From Syntrophomonadaceae bacterium (GTDB taxonomy: Bacteria; Bacillota; Syntrophomonadia; Syntrophomonadales; Syntrophomonadaceae), in contig JAAYCK010000151.1 in assembly GCA_012729835.1 (NCBI GenBank), forward strand, positions 1 to 42,715: a stretch of DNA of 42,715 nt, given 5' to 3'. Below the pieces are notes generated by a model. It was not told where the DNA came from and searched no databases. It worked only from the letters and a program-made list of their open reading frames with translations. The position numbers and the translations under genes are program-made. Below, piece after piece: positions 1 through 42,715 of the stretch; position 1 is the stretch's first letter; every line of letters begins with the position of its first letter.

Positions 1-157
1 GGTGTGCACCCTCGGGGTGCAATTACAGTTGTCGTTTGCTTTTGCTAAGAAATGCGAAGCATTTCCACAGTAATTCATAATTCAAAATTAAAAATTCAAA
101 ATTTTGACTTGTGTCACATCATAAGTCAACTACGTAAGTTGAGTATTGATCTAATAA
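1..157. other. Intergenic region with small hairpins and AT-rich direct repeat
   Basis: No coding region is visible here. Positions 5-21 form a hairpin (arms TGCACCC and GGGTGCA). Positions 49-65 form a second one (GAAATGC, loop GAA, GCATTTC), which on the minus strand has a TTCG loop. Around 70-103 an AT-rich stretch repeats ATTCAAAATT twice. These may be terminator or repeat debris from the gene left of the window; nothing more specific can be supported. Confidence 0.4.
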
Positions 158-177
158 GGGCCAGCAATTGCTGACCC
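158..177 (-). terminator. Terminator-like hairpin of the RNA helicase gene
   Basis: On the minus strand, 10 nt after the helicase stop, GGGTCAGC and GCTGGCCC form an 8-bp stem (one G-T pair) around AATT, followed by TTATTAG. This fits a short intrinsic terminator. Confidence 0.6.
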
Positions 178-187
178 TCCGCGTTTC

Positions 188-1780
188 TTAATGCATCGGC
201 TTTTTCTTTTCTATACTGCGTGACCTGGTTTTTTTCTTTTTCTCTCCCAGCATACTGCTGGATGCGGCGTACACCTCGTCAATGTGGTCCATAGGCACCT
301 CTACATAGCTGCAGTTGCGTTGAATCTCTATATCACCTATCTGCCCAGGTCTCAGACTGGTATTGGCTACGATCATTTCGACCAGTCGACGCGGATTCAT
401 ACCATGGTTTCTACCCAGCGGTAGTTCCACATGTGCCCGCATCTCGTCCGGAATGTTCTCCTCCATCTCTATATGGAATTCCATGGTTTCCAATTCGACT
501 TCATCTTCAGCCAGCAACTTGAGGGCTGCTGCCAGGATCTTGCGGGCATCATCGCTACCCAATATATCCCGGGCCATGTTGTCATAAGGGCCCAGCGGAC
601 TGCGGGCAGTCTCTCTGAGCCTGCTTAGTAAGCGGTCCTTCTGTATCGATACCGAACTCTCGGCTTCCGGCAGACTGGCTGACTCGATCCGCTTGCCGAT
701 ATGCCGCTCTATATTACGCAATAGACGAGTCTGGTATGGTTCAACCAGACTTATCGCCACTCCGCCTCTCCCGGCACGACCGGTGCGGCCTACACGATGG
801 ATATATGAATCCATATCTTCGGGCAGATCAAAATTAAATACATGAGTTATATGTTCTATATCCAGTCCCCGGGCGGCCACATCGGTCGCCACCAGTATCC
901 TGGACCGCCCCTGGCGAAAACGCTGCATGGTATTGTCCCGTTCCCGCTGAGACATATCACCGTGCAGAGCATCAGCACTGTAGCCCCGCCGGTTAAGCAG
1001 TCTGGCCAGTTCATCCGCCCCTTTCTTGGTGCGGCAGAAAATCAAGCTGACCTTGGGCTGCTCCAAATCGAGTATACGACATAATCCCGCGATCTTCTGG
1101 CGTGACGGCACGATATAATAGCGCTGCTGCAGCAGGGCTATGGTTTTAATCTCAGGCTCGACCATGACCAGTTCGGGATTTATCATAAAACGCGAGGCTA
1201 ACCCTCTGATATCTTCGAGCAATGTAGCAGAAAAAAGAAAAGTCTGGCGCTCCGACGGGCATTGCTCCAGAACCTTTTCGATATCCGGAAGGAATCCCAT
1301 ATCCAGCATCTCATCCGCCTCATCCAACACCAGAAATTTCAGGCTGCTAAGATCTATAGTCCCTCTCCGCATATGGTCGAGCAGACGGCCTGGGGTACCG
1401 ATGATAATTTCCGGACCTTTTTTTAAGGCACGGAACTGTACTTCGATAGATTGTCCTCCATAAACGGCTAAAACGCTGATATCCAGAGCTCGGCCCAGGA
1501 AGCCTATTTCCTCGCAGACCTGCACCGCCAGTTCACGGGTAGGACACAGCACCAAAGCCTGTAAGCCCCTACCGCTGCTAACTCGGTTTAGAATAGGGAT
1601 ACCGAAGGCCGCTGTTTTTCCTGTACCAGTCTGGGCCTGCCCCATCACATCCCGACCGTTCATGGCTACAGGAATAGCCTTGGTCTGAATAGGCGTGGGG
1701 GCTACATAGCCCCGTTCATCGATCATTTTTAATACTTCGTCTTTAAGGCCCAGGTTCAAAAAGTCTTGCATAGTATTCAA
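188..1780 (-). CDS. deaD: DEAD-box ATP-dependent RNA helicase (DeaD/CshA type)
   Basis: Cytoplasmic RNA-unwinding ATPase of 530 aa. The RecA-like core is complete: Q motif near 24-32, motif I AQTGTGKT at 49-56, PTREL at 80-84, TPGR at 129-132, DEAD at 153-156, SAT at 184-186 and HRVGRTGRAGR at 328-338. Residues about 450-510 resemble the DbpA-type RNA-binding domain, and the last 20 residues are strongly basic, as in helicases acting on ribosomal or structured RNA. The start is uncertain. A TTG at 1778-1780 lies about 4 nt after a GAGAGGA ribosome binding site, and an ATG three codons later (1769-1771) lies about 13 nt after it. Members of this group act in ribosome assembly, cold adaptation and mRNA decay. 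The exact RNA target cannot be read from sequence. Confidence 0.95.
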   Translation of the reverse strand: MNTMQDFLNLGLKDEVLKMIDERGYVAPTPIQTKAIPVAMNGRDVMGQAQTGTGKTAAFGIPILNRVSSGRGLQALVLCPTRELAVQVCEEIGFLGRALDISVLAVYGGQSIEVQFRALKKGPEIIIGTPGRLLDHMRRGTIDLSSLKFLVLDEADEMLDMGFLPDIEKVLEQCPSERQTFLFSATLLEDIRGLASRFMINPELVMVEPEIKTIALLQQRYYIVPSRQKIAGLCRILDLEQPKVSLIFCRTKKGADELARLLNRRGYSADALHGDMSQRERDNTMQRFRQGRSRILVATDVAARGLDIEHITHVFNFDLPEDMDSYIHRVGRTGRAGRGGVAISLVEPYQTRLLRNIERHIGKRIESASLPEAESSVSIQKDRLLSRLRETARSPLGPYDNMARDILGSDDARKILAAALKLLAEDEVELETMEFHIEMEENIPDEMRAHVELPLGRNHGMNPRRLVEMIVANTSLRPGQIGDIEIQRNCSYVEVPMDHIDEVYAASSSMLGEKKKKTRSRSIEKKKPMH

Positions 1781-1933
1781 TAATTCCTCTCGTAGTTGGA
1801 TAATAGCTGATTTCTCTAGCCGTTTGCGTTCTTAATTATAGCACAACCACCCCCGCTGTGCATGGACAGTGGGCACCCGCAACGCATCAGCAAACCGGTA
1901 ATTACTGCAAATTAGCAGTTATAAATAATCAGC

Positions 1934-1962
1934 TTGGCCATATATATAGGATTGGATATAAT
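1934..1962 (+). promoter_or_regulatory. Sigma-A type promoter of the VanW gene
   Basis: TTGGCC, a 17-nt spacer and a consensus TATAAT at 1957-1962, followed at 1971-1978 by an AAAGGAG ribosome binding site. Because the promoter lies inside the longer open frame that opens at 1934, it supports the ATG at 1985 as the true start. Confidence 0.75.
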
Positions 1963-1984
1963 CAACTTGGAAAGGAGTATTTTC

Positions 1985-3025
1985 ATGCAACGCTCAAGAA
2001 TAATCCGATCTATCACCCATCGTTCATTAGGTATTTACCTGGCCATCCTTTGCCTAAGCATTCCCCTGATCTACCTTTCACCCATTCAGGCAACTGCCGC
2101 TCCAGGCCCCACAGACCCTTTGTACTCCCTCGCCGGGGAAGCTCTGGTGTTAAGTATTGATAGCCAGGATTGTTCGCTATCTTTCCTGGCTTATCGGGAT
2201 GACCAGGGACGTGCGCTGTTATCTTTATCTGACGCTCAAAGGCTTCTGGGTCTGAATGCCGTGCTGGATGCCGGACAGAATCTGCAGCTAGAGCGTGATG
2301 GGCACAGCCTGGTGTTAGCCCCCGATAGCTATGTAAAATTTGACTCATGGCCGGTCCTTAATGATTCCGCGGGCAGATCGCTGAGGCTGGATATTATCTA
2401 TCTGCCTCTAACCGCGATAGCCGATGAATGGGATTATCAATTAATAGAATCAAACGGCGCCATCAGTCTGACTAGCCCGGCTTATCTAGAAAGCCAGACC
2501 CCCAATAGTGAAGCATCGGTGCCGGGTTGGGGCAGTATCGCTTCCGTGCCTGCTATGTGCAGTATATGGCCTGATGAGGAGATTGTCGGTGGCTACTATA
2601 CCACTATTACCAACAGCTCAGCTAATCGTATCAATAACATCATACTTTCCTGTTCCAGCATCAATGGCTGCAAACTGGCGCCCGGAGAGGTTTTCTCCTT
2701 TAATGGCACAGTGGGGCAACGTACCACTGGGAAAGGCTACAAAACCGCGCCGGTATTCTCAGGGAACCAGATAGTTTCCGGGGTCGGCGGCGGCATCTGC
2801 CAAACCTCCACTACTCTGTACAATGCTGCCAATGATAGCGGCATGCAGGTTATAGAGCGCCATCACCACACTCTGCCGGTGCATTACATTGATGCGGGGA
2901 ATGATGCCACAGTATCCTGGGGGACGGCTGACTTAAAATTTCGTAACAACAAGACTTATACTGTAAAAATCATGGCCACAGTTCACCAGAACTATGTTAT
3001 CCTAGCTGTCACCCGGGCAGACTAA
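1985..3025 (+). CDS. Secreted VanW-family protein with copper-amine-oxidase-like N domain
   Basis: 346-aa exported protein. Residues 17-35 are hydrophobic and end in an ATAA site, a Sec signal peptide or anchor. Residues about 65-160 resemble the copper amine oxidase N-terminal (stalk-like) domain common in Firmicute envelope proteins. Residues about 200-330 form a VanW domain with its hallmark GGGICQTSTTLYNA motif. VanW was first noted in vanB-type glycopeptide resistance clusters, but most VanW proteins, including this one, sit outside such clusters; their biochemical role is unknown and probably concerns the cell wall. The start is chosen from the promoter and AAAGGAG site just upstream. 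A downstream palindrome may end the transcript. Confidence 0.9.
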   Translation: MQRSRIIRSITHRSLGIYLAILCLSIPLIYLSPIQATAAPGPTDPLYSLAGEALVLSIDSQDCSLSFLAYRDDQGRALLSLSDAQRLLGLNAVLDAGQNLQLERDGHSLVLAPDSYVKFDSWPVLNDSAGRSLRLDIIYLPLTAIADEWDYQLIESNGAISLTSPAYLESQTPNSEASVPGWGSIASVPAMCSIWPDEEIVGGYYTTITNSSANRINNIILSCSSINGCKLAPGEVFSFNGTVGQRTTGKGYKTAPVFSGNQIVSGVGGGICQTSTTLYNAANDSGMQVIERHHHTLPVHYIDAGNDATVSWGTADLKFRNNKTYTVKIMATVHQNYVILAVTRAD

Positions 3026-3067
3026 GAGAGATGAAATTATTAGACACAGCTAACACCAAAGGATTTG

Positions 3068-3096
3068 GTAGGGGCGGATTCGATATCCGCCCCTAC
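3068..3096. repeat. Dispersed palindrome, copy 1 (12-bp arms)
   Basis: Arms GTAGGGGCGGAT (3068-3079) and ATCCGCCCCTAC (3085-3096) around a 5-nt loop. The same palindrome with 14-bp arms recurs at 36396-36429. It sits 43 nt after the VanW stop, so it may also act as an RNA 3-prime-end hairpin. Confidence 0.8.
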
Positions 3097-3162
3097 ATTC
3101 ATAAACATTTCAATCACACCGCAACCCCTTCTATCTGGACTGGGTAGACGATCCCTAATACG

Positions 3163-3190
3163 TTTACCTGGTCGCCTTCCTGGGTATAAT
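3163..3190 (+). promoter_or_regulatory. Putative promoter of the GT4 glycosyltransferase
   Basis: TTTACC (3163-3168), 16-nt spacer, consensus TATAAT (3185-3190). It lies about 100 nt upstream of the next ATG. The -35 box matches 4 of 6 positions. Confidence 0.5.
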
Positions 3191-3289
3191 AACCTCGAGG
3201 TTTAGATTAGCAACCCGTCCTGTCATCCTTTTATGACGCGCTTCGCTGAAAACATGGCAGCTGATGATAAAGCTATACAGGAGTACTAG

Positions 3290-4309
3290 ATGAGAATTGC
3301 ATTATTGGCACCCATTGCCTGGCGTACCCCGCCCCGACACTATGGCCCCTGGGAGCAAGTAGTTTCCCTGTTGGCTGAAGGCCTGGTGGAACGAGGCATC
3401 GATGTCACCTTGTTCGCAACCGGCGATTCCCAGACCGGAGGCAAACTCGATTACATTTGCCCGCTGCCCTATGAAGAAAATAAAACTATCGATCCCAAGG
3501 TGTGGGAAGGTCTGCATATAGCCCATTGTATGGAAAGGGCCGACCAGTTCGACCTCATTCATAATCATTATGATTTCCTGCCGCTGTGTTTCAGCCGTCT
3601 GATCAGGACTCCCCTGCTCACGACCATTCATGGTTTTTCCTCGCGCAGGATCATGCCGGTCTATCGTGAATACGATGCCACTACTCACTATGTTTCTATT
3701 AGTAATGCCGACCGCAGCCCGGACCTGCATTATCAGGCTACCGTCTATCACGGCATAGATATCGATCAGTTTACCTTTAATCCGCAGGGTGGTGACTACC
3801 TGCTCTATTTCGGGCGGATCCATCCGGACAAGGGAACTGCGGAGGCTATAGAAATTGCCCGGCTGTGCGGAAAACGGCTGCTGATCGCCGGTATAATACA
3901 GGACAAGCCATATTTTAACGCTCGCATCGCTCCCCATATCGACAATAAAGATGTCATTTACCTGGGATCCCTGGGACCGGAACGCCGCAATGAAGTACTG
4001 GGCGGAGCTCTGGCTTTGCTGCATCCTATCCACTTTGATGAGCCTTTCGGCTTAAGCGTGATCGAGGCCATGGCCTGCGGGACACCAGTCATCGCCTTCA
4101 ACCGTGGCTCCATGCCGGAGGTTATCCACCACGGTATTAGCGGATTTCTGGTGAAAAATATCGGGGAAGCCTGTCCGGCAATAGGTATGCTCTCCACGCT
4201 GAAGCGAAAGGATTGCCGGAATTGGGTTAAGGACCGCTTTTCTCAGAAGCGGATGGTGGAAGACTATATTAAAGTCTATGAGGATATATTGGAGAACATC
4301 CCCGATTAG
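3290..4309 (+). CDS. Glycosyltransferase family 4 (GT-B fold)
   Basis: 339-aa cytosolic or membrane-peripheral retaining glycosyltransferase. The C-terminal Rossmann half has the GT4 signatures: FGRIHPDKG at 174-182 (donor-phosphate-binding R176 and K181) and an EX7E motif with E251 and E259 in EPFGLSVIEA. An N-terminal HNHYDF segment (91-96) and TTIHG (111-115) match the acceptor-side half. CAGGAG lies 9 nt before the ATG. It is a single-gene unit; its stop overlaps the stop of the convergent DegV gene by 4 bp (TTAG). The sugar donor and acceptor cannot be told; no polysaccharide or glycolipid operon surrounds it. Confidence 0.92.
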   Translation: MRIALLAPIAWRTPPRHYGPWEQVVSLLAEGLVERGIDVTLFATGDSQTGGKLDYICPLPYEENKTIDPKVWEGLHIAHCMERADQFDLIHNHYDFLPLCFSRLIRTPLLTTIHGFSSRRIMPVYREYDATTHYVSISNADRSPDLHYQATVYHGIDIDQFTFNPQGGDYLLYFGRIHPDKGTAEAIEIARLCGKRLLIAGIIQDKPYFNARIAPHIDNKDVIYLGSLGPERRNEVLGGALALLHPIHFDEPFGLSVIEAMACGTPVIAFNRGSMPEVIHHGISGFLVKNIGEACPAIGMLSTLKRKDCRNWVKDRFSQKRMVEDYIKVYEDILENIPD

Positions 4310-5151
4310 GTCAGGAAGAAGACTGAATAGGTCCCGGCTCCCACATGGGAACCAATGACCGCTCCCACTTCAGACACTACGAAATCACGGCAGCCAAACT
4401 CCTCTTCAATCAGACGCTTGATCTCCAGCGCCCCCTCCAGATCATAAGAGTAACTGATGCCTATAGTCTGATTGCGTAGATCTGAGCCCCTTTCGGCCAT
4501 TAATTCCAAGAGGCGTTTTTTGGCTTTTTTCAAGCCATGCACCTTTTCCAGCGGTACAATCTTGCCATCTACAAAATGACATATCATTTTGATGTTGAGC
4601 AGGTTGCCGATGGCAGCAGCGGTTGCGCTAACCCGCCCTCCCCGCTTTAACATCTCGAAACTACCGACAATAAAGATATGTTGCATGCGACTCATATTAT
4701 CGGTGATTTCAGCTATAACCTCGTCCTTGCTCATTCCTGCCGCTATGGCTTTGGCCGCCCTGATCACCGTTAACCCGTAACCTACCGAAGCACTCAGAGA
4801 ATCGATAACGGTTATCCTCCCGGAATCAATACTATCTCGAGCAATGCAGGCGGACTGATAGGTGCCGCTCAAACCAGACGAAAAGGCTATGTATATGATA
4901 TCATCGTCACTTTCGGCTATTACCCGCCTAAATTCTTCTTCGAATTCGGCCACATTGGCCTGGGAGGTTATAGGTAGGACTCCAGGCCTGGCTATCATCC
5001 GGTAGAATTCTGGCGGCTCAATATCCAGGCGATCCCGGTACGTCTGTTCATTGATAGTAGTGGTCAGGCAGAATATCCCGACCCCCATCTCTTTGAGAAA
5101 TGATCTGTCTAAGTCACAGGCGCTGTCAGCATACAGTCTTATCGCGGCCAT
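4306..5151 (-). CDS. DegV family fatty-acid-binding protein
   Basis: 281 aa, the usual full length for the family. It begins with the characteristic YADSACDL strand-loop, followed by TSQANVAEF (about 92-100) and a SSGLSGTYQSA segment (about 119-129), which line the lipid pocket in DegV structures. Family members bind a single fatty acid and, in Firmicutes, some act as FakB, presenting fatty acid to the kinase FakA. No fakA-like gene is visible here, so a FakB role is only possible. GGGGGA lies about 8 nt upstream of the ATG. The end overlaps the convergent glycosyltransferase stop. Confidence 0.93.
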   Translation of the reverse strand: MAAIRLYADSACDLDRSFLKEMGVGIFCLTTTINEQTYRDRLDIEPPEFYRMIARPGVLPITSQANVAEFEEEFRRVIAESDDDIIYIAFSSGLSGTYQSACIARDSIDSGRITVIDSLSASVGYGLTVIRAAKAIAAGMSKDEVIAEITDNMSRMQHIFIVGSFEMLKRGGRVSATAAAIGNLLNIKMICHFVDGKIVPLEKVHGLKKAKKRLLELMAERGSDLRNQTIGISYSYDLEGALEIKRLIEEEFGCRDFVVSEVGAVIGSHVGAGTYSVFFLT

Positions 5152-5457
5152 CTTGAGTCCCCCTTAATTAATCATATAACTATTCCAAAGTCCTTCTGGC
5201 GGAGAGTCATCTGCATAATCAAAAAGGTATAATGCATTTTACGCTTTTCAGAAAAAATAAACAACTTGGTTATTTGCTGGAATGTATCACTATTCAGCTG
5301 CTATTTGCCGGCCAGCACATATTTTTCAACTCAACACCGTGCTAAGCGTTTCTAATACTATATATCTATGTTTAAACATCGGATTAGAGAAGAAATGATT
5401 TATCAATTCTTCCCTGTTATAATTAGAAACGTTATCACGGTTAAGAGGTAAATCATT
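5152..5457. promoter_or_regulatory. Divergent intergenic region with inverted repeat over an extended -10
   Basis: About 306 bp between degV (-) and the MFS gene (+) with no gene. A perfect 10-bp inverted repeat, CGTTTCTAAT at 5347-5356 and ATTAGAAACG at 5422-5431, is separated by 65 bp. The right arm overlaps an extended -10 (TGTTATAAT, TATAAT at 5418-5423) for the MFS gene. The arrangement suggests a looping or paired operator. The regulator is unknown. Confidence 0.45.
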
Positions 5458-6642
5458 ATGGATAGAAAGAATTTGTTAACACCGGTTTTTTTCCTGGCCG
5501 GTGCCAGTTTATTTATGGGCCTGTACAGCGGGCTCTATGACCCGTCATTCAATAATTATCTCTCACAGGTCCATCAACTGGGTGAGGTGGCACGGGGCGG
5601 GTTGGAGTTCCCCCGCGAATTGCCGGGGTTTCTGGTGGTTTTCCTCTTTACCGCTCTTCTTTTCCTGCGGGACAGCCGCATCGCCTTTGTAGCTGCGCTG
5701 ATGGTAGGAATATCTCTGTGGGGACAGGGATTCCTATCGCCCGATATGCGGGCAGTAGTGTTCTGGATGCTCTTATGGAGTGCGGGCGCTCATCTATCCA
5801 TGCTGCTGCGTTCCTCGCTGGGCCTGCGCCTGGCGGAAAAAGGCGGCGAAGGTCGCCTGCTGGGCCGCATGGGTGCTTATGAATCAACCGGAGCTCTGCT
5901 GGGAATGCTGGTGGTATTCTACGGGGTATCACGCTTCAATATCAGCTTCGGCACAATTTTCGCTATCTCCGGCACCTGCGCCCTGATCGCAGCGGTGGCT
6001 TTTCTTATGATCCGTCCGAAACCGGTTAAACGCCCACCGCGCTACTTGGTCTTCAAGAAGAAATATTCGCTGTACTATTTGCTCAGTATCCTGTTTGGAG
6101 CGCGTAAACAGGTTTTTTTAACCTTTGCCCCCTGGGTGCTCATCAAAATATTTCAGAGTGATGTGCGGGTGTTTGCCATCTTAGGCCTTATCGGAACTGT
6201 CCTTAGTCTGGTAATCAGGCCGCTGATCGGGCGGGCTATCGACAATTTCGGTGAAAGAAGTGTCATCATGGCAGAATCACTCATCCTGGTGATCATCTGT
6301 GCTCTCTATGCTTTGGGCCGGCACTGGTTCGTCCCGGCCATCGCCGTATATGTTATAATGGCTTGCTATATCATCGATCAATTGCTGATGGCGGTGACCA
6401 TCGCCCGAGCTACCTATCTTAACCGCATCGCCGATTCCATTGATGATATCGCCCCCACTCTATCCATGGGACTCACGCTGGATCATGCAGTTTCGATGAC
6501 AGTCCCGATCGGAGGCGGCTTGTTATGGGCGGCCTATGGTTACGAGTGGGTATTCCTGGCGGCGGCTATCATTGCGCTGGTCAACCTGGTGGCTGCTTTC
6601 TTTATCTCCCAGCGAGAAGATCTCGAATTAACCGCTGATTGA
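5458..6642 (+). CDS. Major facilitator superfamily transporter
   Basis: 394-aa polytopic inner-membrane protein with about 10-12 hydrophobic segments in two halves joined by a basic loop near 183-203 (IRPKPVKRPPR...FKKKYS). The loop after the second or third helix carries arginines (RDSR), and a long amphipathic RLAEKGGEGRLLGRMG segment sits near 125-140. It has the length and layout of a 12-TM MFS permease, but no substrate-specific motif was recognised. RBS AAGAGGT precedes the ATG. It is a single-gene unit, possibly controlled by the inverted repeat described upstream. The substrate (drug, sugar or metabolite) is unknown. Confidence 0.85.
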   Translation: MDRKNLLTPVFFLAGASLFMGLYSGLYDPSFNNYLSQVHQLGEVARGGLEFPRELPGFLVVFLFTALLFLRDSRIAFVAALMVGISLWGQGFLSPDMRAVVFWMLLWSAGAHLSMLLRSSLGLRLAEKGGEGRLLGRMGAYESTGALLGMLVVFYGVSRFNISFGTIFAISGTCALIAAVAFLMIRPKPVKRPPRYLVFKKKYSLYYLLSILFGARKQVFLTFAPWVLIKIFQSDVRVFAILGLIGTVLSLVIRPLIGRAIDNFGERSVIMAESLILVIICALYALGRHWFVPAIAVYVIMACYIIDQLLMAVTIARATYLNRIADSIDDIAPTLSMGLTLDHAVSMTVPIGGGLLWAAYGYEWVFLAAAIIALVNLVAAFFISQREDLELTAD

Positions 6643-6728
6643 CGGGGGTTGCCACAGATTAACACAGATAAAAATGTTATAAATAAACTTTTCTTTCGCA
6701 GTTGATACTTTACGCGATACAGCTAAAT

Positions 6729-6801
6729 TGTCATTGTAACGAAGCAATTTAACCCCGATTCTTTATTAGGGGAAGATTGCTTCGTTGCACTCGCAATGAC
6801 A
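6729..6801. repeat. Dispersed GTCATTGCGA-type palindromic repeat, copy 1
   Basis: An imperfect inverted repeat between convergent genes. The left arm begins TGTCATTG, then ACGAAGCAAT and CCCC; the right arm is GGGG, ATTGCTTCGT, CGCAATGACA. The core GGGGAAGATTGC...TCGCAATGAC is shared with the repeats at 36199 and 42499. It could fold as a bidirectional terminator for the MFS and BaiN-like genes. Confidence 0.75.
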
Positions 6802-6807
6802 TACAAA

Positions 6808-8052
6808 TCACTCTTCCTGAGCGGCGTATTTACCTGCTACATATCCGGTGGAAAAGGCTGCCTGCAAATTGTATCCCCCGGTATAGCCATCTACGTCTAT
6901 TACCTCGCCGGCAAAGAATAGCCCCTTTACCAGACGCGATTCCATGGTCTTGGGATTTATCTCGCGGGTAGCAATACCTCCGGCAGTCACAATGGCTTCA
7001 GCGATAGGGCGGGTTCCATTCACCGTAAGGGTAAGGTTTTTAAGAAGTGTGACCAGTCCCAGACGCTCGGCACGGGTTATCTGATGGCATTCTTTCTCGG
7101 GATCTATTCCGCTGAGGCCGATGATGACCGGAATCATCTTCTGGGGCAGCAAGTCGTTCAAGGCATTTTTAAACATTTTGCGAGAGTATTTCTCGATATC
7201 GTTCAAAAGACGAGAATCCAGCTTGTCTTCGGTTAGCGCCGGTTTTAGGTCTATTTTTACTATTACGGTTTTACCATTCTGCTGAAGCTCTTTGCCGATA
7301 TCATGGCTCATGGAAAGGATGATCGGGCCGGATAAGCCAAAATGGGTAAAGAGCATCTCGCCGAAGTCTTCGTTAATTCTTTTCCCTTTTTCCGTATATG
7401 AACTAGCCTTCACGTTCTTCAGACTCAGTCCTTGCAGCTCGCCTACCCATGATTCGCTGACGGTCAACGGTACCAATCCCGGCCGGGGTTCGATTATAGT
7501 ATGACCAGCCTGGGCTGCCCAGGTATAGCCGTCGCCAGTTGAGCCTGTTCCAGGATAGGACAGGCCGCCGGTGCATATGATGATCGCTTCGGCGGGCAGA
7601 TCCCCCTGGTCGCTTACCAGTCCGGTGACGATCCCCTCAACGATTTTAACCCTCTTAACGGTGGTACCGGTCAGCAGCTTAACCCCCAGGCGCCTGGCCC
7701 TTTTGCTTAATATATCGACTACTTGTTTAGCATCGTCGCATAGCGGGAAGACCCGGTTGCCTCGTTCCACCTTGGTTTCCAGGCCCTCTTGATTAAATAG
7801 ATCAATCAGATCGAAATTGGAAAGTTCATTGAAGACACTGTATAGAAATCGGCCGTTGCCCGGATAACCTTTTATCAGCTGATCCTGGTCCACGGCTGCG
7901 GTAATATTGCAGCGGCCTTTACCGGTAATAGCTAGTTTGCGCCCAGGCCGATCCATCTTTTCCAGCAGGGTCACTGTGGCGCCCTCTTGTGCGGCGGTGG
8001 CAGCCGCCATCATGCCGGCCGGACCAGCACCGATTATCGCTACTCTCTTCAT
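6808..8052 (-). CDS. BaiN/HI0933-like FAD-dependent oxidoreductase (YhiN family)
   Basis: 414-aa flavoprotein. A Rossmann FAD-binding motif, IIGAGPAG, lies within the first 15 residues, followed by GRKLAITGKGRCN, the family signature after the first beta-alpha-beta unit. Near the C-terminus TAGGIATREINP and the GEVIDVDGYTGGYNLQAA segment complete FAD binding. Relatives include BaiN, implicated in bile-acid dehydroxylation, and many proteins of unknown substrate, so the reaction here is not assigned. The ATG at 8052 is preferred over an in-frame TTG at 8058 because AAGGGG lies 7 nt before the ATG. It is separated from the next gene by about 120 bp, with no clear shared operon. Confidence 0.93.
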   Translation of the reverse strand: MKRVAIIGAGPAGMMAAATAAQEGATVTLLEKMDRPGRKLAITGKGRCNITAAVDQDQLIKGYPGNGRFLYSVFNELSNFDLIDLFNQEGLETKVERGNRVFPLCDDAKQVVDILSKRARRLGVKLLTGTTVKRVKIVEGIVTGLVSDQGDLPAEAIIICTGGLSYPGTGSTGDGYTWAAQAGHTIIEPRPGLVPLTVSESWVGELQGLSLKNVKASSYTEKGKRINEDFGEMLFTHFGLSGPIILSMSHDIGKELQQNGKTVIVKIDLKPALTEDKLDSRLLNDIEKYSRKMFKNALNDLLPQKMIPVIIGLSGIDPEKECHQITRAERLGLVTLLKNLTLTVNGTRPIAEAIVTAGGIATREINPKTMESRLVKGLFFAGEVIDVDGYTGGYNLQAAFSTGYVAGKYAAQEE

Positions 8053-8172
8053 GGACAATCCCCTTATCTTCCTTCGTTGGGAGCTGAACCAATTGGGTTT
8101 ACTGATGTGGACTCCTTCAGAGTATATGATAGATCGATAGTCTGTTGGCTGTAAAGGTCAAAACTAAGGTCT

Positions 8173-9249
8173 TTAAGCCAGAGCAGCTTCCGCTTCAGCT
8201 ACCAGTTCCTGCATCAGCTCTTTTACCGTGGTTATCCGGTCAATACGCCAGGCGTTGGAACCGGCAAAAATCAGTCCTTCGTCAACATTGCCCTCTACCG
8301 CATTGATCAAGGCGCGTGATATGCAATATGGAGTGGTTTTCGGCTGACAGGTTTTCAGGCACAAATAACACTTTTTAAAGGGGATCCTGCCATCCTCCAA
8401 GCGACGCAGCAATTCATTGCGAATAGCCCGCCCCGGCATGCCAACAGGACTTTGCACGAGTTGTATATCCTCTTCCCGGCAGTTTACATAGGCCATCTTA
8501 AAATTGAGATGTGCGTCACACTCTTCAGTCGCCACAAATCTAGTGGCCATCTGCACCCCTGCAGCCCCGATTTTCAAGTACTCAGCAATATCTGCCCCGG
8601 TATAAATCCCCCCGGCTACCACCACCGGGATAGGCTTGCCATACTTATCGGCAAAGGGTGCCACTGCGGCTATCACATCTTTAACGATATTAGACAGGCT
8701 GGGTAGCTGACTTGCCTGCAGTTCTTCCACCGAAAAACCCAGATGACCGCCGGCTTGAGGCCCTTCGACCACCACCAGATCAGGTGCATAAGAGTATTTT
8801 CGGTCCCACATCTTGGCCATCAGCATGGCCGCTTTGCCCGAAGAAACAATCGGTGCGATCCTGGTGGCTGTGCCCTGGACCATAGCAGGCAGATCGGTGG
8901 GCAATCCGGCTCCCGCAATGATCAGATCTATCTTCTCCTTTACCGCAGCCGCCACCACTTCACGATAGCTCTTCATGGCTACCAGTACGTTGATGCCCAG
9001 CACCCCGTGCGGGCACGCCTTTCTGGCCTTGGCGATCTCCTTTTCCAATGCCCTGGCATTAGCTGTATTATGGTCAGTCTCAAAATCCGGTTCCAGATAA
9101 CCTATCTGGACCGCCGATATCACGCCCACGCCTCCCTGTTCAGCTACCGCAGCCGCGAGGCCGGAACGCGAGACTCCTATGCCCATGCCCCCCTGGATGA
9201 TAGGTATTGGAGCAGTTTTTTCCCCTATGGTCAGTGCTGGTAAATTCAT
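8173..9249 (-). CDS. Nitronate monooxygenase / FabK-like flavoprotein
   Basis: 358-aa FMN-dependent TIM-barrel protein. It shows IIQGGMGIGVS near the N-terminus, AGAGLPT in the middle, EGPQAGGHLG (FMN phosphate region and the conserved His), and VVAGGIYTGADIAEYLKIGA leading to MATRFVATEE. These are family motifs of 2-nitropropane dioxygenase (nitronate monooxygenase) and FabK enoyl-ACP reductase. A cysteine cluster CYLCLKTC...YC occurs about 55 residues from the end. It is typical of a subset of anaerobe proteins and might bind metal. The ATG at 9249 is chosen because AAAGGGAG lies 8 nt before it. Whether it oxidises nitronates or reduces an enoyl substrate cannot be told without a fab operon nearby. 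Confidence 0.9.
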   Translation of the reverse strand: MNLPALTIGEKTAPIPIIQGGMGIGVSRSGLAAAVAEQGGVGVISAVQIGYLEPDFETDHNTANARALEKEIAKARKACPHGVLGINVLVAMKSYREVVAAAVKEKIDLIIAGAGLPTDLPAMVQGTATRIAPIVSSGKAAMLMAKMWDRKYSYAPDLVVVEGPQAGGHLGFSVEELQASQLPSLSNIVKDVIAAVAPFADKYGKPIPVVVAGGIYTGADIAEYLKIGAAGVQMATRFVATEECDAHLNFKMAYVNCREEDIQLVQSPVGMPGRAIRNELLRRLEDGRIPFKKCYLCLKTCQPKTTPYCISRALINAVEGNVDEGLIFAGSNAWRIDRITTVKELMQELVAEAEAALA

Positions 9250-9290
9250 GGCATCAACTCCCTTTTGTTGCAAATAGTATGGAAAACGGG

Positions 9291-9324
9291 AAAGAAAAAA
9301 GGGTTAGTATATGTATACTAACCC
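9291..9324 (-). terminator. Strong intrinsic terminator of the zinc-ribbon gene
   Basis: On the minus strand, an 11-bp perfect stem (GGGTTAGTATA / TATACTAACCC, 9301-9324) is followed by TTTTTTCTTT (9291-9300). It ends the zinc-ribbon transcript 18 nt after its stop and before the nitronate monooxygenase-like gene. Confidence 0.88.
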
Positions 9325-9342
9325 TCTTATATGCCTTAGCTG

Positions 9343-9633
9343 TTATCTATAGCTGCGACTCCGTTTCGCCTGAAAACAATCTCTGCAATACACAGGTCTG
9401 TCACCAGTAGGCTCGAACGGTACAGTAGTTTCCTGTCCGCAGGATGCACATACCGTCTGGAACATTGGACGATCTTCTCTGGTGTTGCGTTGCTGTTTGC
9501 GAGCTCTTCTGCAATCTAAACAGCGACCCGGTTCATTCTCAAAACCTTTTTCAGCGTAAAATTCTTGTTCAGATGCGGAAAACAGGAACTCATTGCCACA
9601 GTCTTTGCATACCAAATACTTGTCTTGAAACAT
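9343..9633 (-). CDS. Small double zinc-ribbon protein
   Basis: 96 aa with four CxxC pairs: C9/C12, C38/C41, C62/C65 and C83/C86. The first two pairs build an N-terminal zinc ribbon (CKDCGNEF...CLDC). The last two form the CASCGQETTVPFEP...PVYCRDCF motif, a widespread small zinc-ribbon module (CxxC_CxxC type). The middle and tail are very basic (RRARKQQR, KRSRSYR), fitting nucleic-acid or ribosome contact, but no function is established for the family. The start is taken at 9633 because AAGGGAG lies 9 nt upstream; an upstream frame without an RBS was excluded. Confidence 0.88.
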   Translation of the reverse strand: MFQDKYLVCKDCGNEFLFSASEQEFYAEKGFENEPGRCLDCRRARKQQRNTREDRPMFQTVCASCGQETTVPFEPTGDRPVYCRDCFQAKRSRSYR

Positions 9634-10024
9634 ATTTTCATTCTCCCTTCTGAATACTCTTGGACTAAGTACTCCGGAAAGGAGCTTACTTTTAGAACAA
9701 GGCAATATCAATTATAGTTCAGAGATCATCGCTTGTCAAAAAATTTTGCAAATTTTTTTACGGTTCAAGTCCTGATTTGTTGGTATTTACCTTAGAGTTA
9801 TGACCAAGAGTCAAGTAGCAGCATGCGCTTGCCCGATCTTACATTTTGTCAGCTTCCAAATCGACAAAATATTCTAACAATAGAAAATATTTGACAGTCC
9901 TTGCAAACGGGAAATAGAACTGCTGTACCAGGTGGCCGATCCAAAAGGTATATTCCTGCCCTAAGCAAACCTTCCCCGTAAAGCATCAGCGAAAGATGCT
10001 CTAACGCTTTCCGGCCTTAATATA
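9634..10024. other. Gene-free region with hairpins
   Basis: No credible coding sequence. The left part is AT-rich promoter DNA for the zinc-ribbon gene. A perfect 8-bp stem, ATTTTGTC (9843-9850) with GACAAAAT (9863-9870), lies in the middle. A hairpin AGCATC (9982-9987) with GATGCT (9995-10000) lies 25-43 nt after the stop of the second UPF0016 gene; read on the minus strand it is followed by TTTA, a weak terminator candidate. Confidence 0.45.
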
Positions 10025-10300
10025 TCATTTGAAAATCCCGATCAAACCTATAATTAAAAATACCCCGCCAGATATCCGGTTGATCATACCCACTCCAATA
10101 TAATGTGCCAGGGTAGCTCCGATGGTTACTTCGACCAAAACACAGAGGGCCAATGCCAGAGAACTCGCCAGGAAGATCATCCAGCGCTGATTGGGATGAG
10201 AGCTGGTAACCAGCAGGATGGCAAGCTGTGTCTTATCCCCCAGTTCAGCCAGCACGATCAATACGAACGTAGTAAGCCAGACTACTATCTCCACACTCAC
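10025..10300 (-). CDS. UPF0016/TMEM165-Gdt1 family half-protein (second of pair)
   Basis: 91-aa membrane protein with three hydrophobic segments and the family motif ELGDKT at 19-24. TMEM165/Gdt1 proteins are Mn2+/Ca2+ transporters with two copies of an ExGDKT motif in a six-helix protein. Here the two halves are separate genes, and this one carries one motif, so it probably pairs with the product encoded at 10320-10688. The start codon is GTG, with GAGGTG 8 nt upstream. The gap to the upstream gene is only 19 bp, so they should be co-transcribed. Function as a manganese exporter is inferred from family knowledge. Confidence 0.9.
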   Translation of the reverse strand: MSVEIVVWLTTFVLIVLAELGDKTQLAILLVTSSHPNQRWMIFLASSLALALCVLVEVTIGATLAHYIGVGMINRISGGVFLIIGLIGIFK

Positions 10301-10319
10301 AAGATAAACACCTCAATTA

Positions 10320-10688
10320 CTAACCTTCGGCATTGAATTGACCAATCACCCCTGTAAGCAAAAGTATCCCCAATAGAATAAATACTCCGGCGGAAATAGT
10401 CCGTATGGTATCAGGTTTGATCCAGCGGGCCAGTATGTTGGCTCCAATTATCACCTCTAAGAACGATGTACAGATCAAAGCCGCCAGGGACCCCAGAGCC
10501 ACCCACAATACGTAGAGCGGCTTCTGTCCAGCCAGCAGCATGGTGGTTACCTGAGTTTTATCACCCATCTCCGATAGAAAGACCACACCCAGACTGGATA
10601 AAAACAAACGATAATCTAATTTGCTGATAAGCTTGCGCAGAAGGGCATCCTCCTTTAGGCGGTCTAAGCAGTGGTCATAGTAAGCCAT
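10320..10688 (-). CDS. UPF0016/TMEM165-Gdt1 family half-protein (first of pair)
   Basis: 122-aa membrane protein with a hydrophilic N-terminal segment (1-24) followed by three hydrophobic helices and the ion-binding motif EMGDKT at 40-45. It is the first of two adjacent half-size genes that together give the two ExGDKT motifs of a full TMEM165/Gdt1 or MneA-like cation exporter. The ATG at 10688 is preceded by TAGGAG at 6-7 nt; longer frames that begin in the upstream terminator were rejected. A TACTATAAT -10-like sequence lies just before the RBS but no good -35 is seen. No yybP-ykoY manganese riboswitch was recognised upstream. Confidence 0.9.
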   Translation of the reverse strand: MAYYDHCLDRLKEDALLRKLISKLDYRLFLSSLGVVFLSEMGDKTQVTTMLLAGQKPLYVLWVALGSLAALICTSFLEVIIGANILARWIKPDTIRTISAGVFILLGILLLTGVIGQFNAEG

Positions 10689-10763
10689 TTTAGCTCCTAT
10701 TATAGTATGCAGGGAACAAGAAAGGGGTGACCAGGTCAATTGCATGAGCCACAAACCGGGACT

Positions 10764-10794
10764 AAAAAAGAGACGGTCAAAAAGGCCGTCTCTT
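10764..10794 (-). terminator. Intrinsic terminator after the PilZ gene
   Basis: 9-bp stem AAGAGACGG / CCGTCTCTT (10768-10776 and 10786-10794 on the plus strand) with an A/T run that reads TTTTTT on the minus strand. It lies 31 nt after the PilZ stop and insulates the UPF0016 pair. Confidence 0.88.
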
Positions 10795-10825
10795 AGATAG
10801 GCAGGCATAGTCGGCAAATGGCCAG

Positions 10826-11551
10826 TTACCAATCAAACTCGTTCGGCGTATCGTCATCCTGAGTTTTTTTCATAGCATCGCGTTGTCGCTTGGTGATCCA
10901 GGCTACCAGCCGATCATTGTCACCAGCAGTCATATGGCCGAATTTAATGGCAACATTGTGTTTTTCGATCTTTTGTCCTTCACTGTCGTAAGACTCTTCG
11001 TTGGAATCAAATATTCGGAGAGCCTCTCCCGTTATCAGCAAGTCACGCTTTTCGCCTATATCCAGTATAAACCTGATGTGGGTGCCGGGTAGCAGTTCTT
11101 CAGCGGTAGAAAAGCAAAGACCCTCGGCACTTATATCAACCAGATTATCAGCAAAATATTTATTTTCTCTCACATGGTCGGCCTGTTCTTCGGTCATCCA
11201 ACGTAATTGGGCATTAACGGCCAAGCGGAACCACTTGCGCATTTGGGCTGGATTTTGCGTTTTAGCCTCGATCTCCTTCTGCTTTTCTTTATATTTTTTA
11301 AAGGAAATCTGCTGTTGCTTCCTCATCTGAGCACTCCACCATTGGACAACAATGATTATGATAATAATGGCCATAATGGAAATGACCAATGTAGCTATCT
11401 TACTGGTATCAAATGCACCCTCGTTACTGAATCCCTTAGTAACCGTCCCCTGGAATTGATTCCAGTCGACTGCTCCAACTGCCGACGGCATATAAAGGAT
11501 GTATGTTGCAACCAGAACGATGAGGCCTGCTATTCTTTCGTTTAGCTTCAC
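10826..11551 (-). CDS. Membrane-anchored PilZ domain protein (c-di-GMP receptor)
   Basis: 241 aa. Two hydrophobic helices (about 7-24 and 52-70) flank a short, probably extracytoplasmic loop. A basic, glutamine-rich linker (about 76-100) leads to a cytoplasmic PilZ domain (about 103-235). Both c-di-GMP-binding motifs are intact: RxxxR as R105-K-W-F-R109 and DxSxxG as D139-I-S-A-E-G144. PilZ receptors of this layout usually control motility, surface attachment or polysaccharide export; no flagellar or cellulose genes are in the window, so the output is unknown. The GTG at 11551 follows GGGGGG at about 6 nt and is preferred over an upstream TTG. A diguanylate cyclase is encoded at 34927-36153. 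Confidence 0.9.
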   Translation of the reverse strand: MKLNERIAGLIVLVATYILYMPSAVGAVDWNQFQGTVTKGFSNEGAFDTSKIATLVISIMAIIIIIIVVQWWSAQMRKQQQISFKKYKEKQKEIEAKTQNPAQMRKWFRLAVNAQLRWMTEEQADHVRENKYFADNLVDISAEGLCFSTAEELLPGTHIRFILDIGEKRDLLITGEALRIFDSNEESYDSEGQKIEKHNVAIKFGHMTAGDNDRLVAWITKRQRDAMKKTQDDDTPNEFDW

Positions 11552-11697
11552 GGTAATCCCCCCGTCCAATATATATAGTCAAAACACTCGAAACGTACCA
11601 TTAATATCCTTTTTAAGTATAGCATAAATTAAGTCTCATAGGTAGTTGTAAGCAGGATAAGGCCAGTGTTTTCAGGCATTCTCCCCTCAGCGCCCGG

Positions 11698-12618
11698 CTA
11701 TGATTCTAATTCAGCCATACTATCCAAATCAAGCGGCACGCCTCGTTCCGGAGCTAATTCAAGCGTGACGGCTTCAACCGGGCAATGGGAAATACACAAG
11801 CCGCAGCCCATACATTTAGTATCGTCAATCACCGGTACTCCCTCAAGACAATTAACCGCCTTGAAGGGGCAAATGTCCTCACAGCAGCCACATTCGGTAC
11901 ATTCATCTCTGTCTGTCACCGGCCGATAACCAGAATGCGTGATACGCGGAACATTACGATAATAGGACGCCATACCCAGACAGCAACAGGTACAACAGTT
12001 GCATATGGTATAGAAACGGTCATGCATGACAGTCTTAAACCAGGCGGTATGTATATGACCCCGCTCCTCCTCCTGCTCCAGGATCCGCAGGGCTTCCTCT
12101 GTCGTTATCCGGCGGGCATTACCGCTTCTATGCCCCAACACCAATGATACAAAGGGGTCGCCGACCACCATGCACACGTCCCGCGGTTCACAGGCATCCT
12201 TCTTTTGGGCGCGGCAGGGACAATCCATTACCGCCAGCGGGGGGTTCCCTTCTAAAATCACCTTACGGGCTACCGGAAATGGAATGACTTTATCCGAAGC
12301 CTGGAAATTACTGCTCCGATCCAGTTTTATTATTTTGCCAGCATCTTGCCTGGTGATAACCTTCCCGTGATATTCGTTGGCAGTACTCCCCTCCAGGTTT
12401 CTTACTGCCCAGGGCCATTTGGCCGGCCTGAGATATAGGTCAGACCTCACCCCGTACAAATATCCCTCTAGCTTCTGTATGAATGACATGTCGCTGAAGG
12501 CAAAAAAATCACGAGTCGACTTTTTGGGCAATAATGCTCGCTCAAGATATAGCCACAAAGCCAGCAGTGCCAAGGCCAAAATAGCACTCGTTATCCCAAC
12601 TATTTTAAGAAGCAGCAT
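11698..12618 (-). CDS. Membrane-anchored 4Fe-4S ferredoxin-type protein
   Basis: 306 aa. One N-terminal transmembrane helix (about 6-27) anchors a cytoplasmic domain. The middle contains cysteine groups CPCRAQKKDAC...C and CNCCTCCC. The C-terminus has two classic [4Fe-4S] motifs, CTECGCCEDICP and CMGCGLCISHCP, so two cubane clusters are expected and possibly a third in the CPC/CNCC region. It looks like an electron-transfer subunit, but no partner oxidoreductase lies next to it. The start at 12618 is chosen because GGGAG lies 6 nt before this ATG; an upstream TTG at 12648 lacks an RBS. The substrate or partner is unknown. Confidence 0.88.
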   Translation of the reverse strand: MLLLKIVGITSAILALALLALWLYLERALLPKKSTRDFFAFSDMSFIQKLEGYLYGVRSDLYLRPAKWPWAVRNLEGSTANEYHGKVITRQDAGKIIKLDRSSNFQASDKVIPFPVARKVILEGNPPLAVMDCPCRAQKKDACEPRDVCMVVGDPFVSLVLGHRSGNARRITTEEALRILEQEEERGHIHTAWFKTVMHDRFYTICNCCTCCCLGMASYYRNVPRITHSGYRPVTDRDECTECGCCEDICPFKAVNCLEGVPVIDDTKCMGCGLCISHCPVEAVTLELAPERGVPLDLDSMAELES

Positions 12619-12751
12619 CAGCATCTCCCAAAAAACCAACGGATCCAAATATGCTTATTTCTTACATTATATCCTTCAATGAACTACTTTGCCAGGCCGG
12701 CAACCAAGAGAGCGCTCCCTTTTTCACGCGAGGTACCGGTCAGCTGATTCC

Positions 12752-14131
12752 CTATAACATAATATTTACTGCGTCGGTATCGAATCCTTCTTGATAGGGT
12801 TTGTTGTTTCTATAATCCGGTTGCCTGTTGCCGGAAGGAGATAATATTTCCTTTTCGGCTTGCCGCAAATCTCTAGTTACCTGGTCTTTTATTGGAGTCA
12901 GCTTTTTCTTTACCAGATCTATTCGTTCATCATCTATATGGCGAGTCATCTTGACATAGTGATCAGAACCAGTTAGCGCAGACTTTGCCGCAATCGCATC
13001 CAGACCCGGTCCACTCTCAATGCCATCCCTTGCCAAAGGCGTATACAGATCAGAATCGTTTTCTTGTGCTGCTCCCTGCCCTTGAGGAAGATACTCCCTG
13101 GCAGTGGTCGCTCCTGAGTTATCCGAATATAAATCAAGATTCTCGCCAAGTATCCCCATTATATCTGCTTTGGTTGGTGCCGAGGCCGCCACCCAGGAAG
13201 AATCTTTTTTATGCTCTGAGAATTCTATGTCCATCAATTGATCTTCGATTTCATTGACAGCTGTGAAATCATTATGGGAAACTACGCCGGGAGCAGGCTG
13301 ATCTATAGAGGAGGCAGCCCCGGTCATGCTCCGGTTCACATCTGTTGCTTCTGTGATTTCCTCAGTAATTCCTGTAGTTTTATCCTTTTTGCATATATCC
13401 ATCAGTCGTACCAGGAAGGCCAATCCCTGATGCCTTAGTTCACGAGGCGGGCCGTTTTGGATATCTATTCTGAACGATGGCAAACCCAAGGTGGGCTGAC
13501 ACTGGGGGTGGCTGTGTTCGCCTACCCTGGCAATAAAATCCCTGGTGTTCTGGTCGAAGGCGTCTCCAGCCATAGTGTAGATGTGTATTCTTCTTAATTG
13601 CAGCATACGGTCATCTCGTCTTTGGAAAAAGCCGGCGCTGCTGTGCACCGGATCAAAAACCACAGCGACCTGGCCTTCACCGGCGAAGTAGTTTTGATGA
13701 ATGTAGAGATCATATCTTGACATAAAGATCCCGTGACCAGGATGGGTGTGGAACCACCCGATGATCCGCTTATCATTGTGCTCCCGCAACAGACGCTGAT
13801 TTATATCGATCCAAGTCTTGTGCGTAAAAGTCAGATTCGCCAATGTTTCTTCCATATAGCGTCCAGGCAGATAGGCCTGGATATCTAGCCCTTCGCCGCT
13901 TTCATCCTGCAGGACGCTGCCCAGCAGTACCCCGCCAATCTCACGGTCTTTATTATCACAGGCATATTGCCATAACTGTCGCCAGACCGGCATGTTAATA
14001 TTGACCGGATATGGGTCAGCAAATCGTGGAAACAGCAGGACCTCGTCACAGATCCCTTCCACCATTGATTTCGCAGGTTCAACCCGCACCGCTTGACTAT
14101 CAAATTCATGAATACCCGTATTATCGGGCAT
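12752..14131 (-). CDS. JAMM/MPN metalloprotease-like protein with long C-terminal tail
   Basis: 459 aa. Residues about 40-190 form a JAB1/MPN domain with a complete JAMM zinc site: E64 (in EIGGVLLG), H128 and H130 (HTHPGHGIF), S138 and D141, matching E...HxHx7Sx2D exactly. In eukaryotes such domains remove ubiquitin; bacterial relatives cut other isopeptide or peptide bonds, process ubiquitin-like proteins or act in cysteine metabolism. Here neither a ubiquitin-like, E1-like nor ThiS/MoaD gene is adjacent. Residues about 230-459 are acidic, serine/threonine-rich, low in hydrophobic content and match no domain that I recognise, so they are probably flexible. GGGAG lies 8 nt before the ATG. Confidence 0.9.
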   Translation of the reverse strand: MPDNTGIHEFDSQAVRVEPAKSMVEGICDEVLLFPRFADPYPVNINMPVWRQLWQYACDNKDREIGGVLLGSVLQDESGEGLDIQAYLPGRYMEETLANLTFTHKTWIDINQRLLREHNDKRIIGWFHTHPGHGIFMSRYDLYIHQNYFAGEGQVAVVFDPVHSSAGFFQRRDDRMLQLRRIHIYTMAGDAFDQNTRDFIARVGEHSHPQCQPTLGLPSFRIDIQNGPPRELRHQGLAFLVRLMDICKKDKTTGITEEITEATDVNRSMTGAASSIDQPAPGVVSHNDFTAVNEIEDQLMDIEFSEHKKDSSWVAASAPTKADIMGILGENLDLYSDNSGATTAREYLPQGQGAAQENDSDLYTPLARDGIESGPGLDAIAAKSALTGSDHYVKMTRHIDDERIDLVKKKLTPIKDQVTRDLRQAEKEILSPSGNRQPDYRNNKPYQEGFDTDAVNIML

Positions 14132-14352
14132 GATACCGGCTCCCTCTATGATTTTACCCAGCGAATTGCTCAGGGTTACTTATATTATAGTATCGGAACA
14201 CGGTGTCGATTACATTATGATATAGATGAACAAATAGCTCATGCAGGGAGGACTATTCGCGCCATTATCTGAGAATTGCCCCATTAGGCAGCTAGTATCA
14301 ATAAGATTGGAAATAGCTTGCCAGCAGTTCGCGCTTAAAGGCCCTCATATCT

Positions 14353-15051
14353 TTAATACTTGACGGCAGAGTGATCTTCCTCAAGGTCATCGGTAGCCCG
14401 CCCATCACCGAATACCGGGATGGGTTCTCCCAGAAAGGTAGGCTGCGGCTTGAAGACCCGGCACAAGAAGAAATCCTTGTTGCGGGCTGCTATCTCGCGC
14501 AGTTCGTAATGCGTCGTATTTGCGTAGGTACGCAGGTCGGCATTTGCCCCATATGCCTCAAGGCCCAATTCCCTGGCAATAAATACTGCCCGCATCAAAT
14601 GATAGTTTTGAGTAACAATGATGACCTTCCTGACCTTGAACACATCCCGGGCCCGGTACATGCTCTCGTAGGTGCTGAAGCCGGCATGATCCATGAATAT
14701 ATTCTGCGCTGGGATACCCTGATTTTTCAGATACGATTTCATGGCATTAACTTCGTCATAGTCTATCTGACCATGATCCCCGCTGACCAGTATCTTCGGA
14801 GCTTTGCCCGCCTGGTAAAGCCGATATCCAACAGTTATACGGTCAGCCAGCATTGCTGACATGCTCCCGTCGGGAAGAACATAAGCCCCCAGGACCAATA
14901 TAGCATCGGCCGCTGGAAGCTCCTCAGGTGCTAGAATGTAACGAGACGCAGCCGTTTTTACATAATAGTTCAAGATAACGGGAGTCATGATTAATATCAG
15001 GAGCAAAAGAATCCCTATCTTTTGCGGTCTCCTGAACGCTTTACCCTTCAT
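14353..15051 (-). CDS. SanA/YdcF (DUF218) family membrane protein
   Basis: 232 aa. One N-terminal helix (about 12-28) is followed by a DUF218 domain starting at AILVLGAYVLPDG, with SMSAMLADRI, ILVSGDHG, NAMKSYL, STYESMYRARDVF and VTQNYHLMRAVFIARELGL, all in the family order. E. coli SanA affects envelope permeability and vancomycin exclusion, and YdcF binds S-adenosylmethionine in vitro; the true reaction is unsettled. AGGGG lies 8 nt before the ATG. It lies downstream of the ABC-F gene on the same strand, 84 bp apart, and may share its transcript. Confidence 0.9.
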   Translation of the reverse strand: MKGKAFRRPQKIGILLLLILIMTPVILNYYVKTAASRYILAPEELPAADAILVLGAYVLPDGSMSAMLADRITVGYRLYQAGKAPKILVSGDHGQIDYDEVNAMKSYLKNQGIPAQNIFMDHAGFSTYESMYRARDVFKVRKVIIVTQNYHLMRAVFIARELGLEAYGANADLRTYANTTHYELREIAARNKDFFLCRVFKPQPTFLGEPIPVFGDGRATDDLEEDHSAVKY

Positions 15052-15135
15052 ATCGCTTACCCCTAAAAATAGTATTTATTGATTAGCATTGCACATCTTC
15101 CTGCCAAAAACAATCCGCGTATGCAGCCTTATTCC

Positions 15136-17046
15136 TCATTTTCCTCTGGCAATAGCCTCGGCCAGCTCATTGAGATAGGTCCAGCGCTCCAGCAGGTAAT
15201 CCAGGCGCTGCTCCGCTTCCTCGCGCTGGGGCAAGAGTTCCTGCAGGGCCTGGTAGTCGCTGGCGGCGGCTTCGATGCGGCTGTTGACAGCCCTAAGTTC
15301 TTCCTCGGCTTCAGCAACCCGGTCATCGATCTCGGCGAACTCCTTTTGCTCCTTAAAGGAGAACTTGACAGGCCGGGCTTTTTCCTCCGAACTCTTTTCG
15401 ACTGTCTGGCCTTGGGGTTTTTCCCGCCGGCTAACCGCCGGGGTTTCCGTTCGCTCTGCCGTATAAAGCAGGTAGTCCGAATAGTTGCCGGGGTACTCCT
15501 TGATTATCCCCAGCCCTTCCATAGCCAATATCCTCTCGCAGATCCGGTCCAGGAAGTAGCGGTCATGGGATACCGCCACCACTGCCCCGGGAAAATCGTC
15601 CAGGTAATCTTCTAGGATGGTCAGGGTATCGATATCCAGATCATTGCCGGGTTCATCCAGTAGCAGGATATTAGGGGCACCCATCAGGATGCGCAAGAGA
15701 TGTAGCCGCCTCTTCTCTCCCCCCGACAGTCTCTGCAGAGTAGTCCATTGAGCGGCAGGTGGGAACAAAAAAGTCTCCAGCATCTGGGCGGCACTGATCA
15801 GCTTCTTGCCGGCCTGCAGGTACTCACCGGCTTCACGGATATAGTCGATCACTCGCATCTCATCCGGCAGATCGTTGCTTTCCTGTGGAAAATAGCCTAT
15901 CTTTACCGTACTTCCAATATCCACCCGCCCTCCGTTGGGCATGAGTTCTCCGCTGATAATTTGCAGCAGGGTCGATTTGCCGGCTCCATTAGGACCGACA
16001 ATGCCTACCCGGTCATCGCGGGCAATAATGATAGCGAAATCGGAAACGAGCTTCTCCCCGCTGTAGCCGTGATTTACCCCTTCAACAATAATAGTTTTCT
16101 TGCCCAAACGGCTGGCGGTGGATGCTATCTCAACCTTGCCGGCCGTGCCCCGGGGCTGGTTCTCCTGCAGCTCTTCAAAGCGCTGGATGCGAGCCTTCTG
16201 CTTGGTAGTGCGGGCCCGGGCTCCGCGCCGGATCCAGGCCAGTTCCTTTCTGAGCAAGGCTTTATGTCTATGAGCCAGAGCAGCCTCGTTTTCCTCCCGC
16301 TCCAGCTTACGCTCCAGGTACATGCTGTAATTCCCCGGATAGCTGAACAATCGGGTGCTTTCCACTTCAATAATTCGCCGGGTTACTCGCTCCAGAAAAT
16401 AACGGTCATGGGTCACCATCAATAGCGCCCCGTAATACTTCTGCAGGTACTTTTCCAGCCAATCTATGGCCAGGTTATCCAGATGATTGGTCGGCTCATC
16501 CAGAATGAGCAGATCGGCCGGACTCATCAGGGCCGCAGCCATAGCCACCCGTTTTCTCTGACCACCCGATAATTCTCCCATCCGGGCATCATACTGTGTT
16601 ATCCCCAGGCGAGTCAGCAGAGTCTGCACATCGCTCTCCAGAGCCCAGCCATCCAGAGCATCCAGCTCTGCGCTTACCGCCAGCAATTCTGGTGAATCCG
16701 CATCTATTCCGGAATTTGAGCCATCTTTGCCAATTAGCGTTCTATAGCGCTGCCAGGCTGCCAGCACTGGTGAATCCCCTTTTAGTGCGGCATCTATAAC
16801 CCTGTCTTCCGCTTGGAAGGCCGGATTCTGGGCCAGATAATTTATTCGCAGGTTTTTGCCGCGGATTATCTCTCCCCCATCTGGTTCGATTATTCCCGCT
16901 GCTAATTTGAGCAAAGTGGACTTACCCGAGCCATTGATGCCTAACAGCCCAATTTTTTCTCCTTCTTCTATAGCCAGGGTTACTCCGGCAAGCAGTTGCT
17001 TTTCGCCGTAACCCTTGCTTACATTTTCCATGGTCAGCAGATTCAT
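15136..17046 (-). CDS. ABC-F family ATPase (Uup-like)
   Basis: 636 aa with two ABC domains and no membrane segment. Domain 1: GINGSGKST Walker A, LSGGQRKRVAM signature, LLILDEPTNHLD Walker B. Domain 2: GPNGAGKST, LSGGEKRRL, LLLDEPGNDLD (a glycine replaces the usual threonine). The inter-domain linker (about 235-300) is charged and helical, as in ribosome-binding ABC-F proteins, and the last about 75 residues are a glutamate/arginine-rich coiled coil like that of Uup. ABC-F proteins act on the ribosome E-site region in translation or antibiotic protection. This one resembles the housekeeping Uup type; resistance is not implied. AAGGA lies about 7 nt before the ATG. Confidence 0.95.
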   Translation of the reverse strand: MNLLTMENVSKGYGEKQLLAGVTLAIEEGEKIGLLGINGSGKSTLLKLAAGIIEPDGGEIIRGKNLRINYLAQNPAFQAEDRVIDAALKGDSPVLAAWQRYRTLIGKDGSNSGIDADSPELLAVSAELDALDGWALESDVQTLLTRLGITQYDARMGELSGGQRKRVAMAAALMSPADLLILDEPTNHLDNLAIDWLEKYLQKYYGALLMVTHDRYFLERVTRRIIEVESTRLFSYPGNYSMYLERKLEREENEAALAHRHKALLRKELAWIRRGARARTTKQKARIQRFEELQENQPRGTAGKVEIASTASRLGKKTIIVEGVNHGYSGEKLVSDFAIIIARDDRVGIVGPNGAGKSTLLQIISGELMPNGGRVDIGSTVKIGYFPQESNDLPDEMRVIDYIREAGEYLQAGKKLISAAQMLETFLFPPAAQWTTLQRLSGGEKRRLHLLRILMGAPNILLLDEPGNDLDIDTLTILEDYLDDFPGAVVAVSHDRYFLDRICERILAMEGLGIIKEYPGNYSDYLLYTAERTETPAVSRREKPQGQTVEKSSEEKARPVKFSFKEQKEFAEIDDRVAEAEEELRAVNSRIEAAASDYQALQELLPQREEAEQRLDYLLERWTYLNELAEAIARGK

Positions 17047-17146
17047 AGTCTTTTCCTTAATACTGAATATTTCCTCTACATTATACCGTTAAAGGCGGAC
17101 GATTTCTCAATCTTGAACCTACCCAATCGCAGATGCAGATATCCAT

Positions 17147-19126
17147 TTACCTTTTATCCGGCTTTTCATCTCCGGGATGCTGCTCTATGGTCAATCCCTC
17201 TACATGATGCTTGCCCATGATCTTACGCTTTTTCCGGTTCTCCTTGCTTTCAAAAACAATATCCAGGTCATAGTCCTCCGGATAAAGGTCCTTACGGTCC
17301 ACGTACGGACTGAGGCGCTTATGGTTTACAACATATTTCTTACCCATAACCAGCACGGTCAGTTCACCCCGGTTGTTTTCTTCCTCACAGACGATACCAT
17401 GCCGCTGCATGGTGCTGATGTATACTGCATCGCCCAGCTTATAATCCTTTTTTACATAGCGTTGCTCGCGCGCCTGTCTTTCCCGCCGGCGGTCTCTATC
17501 TTCTTTTTTACGCAGCTCAGCCAGATGATTCTCAACATGAGCTTCCGGAATGATATTATGCCGAACAAGTTCCAAATCATACTGGTAGGTCTTTTTCTCC
17601 CCGTAGGTGATCTCATGGGCCCGCTCGACTATGTGATGATCCATACCCAGGCGCAAGGCGATCAAAAAAGCGTTGCTGTCACCCCAATCTCCGATCCGCA
17701 ATTGATAACAGGGGCTCATGGTCTCAATATCAAAAGCCATGCTTCCATTCTCAAAACCTGGGGTACGCAGAGCATACTCTTTTATCTCGCCAAAATGGGT
17801 GGTGGCTATGATACTCGCCCCACGCTTGAATACCTCTTCCAGCACCGCGATAGCAAATCCGCGGCCCTCTGCCGGGTCAGTTCCCGCTCCTAATTCATCC
17901 ATAATAGCCAGGGTATCCGGATCCGAGCAGGCAACAATGGTCAGTATGTTCTGCACATGTGAAGAGAAGGTGGACAGCGACTGTTCAATACTCTGACCAT
18001 CACCGATATCAGCCAGAATATCTGAAAACACGGCAAATTCACTGCCTGCCCCGACGGGCACATGCAGCCCGCTCTGCACCATCATCGTGAGCAATCCCAC
18101 TGTTTTTAACGTTACGGTCTTACCCCCGGTATTGGGACCGGTAATAATTAGAGCTCTGTAATCTTCACCCAAGCGGAAGTCAAGCGGCACGGCCTGCCCC
18201 CCCAGCAAAGGATGGCGCCCCTGATTGATGACTATGCGCCGGGAACGATTGAGCCCCACCTCCTGCATATCATGGTTGCGGCTATATTTGGCCTTGGCAA
18301 AAATGAAATCGTAGTTGGCCATGGTCTCTATGTTGATATGCAATTCCTGACGATGATCGTTAACCATATCGCTGAGATGCGCTAGAATACGGTAAACCTC
18401 ATTGTTTTCCTCCATCTTCAATAAATCCAATTCGCTTTGCAGAGTGTTCACCGCTGCTGGTTCTATAAACAGAGTGGCCCCTGTCGCAGACATATCCAGC
18501 ACCTGCCCCGGGAAATTCTTGGCGTACTGGCGCTTGACCGGCACCACATAGCGTCCCCCGCGGCTGCTGACCAGGGCATCCTGGAGCATACCGGAATAAG
18601 TACTGGAGCGCAGGATATCGTTTAGCTTTTGTTTGATGCGTTCATCAACAATAGCCATCCTCCGTCTTATGCGGGACAGCTCACTGCTGGCGCGGTCATC
18701 AACCCGGCCATTGATAATGCAGCGTCGTATCTCTTCATACAAATCAGTGCACTCATACATGGATCTGGCATATGCATGTATGGTCGGTGCCAGGTACTGC
18801 ATGCTTTCCATGTATCTTTTGATCCTGCGCCCTGCTTCGAGTAGATTCTGACAGGAGGTCAGTTCGTCAGGAGTCAGGGTGATACCCTTGCCCGCCTTGA
18901 TTACCACCGCTTCCATCCCTTCCATCGCTGCCAGGGGAACGCTGCTGTTGGCATTCAGCATAGCCACCGCTTCACTGGTTTCATTCATCCAGATCTGTAT
19001 TACTTCGATATCACTGGAAGGCCTTAGTTTATCCAACCTCTCCCGGGCCGTCTCTCCCAGTGCATAGCTCTTGATCTCCTCAATAATTTTGGGATACTCC
19101 ATTATCTTAATTGAGTATTCATTCAC
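17147..19126 (-). CDS. mutS2: MutS2-like ATPase lacking the Smr nuclease domain
   Basis: 659 aa. Residues about 1-320 form the MutS-type lever/clamp helices. The ATPase has Walker A GPNTGGKT (330-337), Walker B LAIMDE (406-411) and the GTDPAEG D-loop, followed by TTHFGEIK. After a charged helical stretch (about 530-560) a KOW-like small domain (about 565-620) precedes a short basic tail. Standard MutS2 is about 780-790 aa and ends in a Smr endonuclease; no Smr motifs occur here, so the protein ends about 120 residues early without any sign of frameshift. MutS2 proteins act on recombination intermediates and on collided ribosomes. The GTG at 19126 is preferred because TTGGAG lies 8 nt upstream. 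Confidence 0.9.
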   Translation of the reverse strand: MNEYSIKIMEYPKIIEEIKSYALGETARERLDKLRPSSDIEVIQIWMNETSEAVAMLNANSSVPLAAMEGMEAVVIKAGKGITLTPDELTSCQNLLEAGRRIKRYMESMQYLAPTIHAYARSMYECTDLYEEIRRCIINGRVDDRASSELSRIRRRMAIVDERIKQKLNDILRSSTYSGMLQDALVSSRGGRYVVPVKRQYAKNFPGQVLDMSATGATLFIEPAAVNTLQSELDLLKMEENNEVYRILAHLSDMVNDHRQELHINIETMANYDFIFAKAKYSRNHDMQEVGLNRSRRIVINQGRHPLLGGQAVPLDFRLGEDYRALIITGPNTGGKTVTLKTVGLLTMMVQSGLHVPVGAGSEFAVFSDILADIGDGQSIEQSLSTFSSHVQNILTIVACSDPDTLAIMDELGAGTDPAEGRGFAIAVLEEVFKRGASIIATTHFGEIKEYALRTPGFENGSMAFDIETMSPCYQLRIGDWGDSNAFLIALRLGMDHHIVERAHEITYGEKKTYQYDLELVRHNIIPEAHVENHLAELRKKEDRDRRRERQAREQRYVKKDYKLGDAVYISTMQRHGIVCEEENNRGELTVLVMGKKYVVNHKRLSPYVDRKDLYPEDYDLDIVFESKENRKKRKIMGKHHVEGLTIEQHPGDEKPDKR

Positions 19127-19481
19127 TGTGATCACTCCAATTAAAAAATAAGGGCCAGACAAGAACACATAGCACCCGTCCAGCCCCACTTTATATACAA
19201 ATTAAATAGAAAACCGTGCTTGGCACGGTAATATCAGGATCATATTGAAATGCCGCCAGTGTTCATCATGGTCCAAACAAAGCAATAATACAGGTGGATC
19301 ATCCACCCGCTTGCAGTATTCGGAACCTGTATAAAATTAAGCTAGTTGCGAAACACCGCGGACATACATACATTCCTTATTGTTAAGATACTTAGATGAT
19401 AGCCTACCTGAAAATAGAAATCAACATCAGATTAAATTAATATCATAGGATACTTACAGTATGGTCCTGAAGCATAAATAC
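19127..19481. other. Gene-free region with minus-strand terminator-like hairpin
   Basis: No coding sequence. At 19213-19229 a perfect 7-bp stem (ACCGTGC / GCACGGT, 3-nt loop) reads on the minus strand into TTTTCTATTT, a good intrinsic terminator. It sits about 250 nt after the methyltransferase stop and 87 nt before the mutS2-like start. It could end the former transcript or act as an attenuator in the leader of the latter. A perfect palindrome GGTGGATCATCCACC lies at about 19293-19307. Confidence 0.55.
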
Positions 19482-20393
19482 CTAGCGTACGGATGCCCGG
19501 GCTAGATAGCTCTGGTTGCTGGCATGCCAATCGTCGCTTCGGCCAGCAAAATACCGTTTTTCTATATCTTCCGGTCCCAGGTTCTCCTGCAATACCCAAC
19601 CCAAATCATTCAGTTCCTTGCCCAGAGTATCCGGATCAAATCCCGTAAGCATCGGTTCCCCGACTTCCCTTACCGTCTCCATATTGGCCTGTATACTCGC
19701 AGCGGCCTTGTCCTTATTAAAGGCTGTTATATCCATATAATCAAAAACGATCATACTACCCGACTTGGCATTGCGAGCGATGGACCTGAGAGTTTCGTCC
19801 ACCTTTTCACGTGGTAAATAGACGGTTACACCCAACCAGCTAAAGAAGCTACTCTCGTCGCAGCGGTAAGATGCCTTTCGCAAAGATGCCATTAGTGTGT
19901 CGCGGGTAAAATCGACCGGGACCATATGCAGATTTTCAGGAGTCTTCCATCCTAAACCGGCTATACGTTCACGCTTAAAAGACTGAGTAAGGGGATGGTC
20001 CACTTCGAACACCTGAAGCGCATCGACCAGGTCCGGACGGCGAAAAACAAAGGTGTCCAGGCCGGCACCTAGTATAACGTATTGTTTGACACCACGATTG
20101 ATAGCTGCCACCAGATTCGATTCGGCGAAATCGGAACGGCATAATACATTGGCAGCCCCCATGAACTGCATCATAGAATCGACAGTCTTTAAGTGTTCGG
20201 GAGATATCTGCTCCATGGATGGCATTTGGAATTTTAGTGCCTGGCTGAAACCAGCTTCGATCAACCGGCGGTTTTCTTCAGGGATAAGCTCATAAGCTTT
20301 ATAGTCATTAAATATGGTCGGTTTGCCATGGGCAGCATGAAAGGCTCTCATATAAGCGGTCATTATCGCTGTGATACTGATTTGGTTCTCCAT
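19482..20393 (-). CDS. LCM-type S-adenosylmethionine methyltransferase
   Basis: 303 aa, class I methyltransferase of the leucine carboxyl methyltransferase family (PF04072). The SAM-binding glycine motif is YVILGAGLDTFVFR, with acidic DALQVFEVDHP about 20 residues later and a FFSWLGVTVYL strand. In eukaryotes LCM methylates phosphatase 2A, but bacterial relatives are mostly in polyketide/secondary metabolism or uncharacterised. There is no biosynthetic cluster here, so the substrate is unknown. The start at 20393 is fixed by AAGGAGG 6 nt upstream, and a near-consensus promoter (20438-20466) precedes it. It is a single-gene unit. Confidence 0.9.
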   Translation of the reverse strand: MENQISITAIMTAYMRAFHAAHGKPTIFNDYKAYELIPEENRRLIEAGFSQALKFQMPSMEQISPEHLKTVDSMMQFMGAANVLCRSDFAESNLVAAINRGVKQYVILGAGLDTFVFRRPDLVDALQVFEVDHPLTQSFKRERIAGLGWKTPENLHMVPVDFTRDTLMASLRKASYRCDESSFFSWLGVTVYLPREKVDETLRSIARNAKSGSMIVFDYMDITAFNKDKAAASIQANMETVREVGEPMLTGFDPDTLGKELNDLGWVLQENLGPEDIEKRYFAGRSDDWHASNQSYLARASVR

Positions 20394-20702
20394 GGTTATC
20401 CTCCTTACAACTAAGACTGGCATCTAATTGTATAAGTAGTATAACCAGATGGACATGTGGTGTCAAATTAAAATTTAATATTATCATATTTAATTTTGTT
20501 AGTCAAGGATTTTCTTCTTGTAGTTGCTTATTTATGAATTGCAATAATAAGTGTCGCCATCATTAAGCGACCTATTGATAAATTTCCACGGGCGTGTGAT
20601 AATCCAATCCTTGCTTATTAGTACCTCACCCCGGGGTCTCCAATAAACCGATACTCTGTTTTGTGGTAGGATATATTTATCAATACTTGGAGAGAGTTAA
20701 AA
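20394..20702. other. Divergent intergenic region between methyltransferase and ogt
   Basis: About 309 bp without a gene. It holds the strong minus-strand promoter described separately, a very AT-rich middle (about 20465-20515) and, near 20675, a possible TATATT -10 for ogt. GAGAGAG precedes the ogt ATG. Confidence 0.5.
20438..20466 (-). promoter_or_regulatory. Near-consensus sigma-A promoter of the methyltransferase
   Basis: On the minus strand TTGACA (perfect), 17-nt spacer, TATACT. It is placed about 45 nt upstream of the methyltransferase ATG and is the strongest canonical promoter in the window. Confidence 0.88.
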
Positions 20703-21170
20703 ATGAACGCTCTAATCTGTGCCACTGATATCGGTCCGTTAGTAATTGCCGAAAACGGCAGAGCTATCACCCAAATCTTTTTACCCGGCGAAGCTGTTCC
20801 AACGGGATACAAATACAAAGATACCGGTCTGTTGAAAGAAGCCGCCCTCCAGTTACAGGCATACTTCTCGGGTACTCTTAAAACCTTTTCCGTTGCCATC
20901 GACCCGCAAGGCACCCGTTTTATGCAGCAAGTCTGGGCCAGCCTGCAGCAGATACCTTACGGCGAAACCCGGAGTTACCGGGATATTGCCGTCAGCATCG
21001 GCAATCCCCGCGCCTGCCGCGCCGTCGGCCAGGCCAATAACCGCAACCCTATTCCCATCCTCATCCCTTGTCACCGGGTGATCGGAGCCAACGGCCAATT
21101 AGTCGGCTATGGCGGCGGAATTCACATGAAAAAATATCTCCTTGATCTTGAGAAGGAAATTATCTGCTAG
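20703..21170 (+). CDS. ogt: Methylated-DNA--protein-cysteine methyltransferase
   Basis: 155-aa suicide DNA repair protein that takes an alkyl group from O6-alkylguanine onto its cysteine. The active-site motif PCHRV is intact (C123 in IPILIPCHRVIG), as is the helix-turn-helix region with the arginine finger in NPRACRAVGQANNRNP (about 101-116). The N-terminal domain (1-65) is the short degenerate RNase-H-like fold usual in Ogt/MGMT. There is no AdaA or DNA-binding extension, so this is the stand-alone type rather than the Ada regulator. It is convergent with uvsE, giving a small cluster of direct-reversal and excision repair genes. Confidence 0.95.
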   Translation: MNALICATDIGPLVIAENGRAITQIFLPGEAVPTGYKYKDTGLLKEAALQLQAYFSGTLKTFSVAIDPQGTRFMQQVWASLQQIPYGETRSYRDIAVSIGNPRACRAVGQANNRNPIPILIPCHRVIGANGQLVGYGGGIHMKKYLLDLEKEIIC

Positions 21171-21217
21171 TAATTATAGGAAACCTCCATACAAGAGTTT
21201 TTCATATAACTTTACTC

Positions 21218-22174
21218 TTATAAATCTATGGAAGCCCGATCTACAAAATGGTAACCCTGGGCTGCCAGGTGCTGTAGCAATTGAAAGAGCGCGGCGTCCT
21301 TTGCCTTGGCTTCGCACATTACATCAAAATCCCGGCCCAATTTTCCGGCTGCATCAAGAAACCCCATAAAGAACCGGGAGTCGATATGATCAGCATGGGC
21401 GCGGATATTCTTCCCATCTCGGGGGCTAGATATATGCACCTTGGGTGGCAGAGATTCACCATCCCAGGTTGCAAAGACAGCCGGAAGGATTTCTTCAATG
21501 CTCTCACCCTGATTCAAACACCAGTGGTGATGGATATCCAACACCATCGGGATCTTATGCTGCTGACACAACTCCAGCACTTCGGAGGCGCTATAGCTTT
21601 TGTCATCATTCTCGAGAACGATCCTGGCCTTAATGTTGTCCGGCAGGAGACAAAAGTTTTCTATGAAACGCTCTCTTGCCAAGGGCTTTTCTTTATATGA
21701 ACCTCCGACATGGATCACCAGTTTGGCACTGGCGTCCAGGCCCATTGCGTCAAGTATCTGTTCATGAAAGATCAGATCTTTTACCGCTGCCTCCACCACC
21801 TCATACCGCTGTGAATTCAGCAGGGTAAAATGATCAGGATGGGCGCTGATACGCAACCCATCCCTGATCGCTAAATCTCCCAAAGCTTTGAAATCCGCCC
21901 CCAGTTCCTGCCGCCAATCCCAGCCATCCAGCTCGGGATGGGTAGCCAGCGGCACCAGTTTGGAAGTCAAACGGAACACTTTGATATCATGGGCGCGATT
22001 GTGATGGAAAAGCCGGGTGGTGTTGGCGATATTCATGCGGGCTAAGGCCGCCAACCGCTTATACCGGTCAGCCGATAAGCTTAGCTTCATTAGGTTATTC
22101 AAAGTAATAGTATGAGATGGCGAACAATCCTTCAAAATAGTCGACATCGCCACATAGCCGAAGCGTATACGCAA
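21218..22174 (-). CDS. uvsE: UV DNA damage endonuclease UvsE (UVDE)
   Basis: 318-aa TIM-barrel nuclease that nicks 5-prime of UV photoproducts and other lesions, starting an excision pathway independent of UvrABC. The start MRIRFGYVAMS is the family N-terminus. Metal-binding and active-site segments are all present: ISAHPDHF (109-116), KLVIHVGGSYKEK, IVLENDDKSY (185-194), LDIHHHWC (212-219), VHISSPRDG and RAHADHID. Length agrees with family members. The start codon is TTG, with GAGGT 6 nt upstream; this choice is supported by the conserved N-terminus. Confidence 0.95.
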   Translation of the reverse strand: MRIRFGYVAMSTILKDCSPSHTITLNNLMKLSLSADRYKRLAALARMNIANTTRLFHHNRAHDIKVFRLTSKLVPLATHPELDGWDWRQELGADFKALGDLAIRDGLRISAHPDHFTLLNSQRYEVVEAAVKDLIFHEQILDAMGLDASAKLVIHVGGSYKEKPLARERFIENFCLLPDNIKARIVLENDDKSYSASEVLELCQQHKIPMVLDIHHHWCLNQGESIEEILPAVFATWDGESLPPKVHISSPRDGKNIRAHADHIDSRFFMGFLDAAGKLGRDFDVMCEAKAKDAALFQLLQHLAAQGYHFVDRASIDL

Positions 22175-22232
22175 AGCAATACCTCGCAGAAAAACAAGGA
22201 GAGCACGGCCCCCCTATACTACTTTCAGATAG

Positions 22233-22640
22233 CTATTGCTGATTGTGTTTTTTGGCCTCAAAAATCCTGACAATGACATAAGCTATCAAGGCTACAACAA
22301 AGAAGACTAACAGCATCCAGGCAATGCCTGATAGGGTGCCGATAATGGTGCTATAAATCTCCAATGCCCAGCGTTCTGGAGTAAGGGCTGTTACCACCGC
22401 CTCACCTTTTTCACCAGCAAACTGGGGAGTGAAGTATTGCTGCAATTGATAGACCCTGACTCCTGCCGAAATTCCCACAACATACATGGCAAAATTGAGG
22501 TAGCGCAGCCAGGACTTGCTGATGTCCTCTGGGATAAGGCGATTCAATATTACATCGAGGGACTTGTTGAATAACCTCGCTGTAATGAAACACACCAGCA
22601 GAGATATAACGAAAGTGACCAATAACAGGAGTATAACCAT
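22233..22640 (-). CDS. Small membrane protein of unknown function
   Basis: 135 aa. Three hydrophobic segments are visible (about 2-23, 46-63 and 98-126), with a short charged C-terminus (IFEAKKHNQQ). The soluble loop between helices 2 and 3 (about 64-97) carries VYQLQQYFTPQFAGEKGE. I do not recognise the family. AGGAGGG lies 7 nt before the ATG at 22640, so the longer frame starting at 22682 is rejected. It lies 58 bp upstream of uvsE on the same strand and may share its transcript. It is separated from tupA by a strong terminator. Confidence 0.75.
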   Translation of the reverse strand: MVILLLLVTFVISLLVCFITARLFNKSLDVILNRLIPEDISKSWLRYLNFAMYVVGISAGVRVYQLQQYFTPQFAGEKGEAVVTALTPERWALEIYSTIIGTLSGIAWMLLVFFVVALIAYVIVRIFEAKKHNQQ

Positions 22641-22746
22641 AATAAGCCCTCCTTTTAACTGGATATAAGGTATTATACCCACTCACGGCCTCAATAAGTA
22701 ACGACCGCTATTCCAGTTACGTCGATAGCAGCTTTATTCTTTCACC

Positions 22747-22787
22747 AAGAAACAAAGAGGCCGCACCTGATTGACAGATGCAGCCTC
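22747..22787 (-). terminator. Intrinsic terminator of the tup operon
   Basis: A 13-bp stem with two G-T pairs (plus-strand arms 22757-22769 and 22775-22787, loop ATTGA), followed on the minus strand by TTTGTTTCTT. It lies 20 nt after the tupA stop. Confidence 0.9.
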
Positions 22788-22806
22788 AGATTTGCGTTTA
22801 CTTATA

Positions 22807-23643
22807 CTATTTGGCGCTGGGAGTAAAGAGCGCTTTGCCGTATTTTTCTTTACCGAATTCACCGATCAAGGCCTGACCCTTGGAGCCAGTCATAAATTCA
22901 ACAAATGCCATGGCGGCCTTGTTATGAATTTTTGGATACTTGGCCGGGTTCACTGCGATAACACCGTAGGGATTCAGCAGCAGTTTGTCGCCGCGTACCA
23001 TTTCCTTTAGACCGGTCTTCTTCTGCCAGGAGAGATAGGTGGCTTCATCAGTCAGGGTATAGGCATTCATTTCATTGGCCATCATCAGGGTATCGCCCAT
23101 GCCCTGTCCGGACTCTACATACCAGCGTCCGGCCGGGGTAACCTTGAGGGCGGTCCAGATGCTAAGTTCCTTGGTATGGGTACCCGAGTTGTCTCCGCGG
23201 GAAACGAATTTCTTTTTCGCAGTGGCTATCTTCTTGAAAGCGGCCTTAACATCGGTCATTCCCTTGATCTTGGCCGGGTCGCTCTTGGGACCAACGATGA
23301 GGAACTGGTTATACATGACATCTTTGCGAACGCTGCCAAATTTGCCGGCCATAAAAGCATCCTCAGCCGCCCGGGAATGGACCAGCAGCACGTCGGCATC
23401 GCCCTTTTTACCCATTTCCATAGCCTGGCCACTGCCCACAGCTATGACCTTAACAGTGGTCTTGTATTCCTTTTCAAAGATCGGGATAAGGTAATCCAAC
23501 AGTCCCGAATCCTGCGTACTGGTAGTAGTAGCCAGTGTCATGGTGCTCTCGACCTTTTCCGCTGCCATCGTGGCCGGTACCAGGCCTACCATTAGCGCTA
23601 CGATCAGCATCAGTACCAGCGGTAATTTGTTTATTCTCATCAT
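22807..23643 (-). CDS. tupA: Tungstate ABC transporter substrate-binding protein TupA
   Basis: 278-aa exported binding protein that captures tungstate for the TupBC importer. Signal peptide 1-28 (basic start, hydrophobic core, ATMAA cleavage site). The oxyanion-binding motif TTTSTQDSG is at 39-47, typical of TupA and distinct from ModA. Other family landmarks are the VGSGQAMEMGKKGDADVLLVHS segment and SRGDNSGTHTKE. No lipobox is seen, so it is probably anchored by its signal helix or released. AAGGAG lies about 7 nt before a double ATG. It is the last gene of the operon, 18 bp after the second binding-protein gene. Confidence 0.96.
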   Translation of the reverse strand: MMRINKLPLVLMLIVALMVGLVPATMAAEKVESTMTLATTTSTQDSGLLDYLIPIFEKEYKTTVKVIAVGSGQAMEMGKKGDADVLLVHSRAAEDAFMAGKFGSVRKDVMYNQFLIVGPKSDPAKIKGMTDVKAAFKKIATAKKKFVSRGDNSGTHTKELSIWTALKVTPAGRWYVESGQGMGDTLMMANEMNAYTLTDEATYLSWQKKTGLKEMVRGDKLLLNPYGVIAVNPAKYPKIHNKAAMAFVEFMTGSKGQALIGEFGKEKYGKALFTPSAK

Positions 23644-23661
23644 ACGGTTCTCCTTTCTCTC

Positions 23662-24948
23662 CTAGCGAAGTTCGCTTGGTATCTTGGTTGCATCGTTATA
23701 TTCGGCCGGGCTGATCGATATCTGACCGGCTTTGGTCATTATATCCTGCCCTGTCTGGCTCAGCACCAGCTTGACAAAGTCCATGGCCAGAGCGCGGTTG
23801 GGTGCATTATTGGGAACAGTCTGGGCGTAAATGATCGGAGAACCGATCTGCTCGGTGGTAGTGCCTTTGGCCGCATCAGTGGTGGTTACCTTGGCATTTT
23901 TATAAAAGGCAGCTTGATTGTAAGCCGAGAGATTAATTTCTGCCGGCAATGATACATATTTGAAACCATTCTGTTGAGCTACCGACAGATACTCGAAGGC
24001 ATAATCTACCTTCCCGTCTTTCAACGCGTTGATCAGGTCAGTGGCGCTGTCGTAGACTTTATCTTGGGGGCATCCAGCCACCAGTTTGTCATAGAGCCCT
24101 GCCTGCTTGTTGTACTTCTCAGCCAATTGCCAGACCATCAGGGCCCGGTATCCGGCCGGATCCAGGTCGGGATTGGTATGGGTATAGCTGACATCCTTTT
24201 TCAGCAGTATGTCAGCCCAGTTCTTAGCGTTAATCTCGCTGGCAGATTTGGATTTGTCAGTGTAGCAGAGAACCATTTCATTACGAGCAAACATGACATA
24301 CCAGTCGGTGTTTTTGGGTATCATTAACTGATCGAAAACAGCATAATCAGCGGAGGCTACTATGTCCGCCTCTCTACCCTCTTCAGCTACTTTGCGGGCA
24401 CAATCCAATGACCCGGCTGATTCAAAGAAGATGCGGGCCCGGGGATGAGTTTTCATGAATTCAGTCTTCAGACTAGCCATGGGGGCTTTTAAACTGCCAG
24501 CATGGAAGATGATAAGGATATTCTTGTCCGCCGGTGCACTTATCTTTATAGTTCTGCTGGCTGCATCCCAGTCAACAGCGCCGCCCAGGGCCTCGCTCAC
24601 CTGGCGCAATGGCACGTAAATGTGTTCTTCGGTAATATTGATATCCTTTTGTGGTTTTATCGATTGCCCGTTGATGGTCAATTGGTTATTGACCGAGTCA
24701 ATCACCACTTCGCTATCGTTCTTAACCAGGGTTATCTTGCCTTCCTTGGAGTTAGCTTTGGCATCGATATCCAGGGTATCAGTGATTACAGAGATGGGAA
24801 CCAGAGTGATTCCATCCTGTATAACAGCATCCGGAAAAGGAAGGTATTCTTCCCCTCCAGCTTGAAAATTGATGTCTGCCCCCAGTGCGGTACCCGCACA
24901 GAGCATCACCATTAAAATAATCAACATAATAGGATACAGTCTTTTCAC
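23662..24948 (-). CDS. WtpA-like tungstate/molybdate-binding protein fused to copper-amine-oxidase-like domain
   Basis: 428 aa, exported (signal peptide 1-23, ending ALGA). Residues about 25-137 form a copper amine oxidase N-terminal-like domain (ITLVPISVITDTL...HIYVPLRQVSEALGGAVDWD), a beta-rich module seen in clostridial envelope proteins. Residues about 143-428 are a WtpA/ModA-like oxyanion-binding domain: IIFHAGSLKAPM, FFESAGSLDCARKV, ADIVASADYAVFDQLM. It lies inside the tup operon next to a second binding protein, TupA. The start at GTG 24948 has GGGGAGGA 6 nt upstream; the ATG at 24954 sits too close to that site. It is likely a second, possibly wall-associated, receptor for molybdate or tungstate; its ligand is inferred only. 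Confidence 0.88.
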   Translation of the reverse strand: MKRLYPIMLIILMVMLCAGTALGADINFQAGGEEYLPFPDAVIQDGITLVPISVITDTLDIDAKANSKEGKITLVKNDSEVVIDSVNNQLTINGQSIKPQKDINITEEHIYVPLRQVSEALGGAVDWDAASRTIKISAPADKNILIIFHAGSLKAPMASLKTEFMKTHPRARIFFESAGSLDCARKVAEEGREADIVASADYAVFDQLMIPKNTDWYVMFARNEMVLCYTDKSKSASEINAKNWADILLKKDVSYTHTNPDLDPAGYRALMVWQLAEKYNKQAGLYDKLVAGCPQDKVYDSATDLINALKDGKVDYAFEYLSVAQQNGFKYVSLPAEINLSAYNQAAFYKNAKVTTTDAAKGTTTEQIGSPIIYAQTVPNNAPNRALAMDFVKLVLSQTGQDIMTKAGQISISPAEYNDATKIPSELR

Positions 24949-25004
24949 ACACATTCCTCCCCAATCTTTCTATTAACGTACATCAAACAACTTCACGGAC
25001 ATGC

Positions 25005-25736
25005 TTAGTAGACCATGGTCCCATCCAGGAAAGCCTTACTGCGTTCATTAGACGGGTTGTTAAAAAAGTCTTCTGCATTGGATTTCTCCACCACTTCGCC
25101 CCCTACCAGCAGTATAACTTCATCGGCCATGCGTTTAGCCTGGAAGAGGTTATGAGTGACCATGATGACGCTGGTTCCGAATTGTTGGTGGTGTTTCCGC
25201 ACTATCTCCTCAATGACCTGCACACTATGAGGATCCAGATTGGCTGTTGGCTCGTCCAGCAGGAGTACTTCCGGTCTTAGCACCAGGGCTCTGGCCAGAG
25301 CTACCCGCTGCATCTCACCACCCGACAACTTTGTGGCGGGATAATTGATAAAATCCTGCATACCTACAAAATCGATGGCTTCGCTCACACGCCGTTCTAT
25401 CTCTCTGTGTGGGAGCTTTCTTAACCTCAATCCGTAAGCAACATTGTTATATACGCTGGTGCTAAACATCAGCGGCCGTTGAAAAACCATGCACATCCGC
25501 CGGGCCATGTCATAACTCTTGTGTCCCTGTTTGAGCAGTTGACCATCCACGAACTTAATGTCGCCGGAATCCGGTTCAACCAGCAGGTTCAAGATACGCA
25601 AGAGTGTACTCTTGCCCGCTCCATTGGGTCCTAAAACTGCGTAAATGCGTTCTCGTTCCAGGTATAGCTTGTCAATACTCAATACTGTCCTATCACGGTA
25701 AACCTTGGTCAGATGGGTAATTTCAAATAGATTCAT
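25005..25736 (-). CDS. tupC: Tungstate ABC transporter ATP-binding protein TupC
   Basis: 243-aa ATPase subunit that powers the TupB permease. Walker A GPNGAGKST at 36-44, Q-loop region MVFQRPLMF, signature LSGGEMQRVALARAL, Walker B VLLLDEPTANLD and the VTHN H-loop are all intact. There is no C-terminal TOBE regulatory domain, consistent with the short tup-type ATPases rather than ModC. The start at 25736 follows GAGGT at about 8 nt and lies only 4 nt after the tupB stop, indicating translational coupling. An upstream frame overlapping tupB is rejected. Confidence 0.95.
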   Translation of the reverse strand: MNLFEITHLTKVYRDRTVLSIDKLYLERERIYAVLGPNGAGKSTLLRILNLLVEPDSGDIKFVDGQLLKQGHKSYDMARRMCMVFQRPLMFSTSVYNNVAYGLRLRKLPHREIERRVSEAIDFVGMQDFINYPATKLSGGEMQRVALARALVLRPEVLLLDEPTANLDPHSVQVIEEIVRKHHQQFGTSVIMVTHNLFQAKRMADEVILLVGGEVVEKSNAEDFFNNPSNERSKAFLDGTMVY

Positions 25737-25740
25737 ATTC

Positions 25741-26421
25741 TTATACCTCACCCAGATTAAAATCTTTGGCATTAAGTAAAACAATTGAACTTACAATGAA
25801 GGATAAAATAAGGAGAATGACCCCCAATGCTACACCCATCTCAAAGTTTCCCTGTCTGGTTTCCAGTATGATCGCTGTGGTCAGTACCCTGGTGTAGTGC
25901 CGGATATTACCGCCGACCAGCATGACTGCACCAACCTCGGCAAAGGCTCGGCCGAACCCGGTCATTATACCTGCAATGATTCCCGTCCGGGACTCGGAAA
26001 TGACGGTCCATACCGCTTGCATCCGGGTAGCCCCGAGACTCCTGGCGTGATCGTAAATGATCCCTTCCTTGCTAGCAATGGCTGCAGCGGACAGCCCGGT
26101 GATAATCGGGGTAACCAGCAAACACTGGGCAATGACCATCGCACTGGGTGTGAACAACCACTCGAGTTCTCCTAGTGGCCCGCTGCGTGATAATATAAGA
26201 TATACTACCAAACCTGCCAGCACCGGCGGCAAAGCCATTAGCGTATATACTATCCGCAATAATAGTCCTTTGCCAACAAAATTATTCAAGCCGATCCATG
26301 CCCCCAGAGGAATGCCGATAAGGGCGCTAATAATAGTAGCCGATCCTGAAACCAACAACGACAAGAGGACTATTTCAATTATTTCGGATTGCTGCTGGAT
26401 CAGAAATTGTATAGCGTCCAT
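25741..26421 (-). CDS. tupB: Tungstate ABC transporter permease TupB
   Basis: 226-aa inner-membrane permease with about five hydrophobic helices. The cytoplasmic coupling loop DHARSLGATRMQAVWTVISESRTGI (ABC permease EAA-like, about 126-150) contacts TupC. GIIAGIMTGFGRAFAEVGAVMLVGGNI matches TupB/ModB-type permeases. It is the first gene of the operon tupB-tupC-WtpA-like-tupA. CGGAGG precedes the ATG by 8-9 nt. A structured leader about 220 nt long (26422-26640) lies directly upstream, so metal or cofactor status probably controls the operon. Confidence 0.95.
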   Translation of the reverse strand: MDAIQFLIQQQSEIIEIVLLSLLVSGSATIISALIGIPLGAWIGLNNFVGKGLLLRIVYTLMALPPVLAGLVVYLILSRSGPLGELEWLFTPSAMVIAQCLLVTPIITGLSAAAIASKEGIIYDHARSLGATRMQAVWTVISESRTGIIAGIMTGFGRAFAEVGAVMLVGGNIRHYTRVLTTAIILETRQGNFEMGVALGVILLILSFIVSSIVLLNAKDFNLGEV

Positions 26422-26640
26422 GAAAAACTACCTCCGGTAAAATCAAATATCTCTTGGTGAAATAAAAAAGCCAAACCAAGAACGGCCTGACCACTCGAGA
26501 ACAATCATAGGATTGTTCTGTTTCTCTGCCCTCCTTTCCAAACGGGAGGTAAGAAGGTTTCCCTTCATACCCTATCGGCCGGTGAACCATAGCTAATACT
26601 TTAGATTCAGCGGCTCGGTGAGCGTTTGTTATATTCACTT
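26422..26640 (-). ncRNA. Moco/Tuco-riboswitch-like leader of the tup operon
   Basis: Read on the minus strand. CTCACCGAGCC and GGTTCACCGGCC occur near 26621-26570. A hairpin GAAGG-GAAA-CCTTC with a GNRA tetraloop is at 26553-26566. Then comes a CCTCC/GGAGG hairpin (26530-26549), and finally a 9-bp perfect stem (AGAACAATC / GATTGTTCT, 26498-26519) and a run of six T at 26464-26469. These features and the location fit the published molybdenum/tungsten cofactor RNA family, which sits upstream of Mo/W transport genes. I did not derive a full covariance match. A 7-bp pair TCTTGGT / ACCAAGA flanks the T-run and may be part of the switch. Confidence 0.72.
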
Positions 26641-26819
26641 ACATTCTGTTTTCGACTCGAAAGGCAAAATTCCTGCAATAATCCTCTTTTTTCTATTACA
26701 TCTTAATTAATAATTTATCCCAGAATGCAATGGATTGAATTGCAGTAAGAAAAAGGAGACAGGGGCTGAGTTTGTTGCTAATGATATGATAGATGAGTAA
26801 TAGACTGGTCAGAGATCTA

Positions 26820-27248
26820 CTAGTGGTTTTCCCCGGGTTTCTTTAATGCCTCAGCTAGCAATTTATCTTCGACATAGGAGTCCTGATAGCGGAGTGGTTT
26901 GGGCATGGGTTCATATTTTAGACTCTTCTCAAGGATATGCATATATCCCCAGCGATACATATCCAGCAGGATAGGTTTGATGGTATTGCCGTATTCACTG
27001 ATGGAGTACTCCACCCGCGGCGGGACCTGTTCAAAGACCTTGCGGTCGATTATGCCGTCATGCTCAAGTTCCCGCAACTGATTAGTCAGCATCCGCTGGG
27101 TGATATTGGGCAGCGAACGGGAGAGTTCCGAAAACCTCAGGGGACCATACCAAAGAGCATAGTATATCTGGGCCTTCCACTTGCCGCCTATCACATCGAT
27201 AGCCGCCTCAATCGGTGAAATATAGACTTTCTCATCCTGACTTCCCAT
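26820..27248 (-). CDS. HxlR-family winged-helix regulator without cysteines
   Basis: 142-aa DNA-binding protein. The HxlR signature PIEAAIDVIGGKWKAQIYYALWYGPLRFSEL, then LPNITQRMLTNQLRELEHDGIIDRKVFEQVPPRVEYSISEYG, gives the complete winged helix. The conserved N-terminal redox cysteine of thiol-responsive members (as in YodB) is replaced: the sequence reads VYISPIEA, and the protein has no cysteine at all, so any signal is not thiol oxidation. GGGGGG lies 6 nt before the ATG at 27248. It faces a divergent 54-aa gene, with a near-palindrome between the two promoters (27345-27369), so autoregulation and control of that gene are likely. A link to the tup operon is possible but not shown. Confidence 0.92.
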   Translation of the reverse strand: MGSQDEKVYISPIEAAIDVIGGKWKAQIYYALWYGPLRFSELSRSLPNITQRMLTNQLRELEHDGIIDRKVFEQVPPRVEYSISEYGNTIKPILLDMYRWGYMHILEKSLKYEPMPKPLRYQDSYVEDKLLAEALKKPGENH

Positions 27249-27344
27249 GCTTGTACCCCCCATTATCTATGTATATATGGTTTTGTTGATAACACCACTT
27301 ATTGATATTACCATATAAAAATTATAGCACACGTATTTCACGAT

Positions 27345-27369
27345 GGTATATATACTTTTGTATACTACC
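27345..27369. promoter_or_regulatory. Candidate HxlR operator
   Basis: A 25-bp near-palindrome: left half GGTATATATAC, centre TTTT, right half GTATACTACC. It overlaps the probable -35 of hxlR (minus-strand -10 TATAAT at 27321-27326) and lies just upstream of the divergent promoter of the 54-aa gene. HxlR/YodB-type operators are similar TACT...AGTA palindromes. Confidence 0.55.
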
Positions 27370-27387
27370 TATATTTTATGTGCCTAC

Positions 27388-27416
27388 TTCACTAATTTGC
27401 ATATACTCACTATAAT
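27388..27416 (+). promoter_or_regulatory. Promoter of the 54-aa gene
   Basis: TTCACT (27388-27393), 17-nt spacer, consensus TATAAT (27411-27416). A transcript would begin near 27423 and carry a leader of about 120 nt before the start codon at 27543. Confidence 0.65.
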
Positions 27417-27422
27417 GGCAGT

Positions 27423-27542
27423 AACATTTAAGGGAAATGAATTAATGGTATCGTAGAAAACCAGATTTGGTACTCCCCAAAAAAGAAGGTTATAAAAAAG
27501 AGATACCATTATGTATTTTACTTAAATGAGAGGTGATACCAA
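27423..27542 (+). promoter_or_regulatory. Self-complementary leader of the 54-aa gene
   Basis: Perfect 10-bp inverted repeat TAATGGTATC (27443-27452) with GATACCATTA (27502-27511). A second copy of GATACCA occurs at 27535-27541, touching the AGGTG ribosome binding site. In addition ATTTGGTA (27465-27472) is perfectly complementary to TACCAAAT (27537-27544), which includes the first bases of the ATG. These alternative pairings could hide or expose the start. No known riboswitch class was recognised. Confidence 0.5.
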
Positions 27543-27707
27543 ATGGCAGAGTACGAGAACAGCTTTAAAAACCAGCCCTTGTATTGCGGCGAATTCTTTG
27601 CGGACAAAGCCGACAAAGACCGCTACCTGCAAGCCCCGGCATGGGTCAAGGTTTGGATGGACGCTCTGGATGCAATTTATGCCAAAACCCTTAGCCCCGC
27701 CGCCTAG
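27543..27707 (+). CDS. 54-aa protein of unknown function
   Basis: 54 aa beginning MAEYENSFKNQPLYCGEFF. It is soluble, with six aromatic residues in the first 20 positions, one cysteine (C15) and three tryptophan/tyrosine-rich stretches (APAWVKVWMDALDAIYA). There is no signal peptide or membrane helix. I do not recognise the family. Coding status is supported by a good promoter, an AGGTG site 7 nt before the ATG, and a strong terminator 24 nt after the stop. It is divergent from the HxlR regulator, the classic arrangement for a target of such regulators. Another reading frame over the same DNA (27526-27729) has no RBS and was rejected. Confidence 0.7.
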   Translation: MAEYENSFKNQPLYCGEFFADKADKDRYLQAPAWVKVWMDALDAIYAKTLSPAA

Positions 27708-27730
27708 TACTGATGACCAGACACTCTAAC

Positions 27731-27767
27731 AACAAAGGACCCATCCCTTTCGGGAGGGTCCTTTGTT
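27731..27767 (+). terminator. Intrinsic terminator of the 54-aa gene
   Basis: 12-bp perfect outer stem AACAAAGGACCC (27731-27742) with GGGTCCTTTGTT (27756-27767), plus a nested TCCC/GGGA pair and TTTC loop. Downstream bases are TACATTTTCT. Confidence 0.88.
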
Positions 27768-27885
27768 ACATTTTCTAGCAACCGGAAATTATGTATTGAA
27801 TATCATTGAGTATTGGCGTTAATTATGTCACTGGCTTGGCAATTTGAAGAACCTGCCTGCGCGCTAAACTCACCAACTCCAGGCA

Positions 27886-27915
27886 TTGTCGGGTTCTATA
27901 ATCATTTGTTATAAT
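27886..27915 (+). promoter_or_regulatory. Extended -10 promoter of the selenoprotein candidate
   Basis: TTGTCG (27886-27891), 18-nt spacer and extended -10 TGTTATAAT (TATAAT at 27910-27915). It lies 31 nt upstream of the ATG at 27947, with AGAGGGG as ribosome binding site at about 27932-27938. Confidence 0.75.
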
Positions 27916-27946
27916 AGCTTCAATCTAAACAAGAGGGGATGCTTTG

Positions 27947-28312
27947 ATGGCCAAGTATTATGAATTCTATTGCGTGACCTCCTGAACTACTTGCAAGAAA
28001 GCCAAGGTTTGGCTGGAAGAACAAAAGGTATCGTTCAATTACCATGATCTGCTGAAGGAACCGTTAGATCTGCTGGAATTGAGAAGGCTGGCAGCACAGA
28101 ATGGCTCTACCATTAAGGAACTGGTCAATCCCAAGAGCCAGGCTTATAAAAAATTGCAGCCGGATCTTACCACTATGGATGAGCAGGCGGTTTTCGAACT
28201 CGTTGCCGCCAATCCCCGCATCATGGTTCGTCCCATGCTAAGCGACGGCAAAAAGATGGTGATGGGATTTAAAGAAGATCAGTATAAAAGATTCCTCAAC
28301 CTAAGCGATTAA
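27947..28312 (+). CDS. ArsC/Spx-like thioredoxin-fold selenoprotein (UGA = Sec13)
   Basis: 121 aa if the in-frame TGA at 27983-27985 (codon 13) is read as selenocysteine; otherwise a 12-residue peptide. The frame continues without interruption for 108 codons. With U for TGA the N-terminus reads YEFYCVTSUTTCKKAKVWLEE, matching the ArsC/Spx/YffB family active site (xCxxCKKAK). The TGA sits exactly where the first active-site Cys is usually found, and C16 is the second. Residues about 33-110 (LLKEPLDLLELRRLAAQNGS, NPKSQAYKKL, RIMVRPMLSDGKKMVMGF) match the family's remaining fold, including the conserved R/P of the RP motif. It has its own promoter, RBS and terminator. Role: probably a thiol-redox protein or reductase; arsenate activity is not shown. 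SelA/B/C are not in the window. Confidence 0.85.
28000..28014 (+). promoter_or_regulatory. Bacterial SECIS-like hairpin
   Basis: Begins 14 nt after the TGA. A 6-bp perfect stem, AGCCAA / TTGGCT, has apical bases GGT at 28006-28008, about 21 nt after the TGA. A GGU-containing apical loop at this spacing is the pattern SelB recognises in bacterial SECIS elements. It is encoded inside the reading frame, as required in bacteria. Confidence 0.75.
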
Positions 28313-28326
28313 TATTTCTAGACCTG

Positions 28327-28353
28327 GCAGTTCCTCTACCGAGGGGCTGCTTT
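28327..28353 (+). terminator. Terminator after the selenoprotein candidate
   Basis: Stem GCAGTTCCTC (28327-28336) with GAGGGGCTGC (28341-28350), two wobble pairs, loop TACC, followed by TTT. It lies 14 nt after the stop. Confidence 0.7.
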
Positions 28354-28466
28354 ACACGTTCGAGCCCGTCTAGCGCTAATCTTATCTTGCGATAAAATCA
28401 ACCGCCTTATTGATAGCATACCAAATGTAGTTCAGGAGAACTAGAACACGCTTATTATTCGATCCC

Positions 28467-30650
28467 CTATTGATGCACTGAGCGTCGGGCAAAGGTCTCC
28501 AGCAGCTTCCATTGGACAATAGGTATGTTTTCGATCAACTCCCCGGGTATCTGGTAAAATTGGGCATCTGTATTGCTGCGGGCGATAATGGACGTATAAG
28601 ACTTATCCAAAATGCTTTCCTCTCCCCAGAAGTCCCCGGGCTTGAGTACCTCTATCTCGTGGCCGTCATCATATAACCCGATCTCACCCCTGCAAATCAA
28701 AAGGATGCCCCGCTCAACAGAACCTGACAGCACTTGCCCCTTCCGGCAGCTTCCCAAATACATCCCCTGGGTTATCCTGCTCTTGATGGGGCAGGCGATC
28801 CTCTCACCGAACAGCCACGAGCACTCCAGAAAATGCCTCTGCTCCACCTCTTGCTGCGCATACTCCAGCAAATCGTTGCGGCGCAGAAATTCGGTATATA
28901 GCGGAGCAGGTATCTGCAGTGCCTTTACATAATTGACGGCCCGATAGGTGCCGTTAAGCCGGGTGCCCTTCAGGCATGACCTCTCGGCGATCATCGCCCC
29001 GACGGTCATCTGGTTCTTTACCCCTCGTTCGGGTATGATGTATTCCATCATTCCGTTCAGCAGGCAAAACACATAGTGACTTTTTTCCCCTTGCTTGAGC
29101 AGTATGGTACCTGGATTCACTGCGACTACCGGACAGTTAAGCAGGAGTTCGATCTCGTAAGCAGGCACTCCGGGAAAGAAAGTCTGCAGGTACTGGTGGG
29201 CAAAAGGCTTCAAATAGTCGCGGTAAGAAGGGATCAATACATCTACTGAACCAAAGGAAGCCGTATCCCCAATGACCTTCTGACTATCACTAAGTTCCTG
29301 AGTGGTATGGCTTAGAATGATCCTTTCTGAGCGGTCATTCTTGAAGTCTTCAGCATGTCCATGAATCATTCCGCCGCCTATATCAATCTTTTTCAGCATG
29401 ACTGGAGTAAGATAGGACTCTTTCACCCTGTCGAAGTATCGCTGAGTGATGCCGTTCTTAGCGGTATCATCACTTATCATCTTTTTCAAAAGGTCCAGGG
29501 ATGAAATATCGGCCAGATGTGCATAGGTCTTGTAACCATCACCCCAAAGCGAGCGCAGGAACATGATGCTGGTCTCAACCGGATGGGGCGAATAGACCGG
29601 CATGATCTCCAGACCATCGATGTTGTTCCATTTATCCGCCTCAAGATCATGGATCTCAAAATACTTTTCAAAGAGGGCTTCATCCATACCCGTAAGCGCA
29701 GCCAGTTTTTTCATCACACTGAGCCGCACCAATTTAGTCGAATAATACTTAATGCGATGATCGGAACGCAATAATACTGTCAGCCCATTGAAATGATCGT
29801 CATGGGCATGGGTCTGGATTATACCCTCTATCTCACTAACCCCAATGCCCATCGCCTGAAGATTATACATCAGACTGGGTCCGGTATCAATCAGGTAGAT
29901 CTTGCCCTGAAAGGTCACTATACTGGCCATACAAGGTCGGTTCGGGTCCCAGCCGTCTCCTTCGCCGCTATGTATGACAGAAAAATACTCCCGCTTGAAT
30001 TGGTGATATTCGAGGTGGTAGGGAGGATCGTATTCTTCATTAGCTCCCAGATTGAGATCTACCGACACCATCTGGCCCCGATAAGTGAATTCATAGAGAT
30101 TTACCCCTTTGCGCTGGATGAAAACACCATTCCTGAGCTCGGCCGGTTCTTGTTCGATAATTCTGGCCTCCAGCAGCTCATCAGTCCTGCTGATGCGGTC
30201 GAAGGCAAAGGCCAGCTTCAGGCGCATCATTTCCTGCGCCTGCTCTTCGGGAATGCCAGCTTCCATTATTTCTTGGACACTGGTCAGTCCGTAATTGCCC
30301 CGGTATATATATTCGGCCTGAGCTTTTACTTCATGCTCGATACCGATGAGCAGCGGCTTTATTCCTTTATTGTTGGGGTGATTGGGCAACAGCATACCCT
30401 GGCGGTAAAGCATCTGCAGTACCGGAAATTCAGCCAGATTGGCAAATTGCTCACCCTGCACGGGCAGGTCGGACAATAGGATAGCATTGGGCCCGGTTTC
30501 GAAAACACGGCCAGCTTTCTCTACGGAGTTTATAAGCCCCCTTTTCATCAGGTGCTTTACACAGTCTGCCGGGCAACCACAAAGAATATAAAGCTCGGCT
30601 TCAGGAATCTCAACCCAAAATATGCCGGCTGCTACTTTGATTTTCCGCAA
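28467..30650 (-). CDS. Metallo-beta-lactamase-fold protein with C-terminal cyclic-nucleotide-binding-like domains
   Basis: 727 aa, three parts. Residues 1-200 form an unassigned N-terminal region with CGCPADC (24-30). Residues about 220-470 form a metallo-beta-lactamase fold with the metal motif THAHDDHFNGL (HxHxDH at 281-286), IYLIDTGPS just before it and further His/Asp landmarks (GHAED, LSHTTQEL). Residues about 500-720 contain two Crp-like beta-barrel segments: LNPGTILLKQGEKSHYVFCLLNGMMEYI-like, then GSCRKGQVLSG...GEIGLYD...LKPGDFWGEESIL. The phosphate-binding cassette of the second looks only partly conserved, so cyclic-nucleotide binding is uncertain. The TTG at 30650 has GGAGGG 6 nt upstream, which lies inside the longer ATG frame (30671). 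A hydrolase or sensor gated by nucleotide is plausible; substrate unknown. Confidence 0.85.
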   Translation of the reverse strand: MRKIKVAAGIFWVEIPEAELYILCGCPADCVKHLMKRGLINSVEKAGRVFETGPNAILLSDLPVQGEQFANLAEFPVLQMLYRQGMLLPNHPNNKGIKPLLIGIEHEVKAQAEYIYRGNYGLTSVQEIMEAGIPEEQAQEMMRLKLAFAFDRISRTDELLEARIIEQEPAELRNGVFIQRKGVNLYEFTYRGQMVSVDLNLGANEEYDPPYHLEYHQFKREYFSVIHSGEGDGWDPNRPCMASIVTFQGKIYLIDTGPSLMYNLQAMGIGVSEIEGIIQTHAHDDHFNGLTVLLRSDHRIKYYSTKLVRLSVMKKLAALTGMDEALFEKYFEIHDLEADKWNNIDGLEIMPVYSPHPVETSIMFLRSLWGDGYKTYAHLADISSLDLLKKMISDDTAKNGITQRYFDRVKESYLTPVMLKKIDIGGGMIHGHAEDFKNDRSERIILSHTTQELSDSQKVIGDTASFGSVDVLIPSYRDYLKPFAHQYLQTFFPGVPAYEIELLLNCPVVAVNPGTILLKQGEKSHYVFCLLNGMMEYIIPERGVKNQMTVGAMIAERSCLKGTRLNGTYRAVNYVKALQIPAPLYTEFLRRNDLLEYAQQEVEQRHFLECSWLFGERIACPIKSRITQGMYLGSCRKGQVLSGSVERGILLICRGEIGLYDDGHEIEVLKPGDFWGEESILDKSYTSIIARSNTDAQFYQIPGELIENIPIVQWKLLETFARRSVHQ

Positions 30651-30897
30651 GGCTATCCCTCCATGCTGCATATTCTAATGAATAATCCTGCCTGGATTAA
30701 TTACTTAGTCTATTACACAGTGAACCAAAATATCCTCTTTGCGCAGGACTTTTATTCTACCCACACGCCTGAAGTATTGAAGATTATTCGATGTCTTGGT
30801 TACTGTAATCGTAATCTTGCCCGAAGCAGGCGGAAGTTAGTCATAACTAGAGTATTCGGGTATAATAGTCTGTGATTTCATTACTTGAGGAGTTTTT

Positions 30898-33054
30898 ATG
30901 GATAAAATCATCGAAATGATTGCAGCGGAAACCGCTCTGCCAGAGAAAAAGGTGGCCAGCACCGTAGCTTTGCTGGATGATGACAAGACCATCCCCTTCA
31001 TAGCCCGCTACCGCAAGGAGGCCACCGGGGAACTGGATGAGGTCGAGATCCGCCGCATCTCAGAACTGCTTACATTTTACCGCAACCTTGCACAGAAAAA
31101 AGACGAGGTCCTGCGTCTGATCGAAGAACAAGGCAAACTGACGGATGATATTCGGGATAAAATCGCCTCCGCCCGCCGCCCGGTGGAAGTAGACGATATC
31201 TATCGGCCCTTCCGGCCCAAGCGACGCACCCGCGCATCCATGGCCCGCGACAAGGGTCTGCAGGGACTGGCCGATTTTATAATAAGCTGTCTGGAGGTGG
31301 ACTCACCAGAAGAGGAAGCCAAAAAATATCTCAATGATGACGTCCCCAGCACTGCTGATGCTCTGCAGGGAGCCCGCGATATCATTGCCGAACTGGTCGC
31401 TGATGACCCAGCTATGCGCCAATCCGCCCGCGACCTCGGCCACAAATATGGTATAGTGGTCACCGCAGCACGTGATCCGGAAAAGGACAGCGTCTATACC
31501 ATGTATTACGATTACCGGGAAGCGGTGGCTCGCATCCCGGCCCATCGAATTCTAGCTATTAACCGGGGTGAGAAGGAAGAAATCCTCAAGGTACATCTGG
31601 AATTGGATCCTGCCCCGGTGCTAAATATGATCTATCGCAGCTATTCCAGACCCGGAGCCGCCGGCGAACAGATGCGGGAAGCTATCAATGATTCATGGCA
31701 ACGCTTGCTGGCTCCAGCCATTGAACGAGATATTCGGAGCGAATTAAGCGACTCCGCCCATAAGCAAGCCTTACAGGTGTTTTCCAAGAATCTGCGTTCA
31801 CTTTTACTGCAGGCCCCGGTCAAAGGTAAGGTCATGCTGGGCATCGACCCCGCCTATCGGACTGGCTGTAAATGGGCGGTCATCGACCCCACCGGTAAGG
31901 TACTGGAGATCGGAGTATTCTATCCCACCCCGCCCCGCAGCGATATAGCCGGTACCGAAAAAGTCCTGACCCGACTGGTGGAGCAATACAATATCGATGC
32001 CATCGCCATCGGCAATGGGACCGCCTCGCGGGAGACCGAGCAGATAGTAGCATCTTTCATAAAAAAATCCGGGCATTCAGGCCTCGCCTACACTATAGTC
32101 AGTGAAGCCGGGGCCAGCGTATATTCAGCCTCGGAACTCGCGGCACAAGAATTCCCCGAACTGGATGTGGCTGAGCGCAGCGCTATTTCCATCGCCCGCC
32201 GTATCCAGGACCCGCTAGCCGAGTTGGTCAAGATCGAACCTCGCAGTATAGGAGTGGGTCAATACCAGCACGATATCAATGCCCGCAGCCTGGATGAAAG
32301 CCTGGCCGGGGTAGTAGAATCTGCCGTAAATTACGTTGGAGTAGACCTGAACACTGCCTCCGCCTCTCTCTTGTCTTATGTTGCCGGCATCAATACTACC
32401 GTGTCGGGTAATATCGTCAAATACCGTGAGTCCAACGGCCCGTTTAAAAATCGCAAGCAGTTACTCAAAGTGGCCAAGCTAGGTCCCAAGGCCTTTGAAC
32501 AGGCTGCCGGATTCCTGCGTATCAGCGGTGGCGATGACCCTCTGGACAACACTCCCATCCACCCCGAATCCTATAAGGTCTCCAGCAGCTTGCTGAAATT
32601 GATCGGGGCCAGTCACGAGCAACTGGGCAGTGAAGAACTCAAAACCAAACTGCAGTCTTTCAATCCGGTCAAGGGTGCCGAAGAACTAGGGACCGGCCTG
32701 CCCACCCTGCGTGATATCATCGATGCCCTGCTGCGGCCGGGCCGCGACCCGCGCGAGGATGTCCCCCCGCCGGTATTCCGCCAGGATGTGCTCAGTCTGG
32801 AAGATATCAAGACCGGCATGGAGTTTGAAGGAGTAGTAAGGAACGTGGTCGACTTCGGCGCCTTCGTAGATCTCGGCGTGAAGGTGGACGGACTGGTTCA
32901 CATCTCCGAAATGTCCCAGCGCCGCATCAAGCATCCCCTGGAAGTGGTCTCCATCGGCGATATCATCAAGGTGCGGGTGTTAAGCGTAGACCCAGCGAAG
33001 AAACGTATAGCTCTGAGTATGAAAGAAATATCCTCAACCATATCGCCGGTGTAG
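30898..33054 (+). CDS. tex: Transcription accessory protein Tex
   Basis: 718-aa RNA-binding protein, full length for Tex. N-terminal Tex domain with DDDKTIPFIARYRKEATGELDE (26-47), then the YqgF/RNase-H-like domain at about 318-440 starting VMLGIDPAYRTGCKWAVID, a helix-hairpin-helix region (about 490-560) with VGVDLNTASASLLSYVAGI and FKNRKQLLKVAKLGPKAFEQAAGFLRI, and a C-terminal S1 domain at about 640-710 (GMEFEGVVRNVVDFGAFVDLG...VDGLVHISEMS). Tex is widespread and linked to transcription and RNA quality control; its catalytic role is not settled. TTGAGGAG precedes the ATG, and a TATAAT at 30861-30866 is a plausible -10, with a weak -35. Confidence 0.96.
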   Translation: MDKIIEMIAAETALPEKKVASTVALLDDDKTIPFIARYRKEATGELDEVEIRRISELLTFYRNLAQKKDEVLRLIEEQGKLTDDIRDKIASARRPVEVDDIYRPFRPKRRTRASMARDKGLQGLADFIISCLEVDSPEEEAKKYLNDDVPSTADALQGARDIIAELVADDPAMRQSARDLGHKYGIVVTAARDPEKDSVYTMYYDYREAVARIPAHRILAINRGEKEEILKVHLELDPAPVLNMIYRSYSRPGAAGEQMREAINDSWQRLLAPAIERDIRSELSDSAHKQALQVFSKNLRSLLLQAPVKGKVMLGIDPAYRTGCKWAVIDPTGKVLEIGVFYPTPPRSDIAGTEKVLTRLVEQYNIDAIAIGNGTASRETEQIVASFIKKSGHSGLAYTIVSEAGASVYSASELAAQEFPELDVAERSAISIARRIQDPLAELVKIEPRSIGVGQYQHDINARSLDESLAGVVESAVNYVGVDLNTASASLLSYVAGINTTVSGNIVKYRESNGPFKNRKQLLKVAKLGPKAFEQAAGFLRISGGDDPLDNTPIHPESYKVSSSLLKLIGASHEQLGSEELKTKLQSFNPVKGAEELGTGLPTLRDIIDALLRPGRDPREDVPPPVFRQDVLSLEDIKTGMEFEGVVRNVVDFGAFVDLGVKVDGLVHISEMSQRRIKHPLEVVSIGDIIKVRVLSVDPAKKRIALSMKEISSTISPV

Positions 33055-33111
33055 TTCATTGATGTTAGCTATGTTCAGGCAATCCTCCTTAACACTGCCG
33101 GCATGGGCTTA

Positions 33112-33858
33112 TTACTTCTTCCTAATAATTGACAGCGGCACATAATACTTGGCGTAACGATTGCCTTTTTTATCGGCAAATGCCCCGTGTTGGTCGGGAA
33201 CCATTACCGTGGCCCGTTTATTGATGCGATGCACGATGCCTTCCAGCTGTTTTCCTTCAAAGCGGAAGCTGATCCGGTCACCCGGTATGATACCAAGCTG
33301 CTGCCGGGCGATCTCCTGGTTGGTGGGCAGACGGTGATAGCTTTCGGTATGACTGAAAAGATTACTGGCAATAGTCTTGAAGCGTTTCCCCTTGCAGCTC
33401 GATCGCTGGAAATGAATGAACTCGATGACATGGACCATCTCATGTTCAAAAATGAGCTGCAGAGCCTCCAGGCTGCTTTCTGTTCCTATGCCAGCTACTG
33501 ATCTTTCCCCCTCGGCAGACCCGTACCGTAATATAAAATCCGTGCTGATCTTGACCTTGACGACCACATTGGATGGCCGGGAAGGATCGATATTGCGAGG
33601 AAATGAGGTAATGCCGGCACTTTTGGTCATACGGCGGGAAAAGCTGAATTCCAGGGTCCCCCGATAATTATTCCTGAACCAGTCCTGAAAGAAAAGACTG
33701 TCATAGAGTTCATACAATAATTCCAGATCTTCACCGCTGATCTTTTTGATATCAAAACTCTTGACATTGGCAGAACGCTGGATGACTGCTTCCCGGATCT
33801 GCCTGCGCTTTTCGCTCACCTCTGCACCATCATATCTGATTTTAAGAATATCGTTCAT
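33112..33858 (-). CDS. SprT-like zinc metallopeptidase
   Basis: 248 aa. An HExxH zinc motif, H139-E-M-V-H143, follows the helix LEALQLIFEHE. About 25 residues later CKGKRFKTIASNLFSHTESYH carries further histidine candidates for the third zinc ligand. A strand block VVVKVKISTDFILRYG precedes the motif, as in SprT-like proteins. The C-terminal 60 residues (GDRISFRFEGKQLEGIVHRINKRATVMV) look like an SH3-type or zinc-ribbon-free binding barrel. Eukaryotic Spartan, a relative, cuts DNA-protein crosslinks; bacterial members are mostly uncharacterised. AGAGG lies 8 nt before the ATG. Confidence 0.87.
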   Translation of the reverse strand: MNDILKIRYDGAEVSEKRRQIREAVIQRSANVKSFDIKKISGEDLELLYELYDSLFFQDWFRNNYRGTLEFSFSRRMTKSAGITSFPRNIDPSRPSNVVVKVKISTDFILRYGSAEGERSVAGIGTESSLEALQLIFEHEMVHVIEFIHFQRSSCKGKRFKTIASNLFSHTESYHRLPTNQEIARQQLGIIPGDRISFRFEGKQLEGIVHRINKRATVMVPDQHGAFADKKGNRYAKYYVPLSIIRKK

Positions 33859-33987
33859 GTTATAGCCTCTTAATCAACCGCTGATGTCAGTGTACTCATG
33901 ATCATGTGAAAACCCTCATCTTTATTTATATATCCCTGAAAGGAAATCGAAACAGTGCGTGTCCCGCTGTGAAAGCTGTCCGCTGGC

Positions 33988-34728
33988 TCAGGTATGGTCA
34001 ACAAATTTATATAAAACGCCGGTGCCTGGTACTACTTTAAAGCCATACTTTTCGAAGAGCCCATATCCATCATCCGAATATGTTGGTGCGCTCTGTCTGT
34101 ATTGCTCTTCCTCCACGCTTTTGTCCAGATTGAGTTGCTGACCAAATATGGGATGATAGGAGATCGAAAGCCCGGGCAGCGAGTCGGACATAATCGCTGG
34201 CTCAGCAGGCGAATCCGGGTAAAAGGCCAACAGGTCTGGAGCCACGTGACAAAAAGTCAGTATTAAGCCGGGCAGTTCATCTATGATCCTCGTCTTCAAC
34301 AATGTGTGGTCATATCCGTCTTCCATTTTCAGTTCGCGCACATAATAGGTATCCAGATCGGGGTCGCCGTTATCCGGGCTGAGCGGGCCATCATCTTCGT
34401 CACTTAAAGCAGATATAACATAGGCCAGATCGGCATCGATGTCCTCACAGACTGTCAGCGGGTCCTCCCCACTATTAAGTAATTGTTTGCACATAACCAG
34501 ACAACCCGATAGTTCCCCAATTTTTACGGCTTGCCGATAATCGCCCTGATAGATAGCAGCCATCCTTTCATCTGATAAGTCAAAAGACGTACCGTAAAAG
34601 GTGATATGATTCCACACCACACAGGTATTATGACAATCATAGCCGGAGTCACCGTTGATATCGAATACATGGGTCTTGGCTTCGGAATAATCAGCGCAAA
34701 TAGCTTGGATCTTGATTTCTTTTCGCAT
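33988..34728 (-). CDS. Unrecognised 246-aa acidic protein
   Basis: 246 aa, soluble and acidic, with no signal peptide or membrane helix. It has an N-terminal strand-rich part (IKIQAICADYSEAKTHVFDI, then YDCHNTCVVWNHITFYG), and a helical region (LSDERMAAIYQGDYRQAVKIGELSG). I do not recognise a family. Coding is supported by a CGGAGG site 5-6 nt before the ATG, full use of the frame and normal composition. Cysteines at about C11, C32 and C36 could bind metal. It stands alone between the SprT-like gene and the diguanylate cyclase, with about 200 bp of upstream DNA for its own promoter. Confidence 0.75.
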   Translation of the reverse strand: MRKEIKIQAICADYSEAKTHVFDINGDSGYDCHNTCVVWNHITFYGTSFDLSDERMAAIYQGDYRQAVKIGELSGCLVMCKQLLNSGEDPLTVCEDIDADLAYVISALSDEDDGPLSPDNGDPDLDTYYVRELKMEDGYDHTLLKTRIIDELPGLILTFCHVAPDLLAFYPDSPAEPAIMSDSLPGLSISYHPIFGQQLNLDKSVEEEQYRQSAPTYSDDGYGLFEKYGFKVVPGTGVLYKFVDHT

Positions 34729-34926
34729 CTTTACCTCCGATTAATAAGTTCACGTCCGCCTTAGTTTATGTATTTGCTCCCCTTCTTAATATTTTACTCC
34801 AGTGCGTCAAACAGGCATGTTCTTATTTGTGCGAAACTTTAGCGTTATAGTCAATTTTCCAAGAAATATTTCGGAATTAACGATAGAATTATTTGTGTAG
34901 AAAAGTAATCACAGAGGAAAGACGCG

Positions 34927-36153
34927 ATGATGAATAAACTGAAGGTATGGCTTCCGCTCGGTCTGCCGGTTCTGATGCCGATACTGGCTTATCTGGCACT
35001 GCAAAATGTAAATAACCTATCTGCCTCCCAAATGATAATAATCACTTACCTGCCCTATCTAATCCTCTTGGTCGCCGTGATCCTGGCCTATCGCTTCAAT
35101 CAGAGCAGGATCTTCTATCTGGCCCTGGGCTTTATAGCCCTGCAGACCATCATACCAGGTGGTGCCTCCCGACAAATTGCCTTTGATGTGGCTGAAACGG
35201 ATTTAATCTATCTGTTGATGGCCCTGCTGGTCCCATTTAATATCGTGATCTTCAGCCTTATGAAGGAACGTGGCATCTTCAGCCGCTGGGGCATAGGCAA
35301 ACTGGCCTTCCTGTGCACGCAATTCTTGGGCGCAGCCTGGATCATCTCGAAGTCACCGCCGGACCTGGTCAATGCAATTAATGCACAGTTTTTGCCATGG
35401 AACATTCAGATCATTCCGGGTCTGGCTCCGTTAGGCGTACTAGTCATAGCACTCTCTATTCTGATCATATTGCTGCAGGTGCGGATAACCAGATCATATT
35501 TTTCAGCCATATCAGCAGGCATATTGCTATGTACCGCTTTTGTCTTGTATTGTCGAGCCATAAATATGGCGGCTCCCCTTTATGCAACTGCCATCGGTCT
35601 GCTGATGATCATCTTCGTCATTCAGAACTCCTACCACATGGCCTATCTGGACGAACTTACTGAAATACCTGGCCGGAGGGCCTTGCGGGAAGAAATGATG
35701 AAGCTTTCCGGCAATTACGTGCTGGCCATGGCTGATATCGATTTCTTCAAAAAATTCAATGATACCTACGGCCATGCTGTAGGTGATGAGGTCCTCAGGA
35801 TGGTGGCAGCCAAGCTGTCCCGGGTCACCGGCGGCGGCAAAGCCTTCCGTTACGGCGGGGAGGAATTCACTATCATATTCCCGGGGAAAAAACTAGGTGA
35901 TGCACTGCCCCATCTAGAGAAGGTACGCGAGAATATCGCTCAATCCGAGTTTTCATTGCGCGGTAAAGACCGCCCCAAGCAAAAGCCAAAAACGGTCAAG
36001 ACCGGTAAACCAGTAAAAAAGGTTTCGGTTACCGTCAGCATCGGTGCCGCTGAAAAAACCAGCCCGAGTGAAAAGGCCGGAGATATCATGACCGCGGCAG
36101 ACAAGGCCCTTTACCGGGCCAAAAATTCCGGCAGGAATCGGGTCTGCAGATAG
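34927..36153 (+). CDS. Membrane diguanylate cyclase with degenerate I-site
   Basis: 408 aa. About eight hydrophobic helices (7-240) form a sensory membrane domain resembling MASE-type modules but not identified. The GGDEF domain (about 240-408) has the active-site GGEEF at 310-314, the metal-binding D270 in MADIDFFKKFND, and YGHAVGDEVL. The inhibitory RxxD I-site expected nine residues before GGEEF is replaced by T301-G-G-G304, so product feedback inhibition by the usual site is unlikely. A basic stretch (about 345-365, KDRPKQKPKTVKTGKPVKK) interrupts the domain before VSVTVSIGAAE. RBS GAGG precedes two adjacent ATGs (34927 and 34930). It makes c-di-GMP that the PilZ protein could sense. Confidence 0.92.
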   Translation: MMNKLKVWLPLGLPVLMPILAYLALQNVNNLSASQMIIITYLPYLILLVAVILAYRFNQSRIFYLALGFIALQTIIPGGASRQIAFDVAETDLIYLLMALLVPFNIVIFSLMKERGIFSRWGIGKLAFLCTQFLGAAWIISKSPPDLVNAINAQFLPWNIQIIPGLAPLGVLVIALSILIILLQVRITRSYFSAISAGILLCTAFVLYCRAINMAAPLYATAIGLLMIIFVIQNSYHMAYLDELTEIPGRRALREEMMKLSGNYVLAMADIDFFKKFNDTYGHAVGDEVLRMVAAKLSRVTGGGKAFRYGGEEFTIIFPGKKLGDALPHLEKVRENIAQSEFSLRGKDRPKQKPKTVKTGKPVKKVSVTVSIGAAEKTSPSEKAGDIMTAADKALYRAKNSGRNRVCR

Positions 36154-36198
36154 GGTTGTGAGCAGAAAGAGTTAAATCATTTTTCATTTACAATGACC

Positions 36199-36330
36199 GG
36201 GGAAGATTGCCGCGCTGCGCTCGCAATGACACAATGAATGATTACCGCTCCGGGCCCAGCCTTGTCATTGCTGCGAGAACTCGCGTATTTGTCATTGCGA
36301 GGAGCGTTAGCGACGCGGCAATCTTCCCCC
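36199..36330. repeat. Dispersed GTCATTGCGA-type repeat, copy 2 (inverted pair)
   Basis: Two inverted arms: GGGGAAGATTGCCGCG...TCGCAATGAC (36199-36230) and GTCATTGCGA...GCGGCAATCTTCCCC (36291-36329). The interior at 36231-36290 is also shared with the copy at 42499-42600. It lies between the convergent diguanylate cyclase and acyl-CoA synthetase genes. Confidence 0.85.
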
Positions 36331-36395
36331 GTTTTAGCACCACGACATACTATTTTCAAGCTTTGGATTGCCCACAAGTGAACTTTTTTAACAAT

Positions 36396-36429
36396 CGTAG
36401 GGGCGGATTTCATGTAATCCGCCCCTACG
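36396..36429. repeat. Dispersed palindrome, copy 2 (14-bp arms)
   Basis: Arms CGTAGGGGCGGATT (36396-36409) and AATCCGCCCCTACG (36416-36429), 6-nt loop. Same core as at 3068-3096. It lies 14 nt past the acyl-CoA synthetase stop and may serve as its RNA 3-prime hairpin. Confidence 0.85.
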
Positions 36430-36442
36430 ATTCTGCTCATGC

Positions 36443-38386
36443 TTATTTATATATCTTCTCGATTTCGTGGGCAAAGTTTTTCAAAACGTTGCGGAATTTG
36501 ATTTTCAGAGTGGGTGTCATCTCGTCCAGATCAGGCATGAACACCCGATTGGCAACATGATAATCTTTGACTGCCTCATAATCTTCCAGACCCTTATTGG
36601 CTTCAGCCACGTCTAATTCGATCAATGCTCTCACCTTGGGATGTTCACTGAAATCAGTGCCCACCTTAACTGTCAATCCATCGACCTTGACCATCTGGCT
36701 CTCATCGAAGGTGATGCCCTCGGCGGCCAGGACCTGTATTATCCGGTCGAACTTGGGCACTATGACTGCACTCACAAACTTCCTGTCATCAGCCACCGCG
36801 CAGACTTGTTCCACATAATTAGAGGCGGTAAAGCGGGATTCAACCTTGGCCCGTGGTACGTTCTTACCGGTATCCAGTACCATTATCGCCTTCTTGCGGT
36901 CAACTATGATATAGTAGTCTTTGCCCAATTTCTTGTTATGCACTGTCCGGCCGATGTCGCCGGTGCGGAAGAAGCCGTCGCTATCGAAGGCTTCGGCCGT
37001 TGCCTCCGGATTATTGTAATAACCCAGGAATACATTGCCGCCCCGGACCAAGATCTCACCATCTTCAGCCAGCTTCACCTCGTTAAAGGCCGTCTCTGGC
37101 CCCATACTTCCGGGCAGGATAGCTGAAGTCACACTGAAGTTGATAGCATTCATGGTTTCGGTCAGCCCATAGCCCTCAACAATAGTCACCCCCATTGCCA
37201 TAAAGAGCTTGCACAGGCGGGCGGGTAAACTGGCCGAGGCGGAACAGGAATATCGATAGTTCTTGCCAAGAAGTGCTCTCACCTTACTGAAAACGTTGGC
37301 ATCCGCCCACTCGTATTCAGCCCGCAGATCTTCCGGCAGACCATCAAATAGGGTTCGTCCATAACCGAAGTCTATAAAACCGTCCTCATCGGTCTGATAA
37401 TCCACTACCTTGAGGCCTATTTCCATAGCCTTCTCGAAGGCGGCCTTCCCTTCCGGGGTAGCGGAAGCCGCATCGCGCATGGCCACATAGAGCCGCTCAT
37501 AAATCCGCGGGACCGCGCAGAACCAGGTGGGGTTGAAGATGTAGATGTCTCGTATGACCGTAGCCGGCTGTTCAGCATAAGCGATGGTCGATCCGGTAAA
37601 AATGCTGTACATCTGGCAGCACTGCCGCTCATAGGTATGCGATAAGGGCAGGAAAGATAGCTGAGTCTCATTATCGGGGTGGACACCGCCCTCGCCAAAC
37701 CGCAATATGTCGGCAGCGTTGGCGCTCATGAAGGTGTGATGAGTATGCATGGCCCCCTTGGGATTGCCGGTGGTCCCTGAGGTATATACGATAGTAGCGA
37801 GATCCCATGGTTTTATAGCATCACAGGCTTTTTGATAGGCATAGGGATGAGTCAACTCGTATTTTCTGCCCAGTTCAATGACCTGCTGCAGTGCAACAAA
37901 CTTGTCATTATCCGGCACCGTCGCCTTCTCGGACATCACGATCACCTTTTCCAGGGAAGGCATCTCATCAAGTATTCCCAGCATCTTTTTGACCCCGTCA
38001 TCATCCCGCACGAAGGCCACCCGGGAGCCGGAGTTGTTTACGATATACTTGATCTCATTGACGGAGAACGAAGGATAAATGGTTACAGTCACCGCACCGC
38101 AGCCCAGAATAGCAAAATCAGCCCATAACCATTGCGGGCAGTTATAAGACATTATGGCCGCCCGATCACCGGGGGTTATCCCCATGGACATCAGGCCGCA
38201 GCTCAGGTCCTTTACTTTAATATAGACATCAGCATAGGTAAGGTAAGCGGTTTCCGTAGGATTGGCGGGATCAGGCTGGTACCATTGGCACCTCCGGTCC
38301 CCAAAACGGTAAGCCGAACGGTTGAACATATCGGGCAATGTGGAAAAATAAAGGTTCTCGGTGAAGTTCTCTCTAACCTTTTCCAT
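36443..38386 (-). CDS. Long-chain acyl-CoA synthetase (AMP-forming)
   Basis: 647-aa adenylating enzyme that forms acyl-AMP and then acyl-CoA. The phosphate-binding P-loop YTSGTTGNPKG is intact (near 205-215), as are GYGLTETMNAINF (A5 motif), DGFFRTGDIG (A7) and the C-terminal IVDRKKAIMVLDTGKNV (A8/hinge) with the late lysine region (TLKIKFRNVLKNFA). Length and motif order fit FadD/Faa1 long-chain members, the type used in beta-oxidation and lipid uptake; in a syntroph it could feed fatty-acid oxidation (inference). AAGGGGG lies about 8 nt before the ATG. A palindrome overlaps the likely promoter (38444-38470), suggesting fatty-acid-responsive control. Confidence 0.95.
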   Translation of the reverse strand: MEKVRENFTENLYFSTLPDMFNRSAYRFGDRRCQWYQPDPANPTETAYLTYADVYIKVKDLSCGLMSMGITPGDRAAIMSYNCPQWLWADFAILGCGAVTVTIYPSFSVNEIKYIVNNSGSRVAFVRDDDGVKKMLGILDEMPSLEKVIVMSEKATVPDNDKFVALQQVIELGRKYELTHPYAYQKACDAIKPWDLATIVYTSGTTGNPKGAMHTHHTFMSANAADILRFGEGGVHPDNETQLSFLPLSHTYERQCCQMYSIFTGSTIAYAEQPATVIRDIYIFNPTWFCAVPRIYERLYVAMRDAASATPEGKAAFEKAMEIGLKVVDYQTDEDGFIDFGYGRTLFDGLPEDLRAEYEWADANVFSKVRALLGKNYRYSCSASASLPARLCKLFMAMGVTIVEGYGLTETMNAINFSVTSAILPGSMGPETAFNEVKLAEDGEILVRGGNVFLGYYNNPEATAEAFDSDGFFRTGDIGRTVHNKKLGKDYYIIVDRKKAIMVLDTGKNVPRAKVESRFTASNYVEQVCAVADDRKFVSAVIVPKFDRIIQVLAAEGITFDESQMVKVDGLTVKVGTDFSEHPKVRALIELDVAEANKGLEDYEAVKDYHVANRVFMPDLDEMTPTLKIKFRNVLKNFAHEIEKIYK

Positions 38387-38738
38387 ATACAGACCCCCTT
38401 AAATGTTTATTTCGTTTTCTAAATATTCCGCCTACTATTAATATTTATAGCACATTATTAATATTAATAATAACCCATTGATTTCCAGGCAATTCGACAG
38501 CCCGACCAGGCGGTTCAACTACAGTTGCCGTTCTCCCTTACTGCATAATAGGCAAATGGATTATCAGATTTATTCTGGATCAAGCAGGATATAGTTCCTT
38601 TTTTCGCGAAGTTTACTTATGCAACATCTATTGTCATCATCTGACATAATAGACGATAGTTATGGCTAATGTATTCCATTTTCCAAACTGGGAAATGCCG
38701 GTTACTTATTCACTTAATCGGAACAAGGAGGCATACTG
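38387..38738. other. Divergent intergenic region with operator-like palindrome
   Basis: 352 bp without a gene between the acyl-CoA synthetase and the kinase cassette. It contains the AT-rich palindrome and promoter described at 38444-38470. Around 38505-38530 a CAACTACAGTTG-like sequence resembles one near position 20-33 of the window; it is too short to call a repeat. Confidence 0.4.
38444..38470 (-). promoter_or_regulatory. Acyl-CoA synthetase promoter with 16-bp palindromic operator
   Basis: On the minus strand a TATAAA -10 (38444-38449) is preceded by a perfect 16-bp palindrome TTATTAATATTAATAA (38455-38470) that lies in the -10/-35 spacer and over the -35. This position fits repressor binding; a TetR- or FadR-like protein is possible but unidentified. 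Confidence 0.5.
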
Positions 38739-40838
38739 GTGCGGCTTGTTTCTCTGATAACATTTCTCGCTGCTGGGGTATATATTTATCTGGCCGTCTA
38801 CGGGCTGAGGATGAAACCCCGTAGACGCCTCAATACTATATTTATATACCTTTGCCTGGCCTGTGCCTTATGGGCCTGCTGCATTGCTTTCATGTTCTCG
38901 GCTTCCAGCCAGACCACCGCTTGGTGGTGGTTTCGGATGTCCTCTCCTGGCTGGTGCCTGGGGCCTGCCCTGCTTCTAAACTTCAGCCTGGTCCTGACGG
39001 AGGCCCGGATCTCCTCGCAGCTTAAAAAACATCGTTTCTGGATCTACCTCCCTGCGTTGATTTTCACTGTGCTTGCCATGAATAAAGGACTTACCGCCAA
39101 TACCCTGACCCTTGAAAGCTTTGGCTGGAGCCCTTTGAATACCGGCCAATCCCTGGGTTATTGGGCTTTTACCTGTTACTATATCATCTGTATTGTTTCC
39201 AGTATCGCCCTGGTGTGGCGATGGGCCACCGGCTCCACTCTGGCACGCGAAAAGAAGCAGGCCCGGATCGTAATCACCTGCACCATTATCGGCACCTCAC
39301 TGGCCTTTTTCAACGAATCCCTCCTGCCGGTTCTGGGTTATACCTCCATCCCCAAAATGCCGGTAGTGCTCTGGCTGATCTGGGCTTACGGCTTATGGGT
39401 CTGTATCACCAAATATAGTTTCATGGTCGTAACACCGCTGGTTGCCACTAACGAGATCATCCGGAGTATTGATGATTTATTGATAATGCTTGATTTGCAA
39501 GGCCGTATCATTGAGGTCAACCCTCGCGTCAGCGAACTCCTCCTCTTCTCTTATGAAGATCTACTTCAATCGAACATCGAAAAAATCACGGATGATCCAG
39601 ACACCGTGAGAAATCACCTGGTCATTTCACAAAATGATCCTTCACATACTATTCATGAGGAAATCCAATTGAAAACCAGGACAGCACTGGCTATCCCGAC
39701 CGCAGTTTCAATATCAGCCATCAAGGATGAATTCGGTGATGTCATCTGTTTTGCTCTGATCGCCCGCGACTTGCGTCCTACCCTGGCTCTGCAAAACGAA
39801 ATCAAGGAACGTATTCGGGCGGAAGCCGAACTCAAACAGGCCCACACTGAAGCTGAATTGGCCCAACGGGAGCTGGCTGAATCAGAGAAAATGGCGGTAT
39901 TGGGTCAGCTGGTGGCTGGCATCGCCCATGAGATCAATACTCCTCTGGGTGCAATAAACTCTTCAGTTGGCAGTATAGCCGAGGCGGTACCGCAAACTCT
40001 GGAGCAGATCCCCGGAGTATTCTCCCTGCTGACGGCAGCAGAGAAGCAGGAATTTATGCAGATGCTCGATATTGCTCTTAAAGCTGATGCTGTATTGTCC
40101 ATGCGCGAAAAAAGAGCGCTGCGCAAGAATTTGACGGAACAATTAGAAGCGGCTGATATTTCCCGGGCCGCCAACTATGCTGATTCCCTGGTAAATCTGG
40201 GCATCTATGAATACACGGCAAACATGTTGCCCCTGCTCGTCCACCCGCAAAATGAGCTGATCTTCCAGGCTTTGAACAATATCTCCAGTTTGATCAGGGG
40301 TGTAAAAAATATTCAGACTGCCACTATGAAGGTCAGGAAGATTGTGTTTGCGCTCAAAAACTTTGCACGTTTTGATAACAGCGGCGAAAAGGTTCCCTCT
40401 GATATCCGGGAAGGTATAGAGACGGTACTGACCCTTTACTATCACCAGATCAAGCAAGGAACGGAGGTACTGCGGGAATATGACGAAGTAGCACCTATCC
40501 CTTGTTACCCGGACGAGTTGAATCAGGTCTGGACCAATCTGGTCAATAATGCCCTGCACGCCATGGATTACAAAGGCACCTTGACGGTGGGGGTCAAGGA
40601 ATTGCATGACCGCGGAGAACTCATGGTCTATGTCAGTGACAGCGGACACGGTATGACAGCGGAAATCCGCGAGAAGATCTTCAATCCCTTCTTCACCACC
40701 AAACGTGCCGGGGAAGGCAGCGGGCTGGGGCTTGATATTGTAAAGAAAATCATCGAAAAACATGAAGGCCGTATCGAGGTAGAAAGTGAAGTCGGTCAGG
40801 GCACTACCTTCAGGATATTCCTTCCGGTTGCTTCATAA
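38739..40838 (+). CDS. Membrane histidine kinase with enlarged dimerisation domain
   Basis: 699-aa sensor kinase. About seven hydrophobic helices (1-230, e.g. LITFLAAGVYIYLAVYGL) form a 7TM-type input, then PAS (about 240-345), a coiled coil (345-385), and the phospho-acceptor H397 in GQLVAGIAHEINTPLGA. The HATPase region has NLVNNALHAM (601-610), DSGHGM and FTTKRAGEGSGLGLDIVKKI. Between the two DHp helices about 100 extra residues (411-510) are inserted; the second helix is NNISSLIRGVKNIQTATMKVRKIVFALKNFARFD. The GTG has AAGGAGG 7 nt upstream. The next gene starts 30 nt downstream, so the receivers are its likely partners. Confidence 0.94.
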   Translation: MRLVSLITFLAAGVYIYLAVYGLRMKPRRRLNTIFIYLCLACALWACCIAFMFSASSQTTAWWWFRMSSPGWCLGPALLLNFSLVLTEARISSQLKKHRFWIYLPALIFTVLAMNKGLTANTLTLESFGWSPLNTGQSLGYWAFTCYYIICIVSSIALVWRWATGSTLAREKKQARIVITCTIIGTSLAFFNESLLPVLGYTSIPKMPVVLWLIWAYGLWVCITKYSFMVVTPLVATNEIIRSIDDLLIMLDLQGRIIEVNPRVSELLLFSYEDLLQSNIEKITDDPDTVRNHLVISQNDPSHTIHEEIQLKTRTALAIPTAVSISAIKDEFGDVICFALIARDLRPTLALQNEIKERIRAEAELKQAHTEAELAQRELAESEKMAVLGQLVAGIAHEINTPLGAINSSVGSIAEAVPQTLEQIPGVFSLLTAAEKQEFMQMLDIALKADAVLSMREKRALRKNLTEQLEAADISRAANYADSLVNLGIYEYTANMLPLLVHPQNELIFQALNNISSLIRGVKNIQTATMKVRKIVFALKNFARFDNSGEKVPSDIREGIETVLTLYYHQIKQGTEVLREYDEVAPIPCYPDELNQVWTNLVNNALHAMDYKGTLTVGVKELHDRGELMVYVSDSGHGMTAEIREKIFNPFFTTKRAGEGSGLGLDIVKKIIEKHEGRIEVESEVGQGTTFRIFLPVAS

Positions 40839-40868
40839 TGCAGAATTATTAGGAAGGGCGGTTAAGCT

Positions 40869-41273
40869 ATGGTTGATTTGGCCATTTTGTGCGTGGATGA
40901 CGAACAGATCATCCTCACCAGTCTGGAACTGCAATTAAAAAAGCATTTCGGCAATCAATTTATGTATGAATTTGCGGAAAGTGCCGGCGAAGCCATGGAA
41001 ATAATCGATGATCTGGCGGAAAACGGCATCCGGATCGTGTTGATCGTATCAGACTGGCTGATGCCGGGCACCAAGGGTGACGAATTCCTGATCAATGTAC
41101 ACCAGCAGCACCCCGAGGTCGTGAAGGTGATGCTCACCGGGCAGGCTGACTTGGATGCCATAGAAAAAACTAGGAATCAGGCTGATCTGCATTGCTGCCT
41201 GTACAAGCCCTGGACCGAAGAGGAACTTAAAGAAGCAATAGTGACTGGAGTTGAGCGCATCAATGGCAAATAA
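40869..41273 (+). CDS. Single-domain response regulator receiver
   Basis: 134-aa REC domain with no output domain. The acidic pocket is D10-D11, phospho-acceptor D62 in IVSDWLMPGTKG, then VMLTGQ (T/S switch) and the KP motif in CLYKPWTEEEL. The YKPW form is typical of REC domains attached to kinase or HD-GYP and cyclase cassettes. It lies 30 nt after the kinase gene, with AGGAAGG before its ATG. It overlaps the next gene by 11 bp, so translation is coupled. As a stand-alone REC it probably relays or drains phosphate, and could act on the cyclase next door by protein contact. Confidence 0.93.
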   Translation: MVDLAILCVDDEQIILTSLELQLKKHFGNQFMYEFAESAGEAMEIIDDLAENGIRIVLIVSDWLMPGTKGDEFLINVHQQHPEVVKVMLTGQADLDAIEKTRNQADLHCCLYKPWTEEELKEAIVTGVERINGK

Positions 41274-42486
41274 GATGGTAGTCATCTGCGTTGACGATGA
41301 AGAAACTGTATTACAGAGCCTGGAGTTGGAACTGGCCAACAAATTGGGAGACTGTATCCTGGAATTGGCCCAGAGCGGGGAAGAAGCCCTGGAGATCTGC
41401 CAGGAATACAAGGATAAGGATTATGATATCCCGGTGGTCATCTGTGATTACATCATGCCCAACCTGAAGGGGGACGAAGTTCTGAAGATGATCAACCAGG
41501 CCCTCCCCCATACCCATAATATCATGCTCACCGGGCAGGCCGATGTATCCGGCGTCGTTCGCGCCATAAATGAAGCTCGTCTGTACCGATATATCGCCAA
41601 ACCCTGGGAAAAGGAGGACTTGTTCCTGACCATCACCTCGGCTATTGATCACTATTGCCAAAGCCGGGAAGTGGAAGAGAGTTATCAGGCCATGGAAAAG
41701 TTTATCCCCCGGGAGCTCCTGCGTGAGATGGGCGTCAAAAAACTGACCCATATCAATTTCGGTGATTGTATAAAGAAAGAAATGACCGTTCTATTTGCTG
41801 ATATAAGATCCTTCACCACAATGTCCGAAAAGATGTCACCTCAGAAGACCTTTTCATTCTTGAACGCTTACTTTGAGCTGATGGGGCCGATCATCCGCCA
41901 GCATAACGGCTTCATCAATAAATTCATCGGTGACGGCATCATGGCGGTATTTCCGGAAAGACCCGAAGATGCTGTTGATTCCGGCATTGCCATGCTGGAG
42001 GCCCTATCAGTTTTTAATGAGAGTTCGGGACCTGATGCTCCCAATATCAATATTGGCATCGGTATCCATTCCGGCCGGGTCATCCTGGGGACAGTCGGTG
42101 AAAAGAACCGCATGGAAGCCACGGTAATAGGCGATTCGGTCAATGTGGCGGCCCGCCTGGAGGAAATGACCAAGGCCGTAAAGAGTCCTTTGTTGATCAG
42201 CAGCAATACATGGGAACTCATTGATGAACGCGAAAAATACCTGATACGTTATTTGGGGCCGCTGGATGTCCGCGGCAAGATCATGCACATACCGCTCATC
42301 GAGGTCTATAACGCCGACCAGCCGGAAATGCGCGCCTGCAAACAGGAACGCAGGGAAGAGTTCCGCCTCGCAGTAAAAGCCTTTCACGAAGGTGACCGCG
42401 AGCGGGCCTGCGGTTTATTTAGCGCGTATCAGGAGGCAGACCCGGAGGATACCGTCGTCGCCTTTTATTTGAAGAGACTTAGGTAA
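41263..42486 (+). CDS. Receiver-adenylate cyclase (class III)
   Basis: 407 aa. An N-terminal REC domain has D11/D12 and phospho-acceptor D62 (VICDYIMPNLKG), then the AKPWEKEDL motif. The catalytic domain (about 165-310) keeps the class III determinants: metal aspartates D180 (LFADIRSFTT) and D224 (FIGDGIMAVF), substrate-specifying K220 and D291 (cAMP type), and transition-state N294 and R298 in VIGDSVNVAARLE. The tail (about 345-407) has a TPR-like ending. Phosphorylation of REC would be expected to switch cyclase activity. The ATG at 41263 is preferred; a TTG at 41251 lies directly on its GGAG. It overlaps the previous gene by 11 bp. cAMP output could act on CNB-like domains encoded at 28467-30650 (inference). 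Confidence 0.94.
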   Translation: MANKMVVICVDDEETVLQSLELELANKLGDCILELAQSGEEALEICQEYKDKDYDIPVVICDYIMPNLKGDEVLKMINQALPHTHNIMLTGQADVSGVVRAINEARLYRYIAKPWEKEDLFLTITSAIDHYCQSREVEESYQAMEKFIPRELLREMGVKKLTHINFGDCIKKEMTVLFADIRSFTTMSEKMSPQKTFSFLNAYFELMGPIIRQHNGFINKFIGDGIMAVFPERPEDAVDSGIAMLEALSVFNESSGPDAPNINIGIGIHSGRVILGTVGEKNRMEATVIGDSVNVAARLEEMTKAVKSPLLISSNTWELIDEREKYLIRYLGPLDVRGKIMHIPLIEVYNADQPEMRACKQERREEFRLAVKAFHEGDRERACGLFSAYQEADPEDTVVAFYLKRLR

Positions 42487-42497
42487 GCCAGCGAAAA

Positions 42498-42600
42498 CGG
42501 GGGAAGATTGCCGCGCTGCGCTCGCAATGACGTAATAATGATTGCCGTCTCGGCGCCCCGCCCAGTCATTGCTGCGAAAACTTGCGTACTTGTCATTGTT
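42498..42600. repeat. Dispersed GTCATTGCGA-type repeat, copy 3
   Basis: About 100 bp strongly similar to 36199-36299: GGGGAAGATTGCCGCG, CTGCGCTCGCAATGAC, a variable middle, then GTCATTGCTGCGA and ACTTGTCATTG. It lies 12 nt after the cyclase stop. The remaining 42601-42715 holds no gene; it has a small hairpin TCTCAGGTTGAGA. Confidence 0.8.
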
Positions 42601-42715
42601 ATGAATACTTCTACTTTCGGGCCGCACTAAACTAAGGGTGGTGGTTATTAACACCCAAAAAATCTCAGGTTGAGAGAATATTGATTAGGCAGTCAATGAA
42701 ACGGGAATTGACACA

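Follow-up and report, generated by a model that had tools for sequence, protein, structure and literature searches.

A predicted selenoprotein of the ArsC/Spx family with a CxxxUxxC active site in a Syntrophomonadaceae bacterium

The window, the whole 42,715-nt stretch of DNA analysed here, very probably encodes a genuine selenoprotein at 27947-28312, in which an in-frame UGA specifies the selenocysteine (Sec) of a thioredoxin-fold active site. The computational evidence comprises the reading frame, the position-specific conservation of the UGA, the sel genes of the genome, selection on a hairpin behind the UGA and the predicted fold of the product.

The reading frame and conservation of its UGA

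The features of the locus are as follows.
27947..28312, plus strand: probable selenoprotein gene, 121-aa ArsC/Spx-family protein with a CxxxUxxC active site (frame, PF03960, TIGR01617, 71 homologues)
27983..27985, plus strand: UGA, proposed to be read as Sec, residue 13, the equivalent of Spx Cys10 (TGA versus TGC/TGT alignment)
28000..28014, plus strand: probable SECIS hairpin with a stem of 6 bp and a GGU loop that occupies nt 21-23 counted from the UGA (bacterial SECIS model and family tests)
27886..27915, plus strand: promoter-like TTGTCG-18 nt-TATAAT with TG before the -10 (consensus scan, at most suggestive)
28326..28351, plus strand: terminator-like hairpin 3' of the gene with a weak T run (fold -18 kcal/mol)

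The initial annotation described a frame broken only by a TGA that falls on the first cysteine of a CxxC motif, and translation bears this out. The product begins MAKYYEFYCVTSUTTCKKAKVWLEEQ, the single in-frame TGA is codon 13 (27983-27985) of an otherwise open frame, and the motif reads FYCVTSUTTCKKAK. An in-frame stop at 27926 sets the gene start at ATG 27947 (or TTG 27944), and the ribosome-binding site AGAGGGG precedes the ATG. Of the three flanking elements proposed earlier, the ribosome-binding site stands and the promoter is at most suggestive; chance alone would give about 1.3 such sites over the region. The terminator is reduced to a hairpin that the terminator scan rejected because its T run is too short. 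Mechanical ORF calling in the region returns only 28079-28312 (77 aa, TTG start), the truncated fragment that had been anticipated. TGA is the ordinary stop for other genes in the window, and therefore no change of genetic code is involved; the identified genes around the locus resemble ordinary chromosomal genes. A small ORF to which no function was assigned (27526-27729, plus strand) lies just 5' of the gene. A terminator-like hairpin (27745-27758) separates the two, which makes it probable that the selenoprotein gene has a transcript of its own. Elsewhere in the window, a molybdenum/tungsten riboswitch (RF01055, 73.7 bits; 26515-26632, minus strand) stands ahead of ABC transporter genes (25005-26421).

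A close homologue is present in 34 of 151 related genomes. All 34 have exactly one in-frame TGA, which occupies the identical codon in the 32 of these loci that were read. The Sec loci fetched (n = 75) correspond to 71 distinct sequences because some genomes were reached twice, and codon 13 is TGA in 71/71 of these clade members. The next-nearest relatives carry TGC or TGT at this codon (31/31 fetched), which supplies the Cys-containing homologues that the first reading called for at position 13. Other stop codons were looked for at the same place, and neither TAA nor TAG occurs there in any homologue compared. The clade is TGA-only in all sequences found, which suggests that Sec is needed there and not optional. 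On either side of the TGA the third codon position varies more than the first two, and the nearest relative is 64% identical over 117 aa. Across 399 genomes of the phylum, profile searching gave 17 matches of at least 125 bits, each with one TGA; the next ones, from about 107 bits downwards, were Cys genes or other TGA families. A named-genome scan added clade members in Syntrophomonadaceae, Syntrophothermus, Pelotomaculum, Desulfotomaculaceae and Dethiobacter, along with one Atribacterota record. Of the 80 loci in an alignment-based contig scan, about 60 belonged to the clade, and a single-sequence contig scan for the window protein returned no matches. In a tree from which the Sec column was omitted, a single branch (support 79, from a short alignment) divides the Sec sequences from the rest.

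Other TGA-containing relatives were seen in these searches. Three separate ArsC-like genes (L049 in G103, L050 in G117 and L053 in G143) have TGA at the same catalytic position in a UxxV motif, YPKUSTVRRAK; they pass TIGR01617, not NF041106, and are possibly another unmodelled Sec-ArsC family without the second motif Cys. A further ArsC-family gene with a TGA (L054 in G132; FCYPGUSTCKKA) is placed on the Cys side of the tree and is a possible independent origin of Sec within the superfamily.

The SECIS hairpin and the selenocysteine machinery

The 6-bp hairpin with a GGT tip that had been noted 14 nt after the TGA is present as AGCCAA-GGT-TTGGCT at 28000-28014. The bacterial SECIS model specifies a loop of 3-9 nt, a stem of 4-16 bp, a spacing of 16-37 nt, a G within the first two loop positions and a minimum free energy (MFE) of at most -7.5 (PMC13188914). 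The window hairpin has a GGU loop, 6 bp and a spacing of 20 nt and falls within the loop, stem, G and spacing limits. The energy limit is reached only by the wider stretch of 45-48 nt after the TGA (-8.0 to -8.3 kcal/mol). The hairpin alone is modest at -5.4 kcal/mol, with p of about 0.05 versus synonymous codons; only the family-level test is decisive.

Synonymous codons were redrawn in 200 sets to separate the hairpin from coding constraint. The best model-conforming hairpin in the 71 Sec sequences averages -6.0 kcal/mol versus a null of -2.3 ± 0.27, and 0/200 sets are as low, a count that is not an independent-sample p-value because the sequences are related. The same test on Cys homologues (n = 30) gave -1.9 versus -2.2, which is no signal. 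The loops are concentrated at one place, with Z = -13.5 at the SECIS position; a smaller excess at one off-target offset 180 nt downstream (Z = -4.6) means that the test is not wholly clean. In plain MFE, the 45 nt that follow the TGA carry only a modest signal (mean z = -0.8), hence the need for a hairpin-specific test with a Cys control. Most relatives have a GUG loop at nt 24-26, and the window sequence and about ten near relatives have the loop at nt 21-23. Within the nt 24-26 class, pair 19-31 alternates between A-U and C-G and pair 18-32 between G-C and A-U, and 0/500 shuffles are as well paired, a count subject to the same limit on independence. The proposed SECIS nature of the hairpin thus gains support from the published model, the family-wide test and covariation. 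The Rfam SECIS_1 model has no match in the window, but it is likewise silent in every control genome and is thus uninformative. The 3-nt shift of the loop between orthologues is a natural experiment on the spacing tolerance of SelB.

The genome from which the window comes contains the sel genes whose presence the initial annotation asked about. A selA (577 bits), a selB (380.6 bits), a tRNA-Sec (selC) with anticodon TCA and a selD are all on contig C186. The selD (C186:53571-54494) has an in-frame TGA near its own start (...VRAAGUAAK...), and SelD is well known to exist as a selenoprotein. SelB and tRNA-Sec models match elongation factors and ordinary tRNAs weakly in all genomes, and only matches over the cut-off were counted. 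SelB by this measure is found in 32/34 gene-bearing versus 88/117 other genomes (p = 0.016), a weak association that reflects how common Sec use is among these relatives. Two genomes (G010 and G052) have the gene and lack SelB over the cut-off, plausibly as draft genomes.

Two readings of the locus dispense with Sec. A lone in-frame stop in a small gene resembles a fresh nonsense mutation, so the gene might be a normal Cys gene that a TGC/TGT to TGA change or a sequencing error has interrupted. This account is almost certainly wrong: the same TGA in 71 distinct homologues from many independent assemblies, never replaced by TAA or TAG, refutes it, and the codons 3' of the TGA are conserved as protein. 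One homologue (L051 in G121) does look truncated, its frame ending early at a TAA, and is possibly a decaying copy, but the break is at a different place. Some read-through of UGA occurs in any bacterium, and near-cognate decoding could in principle insert Trp or Cys at codon 13. Against this stand the redox Cys that homologues have at the position, the presence of sel genes, the selected and covarying hairpin and the normal use of TGA as a stop by other genes in the window, which together make near-cognate decoding highly improbable. Decoding of the UGA as Sec is the reading retained below.

Fold, active site and probable function

Profile searches were run on the window protein read with Cys at position 13. 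It matches ArsC (PF03960) with E = 1.4e-17 and scores 93.1 bits against the Spx/MgsR subfamily model TIGR01617 (cut-off 75.05), which is also matched by 32/32 aligned relatives. The AlphaFold model (pLDDT 93.9) has the order strand-helix-strand-helices-strand-strand-helix, and the best solved Foldseek matches are Spx (3gfk/1z3e, TM 0.85) and then YffB (1rw1). The PF03960 and TIGR01617 scores and the thioredoxin-like fold place the protein in the ArsC/Spx superfamily. C9, U13, C16, K18, N61 and R95 are invariant across the aligned relatives and P96 is near-invariant. The Spx/YffB fold, PF03960 and the CxxC alignment support the earlier proposal of a UxxC thioredoxin-fold redox protein, which named no more specific function.

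Three points are inferred from these data: that Sec is inserted, how the redox cycle runs and which protein is the partner. The hairpin at 28000-28014 would direct SelB and its Sec-tRNA(Sec) to read the UGA at 27983 as Sec, yielding a thioredoxin-fold ArsC/Spx-like protein with the active site C9-xxx-U13-xx-C16. The most likely target of the U13 selenolate is a disulfide, selenenyl-sulfide or oxidised thiol/selenol of the partner, and C16 (or C9) would resolve the mixed intermediate formed by U13. A thiol/selenol-disulfide oxidoreductase is thus the probable activity predicted for the window protein.

Two other functions were considered for the protein. An Spx-type transcription regulator would bind the C-terminal domain of the RNA polymerase alpha subunit and use U-xx-C as its redox switch. 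The score against TIGR01617, the closest solved structures, which are Spx bound to that domain, and the CxxC to UxxC replacement at the switch site are in keeping with such a role. However, three Spx models are missed (91.5/123, 80.5/152 and 57.9/159 bits), the matched Spx chains extend about 15 residues beyond the last aligned position, and the gene is paired with that of an enzyme, the peroxiredoxin PrxU, at 14 loci. Gly52 of Spx is essential for the alpha-CTD contact (PMC3386922); its position is Thr in the window protein and Gly in only 3/32 relatives. This lack of conservation favours a redoxin over an Spx role, and we consider a regulator unlikely. The ArsC Pfam fold and the label 'arsenate reductase' that related selenoproteins bear in the literature suggest a Sec enzyme acting directly on arsenate. 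Such an enzyme is very unlikely here, as the protein scores 37.9 bits against TIGR00014 (cut-off 106), the site is of the CxxC type, E. coli ArsC fits the structure less well (TM 0.67, 15% identity) and no ars genes were recognised among the recurrent neighbours. The protein is most likely a CxxxUxxC oxidoreductase, neither Spx nor arsenate reductase.

Sec-containing ArsC-like proteins were reported in 2005-2008 (PMC1088965, PMC1794560, PMC2398784), so Sec ArsC/Spx-like UxxC proteins are already known and the window protein joins that kind. 'Arsenate reductase 2' (cd03032, UxxC) was predicted as a selenoprotein in the Global Ocean Sampling selenoproteome of 2008 (PMC2398784). It shares the ArsC/Spx-type thioredoxin fold and UxxC, the comparison being by cd03032 label and motif alone. 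It is known there only from marine metagenomic reads, whereas the window clade comes from anaerobic Bacillota genomes, is Sec-only, has an extra Cys at -4 and in some members adjoins PrxU. NF041106 (ArsC_rel_Se_1, UxxC) is also an ArsC-like protein with Sec at the first CxxC position (PMC13188914), but the window protein, with 32.4 bits where the cut-off is 85, is not a member. Spx (1z3e, 3gfk) has the fold, the CxxC position and the TIGR01617 subfamily in common with the window protein, which differs in having Sec instead of Cys10, in the Gly52 equivalent and in missing the Spx-specific models. YffB (PA3664, 1rw1) is a small ArsC-fold protein of the ArsC family (TM 0.77-0.81), but it is a Cys protein with 33% identity, and its model PRK10853 gives 65.2 bits against a cut-off of 121. 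The closest functional parallel, as cited in PMC13188914, is the Sec-glutaredoxin and Sec-MsrA of Clostridium oremlandii ('tandem use of selenocysteine'), in which a Sec redoxin serves a Sec enzyme; the redoxin family and the client are different, and the likeness is an analogy only. The 2006 list for Syntrophomonas wolfei includes nothing ArsC-like. A literature search, with many subscription papers outside its reach, found no report of the Sec-only clade, the PrxU operon or the two SECIS registers. The sole NCBIfam model that the window protein passes is TIGR01617, which is Cys-type; no NCBIfam selenoprotein model covers it, and the clade is therefore likely annotated as fragments or missed. 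The active-site UGA is common to relatives in many anaerobic bacteria, so ordinary gene calling is likely to miss a whole redox-protein family.

Gene neighbourhood and a possible peroxiredoxin partner

The gene directly follows a peroxiredoxin gene with its own in-frame TGA (FYPGDFTFVUPTE) in 14 relatives, and 41-161 nt separate the end of the PrxU gene from the ArsC-type TGA at these 14 loci. One such upstream protein was run against the PrxU model NF040737 and passed with 366 bits (cut-off 270). A likely operon that encodes two selenoproteins suggests a redoxin in the service of the peroxidase, and PrxU is a reasonable, if tentative, candidate for the partner where the genes adjoin. Co-occurrence of PrxU and the gene across all 151 genomes has p = 5e-5. 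Within the taxonomic family of the window genome the figures are 15/27 versus 11/27 (p = 0.41), which is not beyond chance, and a search of the window genome itself gave no PrxU match at E<=1e-20. These two results led us to reject a universal partnership with PrxU. The Sec-only clade occurs mainly in syntrophic and related anaerobic Bacillota. These redoxins might be dedicated PrxU reductants in a two-selenoprotein operon for peroxide removal, with another selenol or thiol client in genomes that lack PrxU, though we regard this broader scheme as somewhat doubtful. The neighbourhood leads to a concrete prediction on peroxide removal by strict anaerobes.

The gene has other recurrent neighbours, which we take to be a radical SAM gene (AmmeMemoRadiSam type) on its upstream side and an MBL-fold gene on its downstream side. 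A conserved structured element of about 100-150 nt lies 5' of the Sec-ArsC locus in 17-18 relatives (for example L079:1685-1834, minus strand) and combines an invariant GCTTTCATATA, a covarying helix and a terminator-like hairpin. It occurs in 29/61 relatives, with one copy each and two in one genome, and its copy in the window genome is at G000:C40:28447-28608 (L185). The element has no Rfam match at the gathering score. In every locus read, a radical SAM gene precedes the element, which is antisense to that gene and is a candidate unannotated small RNA.
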